From Gemmatimonadaceae bacterium (GTDB lineage Bacteria; Gemmatimonadota; Gemmatimonadetes; Gemmatimonadales; Gemmatimonadaceae), in assembly GCA_025358925.1 (NCBI GenBank), contig JANYHT010000065.1:62001-126000 (forward strand): 64,000 bases of DNA. The letters are read 5' to 3'. A program made the position numbers and the translations under genes. The notes under the pieces were generated by a model that had not been told where the DNA came from, did no database searches, and saw only the letters and a program-made list of their open reading frames with translations. Positions 1-64,000 of the stretch are shown here, piece after piece (the stretch's first letter is position 1; every line of letters begins with the position of its first letter).

Positions 1-117
1 TCACGCGAAGTGTTGCGCGACAAGCTGGTGAAGCGACAGCATTTCGCGGCGCGTGGACTGGTCGATCTCGCGGCGTGGCGCGATGCGGTTGGTGCGACAC
101 CGTTGGCGACGCGGTAG
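1..117 (+). CDS. C-terminal end of an upstream gene, probably TrmFO (partial)
   Basis: An open frame runs from the first base to a TAG at 115-117 and encodes the last 38 residues of a protein, ending in PLATR. The stretch KRQHFAARGLVDLAAW resembles the basic, helical C-terminus of the folate-dependent tRNA (uracil-5-)-methyltransferase TrmFO. The main argument is context: in Bacillus the order topA-trmFO-xerC-hslV-hslU is known, and here xerC and hslV follow directly. The identity is inferred from position; only the presence of an in-frame protein end is seen. Confidence 0.4.
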   Translation, partial: SREVLRDKLVKRQHFAARGLVDLAAWRDAVGATPLATR

Positions 118-121
118 AAAG

Positions 122-1084
122 GTGAGTGAAACGTCCGAATCTGTAGCGGCGCCGCTGCCAGCAGAAATCGACGAGTTCCTCGTGCATTTAGAGAAAGAGC
201 GCGACCTTTCCGCCAACACCCTGTCGGCGTACACGCGCGACTTACGCGAATTCTCGACCTGGCTCGCTGTCGCGCACGGTATCAACGGGTGGAATTGGAA
301 CACACTGGGCCGCACAGAAATTCGCGGGTTCATGGCCTATCTCACGCGACGTGGCCTCGCTAAACGGTCCATTGCTCGCGCGCTTTCGGCCATTCGCAGT
401 TTTTATCGCTGGATGCATCGCGACGAACGCGTAGACGTCAATCCGGCGCGTGCTGTTGGGTCGCCGCGTTTACCGCGCACACTGCCGTCGTATCTCGATC
501 AGCATCAGGCCGAGACGTTGATGGAGTTCGCAATAACGCGATCGCATTCAGGTGAATTTACGGATGTTCGCAATCTGGCCATCATTGAGCTGCTGTATTC
601 GTGCGGCCTGCGGTTGTCCGAGTTGCGCGGTGTCGATCTGAGCGATCTCGATTTAGTCTCGCAACAAGTGAAAGTGCGTGGCAAGGGGCGGAAGGAACGC
701 ATTGTGCCCGTGGGTGATCATGCGCAGCGCGCGCTTCGGAATTACCTCGTCAAGCGCGACGCACTGCTTGGCAAAGTCGGCACAAACCCCACCACAAAAC
801 TCTCGCGCGGCGCGGTGTTTTTAAGCGAACGCGGATCGCGCATGAGCGCGCGCGCAGTGCAACACGCGGTTGTTGGGTTGCTCTCGGCGGTGGATGAAGG
901 CGCAGGGCTCAGCACGCATTCAATGCGACATACATTTGCGACGCACATGGTAGATGGCGGTGCGGATTTACGCGCGGTGCAGGAGCTGTTGGGGCACGCG
1001 AGCATCAGCACAACGCAGATTTATACGCACACCAGTGTCGAGCGATTGAAAAAAGTGTATCGGCAGGCGCACCCACGCGCGTAG
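122..1084 (+). CDS. xerC: Tyrosine recombinase XerC
   Basis: Site-specific tyrosine recombinase of about 320 residues that resolves chromosome dimers at dif, usually with XerD and FtsK. The N-terminal SAM-like core-binding domain begins at [18 protein letters not shown]. The catalytic domain shows Arg in SCGLRLSEL (about residue 163), Lys in VRGKGRKE (about 188), the HxxR motif in [11 protein letters not shown] (about 265), His in [11 protein letters not shown] and the nucleophile Tyr in QIYTH. I chose GTG 122 because it lies just after the upstream stop; GTG 53 and ATG 83 are in frame but would overlap the previous gene, and no start has a well-spaced Shine-Dalgarno sequence. Gene order with hslV supports XerC rather than XerD. 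Confidence 0.9.
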
Positions 1085-1132
1085 TGTCCGACTGCCACAA
1101 AAGACCGATGACCGCATCACCGTCTGATTCGC

Positions 1133-1138
1133 TATACT
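1133..1138 (+). promoter_or_regulatory. Probable -10 element of hslV (TATACT)
   Basis: TATACT lies 5 nt before the hslV ATG at 1144. A start point about 7 nt past the hexamer would fall on the start codon, so the transcript may be leaderless. No convincing -35 is seen at 17 nt (ATGACC or TGACCG lie 18-19 nt upstream). No Shine-Dalgarno sequence precedes the ATG, which agrees with this reading. Confidence 0.4.
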
Positions 1139-1143
1139 TCCGC

Positions 1144-1689
1144 ATGGCTCTCCCCCAGATGCGCGCGACCACGATCCTCGCCGTTCGGCGCGACGGCAAA
1201 ATTGCAATCGGTGGTGACGGACAGGTCTCCGTCGGCGACACCATCGCCAAATCCAAAGCCATAAAAGTACGGCCACTCAAAGGCGGACGCGTACTCGCAG
1301 GCTTCGCGGGCTCGGCCGCCGATGCGATCACGCTCTTCGAAAAATTCGAAGAAAAGTTGGATCGTTATCCTGGCAATCTTCCAAAAGCCGCCGTCGAGCT
1401 GGCCAAGGAATGGCGCAGCGATCGCGTCTTACGCCGACTAGAGGCCATGCTCATCGTCGCTGATGCTGATCACGGTTTCATGATCTCCGGGAACGGCGAA
1501 CTGATCGAGCCGGATGACGGCGTCCTCGCCATCGGCTCAGGCGGTGCGTACGCGCAAGCCGCAGCGCGCGCGCTCTTGCGCGAGACCACACTGTTACCGC
1601 GCGATATCGTACTCAAAGCACTCACCATCGCCGGCGAAATCTGCATTTACACGAACACCAATATCACCGTGCTCGAACCAACAGCGTAA
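1144..1689 (+). CDS. hslV: ATP-dependent protease subunit HslV (ClpQ)
   Basis: Proteasome-like N-terminal nucleophile peptidase, 181 residues, the proteolytic dodecamer partner of the HslU ATPase in the cytoplasm. The start [16 protein letters not shown] carries the conserved TT pair, whose first Thr is the catalytic residue after processing, followed by GGDGQVS, typical of the family. ATG 1144 gives a short propeptide; ATG 1159 (MRATTIL) is an equally possible start. The gene follows xerC by 59 nt and ends before a strong hairpin. Its partner hslU is not adjacent but lies 3.9 kb downstream, behind three genes on the other strand, which is unusual. Confidence 0.93.
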
Positions 1690-1711
1690 CTGCGCGACGT
1701 ACACAAACGAG

Positions 1712-1745
1712 AATCCCGGAGCGACGTTGAAGTCACTCCGGGATT
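1712..1745. terminator. Hairpin between convergent hslV and lipoprotein gene
   Basis: Inverted repeat AATCCCGGAGCGAC / GTCACTCCGGGATT: 14-bp stem with one G-T type mismatch and a 6-nt GTTGAA loop. It sits 22 nt after the hslV stop and 19 nt after the stop of the minus-strand lipoprotein gene. The T-tracts are weak on both sides (GTCGTATT on plus, CTCGTTTGTG on minus), but position and stem strength suggest a bidirectional terminator. Confidence 0.65.
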
Positions 1746-1764
1746 GTCGTATTACAGAAGCAAA

Positions 1765-2103
1765 CTACGGCTTCTTGATTTCCTTCTTCGCTTCCTTGGC
1801 CTTGTCGCTGACCTTGTCCATTGCCTTAGTGGCAGCACCCTTCGCGCTGTCCATCATTGCGCCGGCTTTGTTCTTCGCGCTGTCAACTGCCGACATCGCT
1901 GCGCCCTTCGCGCTGTCAACCGTTGCGCCAGCGGCAGCCTTCACGCTGTCCGTCGACTTGACGGCCGCATTGGCGGTGCTGTCCATCATCGCCTTGGCAG
2001 CTGCGCCGGTGCTATCGGCAGTGGACTTCGCGTCACCAGAGCAGGCAGCGGCGACCATCAGCATGCCGATGGCGGAAATACGTAAAACAGACGAGCTCTT
2101 CAT
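1765..2103 (-). CDS. Small Ala/Lys-rich repetitive lipoprotein
   Basis: 112-residue exported lipoprotein of unknown function. The N-terminus MKSSSVLRISAIGMLMVAAAC ends in a lipobox (VAAAC, Cys about residue 21), so it should be anchored to a membrane after signal peptidase II cleavage. The mature part is a low-complexity helix-former made of repeated units such as DSAKGAA, DSTANAA and DSAKNKAG with roughly 11-residue spacing, ending KEAKKEIKKP. This resembles LEA-like or apolipoprotein-like amphipathic repeats, but no function can be assigned. A TAGCCT -10-like hexamer lies 12 nt before the ATG. It converges with hslV across the terminator hairpin. Confidence 0.75.
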   Translation of the reverse strand: MKSSSVLRISAIGMLMVAAACSGDAKSTADSTGAAAKAMMDSTANAAVKSTDSVKAAAGATVDSAKGAAMSAVDSAKNKAGAMMDSAKGAATKAMDKVSDKAKEAKKEIKKP

Positions 2104-2235
2104 TGGCAGGGTTCCAGGCTAGGAGAAGGTGCGTGTGAACTTCAGACTACGGTAATCGTACTCCAAATGTTGTCGCCATGCCATCTCATCCACAAAACCT
2201 GCCAGCGACCCCAGCTGTGGCGTACGATTCGAACA

Positions 2236-4614
2236 CTAATCTAACGTCCGAGAAAACAACCAACTGGCCTTCACAAAAAACCCATCGCTGACCCTGCGCA
2301 GCGACACAAACGCCAGCGCGTCCGGTTCGCTCATCGTCCCGCCATAGCCGGCAAAGAACACAGTGCCAGGCCTCGGTCGATACGAAATCAGCCAGTCCGT
2401 GCGAAGCAAATTGGACCGGCGCGACGTGGACGCCGCGAAACTCCCATCAGCCTGGCGAACGAGCAGCAATCGCCCGTTCCGATAGTCACGCAGAGCCTCG
2501 CGACGATTCGCCTCGTATTGCGAGATAACACGAACAAAGAGCGGACGAGCGATCTGATACTCCGCTTTCAAGCGCGGAATGCGCGTCGAAAAGCTCGATC
2601 CACCATCAAGCTGACGCAGAAACTCGTTGCTCGCGTACGTGGCATTCACCCGTAGCCGAGAGGTCGGTCGCAAGTCGAGACTCGCGTTGTACGCGGTACG
2701 ACGCACACGTGACGTCTCGAGAAAATCCACATCGTTAGCCGTGGTAAGTCCGGCCGACGCGGAAAACTTTCGAAATTGCGGCGTTGACGCGGTGAGGCTG
2801 CCGTTCAGTGCTGTAAGTCGCGCCGCCGGCACGAATGGCGACGGCGCCAATGCACCATTGTCGAACGCCAAACCGCTAAACGCCGTCGGATCAAACGCAT
2901 AAGTGTTGATGGAGGGCGTGAGTCCAACGGACCATCCACCGCGCAACGTGACAGTGTTGCTCATGGAGGCTTTACTCTCGAGCAAACTTCGCGCAGAAAA
3001 GAAGTCGCCATATCGCCATAAGGCTGATGTCGAGGTAAACACCATGTATCGCTCAAAAAACCGACCAGGTGTTCCGAACAGCGTGATCCGGTTGCTAATG
3101 CTCGGCTGCACATAGCCGGTGCGCGCAACAAACCCGTTGTCCGCGCGAAAATCTGGCCGGATGCCAATCACGTTGTAGTGAAACCCAAACGCGCGACCCG
3201 TGCGATCAAGCACCGCCTCCCACAGCGCACCCGTGCTCGGCACGCCCGACGCGCGAGATACGCTACCCGCCAATTGAACTTGCGCGTAGTAGAGTCGACC
3301 AAACACGTGTCGTACGTCTACGCCAGCAAGACGATTCATGTGCCCGTTGCTGACCCGTTCGCTGTACACGACGCCTGCTTGCGATTGGTCGCTGAAATCA
3401 CGCGTAAAGCGCAATACGTCAACGAGCGCACGACCATCCGTGCTCCCAGTCGGCGGGACATCAAGCGCCGACAAGAGCGAAATATTGGAGCGCCCGATAC
3501 GTCCCGTGAGCTTCAACGCCGCGTCCGGTTGGACGATGCGACGCGTGTAGACCAACGTGTTGGGCACATTGAACTGGTCCGATCCTTCGACGAAAAATGG
3601 TCGACGCTCCGCGTAAAACAACGCAAAGCGCGGATCCGCCGCCACTTGCGTTGCGTCCGCTTCAACCTGTGAAAAGTCGGGACGAATCGTGCCATTCAAG
3701 ACAAAATTGCTACCGAGTCCGGCGCGAATATTTCCACCGACGCGTGGTCTATTCTCGTATGACCAACCAGAAGGTAGCGTACCGCAACACGCCGTGCCCA
3801 CGACGGTGTTGGTGAGCTCCGGATTGAGCGTGACGTCAACACCGTGCGTGAGCCCCGTCATTCCGCTCAGCCACCCTTCCTGCGCGATGAACGAGGCGGC
3901 ACCGCGTTTCACCGGCGTCCACGTCTCTTCGTACCCCGAGTGCTGCACTTTGCGGCTAAACTGTACGCCCCATCGCTGCCTTTCAGCAGACGGGAATCGT
4001 AGGCTGCTGAACGGAATACGAATTTCGATTTCGTAACCCCAGCCCGTCACGTGACCACGGGATTGCCACTGAAAGTCAGGACTCAAATCGTTCTGTCCAG
4101 GCATCACATTCGATCCTGGAATAAATCCGCCACCCTCGCTTTTCGTACCGTCGGCCTGAATGCCCAGCGGATTCACGATGAACACGAACGCGCGTCGCCG
4201 TTCAGCAAACGTATCGAGATGCAATTCGATATTATCGTCGTTACTCACGCGATCACGATCGGCGAGTGTCGCACGTACAACGCCGTGCGGCTCAAATGCA
4301 CGAATACCGAAATAGATCGCAGTGGTGGAGTACCACACCAGCACTTCGGTCGAATCCGGTGCGGCACGCTGATCGACCGGCTGATACAGCGAGAAGCCAG
4401 TGAGCAGTTGCGCCGAACGCCAAACAGGTTCGTCCAATACGCCATCAATGACAACCGACGCCGTGTCAGGCGCGGGCATACGCACATCGATTGCGCCGTC
4501 GCGTGCGTGGTAAATGGAAGGTGACGATGGCGCCGATGCGGACGGACGCGAGGGTGACGCAGGGAGAGACGCGGCGAGTTGCAACATCACCGCGATTGTC
4601 AGCGGAAGAGACAT
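2236..4614 (-). CDS. CBM9-like / DUF5916 outer-membrane protein
   Basis: 792-residue exported protein. A signal peptide is visible at the N-terminus (MSLPLTIAVMLQLAASLPA). Residues about 45-230 look like a family 9 carbohydrate-binding-type sandwich (VVIDGVLDEPVWRSAQ, then WYSTTAIYFGIRAFEP and DDNIELHLDTF), as found in front of DUF5916 barrels. The rest (FNLSPELT-like and RPDFSQVEADATQVAADPRF) matches the DUF5916 outer-membrane barrel pattern and ends in an aromatic-rich strand (WLFSRTLD). The substrate is unknown. It starts 17 nt after the stop of the exported protein gene at 4632-5468, so the two probably form an operon. No Shine-Dalgarno sequence precedes the ATG. Confidence 0.8.
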   Translation of the reverse strand: MSLPLTIAVMLQLAASLPASPSRPSASAPSSPSIYHARDGAIDVRMPAPDTASVVIDGVLDEPVWRSAQLLTGFSLYQPVDQRAAPDSTEVLVWYSTTAIYFGIRAFEPHGVVRATLADRDRVSNDDNIELHLDTFAERRRAFVFIVNPLGIQADGTKSEGGGFIPGSNVMPGQNDLSPDFQWQSRGHVTGWGYEIEIRIPFSSLRFPSAERQRWGVQFSRKVQHSGYEETWTPVKRGAASFIAQEGWLSGMTGLTHGVDVTLNPELTNTVVGTACCGTLPSGWSYENRPRVGGNIRAGLGSNFVLNGTIRPDFSQVEADATQVAADPRFALFYAERRPFFVEGSDQFNVPNTLVYTRRIVQPDAALKLTGRIGRSNISLLSALDVPPTGSTDGRALVDVLRFTRDFSDQSQAGVVYSERVSNGHMNRLAGVDVRHVFGRLYYAQVQLAGSVSRASGVPSTGALWEAVLDRTGRAFGFHYNVIGIRPDFRADNGFVARTGYVQPSISNRITLFGTPGRFFERYMVFTSTSALWRYGDFFSARSLLESKASMSNTVTLRGGWSVGLTPSINTYAFDPTAFSGLAFDNGALAPSPFVPAARLTALNGSLTASTPQFRKFSASAGLTTANDVDFLETSRVRRTAYNASLDLRPTSRLRVNATYASNEFLRQLDGGSSFSTRIPRLKAEYQIARPLFVRVISQYEANRREALRDYRNGRLLLVRQADGSFAASTSRRSNLLRTDWLISYRPRPGTVFFAGYGGTMSEPDALAFVSLRRVSDGFFVKASWLFSRTLD

Positions 4615-4631
4615 CGCACAAACTTAGACAG

Positions 4632-5468
4632 CTACTTGCCCAAGTGTACCGAAAATGCGTCTTTGTCCAAGCGATAGGTGGATGGGATCACAAATGCGTC
4701 GCGACGGAGATTCGCTTTGGCGACCGACGTGATTTCGACCATGTGCATGTCGGGCGACTTGTCCCGCTTATTCTTACTGTCCTCATCCATGTCGTAGCTC
4801 GTGGAGCGAACGCGCAAGATTGTCCCACGCACCAGCGCGGCCTGAGCGGCTCGCGACTTCGTGCGAAAATCCGCGTCCGCTTGCGCGAGCGCACTGTTTG
4901 CGGTGGCCAGCAGCCCGACGAGTGGATTGTGCGGTAAGTCCACACCCGTCGTCGTCCAATAATCCACCACCACCCGCTGCTTCGTATCCGTTGTAAATCC
5001 CATGGCACCGACACGCATCGTGTAGTCGTACGTCAGTCGCGACTGCTCGGTGGGATAGCCAAGCATCGTACCGCCGTTCCCCATGTGTTGCGGCGTGATG
5101 AGCGCTTGTCGCAACTCCAATTGCAGGATCTTAGTCGCGTCCTTTACCATCGAGAGCACGTTGCCAATAATGTTCTCGAATTTATCCGTACTCATCGTCG
5201 TGTATGTCTGTTTGTCCGGTCGCAACACGGTCATCGTTCGTCCGTCGGCCGACACGAGCAACGCGTCGCCGCCCGCTGAAGCATTAATGCGACTCTGCCC
5301 GTTCAATACTTGCACGTGATACGTGGACGGACGCTGGTCGCCGGACCCGTGCGACGACTCCGTACCGCGCAGCTCGTACTCCATTCCCATCGCGGACTGT
5401 GCGTTGGTCGCAAGTGGACCAAGCACGACAAAAACAGCAGCGAGCGCACGCAGGCGAGAAACAGACAT
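4632..5468 (-). CDS. Exported protein of unknown function (DUF4412-like)
   Basis: 278 residues from ATG 5468, which has a GGAG ribosome binding site 6 nt upstream and opens a clear Sec signal peptide (MSVSRLRALAAVFVVLGPLATNAQS). The mature part has the pattern DALLVSADGRTMTVLRPDKQ, typical of periplasmic proteins that read out a reducible or measurable matrix (DUF4412-like), but I cannot assign a function. The frame stays open further upstream, but that stretch overlaps hslU's leader and lacks a signal sequence at its start, so I rejected it. Probably co-transcribed with the DUF5916 gene that follows on the minus strand. Confidence 0.65.
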   Translation of the reverse strand: MSVSRLRALAAVFVVLGPLATNAQSAMGMEYELRGTESSHGSGDQRPSTYHVQVLNGQSRINASAGGDALLVSADGRTMTVLRPDKQTYTTMSTDKFENIIGNVLSMVKDATKILQLELRQALITPQHMGNGGTMLGYPTEQSRLTYDYTMRVGAMGFTTDTKQRVVVDYWTTTGVDLPHNPLVGLLATANSALAQADADFRTKSRAAQAALVRGTILRVRSTSYDMDEDSKNKRDKSPDMHMVEITSVAKANLRRDAFVIPSTYRLDKDAFSVHLGK

Positions 5469-5562
5469 TACGAACTCCAGTCGAGGGACAGCCATCCCGA
5501 AACCCACTGGCCCCCTACGATGCGCTGGCCATCGAGTTTCGCTACCGCGTCGCTCCAGACGC

Positions 5563-5591
5563 TTCGCCAAAACCACGCGCGGCGTTAGCGT
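5563..5591 (+). promoter_or_regulatory. Candidate promoter of hslU
   Basis: TTCGCC at 5563-5568 and TAGCGT at 5586-5591 are separated by 17 nt; the hslU ATG follows 5 nt later. The -10 belongs to the TAGNNT class seen at other genes of this window, and the predicted start point falls on the ATG, hinting at a leaderless transcript. The -35 matches the consensus only partly. An own promoter is needed because minus-strand genes separate hslU from hslV. Confidence 0.4.
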
Positions 5592-5596
5592 TACAG

Positions 5597-7009
5597 ATGG
5601 CAACTCCACGTACCGAACAAGCAATCGCTCGACTTGCCGACCTAACCCCCCGGCAGATTGTCGCAGAGCTCGACCGTTACATCGTTGGGCAAGCCGATGC
5701 GAAAAAGTCGGTCGCCATTGCGTTGCGCAATCGCTGGCGTCGCCAGCGGGCGCCCGAGTCGATCCGCAATGAGATCTCCCCCAACAACATCATCCTGATT
5801 GGTCCAACCGGCGTCGGGAAAACGGAAATCGCGCGTCGTCTCGCAAAGTTGGCAGGCGCACCGTTTACGAAAGTGGAGGCCTCGAAGTTTACCGAAGTCG
5901 GCTACGTTGGACGCGATGTCGAATCGATGGTGCGTGATTTGGTGGAAAGCGCGATCGACATGGTGCGCACCGAGCGCGAAAGCGAAGTAGAGGATCTCGC
6001 CAACGAAAAAGTTGATGAGCGACTGCTTGATTTGCTGTTGCCCCCGCCCGCGACCACGCCAACGGGCGACGTGCCGTCAACGGAGGACACAACCGCCTCC
6101 ACCGATGCGACCAACACCGTCGACCGTCATCGGCGCACCCGCGACAAGTTGAAATTGCTGTTGCTTGACGGACAACTCGACGCGCGCGAGGTCGAAGTGG
6201 AGGTCACGCAATCGGGACCCGGGATGAATAACGTGATGACCCCGGGCGCACCCGAAGGTATGGACAGCATCAGCGATTGGTTTCGCGATATGATGCCCAA
6301 GCGTAAGAAGAAGCGCACCGTGAAGATCACCGAAGCCCGTCGAATCCTACTCGACGAAGAACTCGATAAACTCATCGACTTGGACGACGTCACCACCGAT
6401 GCGCTCGAACGCGTCGAGACAATGGGCATCATATTTCTCGACGAAATCGACAAGATCGCCGGTGAACGCGGACAAGGCGGCGGGCCCGACGTGTCGCGCG
6501 AAGGCGTGCAGCGCGATTTACTCCCGATCGTGGAAGGGTCGAACGTGCAGACGCGGTATGGCATGGTGAAAACAGATCATATTCTCTTCATCGCCGCAGG
6601 CGCATTTCATGTGTCAAAACCCAGTGATCTCATTCCAGAATTGCAGGGCCGCTTTCCTATTCGTGTCGAGCTCAAGCCACTCACCGAACAGGATTTCGTG
6701 CGTATCATGACGGAACCGGAAAACGCACTGACCAAACAGTACGCGGCACTCGTGGAGGCCGAAGGGGCCTCGTTGGTGTTTCATCCCGAGGGCATCGCTG
6801 AAATCGCGCGTGTGGCGACGCGTGTGAACGAGCGCATGGAAAACATTGGCGCGCGACGCTTGCACACGGTCATGACCACACTTCTGGAAGACGTGCTCTA
6901 CGAGCTTCCCGATCGCGGTAAAGAATTAGTCTCCGTCGACTCGGCCATGGTGCACGAGCGTCTGAAGTCCATTTCTGAAGACGAAGACCTTCGCAAGTAC
7001 ATTCTCTAA
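5597..7009 (+). CDS. hslU: HslU ATPase subunit (ClpY)
   Basis: AAA+ unfoldase that feeds proteins to HslV; 470 residues from ATG 5597 (MATPRTEQAIARLADLTPRQ). Walker A GPTGVGKTE lies at about residue 71, the pore loop in GYVGRD at about 100, a long acidic I-domain insert at about 110-245, Walker B IIFLDEIDK at about 278 and sensor 2 in ENIGARRLHT near 415. The C-terminus RKYIL is the conserved tail that docks into HslV. The open frame extends upstream, but that part has no family similarity and overlaps a minus-strand gene. argF begins 4 nt after the stop, so both are likely co-transcribed. Confidence 0.95.
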   Translation: MATPRTEQAIARLADLTPRQIVAELDRYIVGQADAKKSVAIALRNRWRRQRAPESIRNEISPNNIILIGPTGVGKTEIARRLAKLAGAPFTKVEASKFTEVGYVGRDVESMVRDLVESAIDMVRTERESEVEDLANEKVDERLLDLLLPPPATTPTGDVPSTEDTTASTDATNTVDRHRRTRDKLKLLLLDGQLDAREVEVEVTQSGPGMNNVMTPGAPEGMDSISDWFRDMMPKRKKKRTVKITEARRILLDEELDKLIDLDDVTTDALERVETMGIIFLDEIDKIAGERGQGGGPDVSREGVQRDLLPIVEGSNVQTRYGMVKTDHILFIAAGAFHVSKPSDLIPELQGRFPIRVELKPLTEQDFVRIMTEPENALTKQYAALVEAEGASLVFHPEGIAEIARVATRVNERMENIGARRLHTVMTTLLEDVLYELPDRGKELVSVDSAMVHERLKSISEDEDLRKYIL

Positions 7010-7013
7010 CGCC

Positions 7014-7955
7014 ATGCACTCGCACTTTATCCATACAACCCCCCATCGCGACTTCTTGAACATCGGCGACTTCACGCCGGATGAAACGTTCGCGCTTTTT
7101 GATTTGGCCGAGCGGATGCGCCTGCAGGTTTATACGGCGAAGCCGCTTGCTGGGAAAGCGCTGGCGATGATTTTTATGAAGGCGAGCACGCGTACACGCG
7201 TCTCGTTTGAAGTGGGCGCTACGCAGCTGGGTGGCACGGCGCATTTTCTCTCGCCGCGCGATGTGCAAATTGGACGAGGTGAGCCGGTTGAGGATACCGC
7301 GCGTGTGCTCTCGCGCTACGTGCACGGTATCATGATTCGTACTTTCGCACATGCTGACGCGGAGACGTTGGCGCAGTACGGAAGCGTACCCGTCATCAAC
7401 GGCCTCACCGACTTGTCGCATCCGTGTCAGGTCTTGGCGGACGTGCTCACGGTGCGACAGCATTTGGGCGACATTCGCGGTCGCACGGTCGCGTGGATTG
7501 GCGACGGAAATAATATGGCAAATTCTTGGATTGAAGCGGCCGCACACTTAGGGTTTGCGCTCCGGCTTGCGTGTCCAGAAGGCTTTGACCCGGACGCAAA
7601 GTTTTTACGCGCGGCGGCGGACGCCGATGTGCAGCTGCTGCGCGATCCGGCGGAAGCCGTGAGTGGTGCGGATGTGGTGACGACCGATGTGTGGGCGTCT
7701 ATGGGGCAGGAGGAGGAACAAAAGCAACGTGAGCGCTCGTTCGCCGGATATCAGGTGGATCGCGCAATGATGGCGCGTGCGAATGGCGGTGCGATATTTT
7801 TGCATTGCCTGCCAGCGCATCGTGGCGAAGAAGTGGCGGCCGATGTGATTGACGGCCCGCAAAGTGTCGTGTGGGACGAGGCAGAAAACCGATTGCATAT
7901 CCAGAAAGCCATCATGGCCGTGCTGATGGGTAACGAACCGCTCACAGCGAACTAA
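7014..7955 (+). CDS. argF: Ornithine carbamoyltransferase ArgF
   Basis: Arginine biosynthesis enzyme that joins carbamoyl phosphate and ornithine to citrulline. 313 residues, the usual size. The carbamoyl-phosphate loop STRTRVSFE is at about residue 59, HPCQ at about 135, and the ornithine-side motif HCLPAHRGEE at about 263, which fits OTC rather than aspartate or N-acetylornithine transferases. A WASMGQEEE segment matches the SMG loop of OTCs. The gene starts 4 nt after the hslU stop. N-succinyl- or N-acetylornithine transferase is a less likely alternative. Confidence 0.9.
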   Translation: MHSHFIHTTPHRDFLNIGDFTPDETFALFDLAERMRLQVYTAKPLAGKALAMIFMKASTRTRVSFEVGATQLGGTAHFLSPRDVQIGRGEPVEDTARVLSRYVHGIMIRTFAHADAETLAQYGSVPVINGLTDLSHPCQVLADVLTVRQHLGDIRGRTVAWIGDGNNMANSWIEAAAHLGFALRLACPEGFDPDAKFLRAAADADVQLLRDPAEAVSGADVVTTDVWASMGQEEEQKQRERSFAGYQVDRAMMARANGGAIFLHCLPAHRGEEVAADVIDGPQSVVWDEAENRLHIQKAIMAVLMGNEPLTAN

Positions 7956-7988
7956 CGCTACGTATTCTCACGCAAACACATTCAGACG

Positions 7989-8450
7989 ATGCTCGAACTT
8001 GGCGCTGCGGCTCCAGACTTTACCGTCCTCACCGACGATGGCACACCACTGACCTTGTCATCACTTCGCGGCAAGCCGGTGGTGCTGTATTTCTATCCGA
8101 AAGATGACACGTCAGGTTGCACAGTTGAGGCGTGCGAATTTCGCGACATGTTTCCGCGCTTCGATAGCTCCAAAGCCGTCATCCTCGGTGTCAGTCCGGA
8201 CGACGTGAAGTCACACGTCAAGTTCAAGGCGAAATTTGAATTGCCATTCACGCTACTAGCCGACACGGAGAAAGTGGTTGCCATGGCGTACGATGTATGG
8301 AAAGAAAAATCCATGTATGGAAAGAAGTACATGGGCATCGAACGGACAACGTTCGTGATTGATGCAAAGGGAACCATCGCGCAGATCTTCAACAAGGTGA
8401 AACCCGCAGGGCATGCCGCTGAGGTCATGCACGCCCTGCAATCGCTCTAG
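7989..8450 (+). CDS. bcp: Thioredoxin-dependent peroxiredoxin (Bcp/PrxQ)
   Basis: 153-residue atypical 2-Cys peroxiredoxin that reduces H2O2 and organic hydroperoxides in the cytoplasm. The thioredoxin fold contains YFYPKDDTSGCTVEACEFRD, with peroxidatic Cys at about 43 and the resolving Cys five residues later, the PrxQ arrangement. WKEKSMYGKKYMGIERTTF is the conserved C-terminal part of Bcp. It follows argF by 33 nt on the same strand, and its stop lies 6 nt from that of the convergent S9 peptidase gene, with no terminator hairpin in between. Confidence 0.93.
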   Translation: MLELGAAAPDFTVLTDDGTPLTLSSLRGKPVVLYFYPKDDTSGCTVEACEFRDMFPRFDSSKAVILGVSPDDVKSHVKFKAKFELPFTLLADTEKVVAMAYDVWKEKSMYGKKYMGIERTTFVIDAKGTIAQIFNKVKPAGHAAEVMHALQSL

Positions 8451-8456
8451 TGTTTA

Positions 8457-10754
8457 CTATTGCACCGTCTGCTTATCCCAGACAAACCGTTTGAAAAAGA
8501 CGCCCATCTTATCAAACGTTTCTATCCAGTTTTTGTGCAACATCGACTCGTGCAAATCGTCCGGAACTATTAATAGTTCGTGGTAGATGTTGCGAGCGCG
8601 AAGCAGCTGCACTAAGCCCACGGTTTGTGCAAAATCAACATTGCGATCGTCGTCGCCATGGACGAGAAACACGGGTGATTTCCACGTGTCGATCGCCGAG
8701 ATAGCGGACGATTTGAATGCCAGATTTGCGGTGTCGAGCACGTTGCCATAAAAATGCACACCCGCTAAATCCGCGCCTGCAACGAAAATGTCGGAATTTC
8801 GCGCGAGTGCTTGCGACGTGAGCAAGCCGCCGTATGAAAGGCCCCAAATGCCGATACGCTTCGTGTCCACATCCGCGCGGCCCTGCAAATACTTGGCGCC
8901 CGCCATGACGTCTTGGTATTCCGAATTGCCGCGCGAATTCGTGTTCGGCGCATTGCGAAACCCTTTGCCATAGCCAACGCCACCACGATAGTTGATGGAC
9001 AGTACGACGTAGCCCTGCGCTTGCAGCCATTCGTTGTACGCATAGGCCCAATGATAGAACTGCATGTAGTGGTAGCCGGGCATCATCTGTCGCGCCGGGC
9101 CACCATGGACAAACACGATGGCCGGGCGTTTTTCGCCGGCTTTCATGTCTTTGGGCAGGAATAGCTGATTGTGGACGTCCATCCCGTCTGCGGCCTTCGT
9201 GATGACGATCTCTGGCTCAACGTGTGCTGCGGTCGGAAAATCGCTGGCGAGTTTCGGAAACACAATTTTCGGTGCAGACCCCGTGACCGGCACGAGCGCA
9301 ATGGACGCCGGCGTGCGCGCGTCGAAATAGATCACCGCCACCTGCTTGCCGGAGGCCAACGGTTGCGGATACGTCTCAATGCCGCGCCCAGTCGATATTT
9401 GCGTAGGTACACCACCGGCAACGGGCACCGACCAAATATGTCGGCGCTCAATATCGCTCGCGTTCGTGCAGTAAAACAGCGTGCGTCCATCCTTTGACAA
9501 CGCCAGTGATGTTGCGTCTTCGATGATGCCGTCGGTGGTAGTCAGTCGCGACGGTGTGCCACCGGCAAGCGGAATTGCGTACCAACGTTCGAAATCATCC
9601 TTCGGAATATTCACCGGCAAGATGACATGATTACCCGCCCACACCATGTTGTTCGCACTCGTAAACACGCTGTCGCGCGGCGCATTGTGCCAAAACTCTT
9701 TGGCTTCACCCGTTACCGCGTCGGCGACCATGAGCGACAACGTGTGACCACCAGTAAAGGTCGCCGTGTAGAAGCCCGGTGAGCGACGCAACGAACCACC
9801 GCGCGGCGCGGAATCCGCAGCGGGTGCTGCGCCGCGACCACCGCCACCACCTCCTCCACCGCATCCAGCGACATACACTGTGCGGGCCGTTGCGGCGTTC
9901 GACGCAGGCCCAGGTGGATTTCCGATGCCCCCCTGTCCGTTTTGCGCTTGATTGCCGAACGGCGTTCCAGGTCGACGAGAAAACGCAATGCGCTTACTGT
10001 CAGCCGACCACGTTGGACCAGCATCGCAATCGACACTCGGCGACACGTACGTCAACTTGCGCGACGCCACATCAAACACCGCAATGAATGCGTGGTTCTC
10101 TCGATCGCTGACAAACGCGATCTTCGACCCATCAGGAGACCAACTGGGAGTATTATTGCGACCCCACTCCTTGATGTACGGCATGCCGCCCGTGTCCATC
10201 GACGAACGTGGCGTTTCGCGCGACACGCGCGCGCGATAGATCTGACCGTCTTTCGCGTACAGCACAAATCGGCCATCGGGAGAGAGTTGCGGGGATGCGC
10301 CCTCGGCCACACGCCATGCTGCGCCACCCGTCGCACGCACCGCCCAAATTGCACGCGCGCCGCCGTTCGGATCATGCGACGGATTCGCGATCCATTCAAA
10401 GCGATTCGGTGCTGATCCGCGCACAAACACGATGACGGAGCCATCGTCGGACAGCGAAACGTTGGTCAAGTCTACGCCATCATCCGCCATGAACTTTGTG
10501 AGACGCACCGGCGCGAAGTCGGGCGCGACCGCAGTGTATACGTTGCGCATGCCGCGATCGTATACCATCCACGCCAAACGATCGGCTTTGCGCGCGGACG
10601 CGAGCATTAATGGTGACGCGGGCGACAAGAATTGTGTGACCGTGGGCTTGGGTTGCGCTGCGAGCGGTTCGGCAAGCGCAGCGGTGCACACGGTCGCAAT
10701 GCTGCAGGCGATCACGAGTATACGAGGCGTGTGGGCACGAGAGAAACGGATCAC
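8457..10754 (-). CDS. Exported S9 family prolyl oligopeptidase-like peptidase
   Basis: 765-residue serine peptidase of the S9C/acylaminoacyl-peptidase type. A signal peptide (cleavage likely after ALAEPLAAQ) puts it in the periplasm or outside. Residues about 40-480 form a TolB/WD40-like propeller with repeats such as SPDGRFVLYAKDG and SPDGSKIAFVSDR. The C-terminal alpha/beta hydrolase has the nucleophile elbow GLSYGG (Ser about 635), the acid in HGDDDRNVD and His in DDLHESM. A stretch of eight or more glycines interrupts the propeller at about residues 300-310. GTG 10754 is preceded by AGAGGA 3 nt upstream. Substrate peptides are not predictable. Confidence 0.9.
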   Translation of the reverse strand: MIRFSRAHTPRILVIACSIATVCTAALAEPLAAQPKPTVTQFLSPASPLMLASARKADRLAWMVYDRGMRNVYTAVAPDFAPVRLTKFMADDGVDLTNVSLSDDGSVIVFVRGSAPNRFEWIANPSHDPNGGARAIWAVRATGGAAWRVAEGASPQLSPDGRFVLYAKDGQIYRARVSRETPRSSMDTGGMPYIKEWGRNNTPSWSPDGSKIAFVSDRENHAFIAVFDVASRKLTYVSPSVDCDAGPTWSADSKRIAFSRRPGTPFGNQAQNGQGGIGNPPGPASNAATARTVYVAGCGGGGGGGGRGAAPAADSAPRGGSLRRSPGFYTATFTGGHTLSLMVADAVTGEAKEFWHNAPRDSVFTSANNMVWAGNHVILPVNIPKDDFERWYAIPLAGGTPSRLTTTDGIIEDATSLALSKDGRTLFYCTNASDIERRHIWSVPVAGGVPTQISTGRGIETYPQPLASGKQVAVIYFDARTPASIALVPVTGSAPKIVFPKLASDFPTAAHVEPEIVITKAADGMDVHNQLFLPKDMKAGEKRPAIVFVHGGPARQMMPGYHYMQFYHWAYAYNEWLQAQGYVVLSINYRGGVGYGKGFRNAPNTNSRGNSEYQDVMAGAKYLQGRADVDTKRIGIWGLSYGGLLTSQALARNSDIFVAGADLAGVHFYGNVLDTANLAFKSSAISAIDTWKSPVFLVHGDDDRNVDFAQTVGLVQLLRARNIYHELLIVPDDLHESMLHKNWIETFDKMGVFFKRFVWDKQTVQ

Positions 10755-11001
10755 GAATCCTCTGGAAAACGGTCAGAAAGAGCGGGAGCGGTGTGTGGGC
10801 GCAGCGACAACAGCGTACAGCCCCGGACGCCATACAGCCAGCACATCAATATGCAACGGCTCAAGTCGGCGGCCGAAAGCACTGCTGCCACACTGGCACC
10901 ATCCTGCCATTTTCGGCATCTTTCGCAAGCTCCCGTGCGGTGCTGTCTCGCGCAATTGTTGCTTCGCATCGTGCACGCTCGCTTTCCTTCACACGTTTCT
11001 G
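10755..11001. other. Divergent intergenic region between S9 peptidase and gcvT
   Basis: 247 bp without a supported gene; it must hold the promoters of both divergent genes. I found no clear -10/-35 pair of the TAGCTT type, no glycine riboswitch core and no strong hairpin. Short open frames here lack start signals or family similarity. Confidence 0.5.
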
Positions 11002-12114
11002 ATGACAGATCTTCAAGACGGCGTGCCCCGGCGCTCGCCGCTGCACGATATCCATGTTGCGCTTGGCGCGAAAATCGTCCCGTTTGCGGGGTATCTCATG
11101 CCGGTGCAGTACGCGCACGGCATCACCGTCGAACACACCGCCGTGCGTGAACACTGTGGAATGTTTGACGTCTCGCACATGGGCGAAGTGGAAGTGCGTG
11201 GTGCAGATGCGATGCGTTTCGTGGCATCGATCACGAGCAACGACGTTGAGGCACTGCACGTCGGACAGATTCACTATTCCACGTTATTGCGCGCCGACGG
11301 CACCATTGTTGATGACTTGTTGGTTTATCGTTTCGCAAATCACTTGCTGTTGGTGATTAATGCCAGCAATCGCGAGAAAGATCTTGCGCATATGCGGGCG
11401 CATCTCGGCGCGTTTGATTGCACGCTCACGGATATTTCTGACGAGACCGCACTACTTGCACTGCAGGGTCCTGATGCACCGGCGCTCGTGCAAGCGCTCG
11501 CGGACGTTCCGCTTGCGGACGTGAAGTACTATCGGTTTACGCAGGGCAACGTCGCGGGAGTGCCCTGCATCATTTCGCGCACCGGATACACGGGCGAAGA
11601 CGGATTCGAGTTGTACTTCGCGGCGACGCGCGCGGCGCAGGTGTGGCGCGCGTTCATGGACACCGGCAAAGTCACACCGGCGGGCCTGGGCGCGCGTGAT
11701 ACCCTTCGACTTGAAGCGGGCTTGTGTCTCTATGGCAACGAACTTGATGATCGCACGACGCCGATTGAAGCCGGACTGTCCTGGCTTGTAAAGTTGGCCA
11801 AGCGCGAGCCGTTTCTCGGTCGTGATGTGTTGGCGCGGCAGCACGCCGAGGGGACAGATCGTCGGCTCGTCGGATTTACGGTTGATGAGCGTGCGATTCC
11901 ACGTCACGGGCACGGTGTGACGTACGGTGGCGTCGCCGTGGGTGACGTGTGCAGCGGTACGATGAGTCCCACGTTAGGCATGGCGATCGGCACGTGTTAC
12001 CTGCCAAGCGCGGCGGCCGTGGTAGGGACGTCATTTGAGATTGATATTCGTGGGCGCATGGTGCCTGCACGCGTGGTCAAATTGCCGTTTTACAAGCGAG
12101 CGGGGAAGGCGTGA
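11002..12114 (+). CDS. gcvT: Glycine cleavage system T protein (aminomethyltransferase)
   Basis: 370-residue tetrahydrofolate-dependent aminomethyltransferase of the glycine cleavage system. It takes the aminomethyl group from lipoyl-H protein and releases ammonia while forming methylene-THF. Visible motifs: the N-terminal SPLHDIHVALGAKIVPFAGY, MFDVSHMGEVEV, the folate-site ISRTGYTGEDGFELY, and LGARDTLRLEAGLCLYGNEL. The start ATG 11002 is set by homology; the frame is open for about 570 nt upstream, but that part has no similarity. gcvH and gcvP are not in the window. The stop overlaps the next gene by 4 nt (GTGA). Confidence 0.95.
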   Translation: MTDLQDGVPRRSPLHDIHVALGAKIVPFAGYLMPVQYAHGITVEHTAVREHCGMFDVSHMGEVEVRGADAMRFVASITSNDVEALHVGQIHYSTLLRADGTIVDDLLVYRFANHLLLVINASNREKDLAHMRAHLGAFDCTLTDISDETALLALQGPDAPALVQALADVPLADVKYYRFTQGNVAGVPCIISRTGYTGEDGFELYFAATRAAQVWRAFMDTGKVTPAGLGARDTLRLEAGLCLYGNELDDRTTPIEAGLSWLVKLAKREPFLGRDVLARQHAEGTDRRLVGFTVDERAIPRHGHGVTYGGVAVGDVCSGTMSPTLGMAIGTCYLPSAAAVVGTSFEIDIRGRMVPARVVKLPFYKRAGKA

Positions 12115-13745
12115 GTAGTCGTCCACGTACCGTGGTTGCTCGACGCGAACGCATGGACGATGGAGCGCCCGGCGTGGTGGCAATTTTGATGACCGATGTG
12201 GAGCCGGCGGTGCGGCTCAATGCGGCGTTGGAAGCGCATGGGCTCACGACCGTCACCATTTCGCCCATGGATGACGTGCGTGGCGACCTACGACGTGCCG
12301 AACCCGACCTCTTGGTCTTGACCGGCGCGTTGCTTGATCCCGTCAACGTTGCGCTCGTTCGGCAGCAACTTTGGCAAGGTGTACCGGTGATTGGCTTCAC
12401 CGACGTGTCCGATGCAACGATGCATGAGCGATTGCGCGACGTGGGGTATGTCGAGGCGTGGTCGAAGCCAGTCGTGATGGAAGACGTTGTCGATGCTATT
12501 CGTCGACGTCTCGAGCGCAAACGTCTGGCCCAGTTAACAGGACTCATCGGCGAATCGGAAGCGATTCGTGAAGTGCTCGTGAAAGTGGAGCAGATCGCAC
12601 CTGTGTCGAGCACCGTGCTGATTGAGGGCGAGAGTGGTACTGGCAAAGAACTCATTGCACGCGCCATTCATCGCCTCGGGCCTCGTCGCGGCAAACCCTT
12701 CATCGCGGTGAATGTTGGTGCGTTGCCGGAAACGTTGCTCGAAAGCGAATTGTTTGGCCACGAAAAAGGCGCATTTACCGGGGCGGCTGAACGTCGTCTC
12801 GGTCGCTTTGAGCTAGCGGATACCGGCACGCTCTTCCTTGACGAGATTGGTGAAGTGCCATCGAGTACGCAGGTGAAGTTGTTGCGTGTGCTGGAGGAGC
12901 GTGAAGTGACGCGGGTTGGCGGTACGCAAGTCATCCCGATTGACGTGCGCGTTGTAGCGGCTACTAATCGACCGCTGCGCGAGCACGTCGAAGAGGGCGG
13001 CTTTCGTGCGGATCTGTATTATCGACTCAATGTTTTGCGTATTTATTTGCCACCGTTGCGCGACCGCAAGGAAGATATTCCACTATTGGTGCGGCGTTTC
13101 GTCGCGGAGTTTTCGCGTCTGCATGATCGACCGTTTCACGGCATCTCCGCTGATGCGATGACGTTGTTGATCGAATATCCATGGCCTGGCAATGTGCGCG
13201 AACTGCGCAATCTTGTGGAGAGCATGGTAGTGCTCGCGCACGGTCGCGAGATCGTAGCCGATGATATTCCGCGTGCGATTCGCGATGCCGGCGGGAGACG
13301 GTTGTTGCCCGTGCATGTCGGACCGCAAATTCGGGAAGGGGAGCGCGCGCAGGGGCGGGAGTTGGAGTTTATTGTGCGCTCGCTGGTCGAGCTCAAGTTG
13401 CAAGTTGAAGAGTTGCGGCGTCGCATGGATGTAGAAGCGCCGCGACCGAACGTTGGTTGGATGGGTGAAGTGCGCGCGCAGTCAACGACGGACGGATCGA
13501 CGTACATCCCAGGCGTAGCACCGGTACTGGTTCGTGCGATCGAACCACGTGACGAATCGCTGCCGGCAGCGAGTATTACGCTCGGCCCGGGGATGACCAT
13601 GGCGGACATCGAACGTGTTGCGATTCAGGCCGCGTTGCGCGATACTGCCGGGAATCGGCGCAAGGCTGCGGATCTGCTCGGCATCGGTGAGCGGACGTTG
13701 TACCGCAAGTTGCGCGAGTATGAGGGAGAGGGCGACGAAGGGTGA
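12111..13745 (+). CDS. Sigma-54 dependent NtrC-family regulator with degenerate receiver
   Basis: 544 residues in three domains. Residues about 20-130 have a receiver-like fold, but the phospho-acceptor Asp position reads DLLVLTGALLDP, so the usual acidic residue is missing; phosphorylation control is doubtful. Residues about 145-370 are the AAA+ sigma-54 activator: Walker A GESGTGKE (about 173), GAFTGA loop (about 220) that contacts sigma-54, and Walker B LFLDEIGE (about 241). A Fis-type HTH lies at about 505-540 (NRRKAADLLGIGERTLYRKL). GTG 12111 overlaps the gcvT stop by 4 nt, so it is translationally coupled to gcvT. Targets are unknown. Confidence 0.9.
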   Translation: MSSRPRTVVARRERMDDGAPGVVAILMTDVEPAVRLNAALEAHGLTTVTISPMDDVRGDLRRAEPDLLVLTGALLDPVNVALVRQQLWQGVPVIGFTDVSDATMHERLRDVGYVEAWSKPVVMEDVVDAIRRRLERKRLAQLTGLIGESEAIREVLVKVEQIAPVSSTVLIEGESGTGKELIARAIHRLGPRRGKPFIAVNVGALPETLLESELFGHEKGAFTGAAERRLGRFELADTGTLFLDEIGEVPSSTQVKLLRVLEEREVTRVGGTQVIPIDVRVVAATNRPLREHVEEGGFRADLYYRLNVLRIYLPPLRDRKEDIPLLVRRFVAEFSRLHDRPFHGISADAMTLLIEYPWPGNVRELRNLVESMVVLAHGREIVADDIPRAIRDAGGRRLLPVHVGPQIREGERAQGRELEFIVRSLVELKLQVEELRRRMDVEAPRPNVGWMGEVRAQSTTDGSTYIPGVAPVLVRAIEPRDESLPAASITLGPGMTMADIERVAIQAALRDTAGNRRKAADLLGIGERTLYRKLREYEGEGDEG

Positions 13746-13877
13746 GGTGTGCGGCGTTACCGCTATGTCGGACAACGTGTTGCCTGCGTTTGGTCCTTGC
13801 CGATAAGTGATCTGCCCCACATATTAGCCTACGCTTGAGCTGGTTAGTTCTATGATCTATGACGGTCAGATCTCACT

Positions 13878-14726
13878 GTGGAGCCCTCCCTGTCGATCCC
13901 AGTCAATTTCGGCATGACCTCGCCTTCGATGCCTGTTAGCTCCATTGCTGGCAGCGTGCTTCCGCTTCGACGTGCGGAAGAGCTGATCGCAACGCTTCCT
14001 GGAGTATTGTCGGTCCGGATTGTACCGGGCGAGACGGGAGCGATTGACGAGGTCCACGTGCTGACCACCGAACAGGTCGCGCCCAAACAAACCGTCCGAA
14101 ATATCGAGAGTGCGCTCATTGCGCAGCTCGGTTTACGCGTAAATCATCGCAAAATTTCGATAGCAACTTCACTCGATCAGCCTCGTCCGATCGAGCCGCG
14201 TGCTCCGGACGCGCAGTCGGCACCGGCGAGTTACGCGACACCTCCGCAGCCGATCGCGACGCCTCCATTTGAACGCGCAAAGGCCGTGCCGCTGGCGCCG
14301 CAGATAGCAGACCTTGTGCCGGTGGGACGACGAGCGCTCGTATTTGAAGGGGTGGAGGTCCGTCGGTCTCGATTACGGGGTGTGACGTGCCGCGTAATTT
14401 TGAGCCGGGGCGGTCAGGAATTTGTTGGTGAGGCGGAAGGTCAGGAGAGTGAGCGGTCGAGAATTGACTTGTCCGCTCGTGCGACAGTGGCGGCGATCGC
14501 GGAAACGTTTCGCGTGAATCCTGCGGGCGAACGGAGTCTGTCGTTGGAAGGCTCGACGTTGATCGCGGCATTTAATCGCGAGTATGTGTTCGTAAGTGTT
14601 ACCGCGCGTGCTGGCCGAGAGGCGGTGGCGTTGACCGGTAGCTGCGAAGTGCGTGAGAGCTCGGAGACGAGTGCCGTGCTTGCTGTGCTCGATGCCACGA
14701 ATCGGTGGATTCACGTTTCCCCGTAA
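13878..14726 (+). CDS. Conserved protein of unknown function upstream of HD-GYP gene
   Basis: 282 residues from GTG 13878 (ATG 13914 and 13929 also possible). I do not recognise a named family. The N-terminal domain has LPGVLSVRIVPGETGAIDEV, then HVLTTEQVAPKQTVRNIESA and LGLRVNHRKISIA: an alpha/beta unit reminiscent of small ACT-like or asp23-like folds. A Pro/Ala-rich linker of about 60 residues follows. The C-terminal part (LRGVTCRVILSRGGQEFVGEAEG, then ARATVAAIAETF and AVLAVLDATNRW) looks like two dodecin/LeuA-dimer-like half-repeats. No signal peptide or membrane segment. TATGAT at 13851-13856 could be its -10. Its position in front of the peptide ORF and HD-GYP gene suggests a joint role. 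Confidence 0.6.
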   Translation: MEPSLSIPVNFGMTSPSMPVSSIAGSVLPLRRAEELIATLPGVLSVRIVPGETGAIDEVHVLTTEQVAPKQTVRNIESALIAQLGLRVNHRKISIATSLDQPRPIEPRAPDAQSAPASYATPPQPIATPPFERAKAVPLAPQIADLVPVGRRALVFEGVEVRRSRLRGVTCRVILSRGGQEFVGEAEGQESERSRIDLSARATVAAIAETFRVNPAGERSLSLEGSTLIAAFNREYVFVSVTARAGREAVALTGSCEVRESSETSAVLAVLDATNRWIHVSP

Positions 14727-14923
14727 AGTCGCGCGAAGCCGCGTGACTTCGGTTGGTCAATCTCGTCGTCTCTAGTGCAGGCGATGTTCAGTAAACGTCC
14801 CCGTCTCCCGGTAGAGCGGAGCGGAGCGGGCAGGCCAAAGTAGTAGGAGCGGAGCCAACCTGGATAAGCATGCGGCGTCCCGAGCGGGGCACGCGTGACT
14901 ACCCACAAGGGAGGTGACGCAAC
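14727..14923 (+). other. GC-rich leader of unknown function, possibly structured RNA
   Basis: 197 bp with no supported gene except the peptide ORF that starts at its end. It contains purine repeats (GAGCGGAGCGGAGCGGG near 14814 and GGAGCGGAG near 14849), short self-complementary blocks (TCCCGAGCGGGG; GAAG..CTTC), and closes with ACAAGGGAGGTGACGCAAC. It does not match the glycine, cobalamin, c-di-GMP-I or yybP riboswitch cores that I know. A small minus-strand frame across it was judged to be by-product. Structure is inferred only. Confidence 0.3.
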
Positions 14924-14995
14924 ATGGAAATTCTGGCCCAGCTCGTGAGCGCTTTTTGGTCGTTCGTTTTGGTAGAAACCAAGACTTGGGGCTAA
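14924..14995 (+). CDS. 23-residue peptide ORF upstream of HD-GYP gene
   Basis: Micro-ORF starting ATG 14924, ending TAA 14993-14995. The peptide begins MEILAQLVSAFWSF and ends ETKTWG. It is preceded by GGGAGGTGA, an almost perfect complement of the 16S rRNA 3' end, 7 nt before the ATG; this is the best ribosome binding site I saw in the window. The middle is hydrophobic and aromatic (LVSAFWSFVLV) and the tail polar with a terminal Trp-Gly. It could be a leader peptide, a secreted or membrane micro-peptide, or a signal sensed by the membrane HD-GYP protein that starts 40 nt later. None of these roles is shown. Confidence 0.5.
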   Translation: MEILAQLVSAFWSFVLVETKTWG

Positions 14996-15035
14996 GGTAG
15001 GCTAGGAAGGCGGGGGCGCCATTCTTAAGAACTAC

Positions 15036-16358
15036 ATGAAAACAAGAGTAATCGCCTACGTGTACGCGATTGTGGCGGCTTCGGCTGCCACTCTTGTAGG
15101 TTTATACCTGCGAAATCCGAAAGTAGATGCAGGGCTGCTCTTCGGCGCGGGAGTCATAGCGTTGCTTGGATTCGTTGCCGCACAAACTCGGTATCGAGTT
15201 CAAGGTAACACCTTCGGAGAAGTTTCTTTTATTCCGTACTTGTCTGCATTGGTGCTCTATCCATCTTGGGCTTCCGTCGCTTTAGTAGGCTTGTGCACGA
15301 CCGTTACAGAGATTGGAAAGCCGAAACCAGCAATTAAACGCGCGTTCAACATTGCGCAGCTCGTGCTGGCGGCTTCGGTCGCAAGTCTGATCTACCTTGT
15401 TCTGGGTGGACACTCGCTACAGGTCGATAAGACGTTTGCAGCGCTTCCGCATGCGGCTGCGGTCGTGAGCTTCCTTTTGATCAACACTTTTTCTGTTGCT
15501 GCAGCGGTCGGACTTGCTGAAGGGAAGGGTATATGGAATACGTGGTACGAAGGAAACGCGAGCGGACTTCTCTATGACGTCTTCGCAATACCGATGGTTT
15601 ATGTCTTTGCACGAGTTTTCGTAGATTGGGGACCTTGGGGAATGCTGTCACTTGGTGTTCTTGTGATCGGTTTTAACGTCACATATCGAGTCAAGCACCG
15701 ACTCGAGAACACTAATAAGGAATTATTGGAACTCTTTGTGCACACCGTTGAGTTTCGGGATCCGTATACATCCGGTCACTCGCAACGCGTTTCGAAGTAT
15801 TCAAGGATAATCGCCCGTGCAGTCTCGCTTCCCAGCAAAGACATCAAAAGAATTTCAATCGCCGCGTTGCTACACGACGTAGGGAAAATCCACGAGATTT
15901 TTGCTCCAATTCTTTCGAAGCCTGGTCGCCTGACTCCTGAAGAACGTGCGATAATGGAGCTTCATCCGATCAAAAGTGCCGAACTAGTTGCAAAGTTGTC
16001 GGAACTCCAAGACATCGTGCCATCTGTCCGCCACCATCACGAGAATTGGGATGGTACTGGATATCCAGATCAATTGAGCGCTCGCGATATTCCCCTTGCT
16101 TCTCGCATCATCATGTTTGCCGACACAATTGATGCGATGACAACTGATCGACCGTATCGGAAAGCAATGACGGAGTCAGAAGTAAGGGCCGAACTGATTA
16201 AGCAACGCGGAAAGCAATTTGATCCATTCATTTGCGATGCGTTGCTCGATAGTCCGCTATATCCGCAATTGTTCACTGCGGACGACACCAAAAGCACTCG
16301 AACATTTACTCAAATACTAGAGATGCGCCGCCGCCCGAAGACGCCAGCGGTAGCATAG
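15036..16358 (+). CDS. Membrane-bound HD-GYP phosphodiesterase
   Basis: 440 residues. Residues 1-225 hold six to eight membrane segments (e.g. VIAYVYAIVAASAATLVGLY, AALPHAAAVVSFLLINTF, GMLSLGVLVIGFNVTY) and act as a likely sensor. Residues 235-420 form the HD-GYP domain, which degrades cyclic di-GMP in studied members: LLHDVGK (about 279), HHHENWDGTGYP (about 333) and FADTIDAMTTDRPYR. All expected metal ligands appear present. ATG 15036 has no strong ribosome binding site; coupling to the peptide ORF is possible. Codon use is less GC-biased than in neighbours, a hint of transfer. The signal sensed is unknown. Confidence 0.88.
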   Translation: MKTRVIAYVYAIVAASAATLVGLYLRNPKVDAGLLFGAGVIALLGFVAAQTRYRVQGNTFGEVSFIPYLSALVLYPSWASVALVGLCTTVTEIGKPKPAIKRAFNIAQLVLAASVASLIYLVLGGHSLQVDKTFAALPHAAAVVSFLLINTFSVAAAVGLAEGKGIWNTWYEGNASGLLYDVFAIPMVYVFARVFVDWGPWGMLSLGVLVIGFNVTYRVKHRLENTNKELLELFVHTVEFRDPYTSGHSQRVSKYSRIIARAVSLPSKDIKRISIAALLHDVGKIHEIFAPILSKPGRLTPEERAIMELHPIKSAELVAKLSELQDIVPSVRHHHENWDGTGYPDQLSARDIPLASRIIMFADTIDAMTTDRPYRKAMTESEVRAELIKQRGKQFDPFICDALLDSPLYPQLFTADDTKSTRTFTQILEMRRRPKTPAVA

Positions 16359-16675
16359 CAGAGTCTTCGGTTCCAAACGCCATGATGTAGTGGTGCTCAG
16401 TCTGCCCTAGCATTAATGTGGCGAGCAAACCGCGCTGTTTGAACCATCGCTGAGTTTACCGCGCGGCTTCCGGCCGAAGTTTTTACGTTGTGCGTACCGC
16501 ATCGCAAGTCAATATCAGGACGTACGGTTTATTTGCAAGATTTCTGCGAACGTATGCAACTTCGCCAACGCACGCACGAAAACGACTTCAAAGGGGAATG
16601 CCCATCGCCTCGCGCATTTACGCTGCCAGGTAACAATTCGACGACGGCTCGACTCTCGCAATCGTGCCTTCTCGA
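16359..16675 (+). other. Intergenic region left of the IS element; open frame continues across insertion site
   Basis: About 320 bp without a recognised gene. One plus-strand frame is open from 16417 to the insertion site. If the element and one target copy are removed, it continues in frame from 19255 to a TAA at 19482-19484 (ending RIVTHLVS), about 165 codons. It lacks a convincing start codon and family similarity, so an interrupted gene is only a possibility. Confidence 0.25.
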
Positions 16676-16681
16676 ATAACA
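16676..16681. repeat. Target-site duplication, left copy (ATAACA)
   Basis: ATAACA directly abuts the left end of the IS and is repeated at 19249-19254 right of it. A 6-bp duplication fits the 4-8 bp known for IS21-family elements. Confidence 0.75.
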
Positions 16682-16734
16682 CCCCGGCGGCCACCTCAAA
16701 ATCCCCCACCTGTGGCCGGGTCAAACTCCTCCAC
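16682..16734. repeat. Left terminal inverted repeat of IS21-family element
   Basis: Starts CCCCGGCGGCCACC, contains AAAATCCCCCACCTGTGGCC, and ends CAAACTCCTCCAC. It pairs with the right end with one indel and about four mismatches. Confidence 0.88.
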
Positions 16735-16760
16735 TCGCAGCGTGAGGGGACGGGATCACG

Positions 16761-17528
16761 TTAGGTACCAGCCGGACGGTTGGCAATGCGGGCGGCCGCT
16801 TCTTTCAGACGCCAGCTTTTGCCTTCAAATTTCAGCAAATGTCCGTGATGCATGAGGCGGTCGAGTAATGGCGTGACGACGACCGTGTCGCCAAGGAGAC
16901 GTGCCCAGTCTTCCAGTGGGCGGTTCGATGTGACGATGGTGGATGATTTTTCATACCGGCTCATCAGCACTTCTGTGAGTTCGTCGCCCGCTTGGGTCGG
17001 CAGTTTGCGCAAGAAGAGATCATCGATGAGCAAGAGATCGACCGCTTTCAGTTGTTGGCGGTATTGGCGCAGCTGTCCCAGTTCGCGGGCTTCGGCGAGA
17101 TCTTCGATGAGTTGATGCGCTTCCCGGTACAGCACTTTGAAGCCACGTTGCACCGCGAGCAGTGCGAGCGCTTTGGCGCAGTGACTTTTCCCGGTGCCTG
17201 GGGGTCCAATGCACAAAATGTCTTCGTGCGCGTCAATAAACTGGAGGGTGCTGAGTTCGAGTACTTCGCGTTTTGGCACGCGCGTGTTGTACGTCCAATC
17301 AAATGCTTTCAGATCTTTGCGTTCCCGCAAGCCCGAGAGCGTGAAGCGCCGTTCGAGCAGGCGCGACCGCCGTCGGTCCAATTCGTCTTGCACCAGCCAC
17401 GAGAAGGCTTCGACGAAATCCATTTCGTGCGTCGTGACTTGCAGCGCGCGCGCGGGCAGCGTGGCGCTCATCCCCGACAAGCGGAGCGCGCGCAGTGCCT
17501 GTTCGAGTTCGGTGATCGACATGGTCAT
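16761..17528 (-). CDS. istB: IS21-family helper ATPase IstB
   Basis: 255-residue AAA+ ATPase that assists the IstA transposase in assembling the transposition complex and selecting targets. Motifs: Walker A CIGPPGTGKSHCAKAL (about residue 107), Walker B LLLIDDLFL, and the arginine-finger region STIVTSNRPLEDWARLLGD. Length is normal for IstB. The ATG at 17526-17528 overlaps the istA stop (ATGA), so translation is coupled. No frameshift or truncation is seen. Confidence 0.95.
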   Translation of the reverse strand: MTMSITELEQALRALRLSGMSATLPARALQVTTHEMDFVEAFSWLVQDELDRRRSRLLERRFTLSGLRERKDLKAFDWTYNTRVPKREVLELSTLQFIDAHEDILCIGPPGTGKSHCAKALALLAVQRGFKVLYREAHQLIEDLAEARELGQLRQYRQQLKAVDLLLIDDLFLRKLPTQAGDELTEVLMSRYEKSSTIVTSNRPLEDWARLLGDTVVVTPLLDRLMHHGHLLKFEGKSWRLKEAAARIANRPAGT

Positions 17529-19111
17529 TGGAGGGTTCCCGTGTGCGTGAGCGTGTCCGTGTGTTCCGGCGTGCGTTCATCCGTCGCGTGTTGTTCCCAA
17601 AACGTTTGGTATTCCGTCACGGGGCGGATGTCCGGCCCCGTTTGTGTCAGCGCGGGCGGCGGCGCGGCGGGCGGCGCCACGCGTCGCACGAGCGCCTGTT
17701 TCACGGCCGCGTACGAGTGACAGCCGGCGGCGTGCAATCGTTCACACACCGCTTCGATGTCGACGCGCGCATAGGTGCGGGGCAAATTCGCGAGGCCGTA
17801 AATCGCGCGTTGTCCGGGCCGCCCGAGGCGCGCAAACAGTGCCTGCGCGAAGGCGGTGGTATGCGGGCCGATCTGTTCCGCGCGCGCGAGCACGCGGGCG
17901 GTTTCCCGCGACGGATTGAACAGACGGTCCGACGCGGCCATCACGAAGGCGCCCCTGCGCAGGGCCAGCGCATGTCGGCGTAACACCGTGCCGCACCCGT
18001 CCCGGATCTCGACGCCGTGCGCATACACGCGCACCGTCACCAAGCTGTGCACGGGCGCGGGCAGCGCCGCATAGTACGCGCCCTGGATTTGCACGAGCCC
18101 ACTGTCATCGACCGTGCGGACACATTGCGTGAAGCACCGAAAGCCTGCGAGCGGTAACGGTTTGAGTGCCGATTGTTCTTCGCGAAACATTTCGAGCACT
18201 TGGCGTTTCTTGCGTCCATGAATGCGAAGCGCCGCCCAGTGCGCTTCCCAATGCGCGAGCCACGTGTTCTGCGCATCGAGCGTGTCAAACGTGCGCCCTT
18301 TCAGCGCGGTGCCTTGCGTGTGTTGAATGGCACTTTCGACGGTGCCTTTCCGATTCGGATCCTGGATGCGACACGCATCGGCGACGACACCATAGTGCGC
18401 GAGCAGCGCGGCGTACACCGGATTCAGTTCCGGTTCATACAGGTCGGGACGCAGCACGCCCGCTTTCAAATTGTCGAGCACGACGTACTGCGGACATCCG
18501 GTGAGCGCGCGAAAGGCTTCTTCATGCAACTGCGCCCACACGTCTTGCGTCGCTTTCCACACCACTTTCCGAAAACTCTTGCCCGAATATTTGAGCGTCA
18601 TCACAAACAACCACGGGCGCTTGTATTTGCCCGCTGCCGTCCGCGTCGGCGCGCCTTGCCCGAAATCGACTTGCGCCTCCTCTCCCGGCGGAAACTCCAG
18701 CACATCGAAACGCTCCGGCACGCGCGACTTGAGGCGCGCCACAAAGCGTTTGACGGAGTTGTAGTGATGCAAGAAGCCGTGACCTTCGACCAGGTCCTGA
18801 TACACGCTCACCGCGTTCCGGCCGAGCGCGACTTGCGCGGCAATCCACGCGCGATGGGGTTCGCAGGCGGAGACCGTCGTGCGCACCGCCCCGGACTCGC
18901 TCACGCCGTCCAGAGCCGGTGGCCGGGGTGGGGGAGTTCGATCCCCCGACTCCGAAAAACCGGTGGCCACCCCGGGGGAGTTTGCGGACGGCGTATACCG
19001 TCGAATCGTTTTCCGATCCACGCCCGTGCGTTTCTCGATCTCGCGCTGCGACGCGCCGCTCGCCAGCAGCGTCGCAATGGTCATACGTAAATGGGCCTTC
19101 AAGACGTTCAC
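17525..19111 (-). CDS. istA: IS21-family transposase IstA
   Basis: DDE transposase of about 528 residues from GTG 19111, preceded by GGAGG with 5-nt spacing; a longer frame from 19165 is open but less likely. The N-terminal HTH reads TIATLLASGASQREIEKRTG, then VDRKTIRRY. Catalytic acids are visible in EEAQVDFGQG, YVVLDNLKAG and NRKGTVESAIQHTQ, the D-D-E triad of rve integrases. A Pro/Gly-rich stretch near residues 45-75 lies over DNA that repeats parts of the terminal repeat (GGTGGCC, GGGGGAGT). The C-terminus is rich in Ala/Arg. It appears intact. Confidence 0.94.
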   Translation of the reverse strand: MNVLKAHLRMTIATLLASGASQREIEKRTGVDRKTIRRYTPSANSPGVATGFSESGDRTPPPRPPALDGVSESGAVRTTVSACEPHRAWIAAQVALGRNAVSVYQDLVEGHGFLHHYNSVKRFVARLKSRVPERFDVLEFPPGEEAQVDFGQGAPTRTAAGKYKRPWLFVMTLKYSGKSFRKVVWKATQDVWAQLHEEAFRALTGCPQYVVLDNLKAGVLRPDLYEPELNPVYAALLAHYGVVADACRIQDPNRKGTVESAIQHTQGTALKGRTFDTLDAQNTWLAHWEAHWAALRIHGRKKRQVLEMFREEQSALKPLPLAGFRCFTQCVRTVDDSGLVQIQGAYYAALPAPVHSLVTVRVYAHGVEIRDGCGTVLRRHALALRRGAFVMAASDRLFNPSRETARVLARAEQIGPHTTAFAQALFARLGRPGQRAIYGLANLPRTYARVDIEAVCERLHAAGCHSYAAVKQALVRRVAPPAAPPPALTQTGPDIRPVTEYQTFWEQHATDERTPEHTDTLTHTGTLQ

Positions 19112-19196
19112 TCCTTCCTCCGCACCGTGGTGAAGAGGACAGCGTAACGTCCCGTCGTCTGGCACCCCGAATTAGGCGCTCAAACGGTCACGCCGG

Positions 19197-19248
19197 GTGG
19201 AGGAGTTTGAGGTGGCCACAGGTGGGGGATTTTGGGTGGCCCCCGGGG
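19197..19248. repeat. Right terminal inverted repeat of IS21-family element
   Basis: Reads GTGGAGGAGTTTGAGG at its inner side and GGGTGGCCCCCGGGG at the outer end. It is the reverse complement of the left end apart from one indel and a few mismatches. Confidence 0.88.
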
Positions 19249-19254
19249 ATAACA
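19249..19254. repeat. Target-site duplication, right copy (ATAACA)
   Basis: Second copy of the 6-bp ATAACA that also precedes the left end at 16676-16681. Confidence 0.75.
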
Positions 19255-19523
19255 CCGTTCAGTCGCGCCAAAGCCAATCAGTTGAGGTGACAGTTGAAGT
19301 TCGAGCTTCTGCGAAAGCACTGACCGGCTCAGCCGCGCAGTGTTGCCAGATCGGTAACTACGACGAGTACCAACCTGAGCTCAAAAAACGCGACGAACTC
19401 TTCCGTTGGGCGAGAACGCGCGCACATTACTTAGAAGTGGTGAATAATTTTCCGATGCGAATCGTCACACATCTTGTGAGCTAAGGGGGAGTGTCTGTCC
19501 CATGCCGAAAATAATTGCAGAAA
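19255..19523. other. Region between IS element and BTAD regulator gene
   Basis: About 270 bp. It contains the right part of the frame that can be rejoined across the IS (to 19484) and the downstream side of the BTAD gene. No promoter or hairpin was recognised. The sequence is less GC-rich than most of the window. Confidence 0.4.
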
Positions 19524-22500
19524 TTATTTCGCGGCCACCTTTGCAGATACTCTTGCAAGACCAGCTGCAATTGGTCCTCGGTCACGACGCTGCGTTCTCA
19601 GATAAGCTCCAATAAAATCTGCGGCCTCTGAGTGCCGTTCTGACGCTACGAGCGACTCCCCGATAACCGATGTCAAATAGTCGCTAGTTCCAAATCGTGC
19701 TGTGCCCCCGTGCCTAGCAATAGCGACGTCAAGCAATGACCGATCGTTTGGCTGGGACCTGCCCTTTTGTAGAAGCGAAGCACCGAGTTCAAGTGCGGCG
19801 TGATATGCGTAAGATTTCGCAGTCGGGCATTTTCTAAGATGTTGGCCTGCCACTAAAAGGGCAGCAGCAGCCGCATGCACTTCTTCAGCCTCGATAGCAA
19901 GTCGCGCTAAGTGTGAGAAAACGTAATGCCCCGCGCCATCGCTGGGCGCATGGCAAAAGGCTTCGGAAAGAATGTCGGCGTGCCGACGTGCCTTTTCTCT
20001 GTCGTCCAGCTCAAGTGCTATTACCGAAAGTTGCCAATGCGGATACATGATCAAAGCCGTTGTGCCCTCAATCTCGGCGTTTCGTTGCGCTTCGTCAAAT
20101 CCAGATTGAGCTAAGCCCCAATCGCCGCAGATCCTCAAAGCATAAGCGGCGCGACAAAGCTTATAGTACCTCCCGGTAGAGATCACGGACTTCATGGCAG
20201 AGCATAAAAGAAGTTTTGCAGCCCGTTCAGCGCGCGCCATGTCACCGAAGATTGTGTGGTATGCAATGTCTATTGCGACGGACTGCTCTTCGTGTGGCGG
20301 ATCCGGCAACACGTCGTCGACACTTACATAGGCTTCTCGCGCCAGCTCTGACGAGCATAGGTTCGCAGCAATACGAATTCCGAGATCCGCCGCGCGCAGT
20401 CGCAGGTCCACACTCGTGCGGGGATCGCCCGAAGTCAGGATCGCTGATCTTGCAATTGCTTCCCTGTCCGCACTCGGATCCGCACGAAATGCTGCTTCCA
20501 TCCGAGACAGCAGTTCACTGATATCAGAAGGTGATGTAGCTCGATACGTAAGGTTGAATCGCACGGCGTACGTATCACCACGAACCGCTGACGTGTGCAG
20601 TCCACACTCGACCTCTGCTTGCATTCGAATCAGTTTTAAATCGTCGAGATGTTCGTCTTTGCACCGAACAATTGCTTCATCGGCGAATTTTAAGAGCGTT
20701 CCGCCATCGCCAGCAGCTAGGAGCGTATGGGCGTAAAGAATTAAATATCGGCTGAAAGAATCCGCATCCGCCGCCGCCCGCCAACTGGTCAAAATGCGTA
20801 GAGCATCGCTAAGTGAAGGGATTTCTCGTGCGCGACGAACTAACGCGAGCGCAACGCGTCGATGCACGTATCGAGCAGCGGTTACACCAAGCTTTGCTAC
20901 TGCCGTCTGCGCCAGAAGCTCATGTACCGAAACGGTTGAATCGCCGCGGTCCGCGAGCGTGTGTGCTTTGTCTAGTTCGTCGATTGCGGCCAGGATCTCA
21001 AAGACTCCAAGTTCGAGTATTTCTTCAAGCCCAGAAACTGTTGCAGAGTCACCCAATGCAGAGGCAGTTTGGAGCACGAGCAACGCCGTCACACTCAGCT
21101 TCGCTAGCCGCTGCTCAATCACCTCGCCCAACGTCGGCGGTACACCACCCGCTTCGCCAGACTCAATCCAATGATTCACCAATGATCGCAAGAATAACGG
21201 CACACCCTCACTCGCCTTCACAAACCAGTCGCCCAAAGCATCCGTTAGCGGCGCCGACAAGTCATCACTGATCGCGCGTGCCAATGCCAAGGAACTCTCT
21301 GCCGACAGCGGATGCAACGGACGAACGCGCAACGCATTCGGCACACGTCCAGGCCGCGTCGCGCGCGCGTGAGGTTCGCGCGAAGTCAACACCACAAATG
21401 CACGCGTCGAGTCAGCGTGCTCAATAAAATCCGCCAACACTTCCCACGACGTCTCGTCGATCCAATGCGTGTCATCAACGACCAGCAACAACGGCTTCTC
21501 ATCAGAGACCGCCGCCATCAAGTCAATTAGCGCGCGTCGCAACGACGATACGACCTGGTACGGCGGCGCTACGCTCGGCGCATCCAATTCGCTAATCGCC
21601 GGCTCAATCACCGCAGACGTCTCCACAATCTCGGGCTCCGGCTCAGGCGTCACAAACGCACGCGGCATCCACCGCTTCAACATCCGCAAGTTCTCGGGCG
21701 CACAACCGAGCGCACCCGGCATCGACAGCATCGCCGGCGCGAGATCCAAAAATACCGACAGCGGACGCACGGCATCCAATTCACGACACCCCACGCGCAT
21801 CGTCCGAAATCCCTCAAGCGCGCCCACTTTCGCGAGTTCGCTCGTCAGCCGCGTTTTCCCCATGCCGGATGTACCGTGCAATAACACCACGCTGCCATCA
21901 TGCCATCGCGCACGACGCATCATCATCGTCAACACCGAGAGTTCTTCTTCACGTCCCATGAAGTGTCGCTCCGTCGGCGCAAACGAAATGCGTCCGCGCG
22001 CTATTGGCTCGGCGATGCGTCGTCGCAACATCGCTGCCGGCAATCGAATATCACCGGCCCCGATACCCAATTCTGCAAGATACTTATCTAGGATGGCGAC
22101 AGCTTCTGACTTGGAGCCGGCCAACGCCGTGCACTCTGCGACGGTCAGCGTCGCGTCTTCATTCAGCGGATCAAACTGCAGCAACCACCGCGCGAGTGCC
22201 TCGGCGCCACTCCAATCCGCCCGCTCGCGACGCGTGCGCAGCTGACCGACGAGTACTCGACGCACGTCGGCATGCACCGCCTCGCGCTCCGTATCAAGCC
22301 AGTCCTGAAAATCCGGTGACGACGCCACATAGGCGGGCAAAAACAGACCGAACGGTTCATGCCCGCGTGTGACGTCCCGCTCGAACTGTTCACCGGTACG
22401 CTCGAGCGAGAACGTCGTGAGCACTTGTCCCACGTCCAGCTCCACCACCTCGCCGACCAACCCCGCACGTACGCCAAGCTGACGCAACTTATACAACGCC

Positions 22501-22784
22501 TGTCGCAGATTGGCGCGCTGCCGCACCGGCGTCTGCCCATGCCACAACTCGGCAAGCAGCGTGTCGCGCGCGCAGCGCATCTCCGGTGCATAAGCCAAAC
22601 GCAATAGCAGCGAAAACAACGTGCCGGTTGATGGATCCAATCGTGCGTCGCCCACCAAAAGCGTCGTCGCACCGAGCGTTTGGAGACGGATCAACACGCG
22701 CCCCTGCGGATCCAGCGTGGGCGCGACCGTACGGTCGACGGTGCGCAAAAACGGGTGTTCGCGGCGGGCGTGTGGTCGGGCCAT
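19524..22784 (-). CDS. Large BTAD/SARP-type regulator with AAA ATPase and TPR-like domain
   Basis: 1086 residues. An N-terminal winged-helix region (about 30-130, FSLLLRLAYAPEMRCARDTL, then QRANLRQALYKLRQLG) and a BTAD helical domain (about 130-280) resemble SARP activators. A STAND-like AAA ATPase follows: Walker A LLHGTSGMGKTRL (about 308) and Walker B LLLVVDDTHWID (about 433). The C-terminal 450 residues are helical TPR-like repeats that usually bind ligands or partners. Start ATG 22784 has GAGGGA 6 nt upstream. The N-terminal half is GC-rich, the C-terminal half markedly less so, suggesting a mosaic origin. It may control neighbouring genes; targets are unknown. Confidence 0.85.
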   Translation of the reverse strand: MARPHARREHPFLRTVDRTVAPTLDPQGRVLIRLQTLGATTLLVGDARLDPSTGTLFSLLLRLAYAPEMRCARDTLLAELWHGQTPVRQRANLRQALYKLRQLGVRAGLVGEVVELDVGQVLTTFSLERTGEQFERDVTRGHEPFGLFLPAYVASSPDFQDWLDTEREAVHADVRRVLVGQLRTRRERADWSGAEALARWLLQFDPLNEDATLTVAECTALAGSKSEAVAILDKYLAELGIGAGDIRLPAAMLRRRIAEPIARGRISFAPTERHFMGREEELSVLTMMMRRARWHDGSVVLLHGTSGMGKTRLTSELAKVGALEGFRTMRVGCRELDAVRPLSVFLDLAPAMLSMPGALGCAPENLRMLKRWMPRAFVTPEPEPEIVETSAVIEPAISELDAPSVAPPYQVVSSLRRALIDLMAAVSDEKPLLLVVDDTHWIDETSWEVLADFIEHADSTRAFVVLTSREPHARATRPGRVPNALRVRPLHPLSAESSLALARAISDDLSAPLTDALGDWFVKASEGVPLFLRSLVNHWIESGEAGGVPPTLGEVIEQRLAKLSVTALLVLQTASALGDSATVSGLEEILELGVFEILAAIDELDKAHTLADRGDSTVSVHELLAQTAVAKLGVTAARYVHRRVALALVRRAREIPSLSDALRILTSWRAAADADSFSRYLILYAHTLLAAGDGGTLLKFADEAIVRCKDEHLDDLKLIRMQAEVECGLHTSAVRGDTYAVRFNLTYRATSPSDISELLSRMEAAFRADPSADREAIARSAILTSGDPRTSVDLRLRAADLGIRIAANLCSSELAREAYVSVDDVLPDPPHEEQSVAIDIAYHTIFGDMARAERAAKLLLCSAMKSVISTGRYYKLCRAAYALRICGDWGLAQSGFDEAQRNAEIEGTTALIMYPHWQLSVIALELDDREKARRHADILSEAFCHAPSDGAGHYVFSHLARLAIEAEEVHAAAAALLVAGQHLRKCPTAKSYAYHAALELGASLLQKGRSQPNDRSLLDVAIARHGGTARFGTSDYLTSVIGESLVASERHSEAADFIGAYLRTQRRDRGPIAAGLARVSAKVAAK

Positions 22785-22816
22785 AGATCCCTCAAGTGGA
22801 GTGGTCGGACCCACAC

Positions 22817-22845
22817 GTTCTATCATGGCGTCACCGAAGTGTCAT
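22817..22845 (-). promoter_or_regulatory. Promoter of BTAD regulator gene
   Basis: On the minus strand, ATGACA (22845-22840) and TAGAAC (22822-22817) are separated by exactly 17 nt. The start point would be near 22810, leaving a leader of about 26 nt that contains the GAGGGA ribosome binding site of ATG 22784. The ATG at 22826 lies upstream of the predicted start point, which argues against it as start codon. Confidence 0.6.
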
Positions 22846-22863
22846 CGCACCCGTCACCCCCGT

Positions 22864-23850
22864 TTACTTCGGTAGGTCGATCAACGCGTCAATGGGAATG
22901 CCGTCCGCTTCCGCCTGAAAATTGACGACGAGGCGATGCCGGAGCACCGACGGCGCCACGGCGCGTACATCGTCGATGTCCGGCATTGCACGCCCGTCCA
23001 TCGCGGCACGCGCCTTCGCGCCCAGCACCAAATACTGCGAGGCACGAGGTCCAGCGCCCCAACTCACATACTTTTTGACCATCGCGGTCGCCTCCGCCGA
23101 TTCCGGTCGCGTACTCCGCGCCAGGCGCACCGCGTACTGCACCAAACTCGGCGGCGCCGGCAAGCGACGAACCAGCCGCTGCATCGCGAGCAACTCTTCG
23201 CCACCCAACACCGGCTTGACTTGCCCTTCGCTATCGCCGGTGGTCGACATGACGATTTGCTCTTCTTCTTCGCGCGTCGGGTATCCCACCTTTAACTCAA
23301 ACATGAACCGATCGAGCTGCGCTTCCGGCAATGGGTAGGTGCCTTCCTGCTCGATCGGATTCTGCGTCGCGAGCACAAAAAACGGACGCGGCAATTCGTA
23401 GGTGCGACCCGCGACCGTCACATTGCGTTCCTGCATCGCTTGCAAGAGCGCGGCTTGGGTCTTCGGTGGGGCGCGATTGATTTCGTCCGCTAACACCATG
23501 TTGGCAAACACCGGTCCGGGCGCAAAACGAAAGGCGCGCTTCCCCGTTCCCGGCTCCTCCTCCATCAATTCCGTTCCCGTGATATCACTCGGCATTAAGT
23601 CCGGTGTGAATTGCACACGTGAGAACGTGAGATCAAGGGCACGCGCGACTGTCTGCACGAGCAACGTTTTGGCGAGCCCCGGCACGCCAACCAATACGAC
23701 ATGACCGCCCGCTAACAGCGCAGCAACCAGATCATCCACCACTTGCGTTTGACCAACAATGCGTTGTGCAATTTGCGTGGAAAGTTGGCGTCGCGCTTCC
23801 GCAAGACGGTCCAGCAATACGAGATCGTTCGCGTCAGTAGATGCGTTCAC
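22864..23850 (-). CDS. MoxR-family AAA+ ATPase
   Basis: 328-residue MoxR ATPase, a chaperone-type family that often matures enzyme complexes together with DUF58 and VWA proteins. Walker A GVPGLAKTLLVQ is at about residue 55, Walker B VLADEINRAPPKTQAALLQA at about 118, then FFVLATQNPIEQEGTYPLPE (sensor 1 and MoxR signature) and LDRFMF. No DUF58 or VWA gene is adjacent, so the usual operon context is missing here. It lies downstream of a BsuPI-type lipoprotein gene, separated by a hairpin. The client is unknown. Confidence 0.92.
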   Translation of the reverse strand: MNASTDANDLVLLDRLAEARRQLSTQIAQRIVGQTQVVDDLVAALLAGGHVVLVGVPGLAKTLLVQTVARALDLTFSRVQFTPDLMPSDITGTELMEEEPGTGKRAFRFAPGPVFANMVLADEINRAPPKTQAALLQAMQERNVTVAGRTYELPRPFFVLATQNPIEQEGTYPLPEAQLDRFMFELKVGYPTREEEEQIVMSTTGDSEGQVKPVLGGEELLAMQRLVRRLPAPPSLVQYAVRLARSTRPESAEATAMVKKYVSWGAGPRASQYLVLGAKARAAMDGRAMPDIDDVRAVAPSVLRHRLVVNFQAEADGIPIDALIDLPK

Positions 23851-23908
23851 GTGTGACTGTTCTGGACGGGGACGGGTGACGTCGCGAGAGCAATGGATAG
23901 AAACACAT

Positions 23909-23930
23909 ACGGACGTCCGAAGACGTCCGT
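23909..23930 (-). terminator. Hairpin between BsuPI lipoprotein gene and moxR
   Basis: Perfect inverted repeat ACGGACGTC-CGAA-GACGTCCGT, 9-bp stem with a tetraloop. On the minus strand it is followed by GTATGTGTTTCT, a modest T-rich tract. It lies 80 nt after the lipoprotein stop and 58 nt before the moxR start, so it may end the upstream transcript or attenuate read-through. Confidence 0.5.
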
Positions 23931-24009
23931 TGCTTTGCTACGCGTGCAATATGGGAGCGGTACATCTGTTCGCGCGAGACTCGCTCGGCCCGATTCCCGT
24001 ACCCGTTCG

Positions 24010-24459
24010 TTAATGCAGAGCAAACTCCACGCGCTGATTGACCGGATAATTCACACTGTGCAATTGCGCAACCAACACATACTGACCCGGCGACGGCGGT
24101 GTCCACCGTTCCGCATATACGGCGGAATTGTGCGAATCGAGTAACCGATTCTGTATGGACTGCGTGTACATGCGGCCCGTGCTCCAGCGCCACACTTCGC
24201 GGCCGTTTGCGTCGAGCACCGCGAAATCATGCGTGCGCCCATCAGCAAAATTCAACTCTACCCGTTTGCGCGTGTCATTGGCCACTTCGATGGCAAAGCG
24301 CACATGACCGTGCGTGGTATCCACAATAACATGCGACGTTACACCGTCAGCGGAGGCCACAGACGTACGCGCGTTGGCCACCGGACTCTGCGTTCGCGGA
24401 CTACACGCGAAAATGAGGACGGCGGCGGCCAGCAGTGGAACGATGATGCGTGAAAGCAT
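24010..24459 (-). CDS. Lipoprotein with BsuPI-type domain
   Basis: 149 residues from ATG 24459 (MLSRIIVPLLAAAVLIFAC), with a lipobox ending in Cys about 19. The mature part matches the BsuPI-like fold: RVELNFADGRTHDFAVLDA, then EVWRWSTGRMYTQS and PGQYVLVAQLHSVNYP. The domain was named after an intracellular proteinase inhibitor of Bacillus, but in exported lipoproteins its role is not established. The frame remains open 81 nt upstream, but those residues do not form a signal peptide. It is transcribed divergently from the ATP synthase operon. Confidence 0.75.
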   Translation of the reverse strand: MLSRIIVPLLAAAVLIFACSPRTQSPVANARTSVASADGVTSHVIVDTTHGHVRFAIEVANDTRKRVELNFADGRTHDFAVLDANGREVWRWSTGRMYTQSIQNRLLDSHNSAVYAERWTPPSPGQYVLVAQLHSVNYPVNQRVEFALH

Positions 24460-24679
24460 CAGACTTTCAGAAGAATGGGCGGCGCTGAAGGGCAACCGCA
24501 ACGAGAAGCACCGACATGGACTTGGACGATCCTCGGTCACATTTCGATACTACGCCACGTTATCAACTACAGCAGGGCCTGTCAAGACGCATTAGTGACG
24601 TTAAGTGACGACCCTGTCGCCATTTCCAGAGCCCAGGGTACTCAGTCGGGTTTCCTTCGGCAGGGAGGGTTCGTTTCGC

Positions 24680-24708
24680 TTGCGAAAAATTTCACAAGCC
24701 TCTAGCTT
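24680..24708 (+). promoter_or_regulatory. Promoter of the ATP synthase operon
   Basis: TTGCGA (24680-24685) and TAGCTT (24703-24708) with a 17-nt spacer. The start point would be near 24715, only about 3 nt before the ATG at 24718, and no Shine-Dalgarno sequence is present, so translation of the first gene is probably leaderless. Confidence 0.65.
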
Positions 24709-24717
24709 CACCCCGGA

Positions 24718-25014
24718 ATGGACAAAAACTCGGGTCGAACAACGTTAAATACAACACCCACTCGCGAGCGGTCGCCGTGGGCGCTCGCGGGTCTCGGCAT
24801 CCAGTTTTTTGTGGCGATCGTGCTGTTCGTAATACTCGGAAACTGGTTAGACAAACGATTGGGCAGCGCTCCGCTCTTTCTACTGTCGGGCCTGTTTTTA
24901 GGCGGCGGCGGCACATTCTACCTGAGTTACCGTCGGCTCATGGCACGGTTCAGCGACACGAAGCACACACCCTCCGCAGCGGAACGGTCATCCGACGTGG
25001 GTCCGTCAGCATGA
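24718..25014 (+). CDS. AtpZ/AtpI-family ATP synthase accessory protein
   Basis: 98 residues with two membrane helices (LAGLGIQFFVAIVLFVILGN, then LFLLSGLFLGGGGTFYLSY) separated by WLDKRLGSAP, the pattern of AtpZ-like proteins at the head of ATP synthase operons. These are proposed to help c-ring assembly or Mg2+/Ca2+ transport. The stop overlaps the start of the next gene (ATGA at 25011-25014). The first codon is nearly at the predicted transcript start. Confidence 0.82.
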   Translation: MDKNSGRTTLNTTPTRERSPWALAGLGIQFFVAIVLFVILGNWLDKRLGSAPLFLLSGLFLGGGGTFYLSYRRLMARFSDTKHTPSAAERSSDVGPSA

Positions 25015-25388
25015 TATCGTCTGCGCGATCGAACACATGGCGCTCATTGCTGGCGTTCACCGTCGCGCAGGTGTTGCTGGTCATCGTGGTGTCGTGGTTG
25101 TTGCAGCGATTTGTATGGACAGATGACGCATCAGCGTCGGCGGTGCAGGCCAGCGCGTGGATGGCCGTGCTGGTGCAGACAGTGACGTTTGCCATTGCGC
25201 GCTTGGTCGCGCGACAAAACGTCATTGCTGGATGGGGGCTCGGCGTGGTGATTCGTTTTGCCACGGTTGCGTTCTGGGCGTTTCTCGGCATTAAGGCGTT
25301 GGGACTCGCCCAGAGTCCGGCGTTGCTCTCGCTGGTTGTGTTTTACTTCGTCTCGACACTTATCGAGCCGCTCTTCTTGAACGCCTGA
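25011..25388 (+). CDS. ATP synthase subunit I-like membrane protein
   Basis: 125 residues with four hydrophobic segments: SLLAFTVAQVLLVIVVSWLL, WMAVLVQTVTFAIARLVA, GLGVVIRFATVAFWAFLGI and PALLSLVVFYFVSTLIEPLF. Size, position before atpB and membrane topology fit the ATP-synt_I (AtpI) family that assists c-ring formation; sequence similarity cannot be measured here. It starts by ATGA overlap with the preceding gene and ends 14 nt before atpB. Confidence 0.65.
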   Translation: MISSARSNTWRSLLAFTVAQVLLVIVVSWLLQRFVWTDDASASAVQASAWMAVLVQTVTFAIARLVARQNVIAGWGLGVVIRFATVAFWAFLGIKALGLAQSPALLSLVVFYFVSTLIEPLFLNA

Positions 25389-25402
25389 CCCGGACCCTCG
25401 GG

Positions 25403-26347
25403 ATGACTGGTTCGCTTCGTCGTTTGTTGTCGCAGACGCTTGCACTCATGATGCTTGTGGCGTCTCCCCTTGCGCTGCGCGCGCAGGAATCGACCGCGCC
25501 AAAAGCGCCTGTCGATGATTTCATTACGCCGCACATCACGGACGCCTCGCACGTCGAACTTCCGTATTGGAAGTCGCCATTTTACGTCGAGATCGAGCTG
25601 CCGAGATTCGCGCCGCTGCAGATCGGATCCATCGCGCTGGACTTGTCGCCAACGAAGCATGTCGCCTTCATGCTTATTGCCGCGACCCTTGCAGCCACAT
25701 TGTTGCTGAGTGGCGCGTACTTCAGTCGTGCGCAGCATTCCACGACCGGTCGCACCCATGGTTTCGCCGGCGGTGTCGAAGCGGTCGCACTGTATCTGCG
25801 CAACGAGGTGGTGCTGCCCAACGTCGGCCACCACGGTGAAGCGTACGTGCCGTTCGCGATGACGCTGTTTTTCTTCATCTTATTTTGTAATCTGCTCGGA
25901 CTCATTCCGTACGGCTCCACGGCAACCGGCAATATTTCTGTCACGCTTACACTCGCGATTGTGACAGGACTTGTGGTCGAATTCGCCGGTATTCGTGCGA
26001 ATGGTCTCGGCTATCTGAACTCCGTGTTCTACTGGAACAAAGATCTGCCGTTCGTCATGCGCGTCATCATGTTCATCGTGATGAGTCCCATTGAGATGGT
26101 GGGTAAAATTTCGAAACCGTTCGCTCTTACGATTCGCTTGTTCGCCAACATGACGGCCGGACACATCGTGTTGCTCGCACTGATCGGTCTCATTTTCGCG
26201 TTCAAGAGCTGGGCGCTTGCTGGAGTGCCCGTTCTTATGGCAACGGCCATTAGCATGCTCGAGTTGTTTGTTGCATTTTTACAGGCATTCATCTTCACCC
26301 TGCTCGCTTGCGTATTCATCGGGCAGATGCGGGAAGCGCATCATTAG
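25403..26347 (+). CDS. atpB: ATP synthase F0 subunit a
   Basis: 314-residue membrane subunit forming the proton half-channels. The essential Arg lies in FALTIRLFANMTAGH near the C-terminus; FFFILFCNLLGLIPYG is the typical helix around the proton path. Unlike the E. coli protein it starts with a cleavable-looking signal (MTGSLRRLLSQTLALMMLVASPLALRAQ) and a periplasmic stretch of about 50 residues, as seen in several Bacteroidota/Gemmatimonadota-type a subunits. The gap of 174 nt before atpE holds a hairpin structure. Confidence 0.95.
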   Translation: MTGSLRRLLSQTLALMMLVASPLALRAQESTAPKAPVDDFITPHITDASHVELPYWKSPFYVEIELPRFAPLQIGSIALDLSPTKHVAFMLIAATLAATLLLSGAYFSRAQHSTTGRTHGFAGGVEAVALYLRNEVVLPNVGHHGEAYVPFAMTLFFFILFCNLLGLIPYGSTATGNISVTLTLAIVTGLVVEFAGIRANGLGYLNSVFYWNKDLPFVMRVIMFIVMSPIEMVGKISKPFALTIRLFANMTAGHIVLLALIGLIFAFKSWALAGVPVLMATAISMLELFVAFLQAFIFTLLACVFIGQMREAHH

Positions 26348-26384
26348 ACAGTGGTGCGCAGCAGCGATACTTGTAGGGCCGACC

Positions 26385-26436
26385 AGCGTCGCTCACGGTG
26401 GTTGGACACGTAGCCGGTCGAGCGACCGGTGACGCT
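26385..26436 (+). other. Intercistronic hairpin structure between atpB and atpE
   Basis: Inner perfect hairpin CCGGTC-GAGC-GACCGG (26414-26429) inside an outer pair AGCGTC (26385-26390)/GACGCT (26431-26436). No T-tract follows, so it is not a simple terminator. It lies 86 nt before the atpE start and could stabilise or process the mRNA so that the c subunit is made in excess, as is known for other atp operons. Confidence 0.4.
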
Positions 26437-26521
26437 CGTTGAATCTTTCCTGGTTCGTTGACGAGCAGCGCAAAACGTGCGCCGAGCGATGTTTTTTCAC
26501 GCATACGTTGCGGAGTTTGCC

Positions 26522-26803
26522 ATGATCGAAGTGATGGGTCTTCTGCAGGCCGCGGCCAACGCTGGATCTGATCCGCGTGGTCTCGCGATGATCGGCGCCG
26601 GCATCGCCGCCGGCGGGTCAGTGATCGGTGCCGGTATTGGTATCGGCCAGATCGGTGGTTCGGCCGTTGAAGGTATGGCGCGTCAACCAGAAGCCGCGGG
26701 TCGCATCCAGACCGCCGCGCTTATTCTTGCGGCACTCGTCGAAGGTGCGGCATTGTTTGGCGTCGTAATCGGCTACCAAATCCAAGGTAAGATCGCCTTC
26801 TAG
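26522..26803 (+). CDS. atpE: ATP synthase F0 subunit c
   Basis: 93-residue c-ring subunit with two helices. The first has the glycine-rich motif GIAAGGSVIGAGIGIG, the polar loop is ARQPEA and the second helix carries the ion-binding Glu in ALVEGAALFGVVIG. The sequence looks proton type, although coupling-ion choice is not certain from this alone. ATG 26522 has GCGGAG 6 nt upstream; the open frame extends 45 nt further but without similarity. Confidence 0.95.
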   Translation: MIEVMGLLQAAANAGSDPRGLAMIGAGIAAGGSVIGAGIGIGQIGGSAVEGMARQPEAAGRIQTAALILAALVEGAALFGVVIGYQIQGKIAF

Positions 26804-26866
26804 TTTGTGGGGTGAATGGGGCGTCCATTCGGGCGCTCCATCGCTTTTTCTTCAGCATATCCATCC

Positions 26867-27487
26867 ATGTTCGTCTTTTCCTCCCGTATTCGCGCCGCAC
26901 TGCTTCGCATGGCCGCGCTGACGACTGCGATCACATTTTCGGCGACGCCGGCGCTAGCGGCTGCACCAGAAGGTGGCCCAGTAAATTTGCTTGAGCCGCA
27001 CGCTGGTTTGATGGTGTGGACGCTTGTCATTTTCGTTGTCCTGTTGGTTGTGCTCTCCAAGTTTGCGTTTCCGCCGCTGTTCGCGGCAGTGGAAGCGCGC
27101 GAGAAAGCGCTGGAAGATGCGATCGAAGGGGCGAAACGCGATCGTGCCGAAGCTGCAGAGATGTTGTCGCAGCAACGGGCGCTTTTGGAAGCGGCGCGAA
27201 CGGATGCGCAAAAAATCATAGCGGACAGTCGCTCGACGTCTGAGAAGATGCGCTCGGAGTTGATGGAGCAGACCAAGCATCAGCAGGGCGAGATGATTGA
27301 GCAGGCTCGCCGTGTGATCGAAGGTGAAAAGATGGCCGCCGTCGCTGATTTACGTCGCGAATCGATTGAGCTGGCCATCGCCGGTGCATCGCGCGTTATT
27401 GAACAGAATCTTGACAGCGACAGCAATCGGAAGATCGTCGAGAAGTTCTTGACCTCGTTAGACGGTGCGAAGGGCGTTCGCGCATGA
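26867..27487 (+). CDS. atpF: ATP synthase F0 subunit b
   Basis: About 206 residues. From ATG 26867 the protein starts with a signal-like segment (SRIRAALLRMAALTTAITFS) ending ATPALAAAP, then the membrane anchor LMVWTLVIFVVLLVVLSKFA and a long charged coiled coil (EAREKALEDAIEGAKRDRAE) that forms the peripheral stalk. ATG 26816 is an alternative, giving 17 extra residues with no recognised role. The stop overlaps the atpH start by 4 nt (ATGA). Confidence 0.9.
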   Translation: MFVFSSRIRAALLRMAALTTAITFSATPALAAAPEGGPVNLLEPHAGLMVWTLVIFVVLLVVLSKFAFPPLFAAVEAREKALEDAIEGAKRDRAEAAEMLSQQRALLEAARTDAQKIIADSRSTSEKMRSELMEQTKHQQGEMIEQARRVIEGEKMAAVADLRRESIELAIAGASRVIEQNLDSDSNRKIVEKFLTSLDGAKGVRA

Positions 27488-28041
27488 GCACTGAACAGCG
27501 CGCTGGCGTAGCGAGCAACTACGCCGAAACCTTGCTTTCGCTCGCGCGAAAGGCGGATGATGCGGCTGGTTGGGGGGTGATGTTACGGCAGCTCGCGACA
27601 GCGCTCAGCACGGACGAAACGTTGCGACTGTTTTTACAATCGCCGCGCATTGCGTCGAGCAAGAAATCCGAAGTGCTGTCGAAGGCGTTGGAAGATCGCG
27701 TGCCGAGATTGTTCTTGCGCTTTGTGCAGGCGCTCGTGCACAATCGTCGCCAGATGCTCATCCCTGCAGTGGCGGACGCTTACGACACGTTGCTGGATGC
27801 GTCGAACGGTATTGTGCAAGCGAAAGTCACGGTGGCGCGCGAATTGAATGACGCGGATCGTATGGATCTTGCCGCGCGACTTTCGGCGCTGGTGGGTCGC
27901 ACCGTTATGCCGCATCTCACGGTCGATCCAGAGATTCTCGGCGGTGTTGTGGTGCGCGTTGGCGATACAGTTATGGACGGATCTGTGCGCCGCCGACTCG
28001 GATTGTTGCGTCGTCGCATGATGGCGCGCCCGGGCATCTGA
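27484..28041 (+). CDS. atpH: ATP synthase F1 subunit delta
   Basis: 185-residue peripheral-stalk subunit linking b to the alpha3beta3 head. The N-terminal NYAETLLSLARKADD and the C-terminal pattern LVGRTVMPHLTVDPEILGG, with VRVGDTVMDGSVRRRL, are typical OSCP/delta motifs. It begins by ATGA overlap with atpF. atpA is expected next, but an M1 peptidase gene follows instead, overlapping by one nucleotide (TGATG). Confidence 0.93.
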   Translation: MSTEQRAGVASNYAETLLSLARKADDAAGWGVMLRQLATALSTDETLRLFLQSPRIASSKKSEVLSKALEDRVPRLFLRFVQALVHNRRQMLIPAVADAYDTLLDASNGIVQAKVTVARELNDADRMDLAARLSALVGRTVMPHLTVDPEILGGVVVRVGDTVMDGSVRRRLGLLRRRMMARPGI

Positions 28042-30143
28042 TGCGCGACCTACGTTGCCCTCGCGCATTCACCTTCGTGTGCGCGGGGGCGACGATATTG
28101 GCGGTGTCGAGCACATCGGCCTTTGCACAAGCGGGCGCACTGCCGGGTCAAGGAATAGCTGCAGCGCGCATTCCCACCGCGCCGAGCTCCACTCCGCGCG
28201 GCAATGATACATCGGGCTATTGGCAGCAGCGCGCCGACTACACAATTGTTGCAACGCTCGACGAGCGGTTTGCTGGCATTCGTGCGAGTGGCACGCTGCA
28301 CTATGTGAATCACAGCCCGGACACGCTGCGCGAATTGTGGGTGCATCAGCATCTCAACGCGTTTCGTCCAAGCTCGCGATGGTCGGCTACCGACGAGCGT
28401 GAAGGACGAAAGCGCTTTCAGAACCTCGCCGATCCTGATTTTGCATTCGAGCGATTTACTGCTCCGCCACGCATCGGGAACGACGTTCTCACGCCTGAAT
28501 ATCCATTGTCGCCGGATAGTTCGGTTGTGCGATTCGCGTTGCCGAAAGCGCTGCTGTCAGGCGACTCGGTAAATGTGTCTTTTGCGTGGGAAGCGCGCAC
28601 TTCCACGGTAGCGCGACGCCAGGGACGGCGTGGACGCAGCTATGACTTTTCGCAGTGGTTTCCGAAAGTTGCCGTGTATGATCGTTCGGGTTGGCATCCG
28701 AATGCGCTCGTGCCTGCCGGAGAATTTTACGGAGAGTTCGGCACGTTTGATGTGACACTGGTGTTGCCAAATGATGAAGTTGTTGGTGCAACGGGAGTTC
28801 CCGTGAGCGGCGATCCCGGGTGGGCGCGCGTAGCGCTACCAGGCAGCGAGCTTCCGCGTCTCGCTGCGAGTGCGTATCGCGACGTACCGCCCGGACCCGT
28901 CGTGTCGCCCGGCAACGGCTATCGCGTTGTGCGATTCTATGCACGAAACGTTCATCATTTTGTGTGGAGTGTCTCACCGGGTTTTCGGTACGAAGGGACG
29001 ACGTGGGTTCGAGCTCCAGCGCAGGCGTGGCGCTTTCCCATTTGGGATACCGTGTCCGTGCACGCGCTCTATCGCGCGGATGCGCTCGACGATTGCTCGC
29101 GCGCCAACGTTGCGTCGTCGGATGACCAAGCGAAATACACGCGATCAGTGAACGATTGTATTGCGACCTCGCGTACGCAGTGGGAGCAGGGCAAGGCGTT
29201 GCGCTTCGGATTGCAGTCTCTCCGGTGGCTGGAAGCGCTGTATGGTGACTATCCATATCCGCAGCTGACGATGTTGAAACGCATCGATGGTGGTGGAACC
29301 GAATTTCCGATGGTAGTGGAAAACGGTTCCGCTTCCCTTGATCTCACGTTGCATGAAGTGGGGCACATCTTTACATATGGGATTCTTGCGAACAATGAAT
29401 GGCAATCGGCTTGGATGGACGAAGGATTAACGTCGTACCAAACGGCGCTGCAGCAAGGGCAGGTGCGGGTGTTGCTTGCGGCGCGATTGGCCATGGCGCA
29501 GGATAGTGATCCCGCACATCCGCGAGACACGGCGCTTGTCTCGCTCCGTCACTCACTTGATAGCATCAGCGCGCTGGATACGCGATTGGTGCGCGACGGC
29601 ATCGCCGAACCCATTGGCACACGCGCAGACCTGTTTCGCTCGTTCACGGTGTACAACAGCATGGTGTATGACCGTGGGCAGGCGATGTATCAGGCATTGC
29701 ATGATGTATTAGGCGAGGAAGCATTTCAGGCATTCTTGCGCGACTATTTTGCTCGCTGGCAGTTCCGTCATGTTGATCGCTGGGCCATGCAGGGCACCGC
29801 TGAGCGCGTGTACAAACGGTCGCTGAATTGGTTTTTTGATCAGTGGGTGAGCCAATCGGGCAACATCGACTACACGTTGCGCGCACCAACTGTAACCAAA
29901 GTTGGCACGCAGTGGGTCGTGCGCGTGCAGCTGACGCGCTCTGCTGGCTCGTACAAGCATCCGATGCCTGTTGGTGTGCGCACGTCATTCGGATGGACCG
30001 TCGTGCGCGCTGATGCCCTCGCGGACGCGCAGGTTGTGGAGGTGCGTGTGAATGCCGCACCAGACGCGGTCTGGCTCGATCCGTTTGGATCAACGGACAG
30101 TCCCACGGCGAAATACTATCGTTTGTCGCTCTCTACGCGCTAG
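28041..30143 (+). CDS. Exported M1-family zinc metallopeptidase
   Basis: 700 residues with a signal peptide (cleavage likely near SAFAQAGA). The gluzincin motif LHEVGHIFTYG (His about 438 and 442) with the third ligand Glu in WMDEGLTSY 18 residues later is intact; the substrate-binding GTEFPMVVENG precedes it, as in M1 aminopeptidases. The N-terminal domain (TIVATLDERFAGIRASGTL, then YVNHSPDTLRELWVHQHL) is the beta-saddle found in this group. It shares one nucleotide with the atpH stop, so it is probably expressed with the ATP synthase genes although functionally unrelated. Confidence 0.9.
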   Translation: MRDLRCPRAFTFVCAGATILAVSSTSAFAQAGALPGQGIAAARIPTAPSSTPRGNDTSGYWQQRADYTIVATLDERFAGIRASGTLHYVNHSPDTLRELWVHQHLNAFRPSSRWSATDEREGRKRFQNLADPDFAFERFTAPPRIGNDVLTPEYPLSPDSSVVRFALPKALLSGDSVNVSFAWEARTSTVARRQGRRGRSYDFSQWFPKVAVYDRSGWHPNALVPAGEFYGEFGTFDVTLVLPNDEVVGATGVPVSGDPGWARVALPGSELPRLAASAYRDVPPGPVVSPGNGYRVVRFYARNVHHFVWSVSPGFRYEGTTWVRAPAQAWRFPIWDTVSVHALYRADALDDCSRANVASSDDQAKYTRSVNDCIATSRTQWEQGKALRFGLQSLRWLEALYGDYPYPQLTMLKRIDGGGTEFPMVVENGSASLDLTLHEVGHIFTYGILANNEWQSAWMDEGLTSYQTALQQGQVRVLLAARLAMAQDSDPAHPRDTALVSLRHSLDSISALDTRLVRDGIAEPIGTRADLFRSFTVYNSMVYDRGQAMYQALHDVLGEEAFQAFLRDYFARWQFRHVDRWAMQGTAERVYKRSLNWFFDQWVSQSGNIDYTLRAPTVTKVGTQWVVRVQLTRSAGSYKHPMPVGVRTSFGWTVVRADALADAQVVEVRVNAAPDAVWLDPFGSTDSPTAKYYRLSLSTR

Positions 30144-30248
30144 CGATGCGCGGGTATCGTCGACGCCGTGACGCGACCGCAGCCTCTGCCGTCCATCCGC
30201 TAGAGTCGTCGTGTAAAGGCTGGTTCTCTCGTCACTGAGGTGTGTAGC
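30144..30248 (+). other. Short intergenic region before the cupin gene
   Basis: 105 bp. TAGAGT at 30201-30206 resembles the -10 elements used elsewhere in the window, but there is no matching -35. No terminator hairpin for the M1 gene was seen. Confidence 0.3.
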
Positions 30249-30626
30249 ATGAGTGGTCGTGTAGACGTCCGTCAGGTGCCAAAACCGTGGGGACACGAGA
30301 CGATCTGGGCGCATACAGATCGGTACGTCGGCAAAATTCTACATATCACCGCAGGTCACGCGCTCTCGGTGCAGTATCACGAGCGGAAAGACGAGACGGT
30401 GCATTTGCTCACAGGCGAGATGAAATATTGGGTTCAATTGCCTGGTGAAGACGAGTTGCGCGATCAGCTGCTCGTTGCGGGTCAGTCGTTTCGCATTACA
30501 CCGGGCACGATCCATTATATGGAAGCGGTGACCGATTGCGACGTGCTTGAAGCGTCCACCCCGGAGCTCGATGACGTGGTGCGTTTAAAAGATCGATACG
30601 GCCGTGAGGGTACGAGCGTCGCATAG
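30249..30626 (+). CDS. Cupin, mannose-6-phosphate isomerase type II-like
   Basis: 125-residue single cupin. VPKPWGHETIWAHTDRYVGK and YHERKDETVHLLTGEM supply metal-ligand His and Glu residues; RITPGTIHYMEAVTDC is the second cupin motif. This is the C-terminal isomerase fold of type II phosphomannose isomerases without the nucleotidyltransferase domain; it may interconvert sugar phosphates or act as a sugar-binding protein. ATG 30249 was chosen over GTG 30240. It precedes a nucleotide-sugar cluster by about 100 nt and may belong to the same pathway. Confidence 0.75.
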   Translation: MSGRVDVRQVPKPWGHETIWAHTDRYVGKILHITAGHALSVQYHERKDETVHLLTGEMKYWVQLPGEDELRDQLLVAGQSFRITPGTIHYMEAVTDCDVLEASTPELDDVVRLKDRYGREGTSVA

Positions 30627-30639
30627 CAGGGTTTGTCTG

Positions 30640-30668
30640 TTGCCGTGCGCAGTATGGGGGGCGATACT
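30640..30668 (+). promoter_or_regulatory. Candidate promoter of the nucleotide-sugar cluster
   Basis: TTGCCG (30640-30645) and GATACT (30663-30668) with a 17-nt spacer, about 55 nt before the ATG at 30724. This would drive the four overlapping genes that follow. The TAGTCT at 30689-30694 is an alternative -10 without a -35. Confidence 0.45.
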
Positions 30669-30723
30669 ACGCGCAATTACATCCTGCCTAGTCTAGACCT
30701 CCGCCTCTCGCCCCTATGCCTCG

Positions 30724-31713
30724 ATGAAGGTCATCATTCCGCTCGCTGGGAAGGGGACGCGTTTGCGTCCGCACACATATGTCGTCCCCAAGCCCATGCT
30801 CAAGGTCGCGGGCCGTCCAGTCATGAGCTATGTCATGGACGACGTGCTGAAGCTTGGCAGCGTGGAACAGGTGGTGTACATCACTGGCCACTTGAAAGAC
30901 AAAGTGGAATCGTACGTGAAACATTCGTACAACATTCCAAGCGTCTTTATCGAACAGCAAGTGCAAGACGGAACGGCAGGGGCAGTGGCACTCGCGCGTG
31001 CGTACGTCGATCAGCCGGTCCTCATCGTGTTCGTCGATACAATTTTTGACGCGGATCTGAGCATCGTAAAAGATTCCGATGCCGACGGTATTATCTGGAC
31101 GAAAGAGGTCGAAGACTATCAGCGCTTTGGTGTAGTTGTGACCGACGCCGATGGATTCATGACGAAGATTGTTGAAAAGCCTACAACACCAATTTCAAAA
31201 CGCGCAAACATTGGACTGTACTACATCAAGAATTGGCAATTGCTGTATGAAGGTATTGATCACGTCCTCAAGCAGCCGCCCAACAAAGGCGAGTGGTATC
31301 TCACCGATGCGTTTCAGTATATGATCGACAATGGCGCGCGCATCCAAGTGGTGGACGTTAAAGGCTGGTACGACGCCGGGCAGCTGGAGACGTTGCTCGA
31401 CACGAATCGGGTCATGCTTGAGAAAGGGCGCGCGCGCCGACCAGCGCAATTAGGCGCCGGTGCGACGATTATCGAACCGGTGTATATCGAGGATGGCGTG
31501 ACCATCGAACATGCGACCGTCGGCCCTAATGTGTCGATTGGCACTGGGAGTACGGTGCGGAACGCGAGCCTTCGCGACGCCGTCATCGGCGATCGCTGCG
31601 AAATAGTCGATGCGACACTGCACCAGTCGCTTTTGGGTGATCACGTGTTGGTGCATGGTGTGAAGGGGTCGCTTAACGTTGGCGACAATTCCGAAATTCG
31701 GTGTGCGCTATGA
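30724..31713 (+). CDS. Sugar-1-phosphate nucleotidyltransferase with beta-helix tail
   Basis: 329 residues. The Rossmann-like transferase domain starts MKVIIPLAGKGTRLRP with VVPKPMLKV, the nucleotide-binding signature, and has FVDTIFDAD as the metal-binding acid region. The C-terminal 80 residues show hexapeptide-like repeats (ATIIEPVYIEDGVTIEHATV, then GPNVSIGTGSTV), a left-handed beta-helix like that of RmlA-long and GlmU-type enzymes. It should make an NDP-sugar from NTP and a hexose-1-phosphate; glucose/dTTP or UTP are possible. First of four genes coupled by ATGA overlaps. Confidence 0.88.
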   Translation: MKVIIPLAGKGTRLRPHTYVVPKPMLKVAGRPVMSYVMDDVLKLGSVEQVVYITGHLKDKVESYVKHSYNIPSVFIEQQVQDGTAGAVALARAYVDQPVLIVFVDTIFDADLSIVKDSDADGIIWTKEVEDYQRFGVVVTDADGFMTKIVEKPTTPISKRANIGLYYIKNWQLLYEGIDHVLKQPPNKGEWYLTDAFQYMIDNGARIQVVDVKGWYDAGQLETLLDTNRVMLEKGRARRPAQLGAGATIIEPVYIEDGVTIEHATVGPNVSIGTGSTVRNASLRDAVIGDRCEIVDATLHQSLLGDHVLVHGVKGSLNVGDNSEIRCAL

Positions 31714-33092
31714 GTGATGCGCTGTCCCGTCGCGATTTACTGACGGGTGCCGCTGCAGCACTCGCCGCTTCGGCGATCACCACGGCGCCGGCGCGACTGC
31801 TGGCGTCGACTGACGCGTGGCGTGTGGACCTTACACCACCCGCGCCACCGGACGCCACACGCATGATCGGCGTGCCGTTCGAGAAGCACGACGTCGTGCG
31901 CATCGCCATTGTTGGCACTGGGTTGCGAGGACGGTCTGCCCTTGGTGAATTTCTTGCCATTGAGGGTGTGCGCATTGTTGCCTTGTGTGACGTCGTCGAA
32001 GATAAGGCGACGGCAGCTGCGGCAATGGTGGTGAAGGCTGGTCAGGCGGCGCCGGCGCTCTACACCAACGGCGATCGTGATTTTGAGCGCTTGCTACAAC
32101 GCGATGACATCGATTTTGTGTACACGGCGACGCCGTGGTCATGGCACACGCCGGTGGCGCTTGCCGCGATGCGCGCCGGCAAACACGTCGGCAGCGAAGT
32201 GGCGATTGGTAGTTCGATCGCAGACTTGTGGGAGCTTGTTGACACGTCGGAAAAAACACGACGTCATTGCCTGATGATGGAGAATTGCTGTTACGGCAAC
32301 AGCGAACTCACAGTATTGCAAATGGTACGGCAAGGCGTGTTTGGAACGCTCCTGCACGCGGAAGCCGCCTACTTACATGACCTGCGAGAAATTCTCTTTG
32401 AGGATCGCGACGAGGGGCTCTGGCGTCGCGTACCGCACACGCAGCGCAACGCCAATTTCTATCCAACGCACGGACTCGGTCCTGTTGCGCAGTACCTCGG
32501 CATTCATCGCGGCGATCGTTTCGATTTTATGGTGTCGATGGCGTCACCTGAGGCCGGACTCAGTGAGTTTCGTGAACAGCATATTGCGAAAGACAACATC
32601 AAATGGAAGGAGGGATACAAATGTGGCGATGTAAACTCGTCGTTGGTAAAGACAGCACTCGGACGCACCATCTTGTTGCAGCACGATGTTGTAAATCCGC
32701 GACCGTACTCGCGATTGAATAATCTGCAAGGATCCAAAGCTATCTTCAATGATTATCCGCCTCGTCTCTACATCGATGGCGCCAAAGGTGGCGAGAAGTG
32801 GACGGCGCTCGACGATTTACACAAGCAATACGAGCATCCGCTCTGGACGGCTGTAGGCGATCTCGCGCGCAAAAACGGCGGACACGGTGGCATGGATTTC
32901 ATCATGTGTTATCGGCTCGTGCAATGTTTGCGCGAGGGTCTTGCGCCAGACTTCGACGTCTACGATGCGGCCGCGTGGAGTGCACCGTTTCCGCTGAGTG
33001 AGGAATCAGTGCGCAAGGGCAGCGCTCCAATAAAATTTCCGGACTTTACACGCGGTGCATGGCGCGGGACGGCGGCAGCCAACGGCGCATGA
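31710..33092 (+). CDS. GH109-type Gfo/Idh/MocA oxidoreductase-fold glycosidase
   Basis: 460 residues. A twin-arginine signal (SRRDLLTGAAAALAASA) predicts export in folded form with bound NAD. The Rossmann motif is IVGTGLRGRSALGEF. Further motifs MENCCYGNSELTVL, THGLGPVAQYLGIHRGDRF, QHDVVNPRPYSRLN, GGHGGMDFIMCYRLVQCL and DVYDAAAWSAPFPLS match family GH109, NAD-dependent alpha-N-acetylgalactosaminidases. Substrate specificity in this branch is uncertain. It starts by ATGA overlap with the preceding transferase gene and ends by ATGA overlap with the next one. Confidence 0.85.
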   Translation: MSDALSRRDLLTGAAAALAASAITTAPARLLASTDAWRVDLTPPAPPDATRMIGVPFEKHDVVRIAIVGTGLRGRSALGEFLAIEGVRIVALCDVVEDKATAAAAMVVKAGQAAPALYTNGDRDFERLLQRDDIDFVYTATPWSWHTPVALAAMRAGKHVGSEVAIGSSIADLWELVDTSEKTRRHCLMMENCCYGNSELTVLQMVRQGVFGTLLHAEAAYLHDLREILFEDRDEGLWRRVPHTQRNANFYPTHGLGPVAQYLGIHRGDRFDFMVSMASPEAGLSEFREQHIAKDNIKWKEGYKCGDVNSSLVKTALGRTILLQHDVVNPRPYSRLNNLQGSKAIFNDYPPRLYIDGAKGGEKWTALDDLHKQYEHPLWTAVGDLARKNGGHGGMDFIMCYRLVQCLREGLAPDFDVYDAAAWSAPFPLSEESVRKGSAPIKFPDFTRGAWRGTAAANGA

Positions 33093-33898
33093 TCCACACC
33101 GCCGCCATCATGGCGCGCGGACTGGGCACACGCATGCGGCGCCGCGATGCCGCAGCGCTCGTCGACGGCGCGCAGGCAATGGCGGCCGACAGCGGCGTAA
33201 AGGGCATGATTCCAATGGGTCGGCCATTTCTCGAGTACATCATTTCCGCGTTGGCCGACGCGGGTATATCGCACGTGGTGTTAGTGCTCGGGCCCGAGCA
33301 TGATGCCGTGCGAGAACACTTCACAGTCGTAGCACGCACGACACGGGTGCGCGTGACGTTTGCGCTGCAGGCTGAGCCACGAGGAACGGCGAACGCGGTG
33401 GTGGCGGCAGCTCACGCGATTGACCAAGATTCGTTTCTGGTGCTCAATGCCGACAACTACTATCCGATCGAAGCGCTTCGCGCGCTCGCGGCCGAGGAGC
33501 GTGCCGCTACGATTGCGTTTGATCGAGAGGCGCTTGTGCGCGATGGCAATATTGATGTGACGCGCTTGCAATCGTTTGCCGTGCTGACGGTGAGCGATGA
33601 TGGTCAATTGCTTGGTATCGTCGAAAAGCCGGGTAACGCGCTCGACGTCGCATCGCCCGCAGCGCGCTGGGTGGGCATGAACTGTTGGGCCGTCACGCCA
33701 GACCTCGTTGCTGCGTGCCGACGCGTTCCGCAGTCAACGCGCGGCGAGTTTGAGCTACCGGAAGCCGTCGCGATGGCGTTGCGAGAAGGCGTGTATATCC
33801 GTGCCGTTCGCATGGCGGCGCCGGTGCTGGATTTGTCGAGTCGCGCTGACATCGCGTCAGTGGCCGAACGCCTCGCAACGCTCGTGCCTGTGTTATGA
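33089..33898 (+). CDS. Nucleotidyltransferase family protein with altered signature
   Basis: 269 residues. The start MIHTAAIMARGLGTRMRR corresponds to the AAGxGTRM nucleotide-binding loop but reads MARGLGTRM, and about 20 extra residues separate it from the downstream Lys in GVKGMIPMGRPFLEYI. FLVLNADNYYPIEAL gives the metal-binding Asp. It resembles glucose-1-phosphate thymidylyl/uridylyltransferases lacking the beta-helix tail. It starts by ATGA overlap with the GH109 gene and ends by ATGA overlap with the sugar kinase gene, so kinase and transferase may act in sequence. Confidence 0.8.
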   Translation: MIHTAAIMARGLGTRMRRRDAAALVDGAQAMAADSGVKGMIPMGRPFLEYIISALADAGISHVVLVLGPEHDAVREHFTVVARTTRVRVTFALQAEPRGTANAVVAAAHAIDQDSFLVLNADNYYPIEALRALAAEERAATIAFDREALVRDGNIDVTRLQSFAVLTVSDDGQLLGIVEKPGNALDVASPAARWVGMNCWAVTPDLVAACRRVPQSTRGEFELPEAVAMALREGVYIRAVRMAAPVLDLSSRADIASVAERLATLVPVL

Positions 33899-35283
33899 AC
33901 GCGCCGACACCAATCACACCCACGCTGCTTCGACTCTCGCTTGAGGACGCGCGTTTACGACCGCGCGCAAGTAATGCGTACGCGCGATTGCTAGTCGAAG
34001 CACATCGGGCACTGGACGACGGCAACGTACCGCGAGACGAGCGACGTGTTTGGATTGTGCCGGGCCGTATCGAGGTGTTGGGCAAGCACGTTGACTACGC
34101 TGGTGGTCGGTCCCTCTTGTGCGCTGCCGAACGCGGCATTGTGCTGGTGGCGCGTGCACGCGTAGACAGTACGCTCATTGTGCGTGATGCGCGGCGCCGG
34201 GAAGCGCTGTCGTTGCCATTCGGGAAAGTGCCGCAGGGGTCGTTGCCGTGGACGGTCTATCCGCGCACCGTCGTGCGGCGTCTGCTGCATAATTTTGGCG
34301 ACACATTGCTTGGCGCAGACGTCGCAATCGCGAGCAACCTACCGCCAGCGGCCGGTGTGTCGAGTTCGAGTGCGTTGATTGTTGGCCTGACGCTCGCGAT
34401 GGCGTCGCTTTCAGATTTGTCGTCGTTACCGCAGTGGGCTGCGGGAATTCCGGATCGTACCGCACTCGCGGGTTACATCGGCGCCTTGGAAAACGGTGCG
34501 GACTTTGGTGTCCTCGCTGGCGAGCGCGGCGTTGGCACGATGGGTGGAGCGCAGGATCAAACAGCAATTCTCTGTAGCAGCCCGGGACAAGTGGACATGT
34601 TCTCGTGGGCGCCTGTGCAACACGAGCAGTCCGTGCGATGGCCGAGCGACTACATCTTCGCCATTGGTGTGAGCGGTATTATTGCGGCAAAGACTGGTGC
34701 CGCCAAAGAGCGTTACAACCGCGTCGCTCGTACCGCACATCGTATTGTCGCGTCATGGAACGAAACGCACGGCGCGGGCGCGCGTACGCTTGCGGAATCG
34801 TTCGTTCAAGCTGGCGGTGGTGCTCGCGGCGACGAAATTCCGCCACGCTTGTTGGACGCCGCGCAACGTGGCGCGGACGATGAATTCACGGCGGCGCAAC
34901 TCGAAGCACGCCTGCGACAATTTCATGCGGAAGCTTTCGAATTAGTGCACGGTGCTGCTGATGCGCTGGAACGGCGCGACCTCGTGCTGTTTGGAGATTT
35001 GGTCGAACGTTCGCAGCGCGGCGCCGAGCAGGCATTGGACAATCAGATTGCGGAGACTGTGCATTTAGTCGAGTACGCGCGTGAGTTGGGCGCGGTTGCC
35101 TCGAGCTCGTTTGGCGCCGGCTTCGGTGGAAGTGTGTGGGCGATGGTGCGCGCCGATGAAGCAGACCGATTTCTTGGTCAATGGCGCGATCGCTATCTAC
35201 AAATTCATCCCGGCACAACGCATCGCGCGCAGTTTTTTACGTCAGCGCCGGGGGCACCGGCGTTTGAGATGAAGCAAGAATAG
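33895..35283 (+). CDS. GHMP kinase, galactokinase-like
   Basis: 462 residues. Galactokinase signature region VPGRIEVLGKHVDYAGG is present, but the usual GEHTDY reads GKHVDY. ATP-binding motif LPPAAGVSSSSALIVGL and motif 3 GAGFGGSVWAMV are intact. The enzyme should phosphorylate a sugar at C1; galactose, N-acetylgalactosamine or a related sugar is possible given the coupled GH109 gene and nucleotidyltransferases. It is last in the ATGA-coupled operon and converges on an M20 peptidase gene with a gap of 10 nt. Confidence 0.83.
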   Translation: MNAPTPITPTLLRLSLEDARLRPRASNAYARLLVEAHRALDDGNVPRDERRVWIVPGRIEVLGKHVDYAGGRSLLCAAERGIVLVARARVDSTLIVRDARRREALSLPFGKVPQGSLPWTVYPRTVVRRLLHNFGDTLLGADVAIASNLPPAAGVSSSSALIVGLTLAMASLSDLSSLPQWAAGIPDRTALAGYIGALENGADFGVLAGERGVGTMGGAQDQTAILCSSPGQVDMFSWAPVQHEQSVRWPSDYIFAIGVSGIIAAKTGAAKERYNRVARTAHRIVASWNETHGAGARTLAESFVQAGGGARGDEIPPRLLDAAQRGADDEFTAAQLEARLRQFHAEAFELVHGAADALERRDLVLFGDLVERSQRGAEQALDNQIAETVHLVEYARELGAVASSSFGAGFGGSVWAMVRADEADRFLGQWRDRYLQIHPGTTHRAQFFTSAPGAPAFEMKQE

Positions 35284-35293
35284 GGATTATGGA

Positions 35294-36535
35294 TCAGGGC
35301 TGCGACGCAAGCGCCACGACAATCGCCAACGCGCGTGCGATGCCGCGCATTCCATTTGTATTGTCATACCACTCATGCAACGAGTGGGCACCGCCTCCGC
35401 GTCCACCCGCACCAATCGTGATGGCGGGAATGCCTCGTGATAACGGAATGTTTGCGTCGGTCGATGCCGTTGCAGACACTGGTTCGCACGATTGCCATCG
35501 TGTCGCGGATGCAGCCAGCTCGACCAGCGGATGCGTTGATGGGAGGCACCCACCGGGTCGCTCCCCAAGTGTGATAATCTCTGCGCGAAGCGCTGCGTCC
35601 TGTATGATTCGCCCGTGAACAGTCACATTGCGTGACGCGTCGGCGACTACACCGTGCACGATGCGCCGGACCTCGTACGCGGCGTTGGCAAGTGCGAGTG
35701 CGTCGGTGGATCGCATGTCGAGATCGAACCACGCGTCGACCGGAATGGACGTGAGCGATTCACCACCACTCAGGCGGCTGATGGTGACGGCCACCGTCGG
35801 AGTGTGCGCTGCGCCGACTCGCGTAATGGCTTCCATCGCTGTGGCCATTGCATGAATAGGATTCGGTGTGCCGTAGTCGACCCAACTGTGTCCGCCCGCT
35901 CCTGTTATGCGAACGCGTAATCGCAGGGATCCAAGAGCGTAGTGTGCGATTGCGGTGTCGCCAGGGCCATCGAGTACCACGGCCGCGATAGGTTGGGAAA
36001 CTCCTCGTTGCGCACGGTCGTCGAAGAAATGTCGTGTACCGCGCAAATTGCCCTCGCCTTCTTCGCCAACCGTGGCGACAAGTTCGATAGGACGGCGGAG
36101 TAGGTGCAACACGTCTGGCGGTTGCAGCGCATCAGCGAGCGCCAACAACGCGGCCAAACCGCGCCCGTTATCGCCGATGCCGGGGCACTGCACCTGCGAG
36201 CCAACAGTGGTGGCAACAAGTGATGTACGCTCATCGAAGACCGTATCCAAGTGCGCGAGACAGACCACCGCACTCGCGGCGATGGTGGTTACGCGCGGGC
36301 GCAACACAGCGCACACGTTGCCGACGGCGTCGACGGCAACGTTGTGCCACCCACTCGCACGAAGTAAATCGGCGACGAGTTTCCCTCGCGCTCCTTCAGC
36401 GCCGGTCGGTGCCGCGACACCAGCGATGCTGATCTGCTGACGCAACGTACCGGCATCGGACGCTCGCAGTCGTTGCACGGCACCGTTTAGGTCCTGCCAA
36501 CCCGACCAGTCGGTCACCGATCGCGAACGCGTCAC
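35294..36535 (-). CDS. M20-family metallopeptidase
   Basis: 413 residues with the ArgE/DapE/CPG2 fold. Zinc-ligand regions: VCLAHLDTVFDE (His and Asp), GIGDNGRGLAALL (bridging Asp), ATVGEEGEGNLRGTRHFF (catalytic Glu and ligand Glu). The dimerisation domain follows (ITGAGGHSWVDYGTPNPIHA). No signal peptide, so it is cytoplasmic. Likely a di- or tripeptidase or deacylase. It starts at GTG 36535, 6 nt after the stop of ybdD, and is probably in one transcript with it. Confidence 0.87.
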   Translation of the reverse strand: MTRSRSVTDWSGWQDLNGAVQRLRASDAGTLRQQISIAGVAAPTGAEGARGKLVADLLRASGWHNVAVDAVGNVCAVLRPRVTTIAASAVVCLAHLDTVFDERTSLVATTVGSQVQCPGIGDNGRGLAALLALADALQPPDVLHLLRRPIELVATVGEEGEGNLRGTRHFFDDRAQRGVSQPIAAVVLDGPGDTAIAHYALGSLRLRVRITGAGGHSWVDYGTPNPIHAMATAMEAITRVGAAHTPTVAVTISRLSGGESLTSIPVDAWFDLDMRSTDALALANAAYEVRRIVHGVVADASRNVTVHGRIIQDAALRAEIITLGERPGGCLPSTHPLVELAASATRWQSCEPVSATASTDANIPLSRGIPAITIGAGGRGGGAHSLHEWYDNTNGMRGIARALAIVVALASQP

Positions 36536-36541
36536 CGTGTC

Positions 36542-36757
36542 TCAGCAGCAGCGCGAGCCGGGTCTGCTATAGCGATCAACCAATCGCTCCCGTTCGAAAT
36601 CGGCCGCGCTAAGTGGCGTCTGTTCCGGATGCTGCGACGTCATGTGCGTGAGATACGTGTCATAGTCCGGGACACCAATGATACGGCGAAGCACTGCAGC
36701 GCAGCGTTTAAGTACGCTGCCTTCAGTAGTGGCTCGAGACGAAGGTGCTGGCATATC
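36542..36757 (-). CDS. YbdD/YjiX family protein (DUF466)
   Basis: 71 residues. The pattern CAAVLRRIIGVPDYDTYLTH, then HPEQTPLSAADFERERLVDR and the terminal RCC is the hallmark of the small YbdD/YjiX family, which is found with CstA/YjiY pyruvate transporters and is thought to support their function. ATG 36757 gives the usual family length. Here cstA lies 1.35 kb away with an opposite-strand gene between them, whereas the two genes are normally adjacent. M20 peptidase follows 6 nt downstream. Confidence 0.85.
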   Translation of the reverse strand, partial: DMPAPSSRATTEGSVLKRCAAVLRRIIGVPDYDTYLTHMTSQHPEQTPLSAADFERERLVDRYSRPGSRCC

Positions 36758-36876
36758 GTGACGATTTAAACCGGGTGGGTGATGCTGGCGTGACGCGCGA
36801 AGAGATGACGCGTAGGAAATTTGCAGGCGGGCCCACATTTCGGGAGAGGGTGCCCATTACCAGACAACTTCGGTCT

Positions 36877-38043
36877 ATGACCAAAACTGCTTCATCCCCG
36901 CATCTGAAGGTGGTCGCGTGGATGCTGTTGTTGGTCGCGGCGGCCATCACCACTGGCACTGCGGCCACCGTATATGTATCCGGCGATGCCGCACGACGTA
37001 TTGATGTCGCCGCTATCAATCGGGTGCTCAGCATACATGCCGACGGGCGCGATGCAGCACTTGATCGTGCGCATCGACAAATCACCGCCGCTCGATTGCT
37101 CATGGATTCGGCACTCGCACCACTTGGCACCGCCGTTGAGTTGGATTCAAATTCGCTGCGTCGCGTGGTGGCCGTGACGGCGCACGTGACTGCACCCGAC
37201 GCAAACGCCTGGATTGCAGTAGGTGATGCTCCGCAGCTAGGGGATTCGGCCAACCTTGCATTGTTTCGCCGGTGGGCGCGTGCGAAACGCTTGCCAAATT
37301 TCTGGGGCTATCGGACTGGATTTGCTGGAGCGCGAACATCGTACGACGTGCCAATGCGATCAATGCAGGTGCTGAAGCGCTTTATCATCGCGAACGAAGC
37401 GTCGGCCGATTCCGCATTACGGGTTCACGACGTTGCGACGGCGATGATTCGTGCGCGGGAGAACATCGGCGCCGCTCGGCAGCTGGTCGATCAGCCGATC
37501 GTGATTGATATGTTGGTTGGGCGTGTCCTGCTCCAGCGTGGCGCGCACCTCATGAAGCGCGTCGCCGAGGTGGCGCATGACAGCGTTGCGCGTAATATGG
37601 CGATACAGCTCGACACCATCGCGCACACCACGTTCTTGCTTCGTCAAACAGAACATCAACGGACGATCGCCTTCGGCCTCGATGCGAACGACCAACGATT
37701 ACACGCTATTGCCGCCGATCGCGCGCTGCACCCGGCGCTACGACTCGGTGCGTTGGACGGCGAGGTTCGAGGTGCCTGTCTGCGCAGCGACGAAATCCTG
37801 GCCGGACCGTCCGCTGCACGACGTGCGACACTCGAACGCTTGTTGGCCGTCGTTGCTGACATCCCGCGCGCATCGGAACTGGCACCCCTCTACCGTCAAT
37901 CGCTCGAACAATTTGAGGCGCCGCAATCCAGAGGATCTGTCGAACCACAACTCCACGGAACGGACCGGATTGTAGCAAACTTTCAATGGATTATTCCAAC
38001 AGCAGTTCGCAATCGTGTGCGCTGGTGCCGAATGATCGGATAA
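36877..38043 (+). CDS. Single-pass membrane protein of unknown function
   Basis: 388 residues from ATG 36877 (MTKTASSPHLKV). One membrane segment near the N-terminus (WMLLLVAAAITTGTAATVYV), the rest periplasmic and helical, rich in Ala, Arg and Asp. DARRIDVAAINRVLS-like and ARLLMDSALAPLG segments give no known domain. The frame is open further upstream to 36745, but those residues would run into the ybdD start region. It is inserted on the plus strand between cstA and ybdD, which are both minus. No function can be inferred. Confidence 0.6.
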   Translation: MTKTASSPHLKVVAWMLLLVAAAITTGTAATVYVSGDAARRIDVAAINRVLSIHADGRDAALDRAHRQITAARLLMDSALAPLGTAVELDSNSLRRVVAVTAHVTAPDANAWIAVGDAPQLGDSANLALFRRWARAKRLPNFWGYRTGFAGARTSYDVPMRSMQVLKRFIIANEASADSALRVHDVATAMIRARENIGAARQLVDQPIVIDMLVGRVLLQRGAHLMKRVAEVAHDSVARNMAIQLDTIAHTTFLLRQTEHQRTIAFGLDANDQRLHAIAADRALHPALRLGALDGEVRGACLRSDEILAGPSAARRATLERLLAVVADIPRASELAPLYRQSLEQFEAPQSRGSVEPQLHGTDRIVANFQWIIPTAVRNRVRWCRMIG

Positions 38044-38109
38044 CCACGCGACAACGTGTCGCATGGCTATCCGAGTTACCCTACGAAACAGCGGAACGCC
38101 CGCGCGCGG

Positions 38110-40194
38110 CTAGGCCGCCTGATCCAGCATTTTCGTGCGTTGATACGGTACTTCGCTCGACTTCGCAGGTTTGCGACCGCTCGTGACGGCGAGCCATTCG
38201 TTGATCGAGCACGAGAGAATCACCACCACCGAGAGCAAGAAGAACGCCGCCACCATCGCATCGAGTCGATCATTGAAGATCATGCGATGTGCCGCCTCGA
38301 TGCTCTTGATCGATGCTGGTAGCGTGTTCGACGCAATTTGGCTTTCGATCAAGCGCGCATGCGAAAGAAAGCCAAGTTTCGTCTCAGGCGAAAAGATCTT
38401 CGTGAGGCCGGCCGTAAACGTGACGATGGCGAGCCAACAGAGTGGCAGAATGGTTACCCACGCATATCGCGCCTTGCCCATCTTTACGATCACCGTTGTA
38501 CCCACGCACAAGGCGACGGTGGCCAGCAGCTGATTGGAAATACCAAACAACGGCCACAACGAGTTAATGCCGCCGAGGGGATCGGTGACGCCCTGATAGA
38601 GGAAGTATCCCCACATGCTCACGAAGAGCGCGCTCGCAAACACGGCGGCCGGATACGAACTACCACGACCCAACGGCTTCCAGATATTCCCGAGCAAGTC
38701 TTGCAACATGAAGCGGCCCACGCGCGTGCCAGCATCAAGTGTTGTCAGAATAAAAAGCGCTTCAAACATGATCGCGAAGTGGTACCACAGCGACATCATC
38801 GCATCGCCACCCAGCGCCTGCGAAAACAAATGCGCCATACCAACGGCCAAACTTGGCGCGCCACCGGTGCGGGACAGCAACGAGTGTTCACCAACCTGTC
38901 GGGCTAGGTTTTCAAGTTCTGCTGGCGTGACCACAAAGCCCCATTGTGCGATGGCTTGCGCCGCACTGGCCGCCGTCGTTCCAATGGCAGCTGCTGGTGC
39001 GTTGATCGCAAAGTACACGCCCGGTGTGAGCACGCACGCGGCGATGAGCGCCATCGTGGCCACGAGTGATTCCGTCAACATCGCCCCATAGCCAATCAAT
39101 CGCGCATCGCTTTCACGTTTGAGCAATTTTGGCGTGGTGCCCGATGAGATGAGCGCGTGAAATCCAGAGATGGCGCCGCACGCAATCGTCACGAACACAA
39201 ACGGGAAGAGTTTACCTGCAAACACCGGACCTGTACCGTCGACGAAACGTGTGATCGCGGGCATTTCGAGCGGCGGGAGCACGGCGAGAATGCCGACTGC
39301 CAACGCCAGCACGACGCCGATCTTTACGAATGCCGACAAATAATCGCGCGGCGCCAAGAGCAACCACACGGGCAGCACCGACGCAGCGAATCCGTAGATC
39401 ATGATGCACCAACACAACGTCGTACCGCTGAGCGTGAAGGTCGGAGCGAGATCGGGTTGTCCAGCAACCCATTTGCCAGCATAGAGCGCGAACATCAGCA
39501 GCACGAGGCCGATTGCCGTCGCCTCGAGCACACGCCCCGGTCGAACCCAGCGCAAATAAAGTCCCATGAACATCGCGATGGGAATCGTGAGGCCGATCGT
39601 TACGACGCCCCACGGACTATCGCGCAGCGCGTTCACAACAATCAACGCGAGCACCGAGATCAAAATGATCATGATGCCGAGCACAGAGACCAGCGCGGTG
39701 GCGCCGGCCACCGTGCCGATTTCTTCCTTCGCCATTTGTCCGAGTGATTTTCCGTCGCGGCGGATGGACGAACACAAGATCACAAAGTCCTGCACCGCTC
39801 CGCCGAGCACGACACCTACCACGATCCAAATAGCGCCCGGAAGAAATCCGAATTGGGCGGCGAGTGTAGGGCCAACCAGTGGGCCGGGACCGGCGATCGC
39901 GGCAAAGTGATGTCCGAAGACAATCCACTTGTTGGTGGGGACGAAATCGCGTCCATCGTCAAGACGCTCTGCGGGCGTCGCGCGTGTCGCGTCGAGACCG
40001 AAGATGTCAAGGGCGATGAAGCGACTGTAGAAACGATAGGCGATGAGGTAGCAACAGATCGCGGCAGTCAGGATCCAGGCGGCACTGACTTTTTCACCGA
40101 GCGAGAGTGCTACTGCGGCGATGCTTCCGGTGCCAATCAGACCGATGGCAATCCAGGGCAGCGCGCCGACGAGGCGGGATTTGGTGGCAGGCAT
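38110..40194 (-). CDS. cstA: Carbon starvation protein A, pyruvate/peptide transporter
   Basis: 694-residue polytopic inner-membrane protein from ATG 40194. Motifs typical of CstA: LDDGRDFVPTNKWIVFGHHF, then AAIAGPGPLVGPTLAAQFG, GAVQDFVILCSSIRRDGKSL, and FHALISSGTTPKLL. About 16-18 membrane helices are expected. CstA/BtsT members import pyruvate (and were earlier linked to peptides) under carbon limitation. The TTG/GTG starts upstream were not favoured. Its partner ybdD is found downstream but displaced. Confidence 0.93.
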   Translation of the reverse strand: MPATKSRLVGALPWIAIGLIGTGSIAAVALSLGEKVSAAWILTAAICCYLIAYRFYSRFIALDIFGLDATRATPAERLDDGRDFVPTNKWIVFGHHFAAIAGPGPLVGPTLAAQFGFLPGAIWIVVGVVLGGAVQDFVILCSSIRRDGKSLGQMAKEEIGTVAGATALVSVLGIMIILISVLALIVVNALRDSPWGVVTIGLTIPIAMFMGLYLRWVRPGRVLEATAIGLVLLMFALYAGKWVAGQPDLAPTFTLSGTTLCWCIMIYGFAASVLPVWLLLAPRDYLSAFVKIGVVLALAVGILAVLPPLEMPAITRFVDGTGPVFAGKLFPFVFVTIACGAISGFHALISSGTTPKLLKRESDARLIGYGAMLTESLVATMALIAACVLTPGVYFAINAPAAAIGTTAASAAQAIAQWGFVVTPAELENLARQVGEHSLLSRTGGAPSLAVGMAHLFSQALGGDAMMSLWYHFAIMFEALFILTTLDAGTRVGRFMLQDLLGNIWKPLGRGSSYPAAVFASALFVSMWGYFLYQGVTDPLGGINSLWPLFGISNQLLATVALCVGTTVIVKMGKARYAWVTILPLCWLAIVTFTAGLTKIFSPETKLGFLSHARLIESQIASNTLPASIKSIEAAHRMIFNDRLDAMVAAFFLLSVVVILSCSINEWLAVTSGRKPAKSSEVPYQRTKMLDQAA

Positions 40195-40296
40195 GGACCG
40201 TGGATTACATTCGCGCACGACCCTCTGTCAATGCCTGACTGCAGATAGGGACGAACAACGCTTCACTCGGCCGCTTCACTTAACGATCTTTCACTT

Positions 40297-41310
40297 ATGT
40301 CTATACCAGTCACACTCATTCCGGGCGACGGCATTGGTCCATCCATCGCCGACGCCACCGTTCGTATTCTCACTGCAGCAGGTGCCGACATCGCGTGGGA
40401 CCGTCAGGTCGCGGGCATGGCCGGTGTCGCGCGGTGGAACGATCCTATTCCTGATATCACACTTGATTCGATCAAGCGTACGCGCTTGGCGCTGAAAGGA
40501 CCGCTCGAAACGCCGGTTGGCGACGGATTTCGGTCGATAAACGTAGCATTGCGCAAAACGTTCGATCTCTATGCCAACGTTCGGCCAGCCTACACCATCG
40601 TGCCGGGTCGTTTCGATAATGTGGATATCGTGCTGGTGCGTGAAAACACCGAGGGGCTGTACATCGGTGTGGAGCACTACATAAAAATTGGTGATGATCC
40701 ACGCGCTGCTGCGGAGTCGGTCGCCATCATTACGCGTTTGGGTTCGGAACGTATCGTACGATATGCATTTGACTACGCCATTGCGCACAATCGAAAGAAA
40801 GTGACACTGGTACACAAGGCGAATATTCTGAAATTTTCGCAGGGGTTATTTTTGGATGTCGGACGCATGGTCGCGCAGGAATACGCAGGACGTGTGCAGT
40901 TCGAAGAGCGGATCATCGATGCTATGGCGATGCATCTCGTGATGCGTCCTGAATCGTTTGATGTTGTCGTGACAACCAATTTGTTCGGCGACATTTTGTC
41001 CGATGAGATTTCCGGATTGGTAGGTGGACTTGGACTGGCACCAGGCGCAAATATCGGCGCGACGGCAGCCATTTTCGAAGCCGTGCACGGTACCGCACCA
41101 GATATCGCGGGCAAGAATATCGCGAATCCCGGCGCACTGATTCTCGCGGCGTGCATGATGCTTGAACACATCGGGGATCGCGAACGTGCGCAGCGCATTC
41201 GGAGTGCATTTGAAACAACCGTGCGCGACGGATCCGTCGTGCCACGAGACTTGGGTGGCACGGCATCGACAGATCAGTTCACGGATGCCATCATTGCGCG
41301 CCTCGGATGA
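40297..41310 (+). CDS. NAD-type isocitrate/isopropylmalate dehydrogenase family enzyme
   Basis: 337 residues, beta-decarboxylating dehydrogenase. TLIPGDGIGPSI opens the protein. GFRSINVALRKTFDLYANVR is the substrate-phosphate loop typical of NAD-dependent isocitrate dehydrogenases (IDH3-like) rather than LeuB. VRENTEGLYIGVEHYI, HKANILKFSQGLFLD and TTNLFGDILSDEISGLVGGL supply the metal and substrate residues; HGTAPDIAGKNIANP is the coenzyme loop, favouring NAD. Homoisocitrate dehydrogenase is an alternative. Its last codons overlap the next gene's ATG (ATGA). Confidence 0.85.
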   Translation: MSIPVTLIPGDGIGPSIADATVRILTAAGADIAWDRQVAGMAGVARWNDPIPDITLDSIKRTRLALKGPLETPVGDGFRSINVALRKTFDLYANVRPAYTIVPGRFDNVDIVLVRENTEGLYIGVEHYIKIGDDPRAAAESVAIITRLGSERIVRYAFDYAIAHNRKKVTLVHKANILKFSQGLFLDVGRMVAQEYAGRVQFEERIIDAMAMHLVMRPESFDVVVTTNLFGDILSDEISGLVGGLGLAPGANIGATAAIFEAVHGTAPDIAGKNIANPGALILAACMMLEHIGDRERAQRIRSAFETTVRDGSVVPRDLGGTASTDQFTDAIIARLG

Positions 41311-42149
41311 CGAAGGAGTCTGTCCGACTTCTTCACATCTCTGATATCCACTGCGGCGTTCCGTTTGTCCCGCACCATGTCGAAGGCGCGCGCGCATTAG
41401 CGACGTCGATGCGCTTTGATGCGATCGCAATTTCTGGCGATCTGTCACAACGGTCGCGCTCGCACGAGTTTCGTGCGGCGCGAAAAATTCTCGATGGACT
41501 ACGCGAGATCGCGCCGCTGCTCGTTGTTTCGGGCAATCACGATGCGTCGTGGTGGTATGCGCCGTTTGGCGTGGGTTTGCGTTCGCGCGTACATGCGCGC
41601 TGGCGTCGCTATATCCAGCCAGAGCTCGAGCCGACGTTGCACGTGCCTGGCCTCGCATTGATTGGATTGAACTCTGCGCCAGGGGCAATGCCCTGGGCGG
41701 TCACAGCGAACCCGCGTGACTGGAGCGTCAAAGGGGGGCTCACGGCCGCGCAGATCGAATCAGCGCGCGCACGTATCGCACTGACCTCGCCAACGGATCT
41801 GCGGGTGCTGGTGACGCACCACAACGTCGTGCGGGGGCGCTTGTCGAATCGGTGGGGCATGGCGAATCCGGAACGCACATTGGACGCGCTCGCCGGTCTC
41901 CGCGCGGACGTCATTTGTACCGGTCACGATCACGAGGAACGTATCGAACGGGTCGAGCGTGGACCGCATGCGCTGGTGGTGAGCGGCGCAAACACGCTCT
42001 CCAATCGCGTGCGCGGTCATCGCGCGTCGGCGCTCAATGTGATAGACGCCGATGCGACAAGTATTGCGGTCACTGTTTGGACGTACGACACTGACGCGCG
42101 GGCTTTCGCGGTCGGCCAAACGTCGCGATTCTTGAGAGCCTTGCGATAA
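41307..42149 (+). CDS. Calcineurin-like metallophosphoesterase
   Basis: 280 residues. Motifs for the dinuclear metal centre: LLHISDIHCGVPF, ISGDLSQRSRSHE, VVSGNHDASWW, THHN and GHDHEERI. No signal peptide, so it acts in the cytoplasm on phosphodiesters; cAMP or nucleotide substrates are possible but unproven. It starts within the stop of the dehydrogenase gene (ATGA) and ends 62 nt before the promoter and operator of the next operon. Confidence 0.9.
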   Translation: MTKESVRLLHISDIHCGVPFVPHHVEGARALATSMRFDAIAISGDLSQRSRSHEFRAARKILDGLREIAPLLVVSGNHDASWWYAPFGVGLRSRVHARWRRYIQPELEPTLHVPGLALIGLNSAPGAMPWAVTANPRDWSVKGGLTAAQIESARARIALTSPTDLRVLVTHHNVVRGRLSNRWGMANPERTLDALAGLRADVICTGHDHEERIERVERGPHALVVSGANTLSNRVRGHRASALNVIDADATSIAVTVWTYDTDARAFAVGQTSRFLRALR

Positions 42150-42191
42150 ATCGTTCCTGAAGCACAGCGAGTTTTGCCTTTCCGCCAAGTC

Positions 42192-42219
42192 TTGTGCGCC
42201 ATCGTGGACATTGTATCTT
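42192..42219 (+). promoter_or_regulatory. Promoter of the mhq-like operon
   Basis: TTGTGC (42192-42197), 16-nt spacer, TATCTT (42214-42219). The -10 lies inside the inverted repeat at 42211-42234, so a bound repressor would block RNA polymerase. Confidence 0.55.
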
Positions 42220-42234
42220 ACTGCTGAGATACAA
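42211..42234. promoter_or_regulatory. MhqR-like operator (inverted repeat)
   Basis: Perfect 8-bp arms TTGTATCT and AGATACAA separated by 8 nt (TACTGCTG). The core ATCT-N8-AGAT matches the spacing of the operator described for the MarR-type repressor MhqR of Bacillus subtilis, which controls quinone-inducible dioxygenase/esterase genes. The downstream genes are of exactly those families. No MarR gene is in this window. Confidence 0.65.
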
Positions 42235-42263
42235 CGCCTCACTCACAGAGGCAGGAGCATCGC

Positions 42264-43427
42264 ATGACAAACCACAGCAACATCCTCGGTCTACACCACA
42301 TCACCCTCGTGGCCAGCAACGCCCAGCGCACGGTCGATTTTTATTCAACCGTGCTCGGTCTTCGTTTAGTAAAAACGACGGTCAATTTCGACGACCCGGG
42401 CAGCTATCACCTGTACTTTGCCAATGAAACGGGTGCACCGGGCACGGTGGTCACGTTCTTTGAGTGGCCACGGGCATCTCGCGGTCGCACCGGCATTGGT
42501 GGAACACACCATTTCGCTCTGCGGGTCGCCGATCAAGATGCGCTTCTGCGCTGGAAGCGTCGGCTCACAGATTTGGGCGTGCGTGTCATCGGACCCTATG
42601 ATCGCGAGTCGTTCACGTCCATCTACTTTCGCGATCCGGATGGTGTCATTCTCGAGATTGCAACCGACGGCCCGGGCATCGTTCGCGACGAGAGCATCGG
42701 AGAGCTCATTCAAGGCTCTCCATCGATGGCGCTCGTGCGCGGTGCGCGTGATGAAGCGGCAATTGCGGCGCTCACGTGGCCGGAGCCAGTGCCAACGCTT
42801 GATGCCGCCATGTCGCTGACACGCGGCATGCACCATATCACCGCGATGACGGCCAATGTTGAGCGCGTCGATGAATTTCTGCGAGGTGTACTCGGCGTAC
42901 AGCTCGTGAAAAAGACTGAGAACTTCGACGATCCGGGCACGCGTCATTGGGCGTGGGGATCGGCAGACGCACGTCCTGGCACGCTCATCACGTATCTCGA
43001 GAAGAATCCGAAAACACAGCGCCGATCGCATATGGGAACAGGACAGGGACATCATTACGCATTTGCCGTCGCCGATGAGTCGACGCAACTCGAATTTCGC
43101 GAACGGCTTTTGACTGCAGGCATTGGCGTTTCCGACGTGATGGACCGCGTGTACTTCAAGAGTATTTATACGAAAGATCCTGATGGTCATATCGTAGAGT
43201 TGGCAACGATGGGCCCTGGATTTCTCGTGGATGAACCGGTGACGACAACAGGCACAGCGCTTCGGCTGCCACCGTGGCTCGAAACACACCGCGCGGAAAT
43301 TGCAGCGTCGCTGTCGCCGATCAGTCATCCAACGTGGCCGTATGATGGCGGTGGCGCGGCGCGCGGTATTCGGTCGTACGCGTCGCGGGTGTCGGAAACT
43401 GCGCAGGATGCGGAGATGCACGAATGA
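42264..43427 (+). CDS. Ring-cleaving VOC dioxygenase, MhqO/MhqA-like
   Basis: 387 residues with two vicinal-oxygen-chelate modules (residues about 8-150 and 185-330). The first begins LGLHHITLVASNAQRTVDFY and the second RGMHHITAMTANVERVDEFL, with metal-ligand His/Glu in HHITL, GGTHHFALRV and VILEIATDGPG. This is the MhqA/MhqE/MhqO type, linked to breakdown of quinones and catechols. Length is slightly above the common 310-320 because of a C-terminal extension. GAGCATCGC precedes the ATG. The stop overlaps the esterase gene start (ATGA). Confidence 0.88.
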   Translation: MTNHSNILGLHHITLVASNAQRTVDFYSTVLGLRLVKTTVNFDDPGSYHLYFANETGAPGTVVTFFEWPRASRGRTGIGGTHHFALRVADQDALLRWKRRLTDLGVRVIGPYDRESFTSIYFRDPDGVILEIATDGPGIVRDESIGELIQGSPSMALVRGARDEAAIAALTWPEPVPTLDAAMSLTRGMHHITAMTANVERVDEFLRGVLGVQLVKKTENFDDPGTRHWAWGSADARPGTLITYLEKNPKTQRRSHMGTGQGHHYAFAVADESTQLEFRERLLTAGIGVSDVMDRVYFKSIYTKDPDGHIVELATMGPGFLVDEPVTTTGTALRLPPWLETHRAEIAASLSPISHPTWPYDGGGAARGIRSYASRVSETAQDAEMHE

Positions 43428-44122
43428 GCAGCAACGCAAACGTCCCGAGCCTTGATGATCCGCACGGCGGACTCGCACCGGGTCGCGCTGGCGTGCCATT
43501 GGCCGACGCATCGTTCGCGCTGGTGCTCATGCACGGCCGTGGCGATTCACCGGAAGGTTTGTTGCCGCTAGGCCGAGCCGTTGGCGCAGTCGACGGTGCG
43601 GTGATTGCGCCAAGGGCGGCGGGGAATTCGTGGTATCCACAACGGTTTCTCGATCCAGTGTCGATGAACGCGCCATGGCTCGCGTCTGCGCTTTCTGCGG
43701 TCGATCGGGCAGTGCAATCGGCCGTCACTGCGGGCATTCCCGCCGAGCGCATCGTACTCGCGGGATTCTCGCAAGGCGCGTGTCTCACGTTAGAGTATGC
43801 GGCCCGCACACCGCAGCGTTACGGCGGAGTAGCGGCACTCGCTGGAGCGCTCATTGGCGATGATCGCGCGATTCGGCACGACGAGCGTTCGCTCGAAGGT
43901 ACTCCCGTACTGCTCGCGTGTGGCAATGCAGATTTGCACATCCCGGAATCGCACGTGCGCGATTCGGCGCTTTCGTTCGCGGCGTTGGGTGCGGTCGTGG
44001 ACATGCGGATTTATCCAGGCGTCGGACACACCGTCGTCGCCGATCAGCTCGATGCGCTGCGGGCAATGATCGATCAGGTGCGCACGCTTGCTGCAACGTC
44101 AGCAGCAACGCGCGGCCTCTAG
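43424..44122 (+). CDS. Phospholipase/carboxylesterase, MhqD-like
   Basis: 232-residue alpha/beta hydrolase. LVLMHGRGDSPEGLLPLGRA gives the oxyanion region, LAGFSQGACLTLEYA the nucleophile Ser, HIPESH the acid region and GVGHTVVADQ the catalytic His. MhqD of Bacillus, encoded with ring-cleaving dioxygenases, is of this family, and the same pairing occurs here by ATGA overlap. The precise ester substrate is unknown. Confidence 0.86.
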   Translation: MSSNANVPSLDDPHGGLAPGRAGVPLADASFALVLMHGRGDSPEGLLPLGRAVGAVDGAVIAPRAAGNSWYPQRFLDPVSMNAPWLASALSAVDRAVQSAVTAGIPAERIVLAGFSQGACLTLEYAARTPQRYGGVAALAGALIGDDRAIRHDERSLEGTPVLLACGNADLHIPESHVRDSALSFAALGAVVDMRIYPGVGHTVVADQLDALRAMIDQVRTLAATSAATRGL

Positions 44123-44150
44123 CACTCCCAATTTGCGTAGCGGTAGGGCA

Positions 44151-45008
44151 ATGTTCTGTGTGATGCGCATTCCGTGGCTTGCACAGTTGGGTTTCGATTT
44201 TGGCGACGCGCAAACCGCGTTGATCATTGTGCCGACTCCGATGGTGCAACATACGCAACGGTCAGTCGACGCAGTGGTTCCACCGGCAATGGTCGACGTC
44301 TCGCCAAGCGAGCAACGCGAACGGCCGTCGCGCGGGCGTAGCGCCACACGCGCTCGAACCGCCGTGCTGTTTTCACGCTTACAGGATCTTGGACTGCGTG
44401 GAGTTGACGCACTCGTACTGATGCGCACGCGCACGGTCATGGTCTCGTTAAGCGGTCGCACGTTGCGCGTGCATGAAGGCTATGCAGATGCGCCCGAATC
44501 GGTGCTTCATGCGGTTGTGACATTTGCCATGGCCCGCACAAAAGCGGCCAGAACTGCCGCGCGCGATGCGATTCTCTCGCACGATGTCGAACGCGCGCCG
44601 ATGACGCGTCGGACTGAACCGGCGCGACCCGGTGATCTGGCAATCCTCGCACACCTGACGGAGGCACACCGTGAACTCAACGTGCGCTGGTTTGCAGGTA
44701 GCCTGACGACGTTGCCAATTCTGTTGTCTGGACGTATGGCGACGCGATTGGGCCACTACGATCCCGGTACGCGATTTACGGCGGCCGAGATCGTGTTGTC
44801 ACGGAAACACGTGGTGCGACACGGTTGGCGAGAGGCTCTGCACACACTGCTGCACGAAATGGTGCATCAATGGCAACACGAGTCGAATCAAAGTATCGAT
44901 CATGGTCGAGAGTTCCGGCGCAAGTGCCGGGAAGTAGGTATTACAGCGGCAGCGTGTCGTGAGGTGAAGCCGCTTGATACGCGACGTACGAGAAGCGTCT
45001 TCGGTTAG
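44151..45008 (+). CDS. SprT-like zinc metalloprotease
   Basis: 285 residues from ATG 44151 (ATG 44163 also possible). The C-terminal SprT domain has LLHEMVHQWQHESNQSIDHG with the HExxH zinc motif and a later His in DHGREFRRKC, preceded by REALHTLLHE. The N-terminal 130 residues are basic and of unknown role (VLFSRLQDLGLRGVDALVLM). SprT-like proteases act on DNA-bound or cytoplasmic proteins in some systems. It follows the mhqD-like gene by 28 nt and ends before a strong hairpin. Confidence 0.82.
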   Translation: MFCVMRIPWLAQLGFDFGDAQTALIIVPTPMVQHTQRSVDAVVPPAMVDVSPSEQRERPSRGRSATRARTAVLFSRLQDLGLRGVDALVLMRTRTVMVSLSGRTLRVHEGYADAPESVLHAVVTFAMARTKAARTAARDAILSHDVERAPMTRRTEPARPGDLAILAHLTEAHRELNVRWFAGSLTTLPILLSGRMATRLGHYDPGTRFTAAEIVLSRKHVVRHGWREALHTLLHEMVHQWQHESNQSIDHGREFRRKCREVGITAAACREVKPLDTRRTRSVFG

Positions 45009-45040
45009 GCGGGCGGTTTTTCAACCAACAGCGAATACAA

Positions 45041-45076
45041 CAACGCCCCCAACAGCATCTGCTGTTGGGGGCGTTG
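45041..45076. terminator. Strong bidirectional hairpin terminator
   Basis: Perfect 16-bp inverted repeat CAACGCCCCCAACAGC / GCTGTTGGGGGCGTTG with loop ATCT, the strongest hairpin seen in the window. It lies between the convergent SprT-like gene (stop 45008) and the Ig-repeat lipoprotein gene (stop 45108). T-tracts are weak, but GGCGGTTTTTC lies at 45013-45021. Confidence 0.75.
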
Positions 45077-45107
45077 CGACACCAGTCACCGGCACATCAT
45101 CGATCTT

Positions 45108-47942
45108 TTACGGGGTGATCGTGGAACTCCTTCCGCCAAATCTGAAGCTGGAATTTTCCGTTACCGAGGTGAGTCCGCGGAAGCCGCCGTACACGTTGAA
45201 TCCGAAGATGGTTGACGTGCCAGACACCAAGCCCCACGTGTTGTTGAAGCCTGCAACTCCAGACAGATCAGGCAGGTCGAAATCGAAGGTTGCCGAACCC
45301 GTGCCGAAATACGCGCGCGATCCGGTAATCACCCACGTGCGGACGTTGGTTTGCGTAAACGATGCACTCACCACATCGCCGTAATCGGACTGCCACGATC
45401 CCTGCACACGCGGACGCGCATATGGCGCGGACGCAAGGGACGTGAGCGTTGGTGCTGTTGCGGCAGCGCCTAACGTGACCGTTCGCGCGGCGATGTCCTT
45501 GTTGTATTGAAAGACCGCACGTTGCGTCGTTAGCGTGCCTACGGTGGTTGACGCGATCACCGTCGCCGCATGCAAATCGCCCGCTTGGGTGAGCGAACTT
45601 GGCACGCCGATCAGTGTGATCGGGCTCGTCGCGTTTTGTGTGAAATTAATGAAGCTGCCCGAAGCACCGTTCGCCGTCTGAAAAAGACTGAGTGAGGTGA
45701 GAGCCTCACCGTTGGCGTTCGCCACGGTATACGCGGCGCTCGCTGGGGCAACCGCCTCCGCTGCACCGAAATCGAGCACCGCACCAATGGAACCGCCCGC
45801 AGCCGGATTGAGATTGCGACGCACGATCACTTTGTCCTGACCGATGGTGCCCGTCGTAAAGTTGATCGCGGTGCGCGTCGCAATCAGGTCGGTCGAACCA
45901 TCGGTCGCGCCGGTGATGGTGAACGCGCCGTTCGTGCTGACCGACGCCGTGCCGGCGCCGAGCGTCACGGTCGCGGACTGCCCGGCCGCGAGTCCGGCGA
46001 CAGTTCCCGTGACTGACTTGGTGAGCGGATTGCTCACGCACTGTTGCTGAGCAACGCCAGGGAATTCGGACGCGGCGTACAGCAACACCGTCACTTGCAC
46101 ACCATTTCCTGCGCTCGCTACGGCATACGCGACCTGACCGGTCGTGCCTGCGATCGAAAAATTAAACGTGCTATTCGCGCCGATCGTTACGGGCGTCCAA
46201 CTGCCCGTCGAACCGTTGCGAAACGCGAAGAACGCAGGGATGCCATCCGCCGCGCAGAAACGATATGCAACAGCGGCTCCTCCCGTCGCAACAACGGTGA
46301 TGGTCAACGGAACTGTTGCGGTGACGGTTGTGGCGCCTGTAGCCGTCGCCGTAATGGTTGGATTAAACGAGCCAATGGTAGCTGTTGCACTCACAACAAA
46401 CGACAACGATGACGTGGTGCCAGTCACTGCTGCCGGTGTGAATGTTGCCGTCACGCCCGATGGCAACCCTGTGACCGCGAGGTTGACGGCACCCGCAAAT
46501 CCACCAAGGCGTGTGATCGTGACCGTGCTCGCTCCCGTTGCGCCCTGCTGTATGCTGACCGCATTCGCCGCAACGGTGATGCCCTGCGCGGCAGTCACTG
46601 TGAACGCGATCGTACCAGTTTGTGCGGTCACGCCCGTGCCAGTTGCGCGCACAGTGATATTCGTCGCGGCGGCAACAGCGGTCGAGCCAACGGTCAGCGT
46701 AAGCGTACTCGTGGTCACGCCAGCGGTTAATGTTGCTGGAGCAAATGACGCCGTCACTCCAGTCGGCAGATTTTCAGCCGTGAGTGCAATGTCGCCAGTA
46801 AAGCTGCCGACGCGCACGATGGTAACCGTACTCGTAGCCGTAGTACCAACCGCAGCAGACAATGTTGGCGAACCAACGGCGAGCGTAATACTTGGCACCG
46901 GCGCCACCGTCAGCGCTATCGCCGTCGTGCGATCAGTCTGACCCGTTGCTGTTCCACGTACAACGAGATTGTACGTGCCGGCAACCGCTGTTGTCGTGGT
47001 GGTAATTGTGAGCGTCGAGTTGCCCGCTGTTGCAGGGTTCGGCGCAAAGACGCCGGTCACACCTGCCGGTGCGCCTTCGAGTGCCAAGGTCACGTTGCCA
47101 GCAAAGCCACCTGTGCGCGCAACGGTCAGCGTGCTCGTGCCGGTCTGTCCATTCACAATTGAGAGCGACGCAGGACTTGCCGTGAGCGCGAAGTCTGGCG
47201 CGGATGATGCCGTCACGGTGAGTGCGACGGTTGCAGTTTGTGCTGTGACGCCAGTCCCCGATGCGGTCACGACCACTGAACCGGTGGTCGCGGCAGTGCC
47301 AGCAGCAACGGTGAGCGTCAATGTGCTGGACGTGACACCTGCGGTAAGCGTAGCAGGAGCAAATGCTGCGGTGACGCCCGTTGGAAGGCCGGTGGCCGCG
47401 AGCGCAACATCACCCGTGAAACTGCCAACGCGCGTGATCGTGATTGGTACAGTGCCTGACGTTCCAGCAACGGCGGTCAGCGCGCTCGCACCGGCGGTAA
47501 GCGTGATTGCCGGCGTTGGCGCGGTGGTTGGTACCGTCAGGGCAACCGTGATCGTCTTCGTGGTCACGCCCGTGCCAGACGCGGACACCGTAATGGAGTT
47601 CGTACCTGCTACCGCCGAAGTGCCGACAGCGATGGTCAACACACTGGTCGTGGCGCTCGAGGTAATTGAAGCCGGATTGAATGTGACCGTCACGCCCGCT
47701 GGCACGCCGGTCGCGGCAAGTGCGACATCGCCGGTGAATCCGCCGCTGCGCGCGACTGTCAGCGTGGTCGTGGTACTGGTGCCTGCGGTAACCGTCACGG
47801 CACTGGTGTTCGCGCTAAGAGTGATTACGGGCGTCGGTGGAATCACGACGGTGCCACTGTCGGTAGAGCTGCTGCAGGCAACGGCGCTGAGGGCCAGTGC
47901 ACTTGCGAGCCAGCGTCGGATCGAGGTCATCATCGAAGTCAT
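45108..47942 (-). CDS. Large lipoprotein with five Ig-like repeats
   Basis: 944 residues from ATG 47942 (ATG 47930 equally possible). The signal SIRRWLASALALSAVAC has a lipobox Cys at about 22. Residues about 38-550 are five repeats of about 95-100 residues of the type TVARSGGFTGDVALAATGVP, then AGVTVTFNPASITSS and TVALTVP. The remaining 390 residues are unrelated and may carry binding or adhesion activity (AYRFCAADGIPAFFAFRNGS). It is presumably surface-attached; the ligand is not known. No Shine-Dalgarno sequence precedes the start. The repeats create long shadow frames on the other strand. Confidence 0.82.
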   Translation of the reverse strand: MTSMMTSIRRWLASALALSAVACSSSTDSGTVVIPPTPVITLSANTSAVTVTAGTSTTTTLTVARSGGFTGDVALAATGVPAGVTVTFNPASITSSATTSVLTIAVGTSAVAGTNSITVSASGTGVTTKTITVALTVPTTAPTPAITLTAGASALTAVAGTSGTVPITITRVGSFTGDVALAATGLPTGVTAAFAPATLTAGVTSSTLTLTVAAGTAATTGSVVVTASGTGVTAQTATVALTVTASSAPDFALTASPASLSIVNGQTGTSTLTVARTGGFAGNVTLALEGAPAGVTGVFAPNPATAGNSTLTITTTTTAVAGTYNLVVRGTATGQTDRTTAIALTVAPVPSITLAVGSPTLSAAVGTTATSTVTIVRVGSFTGDIALTAENLPTGVTASFAPATLTAGVTTSTLTLTVGSTAVAAATNITVRATGTGVTAQTGTIAFTVTAAQGITVAANAVSIQQGATGASTVTITRLGGFAGAVNLAVTGLPSGVTATFTPAAVTGTTSSLSFVVSATATIGSFNPTITATATGATTVTATVPLTITVVATGGAAVAYRFCAADGIPAFFAFRNGSTGSWTPVTIGANSTFNFSIAGTTGQVAYAVASAGNGVQVTVLLYAASEFPGVAQQQCVSNPLTKSVTGTVAGLAAGQSATVTLGAGTASVSTNGAFTITGATDGSTDLIATRTAINFTTGTIGQDKVIVRRNLNPAAGGSIGAVLDFGAAEAVAPASAAYTVANANGEALTSLSLFQTANGASGSFINFTQNATSPITLIGVPSSLTQAGDLHAATVIASTTVGTLTTQRAVFQYNKDIAARTVTLGAAATAPTLTSLASAPYARPRVQGSWQSDYGDVVSASFTQTNVRTWVITGSRAYFGTGSATFDFDLPDLSGVAGFNNTWGLVSGTSTIFGFNVYGGFRGLTSVTENSSFRFGGRSSTITP
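46290..47830 (-). repeat. Five-fold internal protein repeat
   Basis: Five diverged copies, each about 290 bp, encoding Ig-like modules with the recurring pattern GGFTGDVALAATGLPTGVT and TGVTAQTATVALTV. Copies 2 and 4 are the most similar (ASFAPATLTAGVT and AAFAPATLTAGVT), suggesting duplication within the gene. Confidence 0.8.
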
Positions 47943-48099
47943 TATTGAGGGAGGAGGGGACCGGTCGCTAATTCTAACGTGAATAAGCGCGGCGTGAGGT
48001 TTCAAACCTGCAACATCCATACTCAGCACTTAGCAAACATTACGCTGGCGCTGCTAGATTTCCGTGATAGGCCACACTCACTTCTCGCATCGCGTTTTT
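47943..48099. other. Divergent promoter region of Ig-lipoprotein and gcdH
   Basis: 157 bp. On plus, TAGATT (48055-48060) is a -10 candidate for gcdH with a poor -35. On minus, TAGAAT (near 47978) could serve the lipoprotein gene. A GTG at 48064 lies before the predicted start point and is not favoured. Confidence 0.35.
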
Positions 48100-49338
48100 A
48101 TGGCTCTCGATCTGCTCGCCATCGCCGCAATTCCTGCGCTTCCGTCTGTCGAACTCACAGCGAACGCAGCCGACCTCTTCAACATCGACGCGGCGCTCAC
48201 CGAAGAGGAGCGCGCGATTCGTGACACGATCCGTGCCTTTGTCGATGAAAAAATTCTGCCAATTATTGGCACGTGTTACGTGGAGGGGCGCTTCCCGAAA
48301 GAGCTCATTCCCGAATTGGCTGAGCTTGGCGTGCTCGGTGCGTCGCTGCCTGAGGAGTATGGCTGTGCGGGTTTGTCGAGTGTGGCCTATGGGCTCATCA
48401 TGCAGGAACTCGAGCGTGGCGATTCCGGCATTCGTTCGTTTGCGTCAGTGCAAGGTGCGCTTGTGATGTACCCCATTTTCGCGTTTGGATCGGAAGCACA
48501 AAAGCGCCATTATCTGCCGAAATTGGCGAAAGCCGAACTCATCGGGTGCTTTGGGCTTACTGAACCGGATTTTGGGTCAAATCCGTCGGGTATGATCACG
48601 CGTGCGCGTCAGCAGTCCGATGGCAGTTGGGTGATCAATGGCGCCAAGATGTGGATCACCAACGGGTCGATGGCCGACATCGCAATTATTTGGGCAAAGA
48701 CGGGCGACAGTACCGACGACACGTCTATTCGTGGATTTATTGTCGATACAAAGTCGCCAGGCTTTACCGCGCGTGATCAGAAAGGCAAGCTGTCGTTGCG
48801 CGCGAGCGATACGTCAGAATTGGTGCTCGTGGACGTGCATGTACCGAGTGATGCGCTGTTGCCGGAGTCGGGTGGACTGAAAAGCCCGCTTATGTGTTTG
48901 ACGCAAGCACGGTTTGGTATTTCGTGGGGCGTGTTGGGTGCCGCACTCGCCTGTTTTGAAGAGGCGGTGTTGTACGCGAAAACACGCGTGATGTTTGACC
49001 GTCCCATTGGTGGATTCCAAATTCAGCAGGTGCGGTTGGCTGATATGCTCACCGAAATTGTGAAGGGGCAATTGGTCGCGCTGCATCTCGGTCGACTCAA
49101 AGACGCTGGCAACTTCACGCCAACACAAGTGTCGCTTGCGAAGCGAAACAACGTGGATATCGCGACGAACATCGCGCGGGAAACGCGACGCCTGTTGGGC
49201 GGCAACGGCATTCTCGCCGAGTATGGAGCACTGCGGCACATGGCGAATCTGGAAAGCGTGTATACCTACGAAGGCACGCACGATGTGCACTCGCTGATCC
49301 TGGGTCAGGCGATCACGGGACTAAGCGCATTTAAATAA
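48100..49338 (+). CDS. gcdH: Glutaryl-CoA dehydrogenase (acyl-CoA dehydrogenase family)
   Basis: 412 residues. FAD-dependent oxidative decarboxylation of glutaryl-CoA to crotonyl-CoA in lysine/tryptophan degradation, passing electrons to ETF. Evidence: GASLPEEYGCAGLSSVAYGL, CFGLTEPDFGSNPSGM, VINGAKMWITNGSMADI, and RRLLGGNGILAEYGALRHMA with the catalytic Glu in SVYTYEGTHDVHSLIL, a hallmark of GCDH. The downstream etfB and etfA genes fit its electron acceptor. ATG 48100 agrees with family length; GTG 48064 is in frame but doubtful. Confidence 0.88.
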   Translation: MALDLLAIAAIPALPSVELTANAADLFNIDAALTEEERAIRDTIRAFVDEKILPIIGTCYVEGRFPKELIPELAELGVLGASLPEEYGCAGLSSVAYGLIMQELERGDSGIRSFASVQGALVMYPIFAFGSEAQKRHYLPKLAKAELIGCFGLTEPDFGSNPSGMITRARQQSDGSWVINGAKMWITNGSMADIAIIWAKTGDSTDDTSIRGFIVDTKSPGFTARDQKGKLSLRASDTSELVLVDVHVPSDALLPESGGLKSPLMCLTQARFGISWGVLGAALACFEEAVLYAKTRVMFDRPIGGFQIQQVRLADMLTEIVKGQLVALHLGRLKDAGNFTPTQVSLAKRNNVDIATNIARETRRLLGGNGILAEYGALRHMANLESVYTYEGTHDVHSLILGQAITGLSAFK

Positions 49339-49360
49339 AAAAGACGACGCTCGCGTCACA

Positions 49361-49389
49361 TTGCCCGGTCGAGAGCGTCGGCCTAGCTT
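49361..49389 (+). promoter_or_regulatory. Promoter of etfBA
   Basis: TTGCCC (49361-49366), 17-nt spacer, TAGCTT (49384-49389). The start point would be near 49396, giving a leader of about 40 nt with GGAG before GTG 49437. CGACGCTC...GAGCGTCG around it could also form a weak terminator stem for gcdH. Confidence 0.6.
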
Positions 49390-49436
49390 CCGACAGTTCG
49401 CCCCAGCCTTCTTGTCTTCCAGATGGAGCCGTCGCG

Positions 49437-50189
49437 GTGAAGATTGCCGTGTGTATTAAGCGCGTCCCGGTGATGGAAGTAAAGTTTGTCATTGCCGCAG
49501 ACGGAACCCGCATCGAAGAGGCGGGCCTCAAGTATGACGTCAACGATTTTGATCTCTGGGCGGTTGAAGCCGCCTTGCAACTCAAAGAAAAAGCTGGTGC
49601 TGGCGAAGTGGTGGTGATCTCGCTTGGCGTTGATGCGGCGCAAGAGCAAATTCGCAAAACATTGGCGATGGGCGCCGATCGCGGAGTGCTGTTGAAAGCC
49701 GACACGACGCCTGCGGACGGTTTCGCGGTGGCGCAGGCGCTCGCGTCCGAGTTGAAGGATGGTGGGTACGACCTCGTGTTGTTTGGTCGTATTGCCATCG
49801 ACTCGATGAATCAGATGACCGGACCGATGGTGGCCGAGCTACTGGATTTGCCCTGTGTGACGAACGTGTTCAAACTCGATATTGCGAGTGGACGCGGCGT
49901 GGCGCAGCGCGCGCTCGATGGTGCAGTGGAGGTCGTAGAGTTTCCGCTTCCTGCGGTGCTGACCATTGACGATGGCTTGAACAAAGAACGGTTGCCGTCG
50001 CTGAAAGGCATCATGGCGGCGAAGAAAAAATCCTTGGACATCAAGCCCGCACAGTTTGGCGATGTACATGTGTCGGTGAAGCAGATGGCGCTTCCTCCCG
50101 AGCGCGCCGCCGGACGCATTTTGGGTGACAGCGCGGCGGCCGTGCCTGAACTCGTGCGACTTCTCCAGACTGAAGCGAAGGTACTCTGA
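49437..50189 (+). CDS. etfB: Electron transfer flavoprotein subunit beta
   Basis: 250 residues. MKIAVCIKRVPVMEVKF opens the ETF domain, EQIRKTLAMGADRGVLL is typical, and VNDFDLWAVEAALQLKEK matches the beta subunit. With EtfA it carries electrons from acyl-CoA dehydrogenases such as GcdH to the quinone-reducing oxidoreductase. GTG start with GGAG about 9 nt upstream. The start of etfA follows the stop by one nucleotide. Confidence 0.94.
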   Translation: MKIAVCIKRVPVMEVKFVIAADGTRIEEAGLKYDVNDFDLWAVEAALQLKEKAGAGEVVVISLGVDAAQEQIRKTLAMGADRGVLLKADTTPADGFAVAQALASELKDGGYDLVLFGRIAIDSMNQMTGPMVAELLDLPCVTNVFKLDIASGRGVAQRALDGAVEVVEFPLPAVLTIDDGLNKERLPSLKGIMAAKKKSLDIKPAQFGDVHVSVKQMALPPERAAGRILGDSAAAVPELVRLLQTEAKVL

Positions 50190-50190
50190 G

Positions 50191-51180
50191 ATGGCCAACG
50201 TTCTTGTATTTGCAGAGACGCGTAGCGGTGAGCTGCGCAAGGTCGCGCTGGAGGCGGTGACCGCTGCTCGCGCGTTGGCGGATATGTCGGGTGGTGGAGC
50301 CGTGCACGCGGTCGTTGCCGGCGCCAGCGGTGTCGCGTCGCTCGCCGATGCATTGGCGCAGCACGGCGCGGACACAGTGCTGTTGCTCGAACACGCGGGT
50401 TTCGCGCAGTACAATCCAGAAGCGCTCGCCGCCACACTGGCGAACGTGCTGCGCAGTGGTACGTATCGCTACGGACTGTTTAGCGCGACGGCGCAGGGAC
50501 GGGACTTGTCGCCGCGTATCGCAGCAAAGTTGCGCATTGGACTGGTGGCGGATGTCACGGGCTTTGCGGTGGATGGCGAAACCGTGCTCGGTACACACCC
50601 GCAAAACAATGGCAAGTTGGTCGCCACGCTTGCGTTGTCAGGATCGCCATCGTTGGTGTCGGTGCGTCCATCTGCGATGCAACCGGCGGTACACGCGAAA
50701 CCCGTGGTGACGGAGAGTCTTGCATCGGCGACTGATCCGGCAGCGTCACGTGTCAAAGTGACGGAACTACGGCAGGGTGGCACTGGCAAGATTGATCTTG
50801 GTGATGCGTCGGTGATTGTCGCCGGCGGCCGAGGTCTCAAGGCACCTGAAAACTTCAAGCTGTGTGACGACCTTGCCGAGGCATTTGGTAATGCGGCCGT
50901 TGGGGCGACGCGTGCCGTGACGGATGAAGGATGGCGACCGCATTCGGATCAAATTGGACAGACTGGTCGCAACGTTAGTCCGAATTTGTACATCGCGGTG
51001 GGCATCTCGGGCGCAATTCAGCATCTCGCCGGCATGCGCACGTCGAAGACGATCGTGGCAATCAACAAAGACAAGGACGCGCCGATTTTTAAGATTGCCG
51101 ACTACGGCATTGTGGGCGATGTGTTCGAGATTGTGCCGGCGTTGACGGATGCGATCCGGAAGGCGAAGGCGCAGGGGTAA
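50191..51180 (+). CDS. etfA: Electron transfer flavoprotein subunit alpha
   Basis: 329 residues. The N-terminal ETF domain starts MANVLVFAETRSGELRK; the C-terminal FAD domain contains VIVAGGRGLKAPENFKL, GATRAVTDEGWRPHSDQIGQ and LYIAVGISGAIQHLAGMRTS, standard for EtfA. ATG 50191 lies 1 nt after the etfB stop; a longer in-frame start inside etfB is not needed. A hairpin terminator follows. Confidence 0.95.
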   Translation: MANVLVFAETRSGELRKVALEAVTAARALADMSGGGAVHAVVAGASGVASLADALAQHGADTVLLLEHAGFAQYNPEALAATLANVLRSGTYRYGLFSATAQGRDLSPRIAAKLRIGLVADVTGFAVDGETVLGTHPQNNGKLVATLALSGSPSLVSVRPSAMQPAVHAKPVVTESLASATDPAASRVKVTELRQGGTGKIDLGDASVIVAGGRGLKAPENFKLCDDLAEAFGNAAVGATRAVTDEGWRPHSDQIGQTGRNVSPNLYIAVGISGAIQHLAGMRTSKTIVAINKDKDAPIFKIADYGIVGDVFEIVPALTDAIRKAKAQG

Positions 51181-51201
51181 GTGGGTGTGTGGGTGTACAC
51201 G

Positions 51202-51233
51202 AAGGCCGCGTCGGGGATATTCGATGCGGCCTT
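51202..51233 (+). terminator. Terminator downstream of etfA
   Basis: Stem AAGGCCGCGTCG / CGATGCGGCCTT, 12 bp with one wobble and an 8-nt loop, followed by TCGTATTGG. It separates etfBA from the next gene, which has its own promoter. Confidence 0.6.
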
Positions 51234-51253
51234 TCGTATTGGTGACACTCGCC

Positions 51254-51282
51254 TTGTCCACGCAAAACCCGACCCCTAGCTT
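51254..51282 (+). promoter_or_regulatory. Promoter of the Fe-S oxidoreductase gene
   Basis: TTGTCC (51254-51259), 17-nt spacer, TAGCTT (51277-51282). The ATG at 51289 is 7 nt beyond the hexamer, exactly where transcription should start. No Shine-Dalgarno sequence is present. This is the clearest leaderless candidate of the window. Confidence 0.65.
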
Positions 51283-51288
51283 GGCCGC

Positions 51289-53328
51289 ATGTCTCTCTCC
51301 AACGTCATTTTCGCGATCATCCTCATTGTTGCGCTCGGTTTTTTCACACGGAGCGCGCGTCGGCTGATTCGCTGGCTCAAAATCGGACGCCCGGAAGTCC
51401 GGACTGATCATCCAAACACGAGAACGGGAAACTTGCTCGCGATCGGCATCGCGCAAACCAAAATTTTGCGTGACCCCATTGGCGGAATGATGCACGCATT
51501 GGTGTTTTGGGGATTTTGCGTGCTGGGACTCGGGACGATGGAAATCATGATCCAAGGGCTGGTGACCGGATTTTCGTACTCGTGGATTTTGCCGAGTTTT
51601 TTGTACCTGCCGTATGTGATCTCGCAGGAATTGTTTGCGGTGTTTGTGCTTATTCCGGTGTCGTTCTTGCTGTACCGTCGATTGGTCATCAAGCCGGCGC
51701 GATTTCGCAACGATCCCGTCCATGGCGGGGATGCGGTGTTCATCCTCAGCATGATCGGCGCGTTGATGGTGTCGCTGCTGCTGTTGTTTGCGATGGAGAT
51801 TCGCACCGGCGCTCCTACCGATGGGCGCGTCATATCGCATTTGCTTGCCTCGCTATTCAGTGGAGTATCACCCGTCACTGCGCATGTGATCGCGCGTAGC
51901 GCGTGGTGGTTTCACGCCGTGCTCATTCTGTATTTTTTGAATCACTTGCCGGGTTCGAAGCACTTACACGTGCTGACGTCGCTCATCAATGTGTGGTTCT
52001 CGAATACGAGTGGTCCGGGCACGGTGGGCGCGATGCGTCCGATGGACCTCGAAGCGGAGAACGCGGAGCAGTTTGGTGCATCGGACGTTGAGCATTTATC
52101 GTGGAAGAATTTGCTCGACGGGTATTCGTGTACGGAATGCGGACGGTGCACAGCGGTGTGTCCGGCCAACATCACGGGCAAAGCGCTTTCGCCGCGAATG
52201 ATTGTAGTGAAAACGCGCGCGCGATTGACAGAAAAAGCGCAATTGCTCGATCTGATGCAGGGCGCCGAACCCACCACTGAGCAAGTGGCAGTGCTGGATC
52301 ACAAACTGTTGGATGGTTGGATCACGGAGGAAGAACTCTGGGCCTGCACAAGCTGTCGTGCGTGCGTGGTGGAATGTCCCGTGTCGATCGATCAATTGGA
52401 TATCATCAACGAATTGCGTCGCGACTTGATGTTGATGGAGTCGCGTTTCCCCGAAGAGTTGCAGCCAGCGTTGCAGTCGCTCGAACGCAATGGCAGTCCG
52501 TGGGCGTTTAGTCCGACCGATCGCACGTCGTGGGCGGAAGGACTGGACGTACCAACGATGGCCGAGTTGGCGGCGCGCGATGAGCAGCCCGACATTTTGT
52601 TTTGGGTCGGCTGCATGGGGTCGTTCGATGATCGTGCGAAAAAAATCACGGTGGCGTTCGCTCGCATTTTGCAGGCAGCGAACGTGAAGTTTGCGATCCT
52701 CGGCCAAGAGGAGAGCTGTCACGGCGATCCAGCGCGTCGAATGGGCAACGAATATCTGTATCAGATTCTCGCGAAGGGCGTGATCGAAACGCTTGATGGC
52801 TACAAGGTGAAAACCATCGTCACATTTTGTCCGCACTGTTTTCATCAAATGGGCAAAGAGTTTCCAGATTTGGGGGGACATTACGACGTCATTCATCACA
52901 CGGAGTACATCGAGCAACTATTGAACGAAGGGCGTGTGCCGCTCGAAACGGAGCACGGACAACGACTGAAAGTGGCGTACCATGACTCGTGCTACCTGGG
53001 TCGGTACAACGACGTGTACGATGCGCCGCGCAACACACTTAAAAAGGCGTTGCCGATTATCGATCTGGTCGAGCCCGTGCGCACCAAGAGTCGGGGGTTG
53101 TGTTGTGGTGCCGGTGGCGGTCGGATGTGGATGGAGGAAAACGTCGGAAAACGCGTCAACGTCGAACGTAGTGAAGAGCTGCTGGCAACAGGGGCCGATC
53201 AGATCGCGGTGGCGTGCCCGTTCTGCATGACGATGATCACAGACGGTGTCACGGGCGCCGGGAGTAACGTGCCAGTCTTGGATATTTCGGAAGTAGTGGC
53301 GAGTCGCCTGCTGGCGTCGCATGCGTAG
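51289..53328 (+). CDS. Membrane Fe-S ETF:quinone oxidoreductase, EtfD-like
   Basis: 679 residues. The N-terminal 230 residues hold about five membrane helices and look like a NarI/HdrE-type heme-binding membrane domain. Two [4Fe-4S] motifs follow: [12 protein letters not shown] (about 282) and [12 protein letters not shown] (about 353). The C-terminal half has two CCG domains ([46 protein letters not shown]), a pattern of HdrD/GlpC-type proteins. Placement behind etfBA matches the mycobacterial EtfD type, which oxidises ETF and reduces quinone. It is not the classical flavin ETF-QO. Function is inferred from context. Confidence 0.85.
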
Positions 53329-53356
53329 TTCGTGAAATACGTATGCTGGCAAGCGA

Positions 53357-53389
53357 AAGCCCCCGCCGATGCAAGATCGACGGGGGCTT
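53357..53389. terminator. Hairpin after the Fe-S oxidoreductase gene
   Basis: Stem AAGCCCCCGCCGAT / ATCGACGGGGGCTT, 14 bp with one C-A mismatch and a 5-nt loop GCAAG, beginning 29 nt after the stop codon. No long T-tract. It can also end transcription of the damaged minus-strand gene. Confidence 0.7.
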
Positions 53390-53420
53390 CGTTGCACTGG
53401 CGAACGAACGTTGGGCGGAC

Positions 53421-53678
53421 GCTGCTTCTACGTTTTTGCGACGCCGACGGCGCGAAAGGAGACCGACACCCGCGAGGCCAGATGCCATCAATGACGTAAG
53501 TGCTGGGTTCTGGTGCGGTGAGCATACGGGGACGGCTGTACATAAACTCTTGGTTGGAAACGCAACCGTCGCCTGAAATGCAGTCCGACAATACATACCA
53601 GGTCAGGGTGACCGGCGCCGTCAACTGCCTGGTGTAGTCGTCAGAGCTGCTCGCCCCGGATGGATCGTGAACGTGCAC
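53421..53678 (-). pseudogene. PEP-CTERM protein gene, frameshifted remnant
   Basis: In one minus-strand frame the sequence reads MLTAPEPSTYV; in the next it continues LMASGLAGVGLLSRRRRRKN. Joined, this is a classical PEP-CTERM sorting tail: PEP motif, hydrophobic segment, Arg cluster. The break lies at about 53492, where one extra base shifts the frame (GTCATTG instead of GTCTTG). The upstream part (SGASSSDDYTRQLTAPVTLT) is only about 60 residues in an open frame, so the 5' end also seems lost. A sequencing error cannot be excluded. Confidence 0.6.
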
Positions 53679-53688
53679 ACGATTCCAT

Positions 53689-53859
53689 CCGACTGCTTTC
53701 CGCGGGCGGATGTTGGATTTGTATGATCGCGCGGACTCTGCGTTTGCTCAACTCAGTCCGGATGAATTTGATTTTGAGCACGTACTGCGCGGGGCATCTT
53801 GGTTACATCTCTCGGGAATCGTCTGCGCACTCGGCGACGGCCCTGCGTCAGCAGCCGAG
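53689..53859 (+). pseudogene. Remnant of a PfkB-type sugar kinase (KdgK-like)
   Basis: The short plus-strand segment YDRADSAFAQLSPDEFDF, then EHVLRGASWLHLSGIVCALG, matches the central part of 2-keto-3-deoxygluconate kinases of the PfkB family, where the pattern YDRxxSAFA...WLHLSGITPALG is conserved. About 50 codons remain; neither the N-terminal substrate domain nor the C-terminal ATP-binding DTTGAGD-type motif is present nearby. It is most likely the debris of a deleted gene. Confidence 0.55.
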
Positions 53860-53929
53860 TTCGGCGGCGATCAACGATGCGGACTCCATAAAATGATATT
53901 CGCTGCTCCGACAACGCGTGCGGTAGTGC

Positions 53930-54643
53930 TCATACCCACATGATGCGCATGACTTGAATCTCTTGGTGAATCTTGCCTTCGTCATAGGGTGTGGTGGTCG
54001 TTTCCGCAATGCGCAGTCCCACCAACGGCAGCCGCGCAACAAAAGTCGGCAACGCCACGCGGCCTGGATCCGCAATAATCGCTACACCGCCGGGCGCCAA
54101 CGACTTGGCAATGCAGTCCGCAATCAGCGTTGCGTACTCTTGCTCGTAGACCACGTCGGCCGCAATCACGACGTCGAACGGACCAAACGCTTCTGGCCAC
54201 GCGCGCCAATTCACAAGCCGCACCGTCGGCTCGCGGCCAACGTTGCGACCGGCATTCGCTCGAGCGACGTGCAACGCGTCTTGGTAGTAGTCAGTGGCCG
54301 TGACATCGAAGCCAGCGCGCATGGCCGCGATCGTGGGTAAGCCGAGTCCGCATCCCAACTCCAATAACGTCCGTCCTCCACCGTGTTCCGCCAACAGTGT
54401 CGCGGCGAGTTGGCGGGACGATGGCCAGAGATCGGCCCAATACGGCAGGCGCTCGTCCATGACATAGTCCGCTTCGCTGATTAGATGGTCCGCGTTCGCC
54501 GGTTTTCGAAGCACAAACATCGTGTCACCGAGGTGCACGGTTTCGTCAGCAAGTGAAAAACGTCGCGCGAGCGCGTCATCAAGCGACGCGCCATGCAATG
54601 TTTCAATCGCATCGCGAACGAGATCACTCGATGGTCCGGTCAC
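53930..54643 (-). CDS. Class I SAM-dependent methyltransferase
   Basis: 237 residues from GTG 54643, which overlaps the moeA stop by 4 nt (GTGA) and has GGGAGG 6 nt upstream; an ATG further upstream (54676) is less likely. The SAM motif is LLELGCGLGLPTIAAMRAG, the acidic strand ends VTATDYYQ, and DVVIAADVVYEQEY matches protein lysine methyltransferases of the METTL21/EEF2KMT type. An NxH-type loop is not certain. The substrate protein is unknown. No membrane or signal segment. Confidence 0.82.
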   Translation of the reverse strand: MTGPSSDLVRDAIETLHGASLDDALARRFSLADETVHLGDTMFVLRKPANADHLISEADYVMDERLPYWADLWPSSRQLAATLLAEHGGGRTLLELGCGLGLPTIAAMRAGFDVTATDYYQDALHVARANAGRNVGREPTVRLVNWRAWPEAFGPFDVVIAADVVYEQEYATLIADCIAKSLAPGGVAIIADPGRVALPTFVARLPLVGLRIAETTTTPYDEGKIHQEIQVMRIMWV

Positions 54644-55959
54644 GTGTACCCTCCCAAGGAGATGTCGCTCTGCCACTCCGCGTCGGGCATGATGAAAGCG
54701 TCAAGTATCATTCCGGGCACCACCGCGTTGACGTGCTCTGGAACAACGAGCAGCGCGTTCGACGAGGCCATCACGCGAAGTAAGTTGGATCCCTGCGGTC
54801 CTGCTAACCACGCGTCCAGTACCCCGTCGGTGCTTCGCGTCACGCGTACGCGCAAGAAATGTGTCAAAGACGCGGCGGTGTCAGCATGATCCATCGCGCG
54901 CACGCGCAACGGGAGATGGTGTATTGCCGCGTGTCCTCCAAGTTGCCGCAACAGGGGCCAAGCGAAAAGCATACCAGTCACCATTGTCGAAACTGGATTT
55001 CCCGGCAATCCCAACCACGGTGTGCCGAGAATAGAACCGGTGCCGAGCGGGCCGCCGGGTCGAATTCGTGCACGCCAAAACGCGAGCGAGCCATCAAGCG
55101 CCACCAGCGCGTCACGCGTATAGTCGTGCGCGCCGACAGAGATGCCTCCGGTCGTGATCAGTAAATCGCAACCGACATCAACCGCATCACGAAGCGCGGA
55201 GACTACTGCCACGAGTGAATCTGGTAAGAGCGGGACCACACGTACCGCCGCGCCTGCGCGTCGCAATAGCGCAGGAAGAGCGTAGGTGGACGATGAGACA
55301 ATACGCCGACCTGCTTCAACCTCGTCAAAACGATCCAGCAACACGAGTTCATCGCCACTCGACAGCACGGTCACGCGCGGTCGGCGATGCACGCGCACCA
55401 TCGCCGCGCCAATGCTCGCCAAGACGCCCAAATGCGACGAGGTGATTGTAACCCCGCAATCAAACAATGCATCGTTCGCGAGAACATCCTCACCGCGCGG
55501 GCGGATATTCCCACGCCCCGCGAGATCACGGTCGTTGACGATAACCACGTCGGTCCCATCGCGTCGGGTGTCCTCCACTCGCACAACGGCGTCCGCACCC
55601 GCAGGCACAGGCGCGCCGGTCATAATTCTCACCGCCGTCATGCGCGCAACCTCCGGCAATCGCGAAGGATCCGCGCCAGCGGCAATCGTACCGGTCTCGC
55701 GCAAACGCACAGGCGCAGTCACACTCGCGCCGGCAACATCGGCACGGCGCACCGCGTAACCATCCATCCCCGCATTGTCCCACGGCGGCAACGACACTCG
55801 GCACACTACAGGACCCGCCAGCGCGAACCCCAACACATCCTCGAGTGGCATCACAACGTCAGACAGTGGGAGCGCGCGCGCGAGCACAGTTGTCAGTGCT
55901 TCACTATAGGAAAGTCCGCGCGTTGCCCTACCCGCGGAGTCTGTCCGATCAGCGGTCAC
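54640..55959 (-). CDS. moeA: Molybdopterin molybdotransferase MoeA
   Basis: About 439 residues. MoeA inserts molybdate into adenylated molybdopterin. Evidence: LPPWDNAGMDGYAVR, RIMTGAPVPAGADAVVRVED, the MoCF core LLITTGGISVGAHDYTRDAL and LGLPGNPVSTMVTG. GTG 55959 or TTG 55968 may be the start; both overlap the stop of dacB, so I chose the shorter overlap. It is translationally coupled to dacB upstream and to the methyltransferase downstream. No other molybdenum cofactor gene is in the window. Confidence 0.93.
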   Translation of the reverse strand: MTADRTDSAGRATRGLSYSEALTTVLARALPLSDVVMPLEDVLGFALAGPVVCRVSLPPWDNAGMDGYAVRRADVAGASVTAPVRLRETGTIAAGADPSRLPEVARMTAVRIMTGAPVPAGADAVVRVEDTRRDGTDVVIVNDRDLAGRGNIRPRGEDVLANDALFDCGVTITSSHLGVLASIGAAMVRVHRRPRVTVLSSGDELVLLDRFDEVEAGRRIVSSSTYALPALLRRAGAAVRVVPLLPDSLVAVVSALRDAVDVGCDLLITTGGISVGAHDYTRDALVALDGSLAFWRARIRPGGPLGTGSILGTPWLGLPGNPVSTMVTGMLFAWPLLRQLGGHAAIHHLPLRVRAMDHADTAASLTHFLRVRVTRSTDGVLDAWLAGPQGSNLLRVMASSNALLVVPEHVNAVVPGMILDAFIMPDAEWQSDISLGGYT

Positions 55960-57514
55960 GCGTGCCAATCTCGTCGGTGATGCGCAAAGCGGCGAGCGTA
56001 CTCACCAATAGGTCTTGGACACGTTCAACTTCTCGATTGGGTACCGTGAAATTGTTGCACAGCATTGAGAAGAGCACAAGGTGTCCATCGGCTGTCGTCA
56101 CGTAACCGGAGAGCGACCGCGCTTTGTCCACCGTGCCCGTTTTCGCGTGAGCATTGCCTGCCGCTGCTGTGCTTTTCATTCGATTCGCAATCGTCCCGTC
56201 CACGCCGGCAAGCGGGAGCGCATCGCGATAGATCGAAAACCACGGTGATTGACGCATTGTATCCAACACGCGTACAATCGCGCGCGGTGTAACGTAGTCG
56301 TGACGTGATAATCCACTGCCGTCGCGGTATGCCGCGTCGGCGTTGGTCACGCCCCACAGCGCGAGCGTGCGCGCACCAACCGCACGCGCACTATCCGCCG
56401 AGCCATCGTGACTACCCATCCAGCCCGACGTGCGAAAAAGCATCTCGGCAATTTGATTTTGCGATGGTTTTTGCATGCGCGGCAACACATCGCGCAACGG
56501 TGGCGACTCCAGCACTACAAGCGTGTCCGTCAGGGTGTCCCGCTTGCGCTTCGCAGCAACATTCGTTGCGGAGCCTATGCGCACTCCCGCCGCAACGATC
56601 GTCTCACGCAATGCCGCACGATACGCGTCGTTCGGATGCCGGTACGCAAGCGTAAGCTTCGCACTGTCGCCAGCGGGCATCGTGCCTGTGACTTCAATGG
56701 CGGTCGCCGTAGTGTCGTACACCGCACGCAATCGTTCACCAACGGTACCAATACCGCGTGTCGTAGCGCGAATCACTAGCGGCGGATACGCAGCTGTGGG
56801 TGCGCGTGTAACCCGCACTGCGGCTCCAACCTGTGCACCCGCGGTCACGCGCAGCGTAAGCAGCCCGTCGTTGAAAAGCAGTTCGTCGATCGCCGCTCCA
56901 TACGCATCGTCTCCGTCATCAACCGCCCAACCAAACCCTGTTGTCGCGCCCGTGAACACGTCCCCGAGCGTACGCACGTCACCAATGATGTGCGTGATTC
57001 CGCGTTTCGAAAGCGCCGAAACGATCGGAGCGAATGCCGAGGATGCGTGCCCGGCACGCGAACTATCACTCACACTCGGATCCCCATTGCCAACAATCAA
57101 GAGATCGCCATGCCACGTCGCGCCGCGCTGGAAACCGCGCAACAGCAAGGGAGTGCGCCAACGATACTCGGGTCCTAATTGCTGCAACGCGATGGCTGCC
57201 GTGAGCAACTTCTGATTTGACGCCGGCATAAATAATTTGTCGATATCGTGCGCAACAATTGTGTCGCCACTCGCAACGTCGACAATCAGCACGCCCCAAC
57301 GCGCATTATTCCACATCGGCGCCGCAAACGCCGAGTCGGCCAGATGCTGCACGAGCGCGCGCGCCGTTGGCGCGGGCACAACTACTGGTGCCATCGTTGG
57401 TGCCGTCGGCTCGGGGATATGCGGAGCAATCACCAACGGCGACGACGTGCGACATGCCGTCTGCACGAGCACGACCGCGCACATGCCGACGGTGCGCCTT
57501 GCGCCGTACCTCAT
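55949..57514 (-). CDS. dacB: D-Ala-D-Ala carboxypeptidase, PBP4-type (S13)
   Basis: 521-residue periplasmic peptidoglycan carboxy/endopeptidase. The N-terminus MRYGARRTVGMCAVVLVQTAC has a lipobox, so it is a predicted lipoprotein. The SxxK motif is in MPASNQKLLTAAIAL (about residue 96), SxN is replaced by the S13-typical SGLSRHDYV near 400, and KTG is in HAKTGTVDKARSLSGY. The large insert between SxxK and SGLS agrees with family S13. It starts 4 nt inside the stop of the QueD-like gene and is followed by moeA. Confidence 0.9.
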   Translation of the reverse strand: MRYGARRTVGMCAVVLVQTACRTSSPLVIAPHIPEPTAPTMAPVVVPAPTARALVQHLADSAFAAPMWNNARWGVLIVDVASGDTIVAHDIDKLFMPASNQKLLTAAIALQQLGPEYRWRTPLLLRGFQRGATWHGDLLIVGNGDPSVSDSSRAGHASSAFAPIVSALSKRGITHIIGDVRTLGDVFTGATTGFGWAVDDGDDAYGAAIDELLFNDGLLTLRVTAGAQVGAAVRVTRAPTAAYPPLVIRATTRGIGTVGERLRAVYDTTATAIEVTGTMPAGDSAKLTLAYRHPNDAYRAALRETIVAAGVRIGSATNVAAKRKRDTLTDTLVVLESPPLRDVLPRMQKPSQNQIAEMLFRTSGWMGSHDGSADSARAVGARTLALWGVTNADAAYRDGSGLSRHDYVTPRAIVRVLDTMRQSPWFSIYRDALPLAGVDGTIANRMKSTAAAGNAHAKTGTVDKARSLSGYVTTADGHLVLFSMLCNNFTVPNREVERVQDLLVSTLAALRITDEIGTRDR

Positions 57515-57939
57515 GCGTCCAACTCGTACGTGCTGCTCAACGTGGCATCCTCCGCAAGGTGAACGCGAATCACCAACGCGCTTGTACGTACCAAGGCAAT
57601 CTGTACACGCTCGGCGATGAAGCGCGCCATGTTCTCGCCCGTAGGAATCAGCGCGCCGTCGGCAAACTCTGGAACGTCAAGATTGATGTTGCGATGATCA
57701 AAACGCTCGCGCACTTCGCGTTGCAACACCTGATCAAGAAATCCCAAATCGACGACAAATCCTGTCTCTTCATCTACCGGGCCGGCTACGGTCACATCGC
57801 AGATGTAACTATGTCCATGAAAGTTTGGATGCGCGCACGCGCCAAACACCGCCGCGTTTTCCGCGTCACTCCAATCGGGTCGTCGATAGCGATGCGCGGC
57901 CGCGAACAGCACGCGACGCGTGAGTGACGTGCGCGGCAC
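57511..57939 (-). CDS. 6-pyruvoyltetrahydropterin synthase / QueD-like enzyme
   Basis: 142 residues from GTG 57939, 8 nt after the stop of the upstream barrel gene (GTG 57984 also in frame but overlapping). LTRRVLFAAAHRYRRPDWSD and FGACAHPNFHGHSYICDV carry the zinc-ligand His residues and the catalytic Cys; FDHRNINLDVPEF and PTGENMARFIAERV complete the T-fold pattern. Either 6-carboxy-tetrahydropterin synthase (QueD, queuosine pathway) or a PTPS; no other queuosine gene is present here to decide. Confidence 0.85.
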   Translation of the reverse strand: MPRTSLTRRVLFAAAHRYRRPDWSDAENAAVFGACAHPNFHGHSYICDVTVAGPVDEETGFVVDLGFLDQVLQREVRERFDHRNINLDVPEFADGALIPTGENMARFIAERVQIALVRTSALVIRVHLAEDATLSSTYELDA

Positions 57940-57946
57940 AGTCGTG

Positions 57947-58684
57947 TTACCGAAAAATCGGAACGGACACGCCCGCCGAAACACCCCAGTTGCCGCGCCA
58001 CACTGACCGCGACTTCGTGTCCGAAAGTAGGGCCGTACTATCCGCCGCTTTCAGGAAATATCTTTCGGGATATTGATACTGCCAGATATAGTTCGTCGCG
58101 TCAACGCGCACGGAATAACCCGAACGCAATAAGTACCGCAGTCCGAGGCCATAGGTAAAACTGAACTTCGTGCCAAATCGGTAGAGCCCCGTGTCCGCCT
58201 TCGCGAAATCACTCGCGATCCCTAGGCCGCCCGACAGCGAGGGGATCAAGTGGTGCCAAGTCTTCTGTCCAGTGAGCGCAATCTCGAGACCCAAATCCAC
58301 GACCGACGTTGTCGCACTCACTGTGCTCACTAATCGCGTCTTCGCGGGCTTCGACGGATCGAACACATTTCTCGTCGACGGCGCCACCGTGTAGCGTGCG
58401 AACAAGTACGCCGGGCCGCCAACTCCGATGTCGTAACGCAATGAAACGAAACCCGTCGCGTCAGGCGCTACCTTTGCCGGATCGCGCTTAATCGCTAACC
58501 ATCCGCCGCTAGCCGACAACGTCTGACCCGGTTTGTAGTCTTCGTACGGACTGGCAGTCGGTAAATGTCCAACCTGCGCCGTCGCCGGATGCGACAGCAC
58601 CACGACTGACGCAACGCCAAACGATATCGCGGCGAAGGACCGAGAAGCACAACGCAAACGCATGAACGGTTGAAAAAAAGTCAT
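57947..58684 (-). CDS. Exported outer-membrane beta-barrel-like protein
   Basis: 245 residues with a signal peptide (SFAAISFGVASVVVLS, cleavage after HPATAQ). The mature part has alternating-strand features such as GFVSLRYDIGVGGPAYLFAR, FSFTYGLGLRYLLRSGYSVR and VDATNYIWQYQ, ending VSAGVSVPIFR with a terminal aromatic next to Arg, typical of small barrels. No function is known. ATG 58682-58684 overlaps the gpmI stop by one nucleotide (TGATG). Confidence 0.7.
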   Translation of the reverse strand: MTFFQPFMRLRCASRSFAAISFGVASVVVLSHPATAQVGHLPTASPYEDYKPGQTLSASGGWLAIKRDPAKVAPDATGFVSLRYDIGVGGPAYLFARYTVAPSTRNVFDPSKPAKTRLVSTVSATTSVVDLGLEIALTGQKTWHHLIPSLSGGLGIASDFAKADTGLYRFGTKFSFTYGLGLRYLLRSGYSVRVDATNYIWQYQYPERYFLKAADSTALLSDTKSRSVWRGNWGVSAGVSVPIFR

Positions 58685-60249
58685 CAGGAAGTCTGGGTAA
58701 GGTCGCGCAAATCACGACCGGTCATTTCGAAAGACGGGGCAAGACCCATCAGCGCGAGTGCGGTTGGTCCGACATCACACAGCGCGCCACCGGCACGCAA
58801 CGAAACAGGCGCGACGGCATCGCGGCCAAGTTGCATAATCACCAGCGGTACCAAATTGGTGGTGTGCGCCGTGTGAGGTTGCCGCGTAATCTCGTCAACC
58901 ATCACATCGGCATTGCCATGATCGGCGGTGATGATCACCTGCGCACCACCTGTCGCCGCGGCGTCCAAGATGCGACCGAGACACGCATCCACTGCCTCGA
59001 CCGCAGCGATGGCTGCAGGCAACGATCCCGTGTGTCCTACCATGTCCGCGTTCGCAAAGTTGCACAGCACGAAATCGTGAGTACGATTGGCAAGGGCGTC
59101 GCACAATACATCGCAGACGCCGGCGGCACTCATCTCTGGTTGCAAATCGTATGTCGCCACCTTGGGACTCGGCACCATCATCCGATCCTCGCCGACAAAC
59201 GGCGCGTCATGACCACCATTAAAAAAGAACGTGACATGAGGGTACTTTTCTGTTTCCGCGATCCGCAATTGCGATAAACCAGCGTCGGCAATCACGTTGC
59301 CGACGAGATGACGCATCGACTGCGGCGCAAACGCCATCGGAAACGGAAATGCATCTTCGTATCGCGTCATCGTTGTTATCGATACCGCAGGTCGAACCCC
59401 AGTGTCGAAGCCAACAAAGTCCGGCATTGCGAGCGCACGCAGCGCTTGACGCATGCGATCAGAGCGAAAGTTGTAACTAATCACCACATCGCCGTCACGC
59501 ATTGGCGCGATCGCCTGACCGTCACTACGCGCCATCACAAAGGCCGGTACAAATTCGTCGGTCACGCCATCGTCGTACGCTCGCTGCAATGCTGCCGATG
59601 CGTCCATTTCAATTGGCGCGTCGCCCGCTACCGCCGCGCGATACCACTGCGCGGTACGCTCCCAACGGTGATCGCGATCCATTCCAAAGTAGCGACCGCA
59701 CACGGACGCGAGCTGTGCGCGATGGCCCACCCGCGCGAGCACCGAATGCAAAAAGTCCAGACCAGACGACGGCGGTGTATCACGACCATCGAGCATCAGA
59801 TGTAACACGACTTGCGGCACCGACTCGCGCGCCGCCAACTCCACAAGCGCTAACAAATGGTCATCGTGCGCATGGACGCCGCCATCGCCGAGCAGTCCCA
59901 CGAGGTGCAGCTTGCCTCCAGACGCGCGCGCCGTTCGGCACGCACGCACCAGCGTAGCGTTTGAAAAAAACGATCCATCGCCGATTGCCGCACCAATGCG
60001 GACCAGATCCTGCATTACGACTCGACCAGCGCCGAGATTCATGTGACCGACCTCACTATTCCCCATTTGGCCCTCCGGTAAACCCACGGCATCGCCAGAC
60101 GCTTTTAATAACGTGCGTGACGGCTGCGACCAAATGCGACGCCAATTCGGTGTGTTCGCGAGCAAAATCGCATTCGCATCTCGATCCTCTCGATATCCCC
60201 AACCATCCAAAATGATCAACGCAACAGGATTCGACGTGCGTGCGGTCAT
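58684..60249 (-). CDS. gpmI: 2,3-bisphosphoglycerate-independent phosphoglycerate mutase
   Basis: 521 residues, glycolytic interconversion of 3- and 2-phosphoglycerate with two Mn2+. Motifs: VALIILDGWGYREDRDANAI, the nucleophile Ser in GQMGNSEVGHMNLGAGRVV (about residue 63), MLDGRDTPPSSG, and the C-terminal VIITADHGNADVM and PHTAHTTNLVPLVI. Length is normal. It is the first gene of a minus-strand run of coupled genes (barrel protein, QueD-like, dacB, moeA, methyltransferase) reaching to 53930. Confidence 0.95.
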   Translation of the reverse strand: MTARTSNPVALIILDGWGYREDRDANAILLANTPNWRRIWSQPSRTLLKASGDAVGLPEGQMGNSEVGHMNLGAGRVVMQDLVRIGAAIGDGSFFSNATLVRACRTARASGGKLHLVGLLGDGGVHAHDDHLLALVELAARESVPQVVLHLMLDGRDTPPSSGLDFLHSVLARVGHRAQLASVCGRYFGMDRDHRWERTAQWYRAAVAGDAPIEMDASAALQRAYDDGVTDEFVPAFVMARSDGQAIAPMRDGDVVISYNFRSDRMRQALRALAMPDFVGFDTGVRPAVSITTMTRYEDAFPFPMAFAPQSMRHLVGNVIADAGLSQLRIAETEKYPHVTFFFNGGHDAPFVGEDRMMVPSPKVATYDLQPEMSAAGVCDVLCDALANRTHDFVLCNFANADMVGHTGSLPAAIAAVEAVDACLGRILDAAATGGAQVIITADHGNADVMVDEITRQPHTAHTTNLVPLVIMQLGRDAVAPVSLRAGGALCDVGPTALALMGLAPSFEMTGRDLRDLTQTS

Positions 60250-60341
60250 CCGTACTCGGGTGTGGGTCAGTGAACGTTCACGAATTACGTTGCGATCAAC
60301 AACATAAATCTACCGACGATGAATCTAGCCCTGCTCTTAAC

Positions 60342-61043
60342 ATGCCACCAACGGACCACTTGCTGCAGACGACCGCACCCGTGACGCGCATTAGCCGAAG
60401 TTCCCTGCTGCTCGTCGTACTGCTCGGCGCGACGCTGGTGTTTGATGGAGTGCTGCTTTGGAGACGCAAACGCTATCTCGATGAAGCCGCCCGACTGCGT
60501 ACCGGCATGTCCGCCCTCGAAGCCAAGCGTGCCGATGCGATCCTTAGTGCCGAAGCCGACCAATCCGGGCTCATGCTCCAATTGATGCGACAACAGGCCG
60601 CGGGTGACGACGCGATTCATCTCGCGATCAACACCGACTCGTCCTCCGTGACATTAGAAAGCGGTCTGGCCCAGTTGCGAGTGTTTCACGTCGACATTGG
60701 TCCAGAGCGCCGGGTAGGTGTCGCTGCGGACACCTTGCGAATCACCGTGCCGCGCGGCACACGTACGGTCGAAAATATTCTTTCAGCCACCGACAGTTTC
60801 GAACTGCCCGCTTGGCTCTGGACTGATCGCGGCCTGCCAATTCCCGCCCGACGCCGTGGAGTGGGGTGGACCGGGCCGGGCGCGATTGTCACGTCTGGCG
60901 GCACACTGATCTACAGCACGCCCACCGGCGGACCGCTCGCCGACAGCAGTTATGTGATGCCGGGTGCGATTCGCGTGCCCGTTGCCGATTTTGAGGCCAT
61001 TCGCGTCAGCCTCACGCGCGGTATGAAGGTCTACTTCTTTTGA
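60342..61043 (+). CDS. Membrane-anchored protein of unknown function
   Basis: 233 residues from ATG 60342. One membrane segment (SSLLLVVLLGATLVFDGVLL) is followed by a short coiled coil (DEAARLRTGMSALEAKRADA) and an extracytoplasmic domain (GLPIPARRRGVGWTGPGAIV). I recognise no family. Its stop overlaps the TTG start of an L,D-transpeptidase gene, so a role in cell-wall synthesis is plausible by coupling only. It is divergent from gpmI. Confidence 0.65.
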   Translation: MPPTDHLLQTTAPVTRISRSSLLLVVLLGATLVFDGVLLWRRKRYLDEAARLRTGMSALEAKRADAILSAEADQSGLMLQLMRQQAAGDDAIHLAINTDSSSVTLESGLAQLRVFHVDIGPERRVGVAADTLRITVPRGTRTVENILSATDSFELPAWLWTDRGLPIPARRRGVGWTGPGAIVTSGGTLIYSTPTGGPLADSSYVMPGAIRVPVADFEAIRVSLTRGMKVYFF

Positions 61044-61891
61044 TCGACCAGCCACTGCCTTCTCATCGCATTCATCGCGTTCTGCTCGCGACGGTCATTG
61101 CAGTTCTCGGTGTCACGGTATGGCTCACTATACAAACGTTGCACGATCGGTTTGCGCGCGACGTCGTACGCCTCGTCTTCAACGACAACCTCGACGCAGT
61201 CGATAGAGTGCGTCGCGAGGCAAACGCCGGCTCGGATACGCTGCGCGCGCAACTCGACACGACCCCCGCAGCCAAGCTCGGCCGTCCATATATCGTCGTC
61301 TCCATTGCCGATCGGCGACTGTGGTACAAACAAGGCGACAGCGTGCTCTTTACTGCACCGGTCGCAACTGGCAGCGGCAAGACCGTCACGTTCATCGGCA
61401 GTAGCCGTGTGTACCACTTCGAGACTCCGCGCGGTCGATTGGTCGTGGAACGTCGCGATTCAGCGCCAGCATGGGTTCCTCCTGATTGGCACTACCTCGA
61501 GCAAGCGCGAAAGCGCGGTCTGAGCACCGTGCAGCTCGTACGCGGAGAACCGATCCAGACCAAGGACGGTGGTGAGGTGACCGTGGTCGGAAACGATGTC
61601 GTGCGCAAGTCAAAAGACGGGTCTACGCGGACGCTAAGTGCGGAAGAAGGGCGTGAAATAGTTGTCGACGGCAAGATTGTGATCCCACCCTACGGCACTA
61701 CTCAGCGTAAATACATGGGTGTGTTGGGCGCCTATCGACTGTATCTGGGTGACGGTTACGGGCTCCATGGCACTAACGAACCGAAAAGCGTCGGTCAGGC
61801 GGTCAGCCACGGATGTGTGCGGCTGCGGAACGAAGACATTACGGTGCTGTACGACCGAGTGGCCATCGGAACGCCGGTTTACATCTATTAG
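61040..61891 (+). CDS. L,D-transpeptidase (YkuD domain)
   Basis: 283 residues. TTG 61040 overlaps the previous stop (TTGA) and no ATG or GTG is available nearby, so TTG is probably used. An N-terminal anchor (VLLATVIAVLGVTVWLTI) precedes the catalytic YkuD domain, which begins YIVVSIADRRLWYKQGDSVL and has the signature HGTNEPKSVG ... SHGCVRL with the active-site Cys. These enzymes form 3-3 cross-links in peptidoglycan or attach lipoproteins to it. With the neighbouring M15-like peptidases this forms a cell-wall gene group. Confidence 0.88.
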   Translation: MIDQPLPSHRIHRVLLATVIAVLGVTVWLTIQTLHDRFARDVVRLVFNDNLDAVDRVRREANAGSDTLRAQLDTTPAAKLGRPYIVVSIADRRLWYKQGDSVLFTAPVATGSGKTVTFIGSSRVYHFETPRGRLVVERRDSAPAWVPPDWHYLEQARKRGLSTVQLVRGEPIQTKDGGEVTVVGNDVVRKSKDGSTRTLSAEEGREIVVDGKIVIPPYGTTQRKYMGVLGAYRLYLGDGYGLHGTNEPKSVGQAVSHGCVRLRNEDITVLYDRVAIGTPVYIY

Positions 61892-61950
61892 TCGGTTCCG
61901 GAGCCCAACGAGCGTTATATTTCGAGGTTCGTTCTTGATCGTCCATATGG

Positions 61951-62910
61951 ATGCAGCGTTCAGCATCCCGACGAGACTCCGTGACGAAAACTTCATCAGC
62001 ATCGCAGCTCATAAAACCACTATTTGGTGCAGTATGTATCGCTGTGCTTGCGTTGGCGCTCACGCGTCCAACGACAGCTGGCGCTCGCACGCCCGCGATC
62101 AGTGCGGCGCGCACCGAAGTGACGATGTTGGATTCGCTGAAAGGCCTGAGCCGCAAGCTGCGCGCGCGTATCGTAACGCCAAGCAAAGCGGCCGGTATCG
62201 CCGTGTTGCGCGAATTATTTGGTGATTCTCTACCTCATCGCGCTGGCGTTTATGCCGCCGACGCTGGGGCGTCGTTTCACTTCATCACGATGCGGCCGTT
62301 TGCTGACAAAGTGAAAGGGCGCATCGGCGCGTATCGCATTGGGTTTTTCCCGAATGAACGTCATATCGTGCGCTCGACCGCGTATACGAATCCAGAAGGG
62401 TTCGTTGAAGTGACCGCAGACAATCAAAACACATCTGTATCGGAACACTTCCGTCTCCGTGATTTCCTCACGCACGATCAAGTCCAAGTGTGGCCGAAGT
62501 ATCTCGTGTTGCGTGAACCGTTAGTAGATAAGTTAGAACTCGTGATTGCGGAGCTTGCGCGTATCGGTGTTCCGGTCAACCGCTTGCGCATTATGTCGGG
62601 CTTTCGCACGCCCCAATACAATGCCGAGGGAGTTGGCGCGGGTGGACGGGTGCAGGACAGTCGTCATCAGTATGGTGATGCTGCCGACGTGTACGTCGTG
62701 AACGGTGCTCGCGATTGGATGAGTGACTTGAACGGAGACGGCCGTATCGACTCCCGTGATGCGCGCGTGATTGCTGCGGCCGCAGAACGAGTCGAGCAGA
62801 AAAATCCGGAACTGGTTGGTGGCGTTGGTGTCTATCGCGCCACCTCCGCGCATGGACCGTTTGTGCACATTGATGTGCGTGGCACGCGTGCGCGCTGGGG
62901 AGACCTCTGA
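61951..62910 (+). CDS. M15-like (DUF882) peptidase with EF-hand loop, copy 1
   Basis: 319 residues. Signal-like segment at about 20-42 (IKPLFGAVCIAVLALALT). The catalytic domain at about 150-319: MSGFRTPQYNAEG, the zinc motif in SRHQYGDAADV and FVHIDVRG. Between these an EF-hand type loop DLNGDGRIDSRD is inserted near residue 258, with all calcium-ligand positions. It resembles M15 D-Ala carboxypeptidases and lipoprotein-associated DUF882 proteins. It overlaps the next paralogue by one nucleotide (TGATG). Its role is likely peptidoglycan trimming. Confidence 0.8.
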   Translation: MQRSASRRDSVTKTSSASQLIKPLFGAVCIAVLALALTRPTTAGARTPAISAARTEVTMLDSLKGLSRKLRARIVTPSKAAGIAVLRELFGDSLPHRAGVYAADAGASFHFITMRPFADKVKGRIGAYRIGFFPNERHIVRSTAYTNPEGFVEVTADNQNTSVSEHFRLRDFLTHDQVQVWPKYLVLREPLVDKLELVIAELARIGVPVNRLRIMSGFRTPQYNAEGVGAGGRVQDSRHQYGDAADVYVVNGARDWMSDLNGDGRIDSRDARVIAAAAERVEQKNPELVGGVGVYRATSAHGPFVHIDVRGTRARWGDL

Positions 62911-63893
62911 TGCGCCGTCGCGTAGCACTCGTGCTCAGCGGCATTGCCGCGATCGCGGCAGTTGAATTTTACGAACCGCCATTAGAGCTTTTGGCCGGAT
63001 CGTCTGCGACGAGTGCGGGTCGCAGTGTGCCGATCGTTGAGGCGTCAGTCGACGCCCGTGGTGCGAGCGGCGATGTCATGATGCGCTTTGTACGAGCGGG
63101 CGAGCGTGTCGCGTTCCCACTGACCGTGCACGGCGCGCCGGTTGGCTTTACTTACCAATGGATCAAAGTCGGGAGCGACCAGTCGGGAGACGTTGCACGC
63201 CCACTCGAAAGTGACACGTTGTTGGCACCGCTTGAGCCCGGATTCTACGAACTGGTTGTCACGCGCGGAGGTGTGCAGCAACGACTTGATAACCCGCGTC
63301 TCGCCGTGCTGGTGCCCTTCGAATTGAAACTTGGCAGCACGCTCAATGGCTACCAAATTGGTCGCTACCCGTCCGAGTGGTCACGTGACCAGCAGTATGA
63401 ACCCCCGCCAGGGTTTGCGGAGGTGCGTGAGGCGCAGTTGGATTTGCCGCTGACACGTCATTTGAAGGTGCGGGATTTCATTACACATGACTCGCAAACG
63501 ATGTGGCCGCGGTACGTGGCGATTGATCCGCGCGTCTTGGACAAAGTTGAACTTGTGTTACGCGAGCTGGCACGTCGACGTGGCGAAGAGCACATCGATT
63601 TTCATGTGCAAGTGCACAGCGGCTTTCGTACACCGCTACACAACTCGGGCGTGGAAGGGTCGGCTCGCGATTCTCGACATTTGTATGGCGACGCGGCCGA
63701 TGTCGCAATCGACGCGGATGGCGACGGCAAGATGACAATCTTCGATGCGTATCGCGTTGAGCGTGCCGTGGATTGGGTGGAGGGCGTACATCCGGAGTTG
63801 GCGGGAGGACTTGGCGTCTACTCCAGCCCGCGTTTCGCAACGCCATATTGTCATATTGACGCACGTGGTGCGCGGAAACGCTGGCGCGGTTGA
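62910..63893 (+). CDS. M15-like (DUF882) peptidase with EF-hand loop, copy 2
   Basis: 327 residues, paralogue of the preceding protein. N-terminal signal or anchor (ALVLSGIAAIAAVEFYEP), then an extra domain with GFTYQWIKVGSDQSGD. The catalytic part repeats: RVLDKVELVLRELARRRGEE, HSGFRTPLHNSG, SRHLYGDAADVA and CHIDARG. Its EF-hand-like loop is DADGDGKMTIFD. Start ATG overlaps the stop of copy 1. The tandem pair arose by duplication and then diverged in the N-terminal part. Confidence 0.8.
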   Translation: MRRRVALVLSGIAAIAAVEFYEPPLELLAGSSATSAGRSVPIVEASVDARGASGDVMMRFVRAGERVAFPLTVHGAPVGFTYQWIKVGSDQSGDVARPLESDTLLAPLEPGFYELVVTRGGVQQRLDNPRLAVLVPFELKLGSTLNGYQIGRYPSEWSRDQQYEPPPGFAEVREAQLDLPLTRHLKVRDFITHDSQTMWPRYVAIDPRVLDKVELVLRELARRRGEEHIDFHVQVHSGFRTPLHNSGVEGSARDSRHLYGDAADVAIDADGDGKMTIFDAYRVERAVDWVEGVHPELAGGLGVYSSPRFATPYCHIDARGARKRWRG

Positions 63894-63992
63894 ACGCGTA
63901 GGGTCGGCATCGCCGCGAGCAGCATCCATGACGCACATCGCGTCAACCCTCGCTGTTGTATCGCGCATGTCCTCGTTGTTGACGGAGCCTAG
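63894..63992. other. Downstream intergenic region
   Basis: About 100 bp with no gene seen. GGAG lies 5 nt before a final ATG at 63993. Confidence 0.3.
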
Positions 63993-64000
63993 ATGAACCC
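63993..64000 (+). CDS. Possible start of a further gene (partial)
   Basis: ATG 63993 (MNP...) is preceded by ACGGAG at a 5-nt spacing and lies at the window's edge, so a plus-strand gene may begin here. Only two codons and part of a third are visible; nothing more can be said. Confidence 0.2.

Follow-up and report, generated by a model that had tools for sequence, protein, structure and literature searches.

A micro-ORF within a conserved structured RNA and its variable neighbours in Gemmatimonadetes: a candidate polymorphic peptide-recognition locus

We analyzed a stretch of 64,000 nucleotides from a Gemmatimonadaceae bacterium (contig JANYHT010000065.1, positions 62,001 to 126,000; hereafter, the window) and found a micro-ORF enclosed in a conserved RNA domain. 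The N-terminal part of the encoded peptide is conserved, its tail is variable, and the alleles of the tail are exchanged together with those of two neighbouring proteins, the HD-GYP protein H and the regulator S. We consider it rather probable that this is a polymorphic peptide-recognition ("pherotype") locus, in which the micropeptide is a signal read by H and/or S.

Layout and distribution of the locus

The original prediction described a three-part locus composed of a 282-residue protein, a micro-peptide and a membrane HD-GYP protein. All of these parts were found in this order in the window. Gene A, called as an ORF of 282 aa at 13878-14726 (+), is a class-wide conserved neighbour. After a 197-bp gap downstream of gene A, a micro-ORF of 23 codons, MEILAQLVSAFWSFVLVETKTWG, is located at 14924-14995 (+). 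Its SD is GGGAGGTGA, and the ribosome binding site GGGAGG at 14909-14914 (+) is kept through the class. The gene for H, which possesses MASE9 and HD-GYP domains, occupies 15036-16358 (+). Upstream of gene A, at 12111-13745, lies a gene for an NtrC-like sigma-54 activator with a Fis HTH, which is found at this place in the genus and in many relatives. The three-part description was, however, incomplete, as the leader forms a structured RNA and a 1,100-aa AfsR-like regulator, S (19524-22826, (-)), belongs to the locus too. In the window, S is split off from H by an IS21-family insertion at 16683-19248, which is not in the module elsewhere. The element carries IstB (16761-17528) and IstA (17525-19165), whose reading frames look intact, between imperfect inverted repeats (16683-16737 and 19194-19248).

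The search for A and H covered 100 relatives and about 300 genomes of the phylum. The prediction was to be given up if relatives showed no conservation of the short ORF or of the gene order, or a disrupted frame. In this comparison, the order A, short ORF, H recurred at the genus, family and order levels and in other families of the class, and the frame was kept. This arrangement is far beyond chance. A short ORF with a strong SD was likewise present in other families of the class (f4, f5 and f7), and H homologues without an upstream A (L240 and L250) had no short ORF. In one genome (G046), the RNA and ORF stay with H although gene A is 13 kb off. In some genomes of family f2 (L094, L268 and others), an additional response-regulator-like gene lies between A and the RNA, and the RNA is directly before H. 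The class in which the locus occurs is one of soil and freshwater bacteria.

The DNA pattern of the leader was also searched in other phyla. A or H was present at 53 of the 119 loci, and almost all of these 53 were in records titled Gemmatimonadota or Gemmatimonadales; the few A- or H-bearing records under other titles are probably mis-binned. Matches with a constant length of 76 occurred in Bacteroidales and some other phyla (L125, L143, L162 and others) without A or H, and these probably belong to an unrelated conserved gene.

The micro-ORF and its peptide

Every intact gap between A and H that was examined, in several families of the class, contained a short ORF of 14-35 codons behind a strong ribosome binding site, and this ORF nearly always terminated in Trp or Trp-X. 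At loci with A followed by H, the usual SD was GGGAGGTGACGC and the start codon was ATG or GTG. Trp was the last or penultimate residue in 102 of 107 distinct peptides, a set that was gathered partly by a Trp-favouring regular expression and to which exceptions with a final I, L, Y or S were added by hand. An unfiltered listing of every ORF behind a strong SD gave the same Trp-ending picture. The median length of the 107 peptides was 23 residues. They are hydrophobic (mean 0.46, versus 0.00 in other frames), and their helical amphipathic moment was specific to 100 degrees, with a mean z of about 1.1. The N-termini are hydrophobic and amphipathic, and the net charge is mostly -1 or 0. A basic N-terminus like that of a signal peptide was absent from the peptides, a point against the signal reading.

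In 22 members of the genus, the 23-codon frame was kept without indels, and the differences at the three codon positions were 0.265/0.148/0.348. The other frames were often interrupted and were not hydrophobic. A comparison of synonymous and nonsynonymous changes, proposed with the original prediction, was performed, and the changes in the N-terminal part (pro-region) were mostly synonymous, whereas those in the tail were mostly nonsynonymous. This pattern was clearest in genus g7. In its four species, residues 1-18 are common with one G/C change (MSFLAELI[G/C]GFFAAAFRD), and the last five residues vary around an invariant Trp (YIIWR, FMVWG, ALIWG and SIVWN). The changes in codons 2-18 were almost all synonymous, and those in codons 19-23 were mostly nonsynonymous. 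When close pairs from two genera were pooled, the ratio of nonsynonymous to synonymous changes was 12/20 in the pro-region and 23/2 in the tail (p=2.6e-5, with pairs that are not independent); the contrast remained with disjoint pairs only (p=0.010). In the window, the variable tail corresponds to codons 18-23 (14975-14992), where Trp22 is invariant. The pattern was also present, though noisier, in the window's genus (DLKTWG, DLKLWG, DMKIWG, DAKVWN and ETKTWG). Judged from these comparisons of sequence, the micro-ORF is real and is under protein-level selection.

Contigs of several metagenome-assembled genomes (L012, L034, L106, L134, L258, L265, L266 and others) stop inside the RNA or the ORF, often near codons 16-21. 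These contig ends suggest that the tail is polymorphic between strains. The 30 best A loci showed no clear excess of contig breaks; in the list for the phylum, a count by eye gave 10 breaks downstream versus 1 upstream within 700 bp (p 0.0035).

The RNA domain around the micro-ORF

One conserved RNA domain extends from the leader through the ORF to the sequence behind its stop codon, and the P1, P2 and P4 helices of this domain all covary. The 5' strand of P1, CGTCCCCGTCTCCC, at 14796-14809 (+), opens the domain, and its best complementary helix is formed with 15005-15018. This 3' strand, GGAAGGCGGGGGCG (15005-15018, (+)), begins 9 nt past the micro-ORF stop and closes the domain just before the start of H. 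The structured leader at 14798-14923 (+), from which covariance model R1 was built with genus members, comprises P2, the motifs GAGCGGAGC and the P4 hairpin (14869-14897, (+); helices 3 and 4 in the pairing test below). As a rule, R1 matched each genome strongly only once, at this locus. None of 4,227 Rfam models matched at E<=5, nor at gathering scores. A mobile or multi-copy RNA was considered and set aside on the single strong match per genome; a second copy was found in G003 and G031. At the G003 locus (L056, contig C231), the RNA and the ORF start occur twice in near-tandem with an N gap between them, and the two ORFs differ.

Pairing was tested with 50 sequences. Standard pairs filled 97.4% of the paired cells, compared with 77.3% in shuffles (0 of 500 as good) and 21-51% when slid, in an alignment whose fitting to the covariance model favours this score. 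Changes on both sides were observed in 13 of 16 pairs. In the P4 helices, they were observed in 10 of 11 pairs, and 98-100% of the cells were paired. For P1, the gapless core score was 31.5 for cognate strands, 22.6 for strands swapped between species and 20.4 for shuffled strands. A test of the whole P1 duplex with long segments was uninformative (shuffled -51.5, cognate -59.2), since any long stretch rich in GC will pair.

The median distance from the stop codon to the 3' strand of P1 is 7 nt (5-95%: -3 to 15), and the stretch behind this strand is pyrimidine-rich (68% over the next 10 nt). Most H genes have no separate SD, and they begin a short distance downstream of P1. By geometry only, the helix before H overlaps the footprint of a ribosome at the leader stop codon, as in an attenuator. 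We also considered P1 as the inverted repeat of an invertible DNA segment, and the G-U pairs in P1 favour pairing at the RNA level instead. Pairs such as CUCC/GGAG or GUCACC/GGUGAC were seen by eye in many, not all, sequences, and we do not claim a helix common to the class that sequesters the SD.

Proteins encoded beside the micro-ORF

Gene A: Pfam and NCBIfam sequence searches gave no family, in agreement with the original prediction. In the AF2 model (mean pLDDT 80.5, pTM 0.49), the protein has a predicted N-terminal ferredoxin-like domain and a C-terminal fold of the LeuA/citramalate synthase regulatory domain. The model matched LeuA in Foldseek (E 1.3e-6) and 3f6h with a Z of 9.7 over 119 aligned residues. 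The beta-beta-beta-alpha unit occurs twice, as in LeuA_dimer, a likeness by fold alone. As modelled, A has no catalytic domain and may be a sensor of an amino acid or metabolite.

H: The Pfam domains are MASE9 and HD_5 (HD_5, E 3.1e-37). The polytopic MASE9 region contains about six to seven hydrophobic segments, and the catalytic motifs are intact (HDVGK at 280 and HHENWDGTGYP at 334). By motifs and profile, H is a predicted HD-GYP phosphodiesterase. In one genome (G234, locus L286), H reaches 747 aa with an extra part, a receiver-like protein is encoded after it, and S was not found in its vicinity.

S: A convergent gene for a protein of about 1,050-1,126 aa was found beyond H in 20 of 21 extended loci, other families included, with one S copy cut by a contig end. 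It was present in nearly all of 20 further loci from other genera. H and S end side by side in relatives, with adjacent or overlapping stop codons. In most of the tested genomes without H, S was missing or was present only as a fragment or degraded copy. The order of regions in the family is a winged-helix, BTAD/Trans_reg_C-like region, an AAA_16 STAND-type NTPase and TPR. Among four S homologues that were profiled, AAA_16 was detected in all; BTAD was detected in L285, with Trans_reg_C there below the cut-off, and TPR_19 was above the cut-off in L276, with other TPR models below it. In the window copy, AAA_16 was the sole match above the cut-off. The C-terminus of S matched TPR proteins in the PDB, including the TPR sensor PH0952 (E 1.4e-13). 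Taken over the homologues among which the matches are spread, S has the DNA-binding/BTAD, NTPase and TPR regions of a large SARP/AfsR-like protein.

Exchange of alleles between relatives

Close relatives were found to have near-identical A and leader and an unlike H. The sliding nucleotide identity falls inside the ORF and remains low past H. Synonymous divergence is saturated from the middle of the ORF through H to the C-terminal (TPR) half of S, with nearly identical flanks. In the window, this hypervariable half of S is 19524 to about 21749. In the closest pairs, pS by gene was 0.17-0.48 in the flanks (NtrC, A, N-terminal third of S and MoxR) and 0.65-0.87 in the island. In the pair G001/G022, pS was 0.19-0.48 for NtrC, A, the N-terminal third of S and MoxR, and 0.74-0.87 for H and the rest of S; over the C-terminal 130 codons of A it was 0.106, compared with 0.75-0.77 for H. 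In G005/G015, the flanks were at about 0.2 and the island at 0.68-0.82. The exception was G017/G006, in which most of S was less diverged (0.37-0.77). The pattern was repeated in genus g7 (G035/G163), where pS was 0.11 for A and 0.79-0.84 for H. In all genera compared, each pair had an H near synonymous saturation. At the protein level, the identity of S in such pairs was 83-97% in the first third, and 24-33% in the last third in the most contrasted pairs. Read at synonymous sites, this divergence shows replacement, namely exchange of old alleles, and not fast protein change. Synonymous saturation by itself is not proof of selection by a peptide.

Within the genus, distances in the N-terminal half of the peptide tracked those in A (r 0.69), and distances in its C-terminal half tracked those in H (0.52-0.54). 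In a subset of 15 members, the membrane domain of H was uncorrelated with A (r 0.00) and correlated with the C-terminus of S (0.55). This last correlation persisted when A and the N-terminus of S were controlled (partial r 0.55, p 0.0002), and also when the catalytic domain of H was added (0.37, p 0.002). In contrast, in partial Mantel tests, the partial correlation of the tail with H vanished once the catalytic domain of H was controlled (r 0.10, p 0.22), and that of the tail with S was not significant (p 0.11). Linkage may account for the co-variation of the tail, H and S, which are neighbours. Since the tail-specific partial correlations are weak, we infer ligand-receptor matching and do not claim co-evolution of specificity.

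Discussion

The original prediction left three roles for the peptide: a ligand, a translational switch or a regulator of H. The ligand is favoured here, as hypervariability is shared by the tail, the membrane domain of H and a second putative receptor, S. In the proposed mechanism, the micro-ORF would produce a peptide of 14-35 residues, composed of a conserved amphipathic pro-region and an allele-specific tail, [A/G/S]-[D/E]-x-x-x-W-x. If the peptide is exported or processed as a signal, its tail would be read by allele-matched receptors beside the ORF. The TPR half of S is a candidate cytoplasmic reader with transcription as its output, and the MASE9 membrane domain of H is a candidate membrane reader with c-di-GMP breakdown as its output. 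The tail, H and the C-terminal half of S would be swapped as a single cassette into conserved flanks. The RNA around the ORF probably meters the expression of the peptide. Because P1 begins so near the stop codon, a ribosome there should prevent P1, and this blocking would tie the expression of H to peptide translation.

Most known examples of polymorphic peptide communication come from Gram-positive bacteria, where ComX/ComP and Agr are polymorphic. The pherotype loci of Bacillota (ComX/ComP, Agr, Rap/Phr and PlcR/PapR; RRNPPA) likewise have a conserved pro-region, variable C-terminal residues and a hypervariable receptor neighbour, as well as TPR in the candidate receptor and exchange of cassettes. 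The present locus differs in the phylum, in its candidate receptors (an AfsR-like STAND protein and a MASE9-HD-GYP protein) and in the location of the ORF inside a closed conserved RNA. As in RRNPPA systems, the propeptide ORF is close to a TPR receptor gene, with H between the ORF and S. The receptor architecture is not HTH-TPR or Rap-type; S has about 1,100 residues and contains an NTPase and a BTAD region, and we therefore do not file the locus as RRNPPA. If our reading is right, the locus would, by analogy, work like these systems. The literature places RRNPP systems in Gram-positive Firmicutes (PMC10075063, PMC9765709), and the active PapR peptide is the 7-residue ADLPFEF (PMC6568020), about as long as the variable tail of the present peptides.

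AfsR of Streptomyces is a large SARP with NOD and TPR (PMC10936776). The same order of BTAD/Trans_reg_C-like, NTPase and TPR regions is found in the S family; the difference is that the C-terminal half of S is allele-variable. H likewise resembles MASE9 HD-GYP phosphodiesterases in its catalytic motifs and membrane domain, and differs in the hypervariability of this membrane domain and in its linkage to a peptide ORF. We know of no paired peptide described for AfsR. No description of this locus or of peptide signalling in this phylum was found in the open-access literature, nor any paper on MASE9 in open-access full text.

The main rival is a purely cis-acting leader peptide, in which the micro-ORF would solely control H: a ribosome at the stop codon would block P1 as a terminator-like or start-sequestering helix, and Trp would serve nascent-chain pausing. 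The short distance from the stop codon to the 3' strand of P1, with the pyrimidine-rich stretch behind it, fits this mechanism, as do the mostly missing SD of H and the company that the RNA keeps with H when A is 13 kb distant. The arrangement of a short ORF, a helix at the stop codon and a gene immediately downstream is also that of the trp and tna attenuators. However, the would-be terminator loop here is about 200 nt long and structured, and the tail is hypervariable. Pausing predicts the reverse of what is observed, since the residues near the C-terminus, except for Trp, are the most variable, and it is the N-terminal part that shows conservation at the protein level. Nor would a cis-acting leader account for the linked variability of S. 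We regard a solely cis-acting role as unlikely. If P1 instead locked the mRNA of a type I toxin-like peptide by 5'-3' pairing, a short hydrophobic product, an SD within structured RNA and a long-range helix would be expected, as found. A single-copy, class-wide gene at a fixed site beside H and S, with a hypervariable tail and a tandem copy only in G003, speaks against a toxin, to which we give very little credence. Even less credible is an ORF that is an untranslated accident: the leader RNA itself is strongly conserved, but so is the frame over 22 genus members, with codon-position differences, interrupted alternative frames and synonymous changes in the pro-region.

The exchange of cassettes between close relatives, and a STAND-type NTPase with a hypervariable C-terminal sensor, would also suit a hypervariable defence or allorecognition locus. 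S and H would then diversify in response to phage or non-kin, with the peptide as an intracellular guard, a self-marker or an autoinhibitor rather than a secreted signal. Against this stand the transcription-factor-like region at the start of S and the maintenance of a single locus in most genomes of the class. A and S also matched no PADLOC family, and the sole PADLOC matches were HD-domain hits of H to Cas3-type models. We judge a defence function to be improbable, more so than the cis-acting leader. The pherotype locus is the reading that we prefer. A bolder form of it, which we put forward only tentatively, is that the allele-specific peptide directly sets both c-di-GMP breakdown through H and transcription through S, and that selection for diversity keeps the tail, the membrane domain and the TPR domain polymorphic, so that the locus would provide self-recognition throughout the class.

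The locus would add to the known structured RNAs a new one with an ORF inside it, and its allele series amounts to a set of natural swaps for direct tests. If the peptide is a signal, this would be a new signalling family, mostly single-copy and class-wide, in a poorly studied diderm phylum. Peptide recognition would be tied to c-di-GMP, and an AfsR-like STAND regulator would gain a candidate ligand. The short tail around an invariant Trp, together with the matched receptor alleles, would then constitute a ready-made specificity code.
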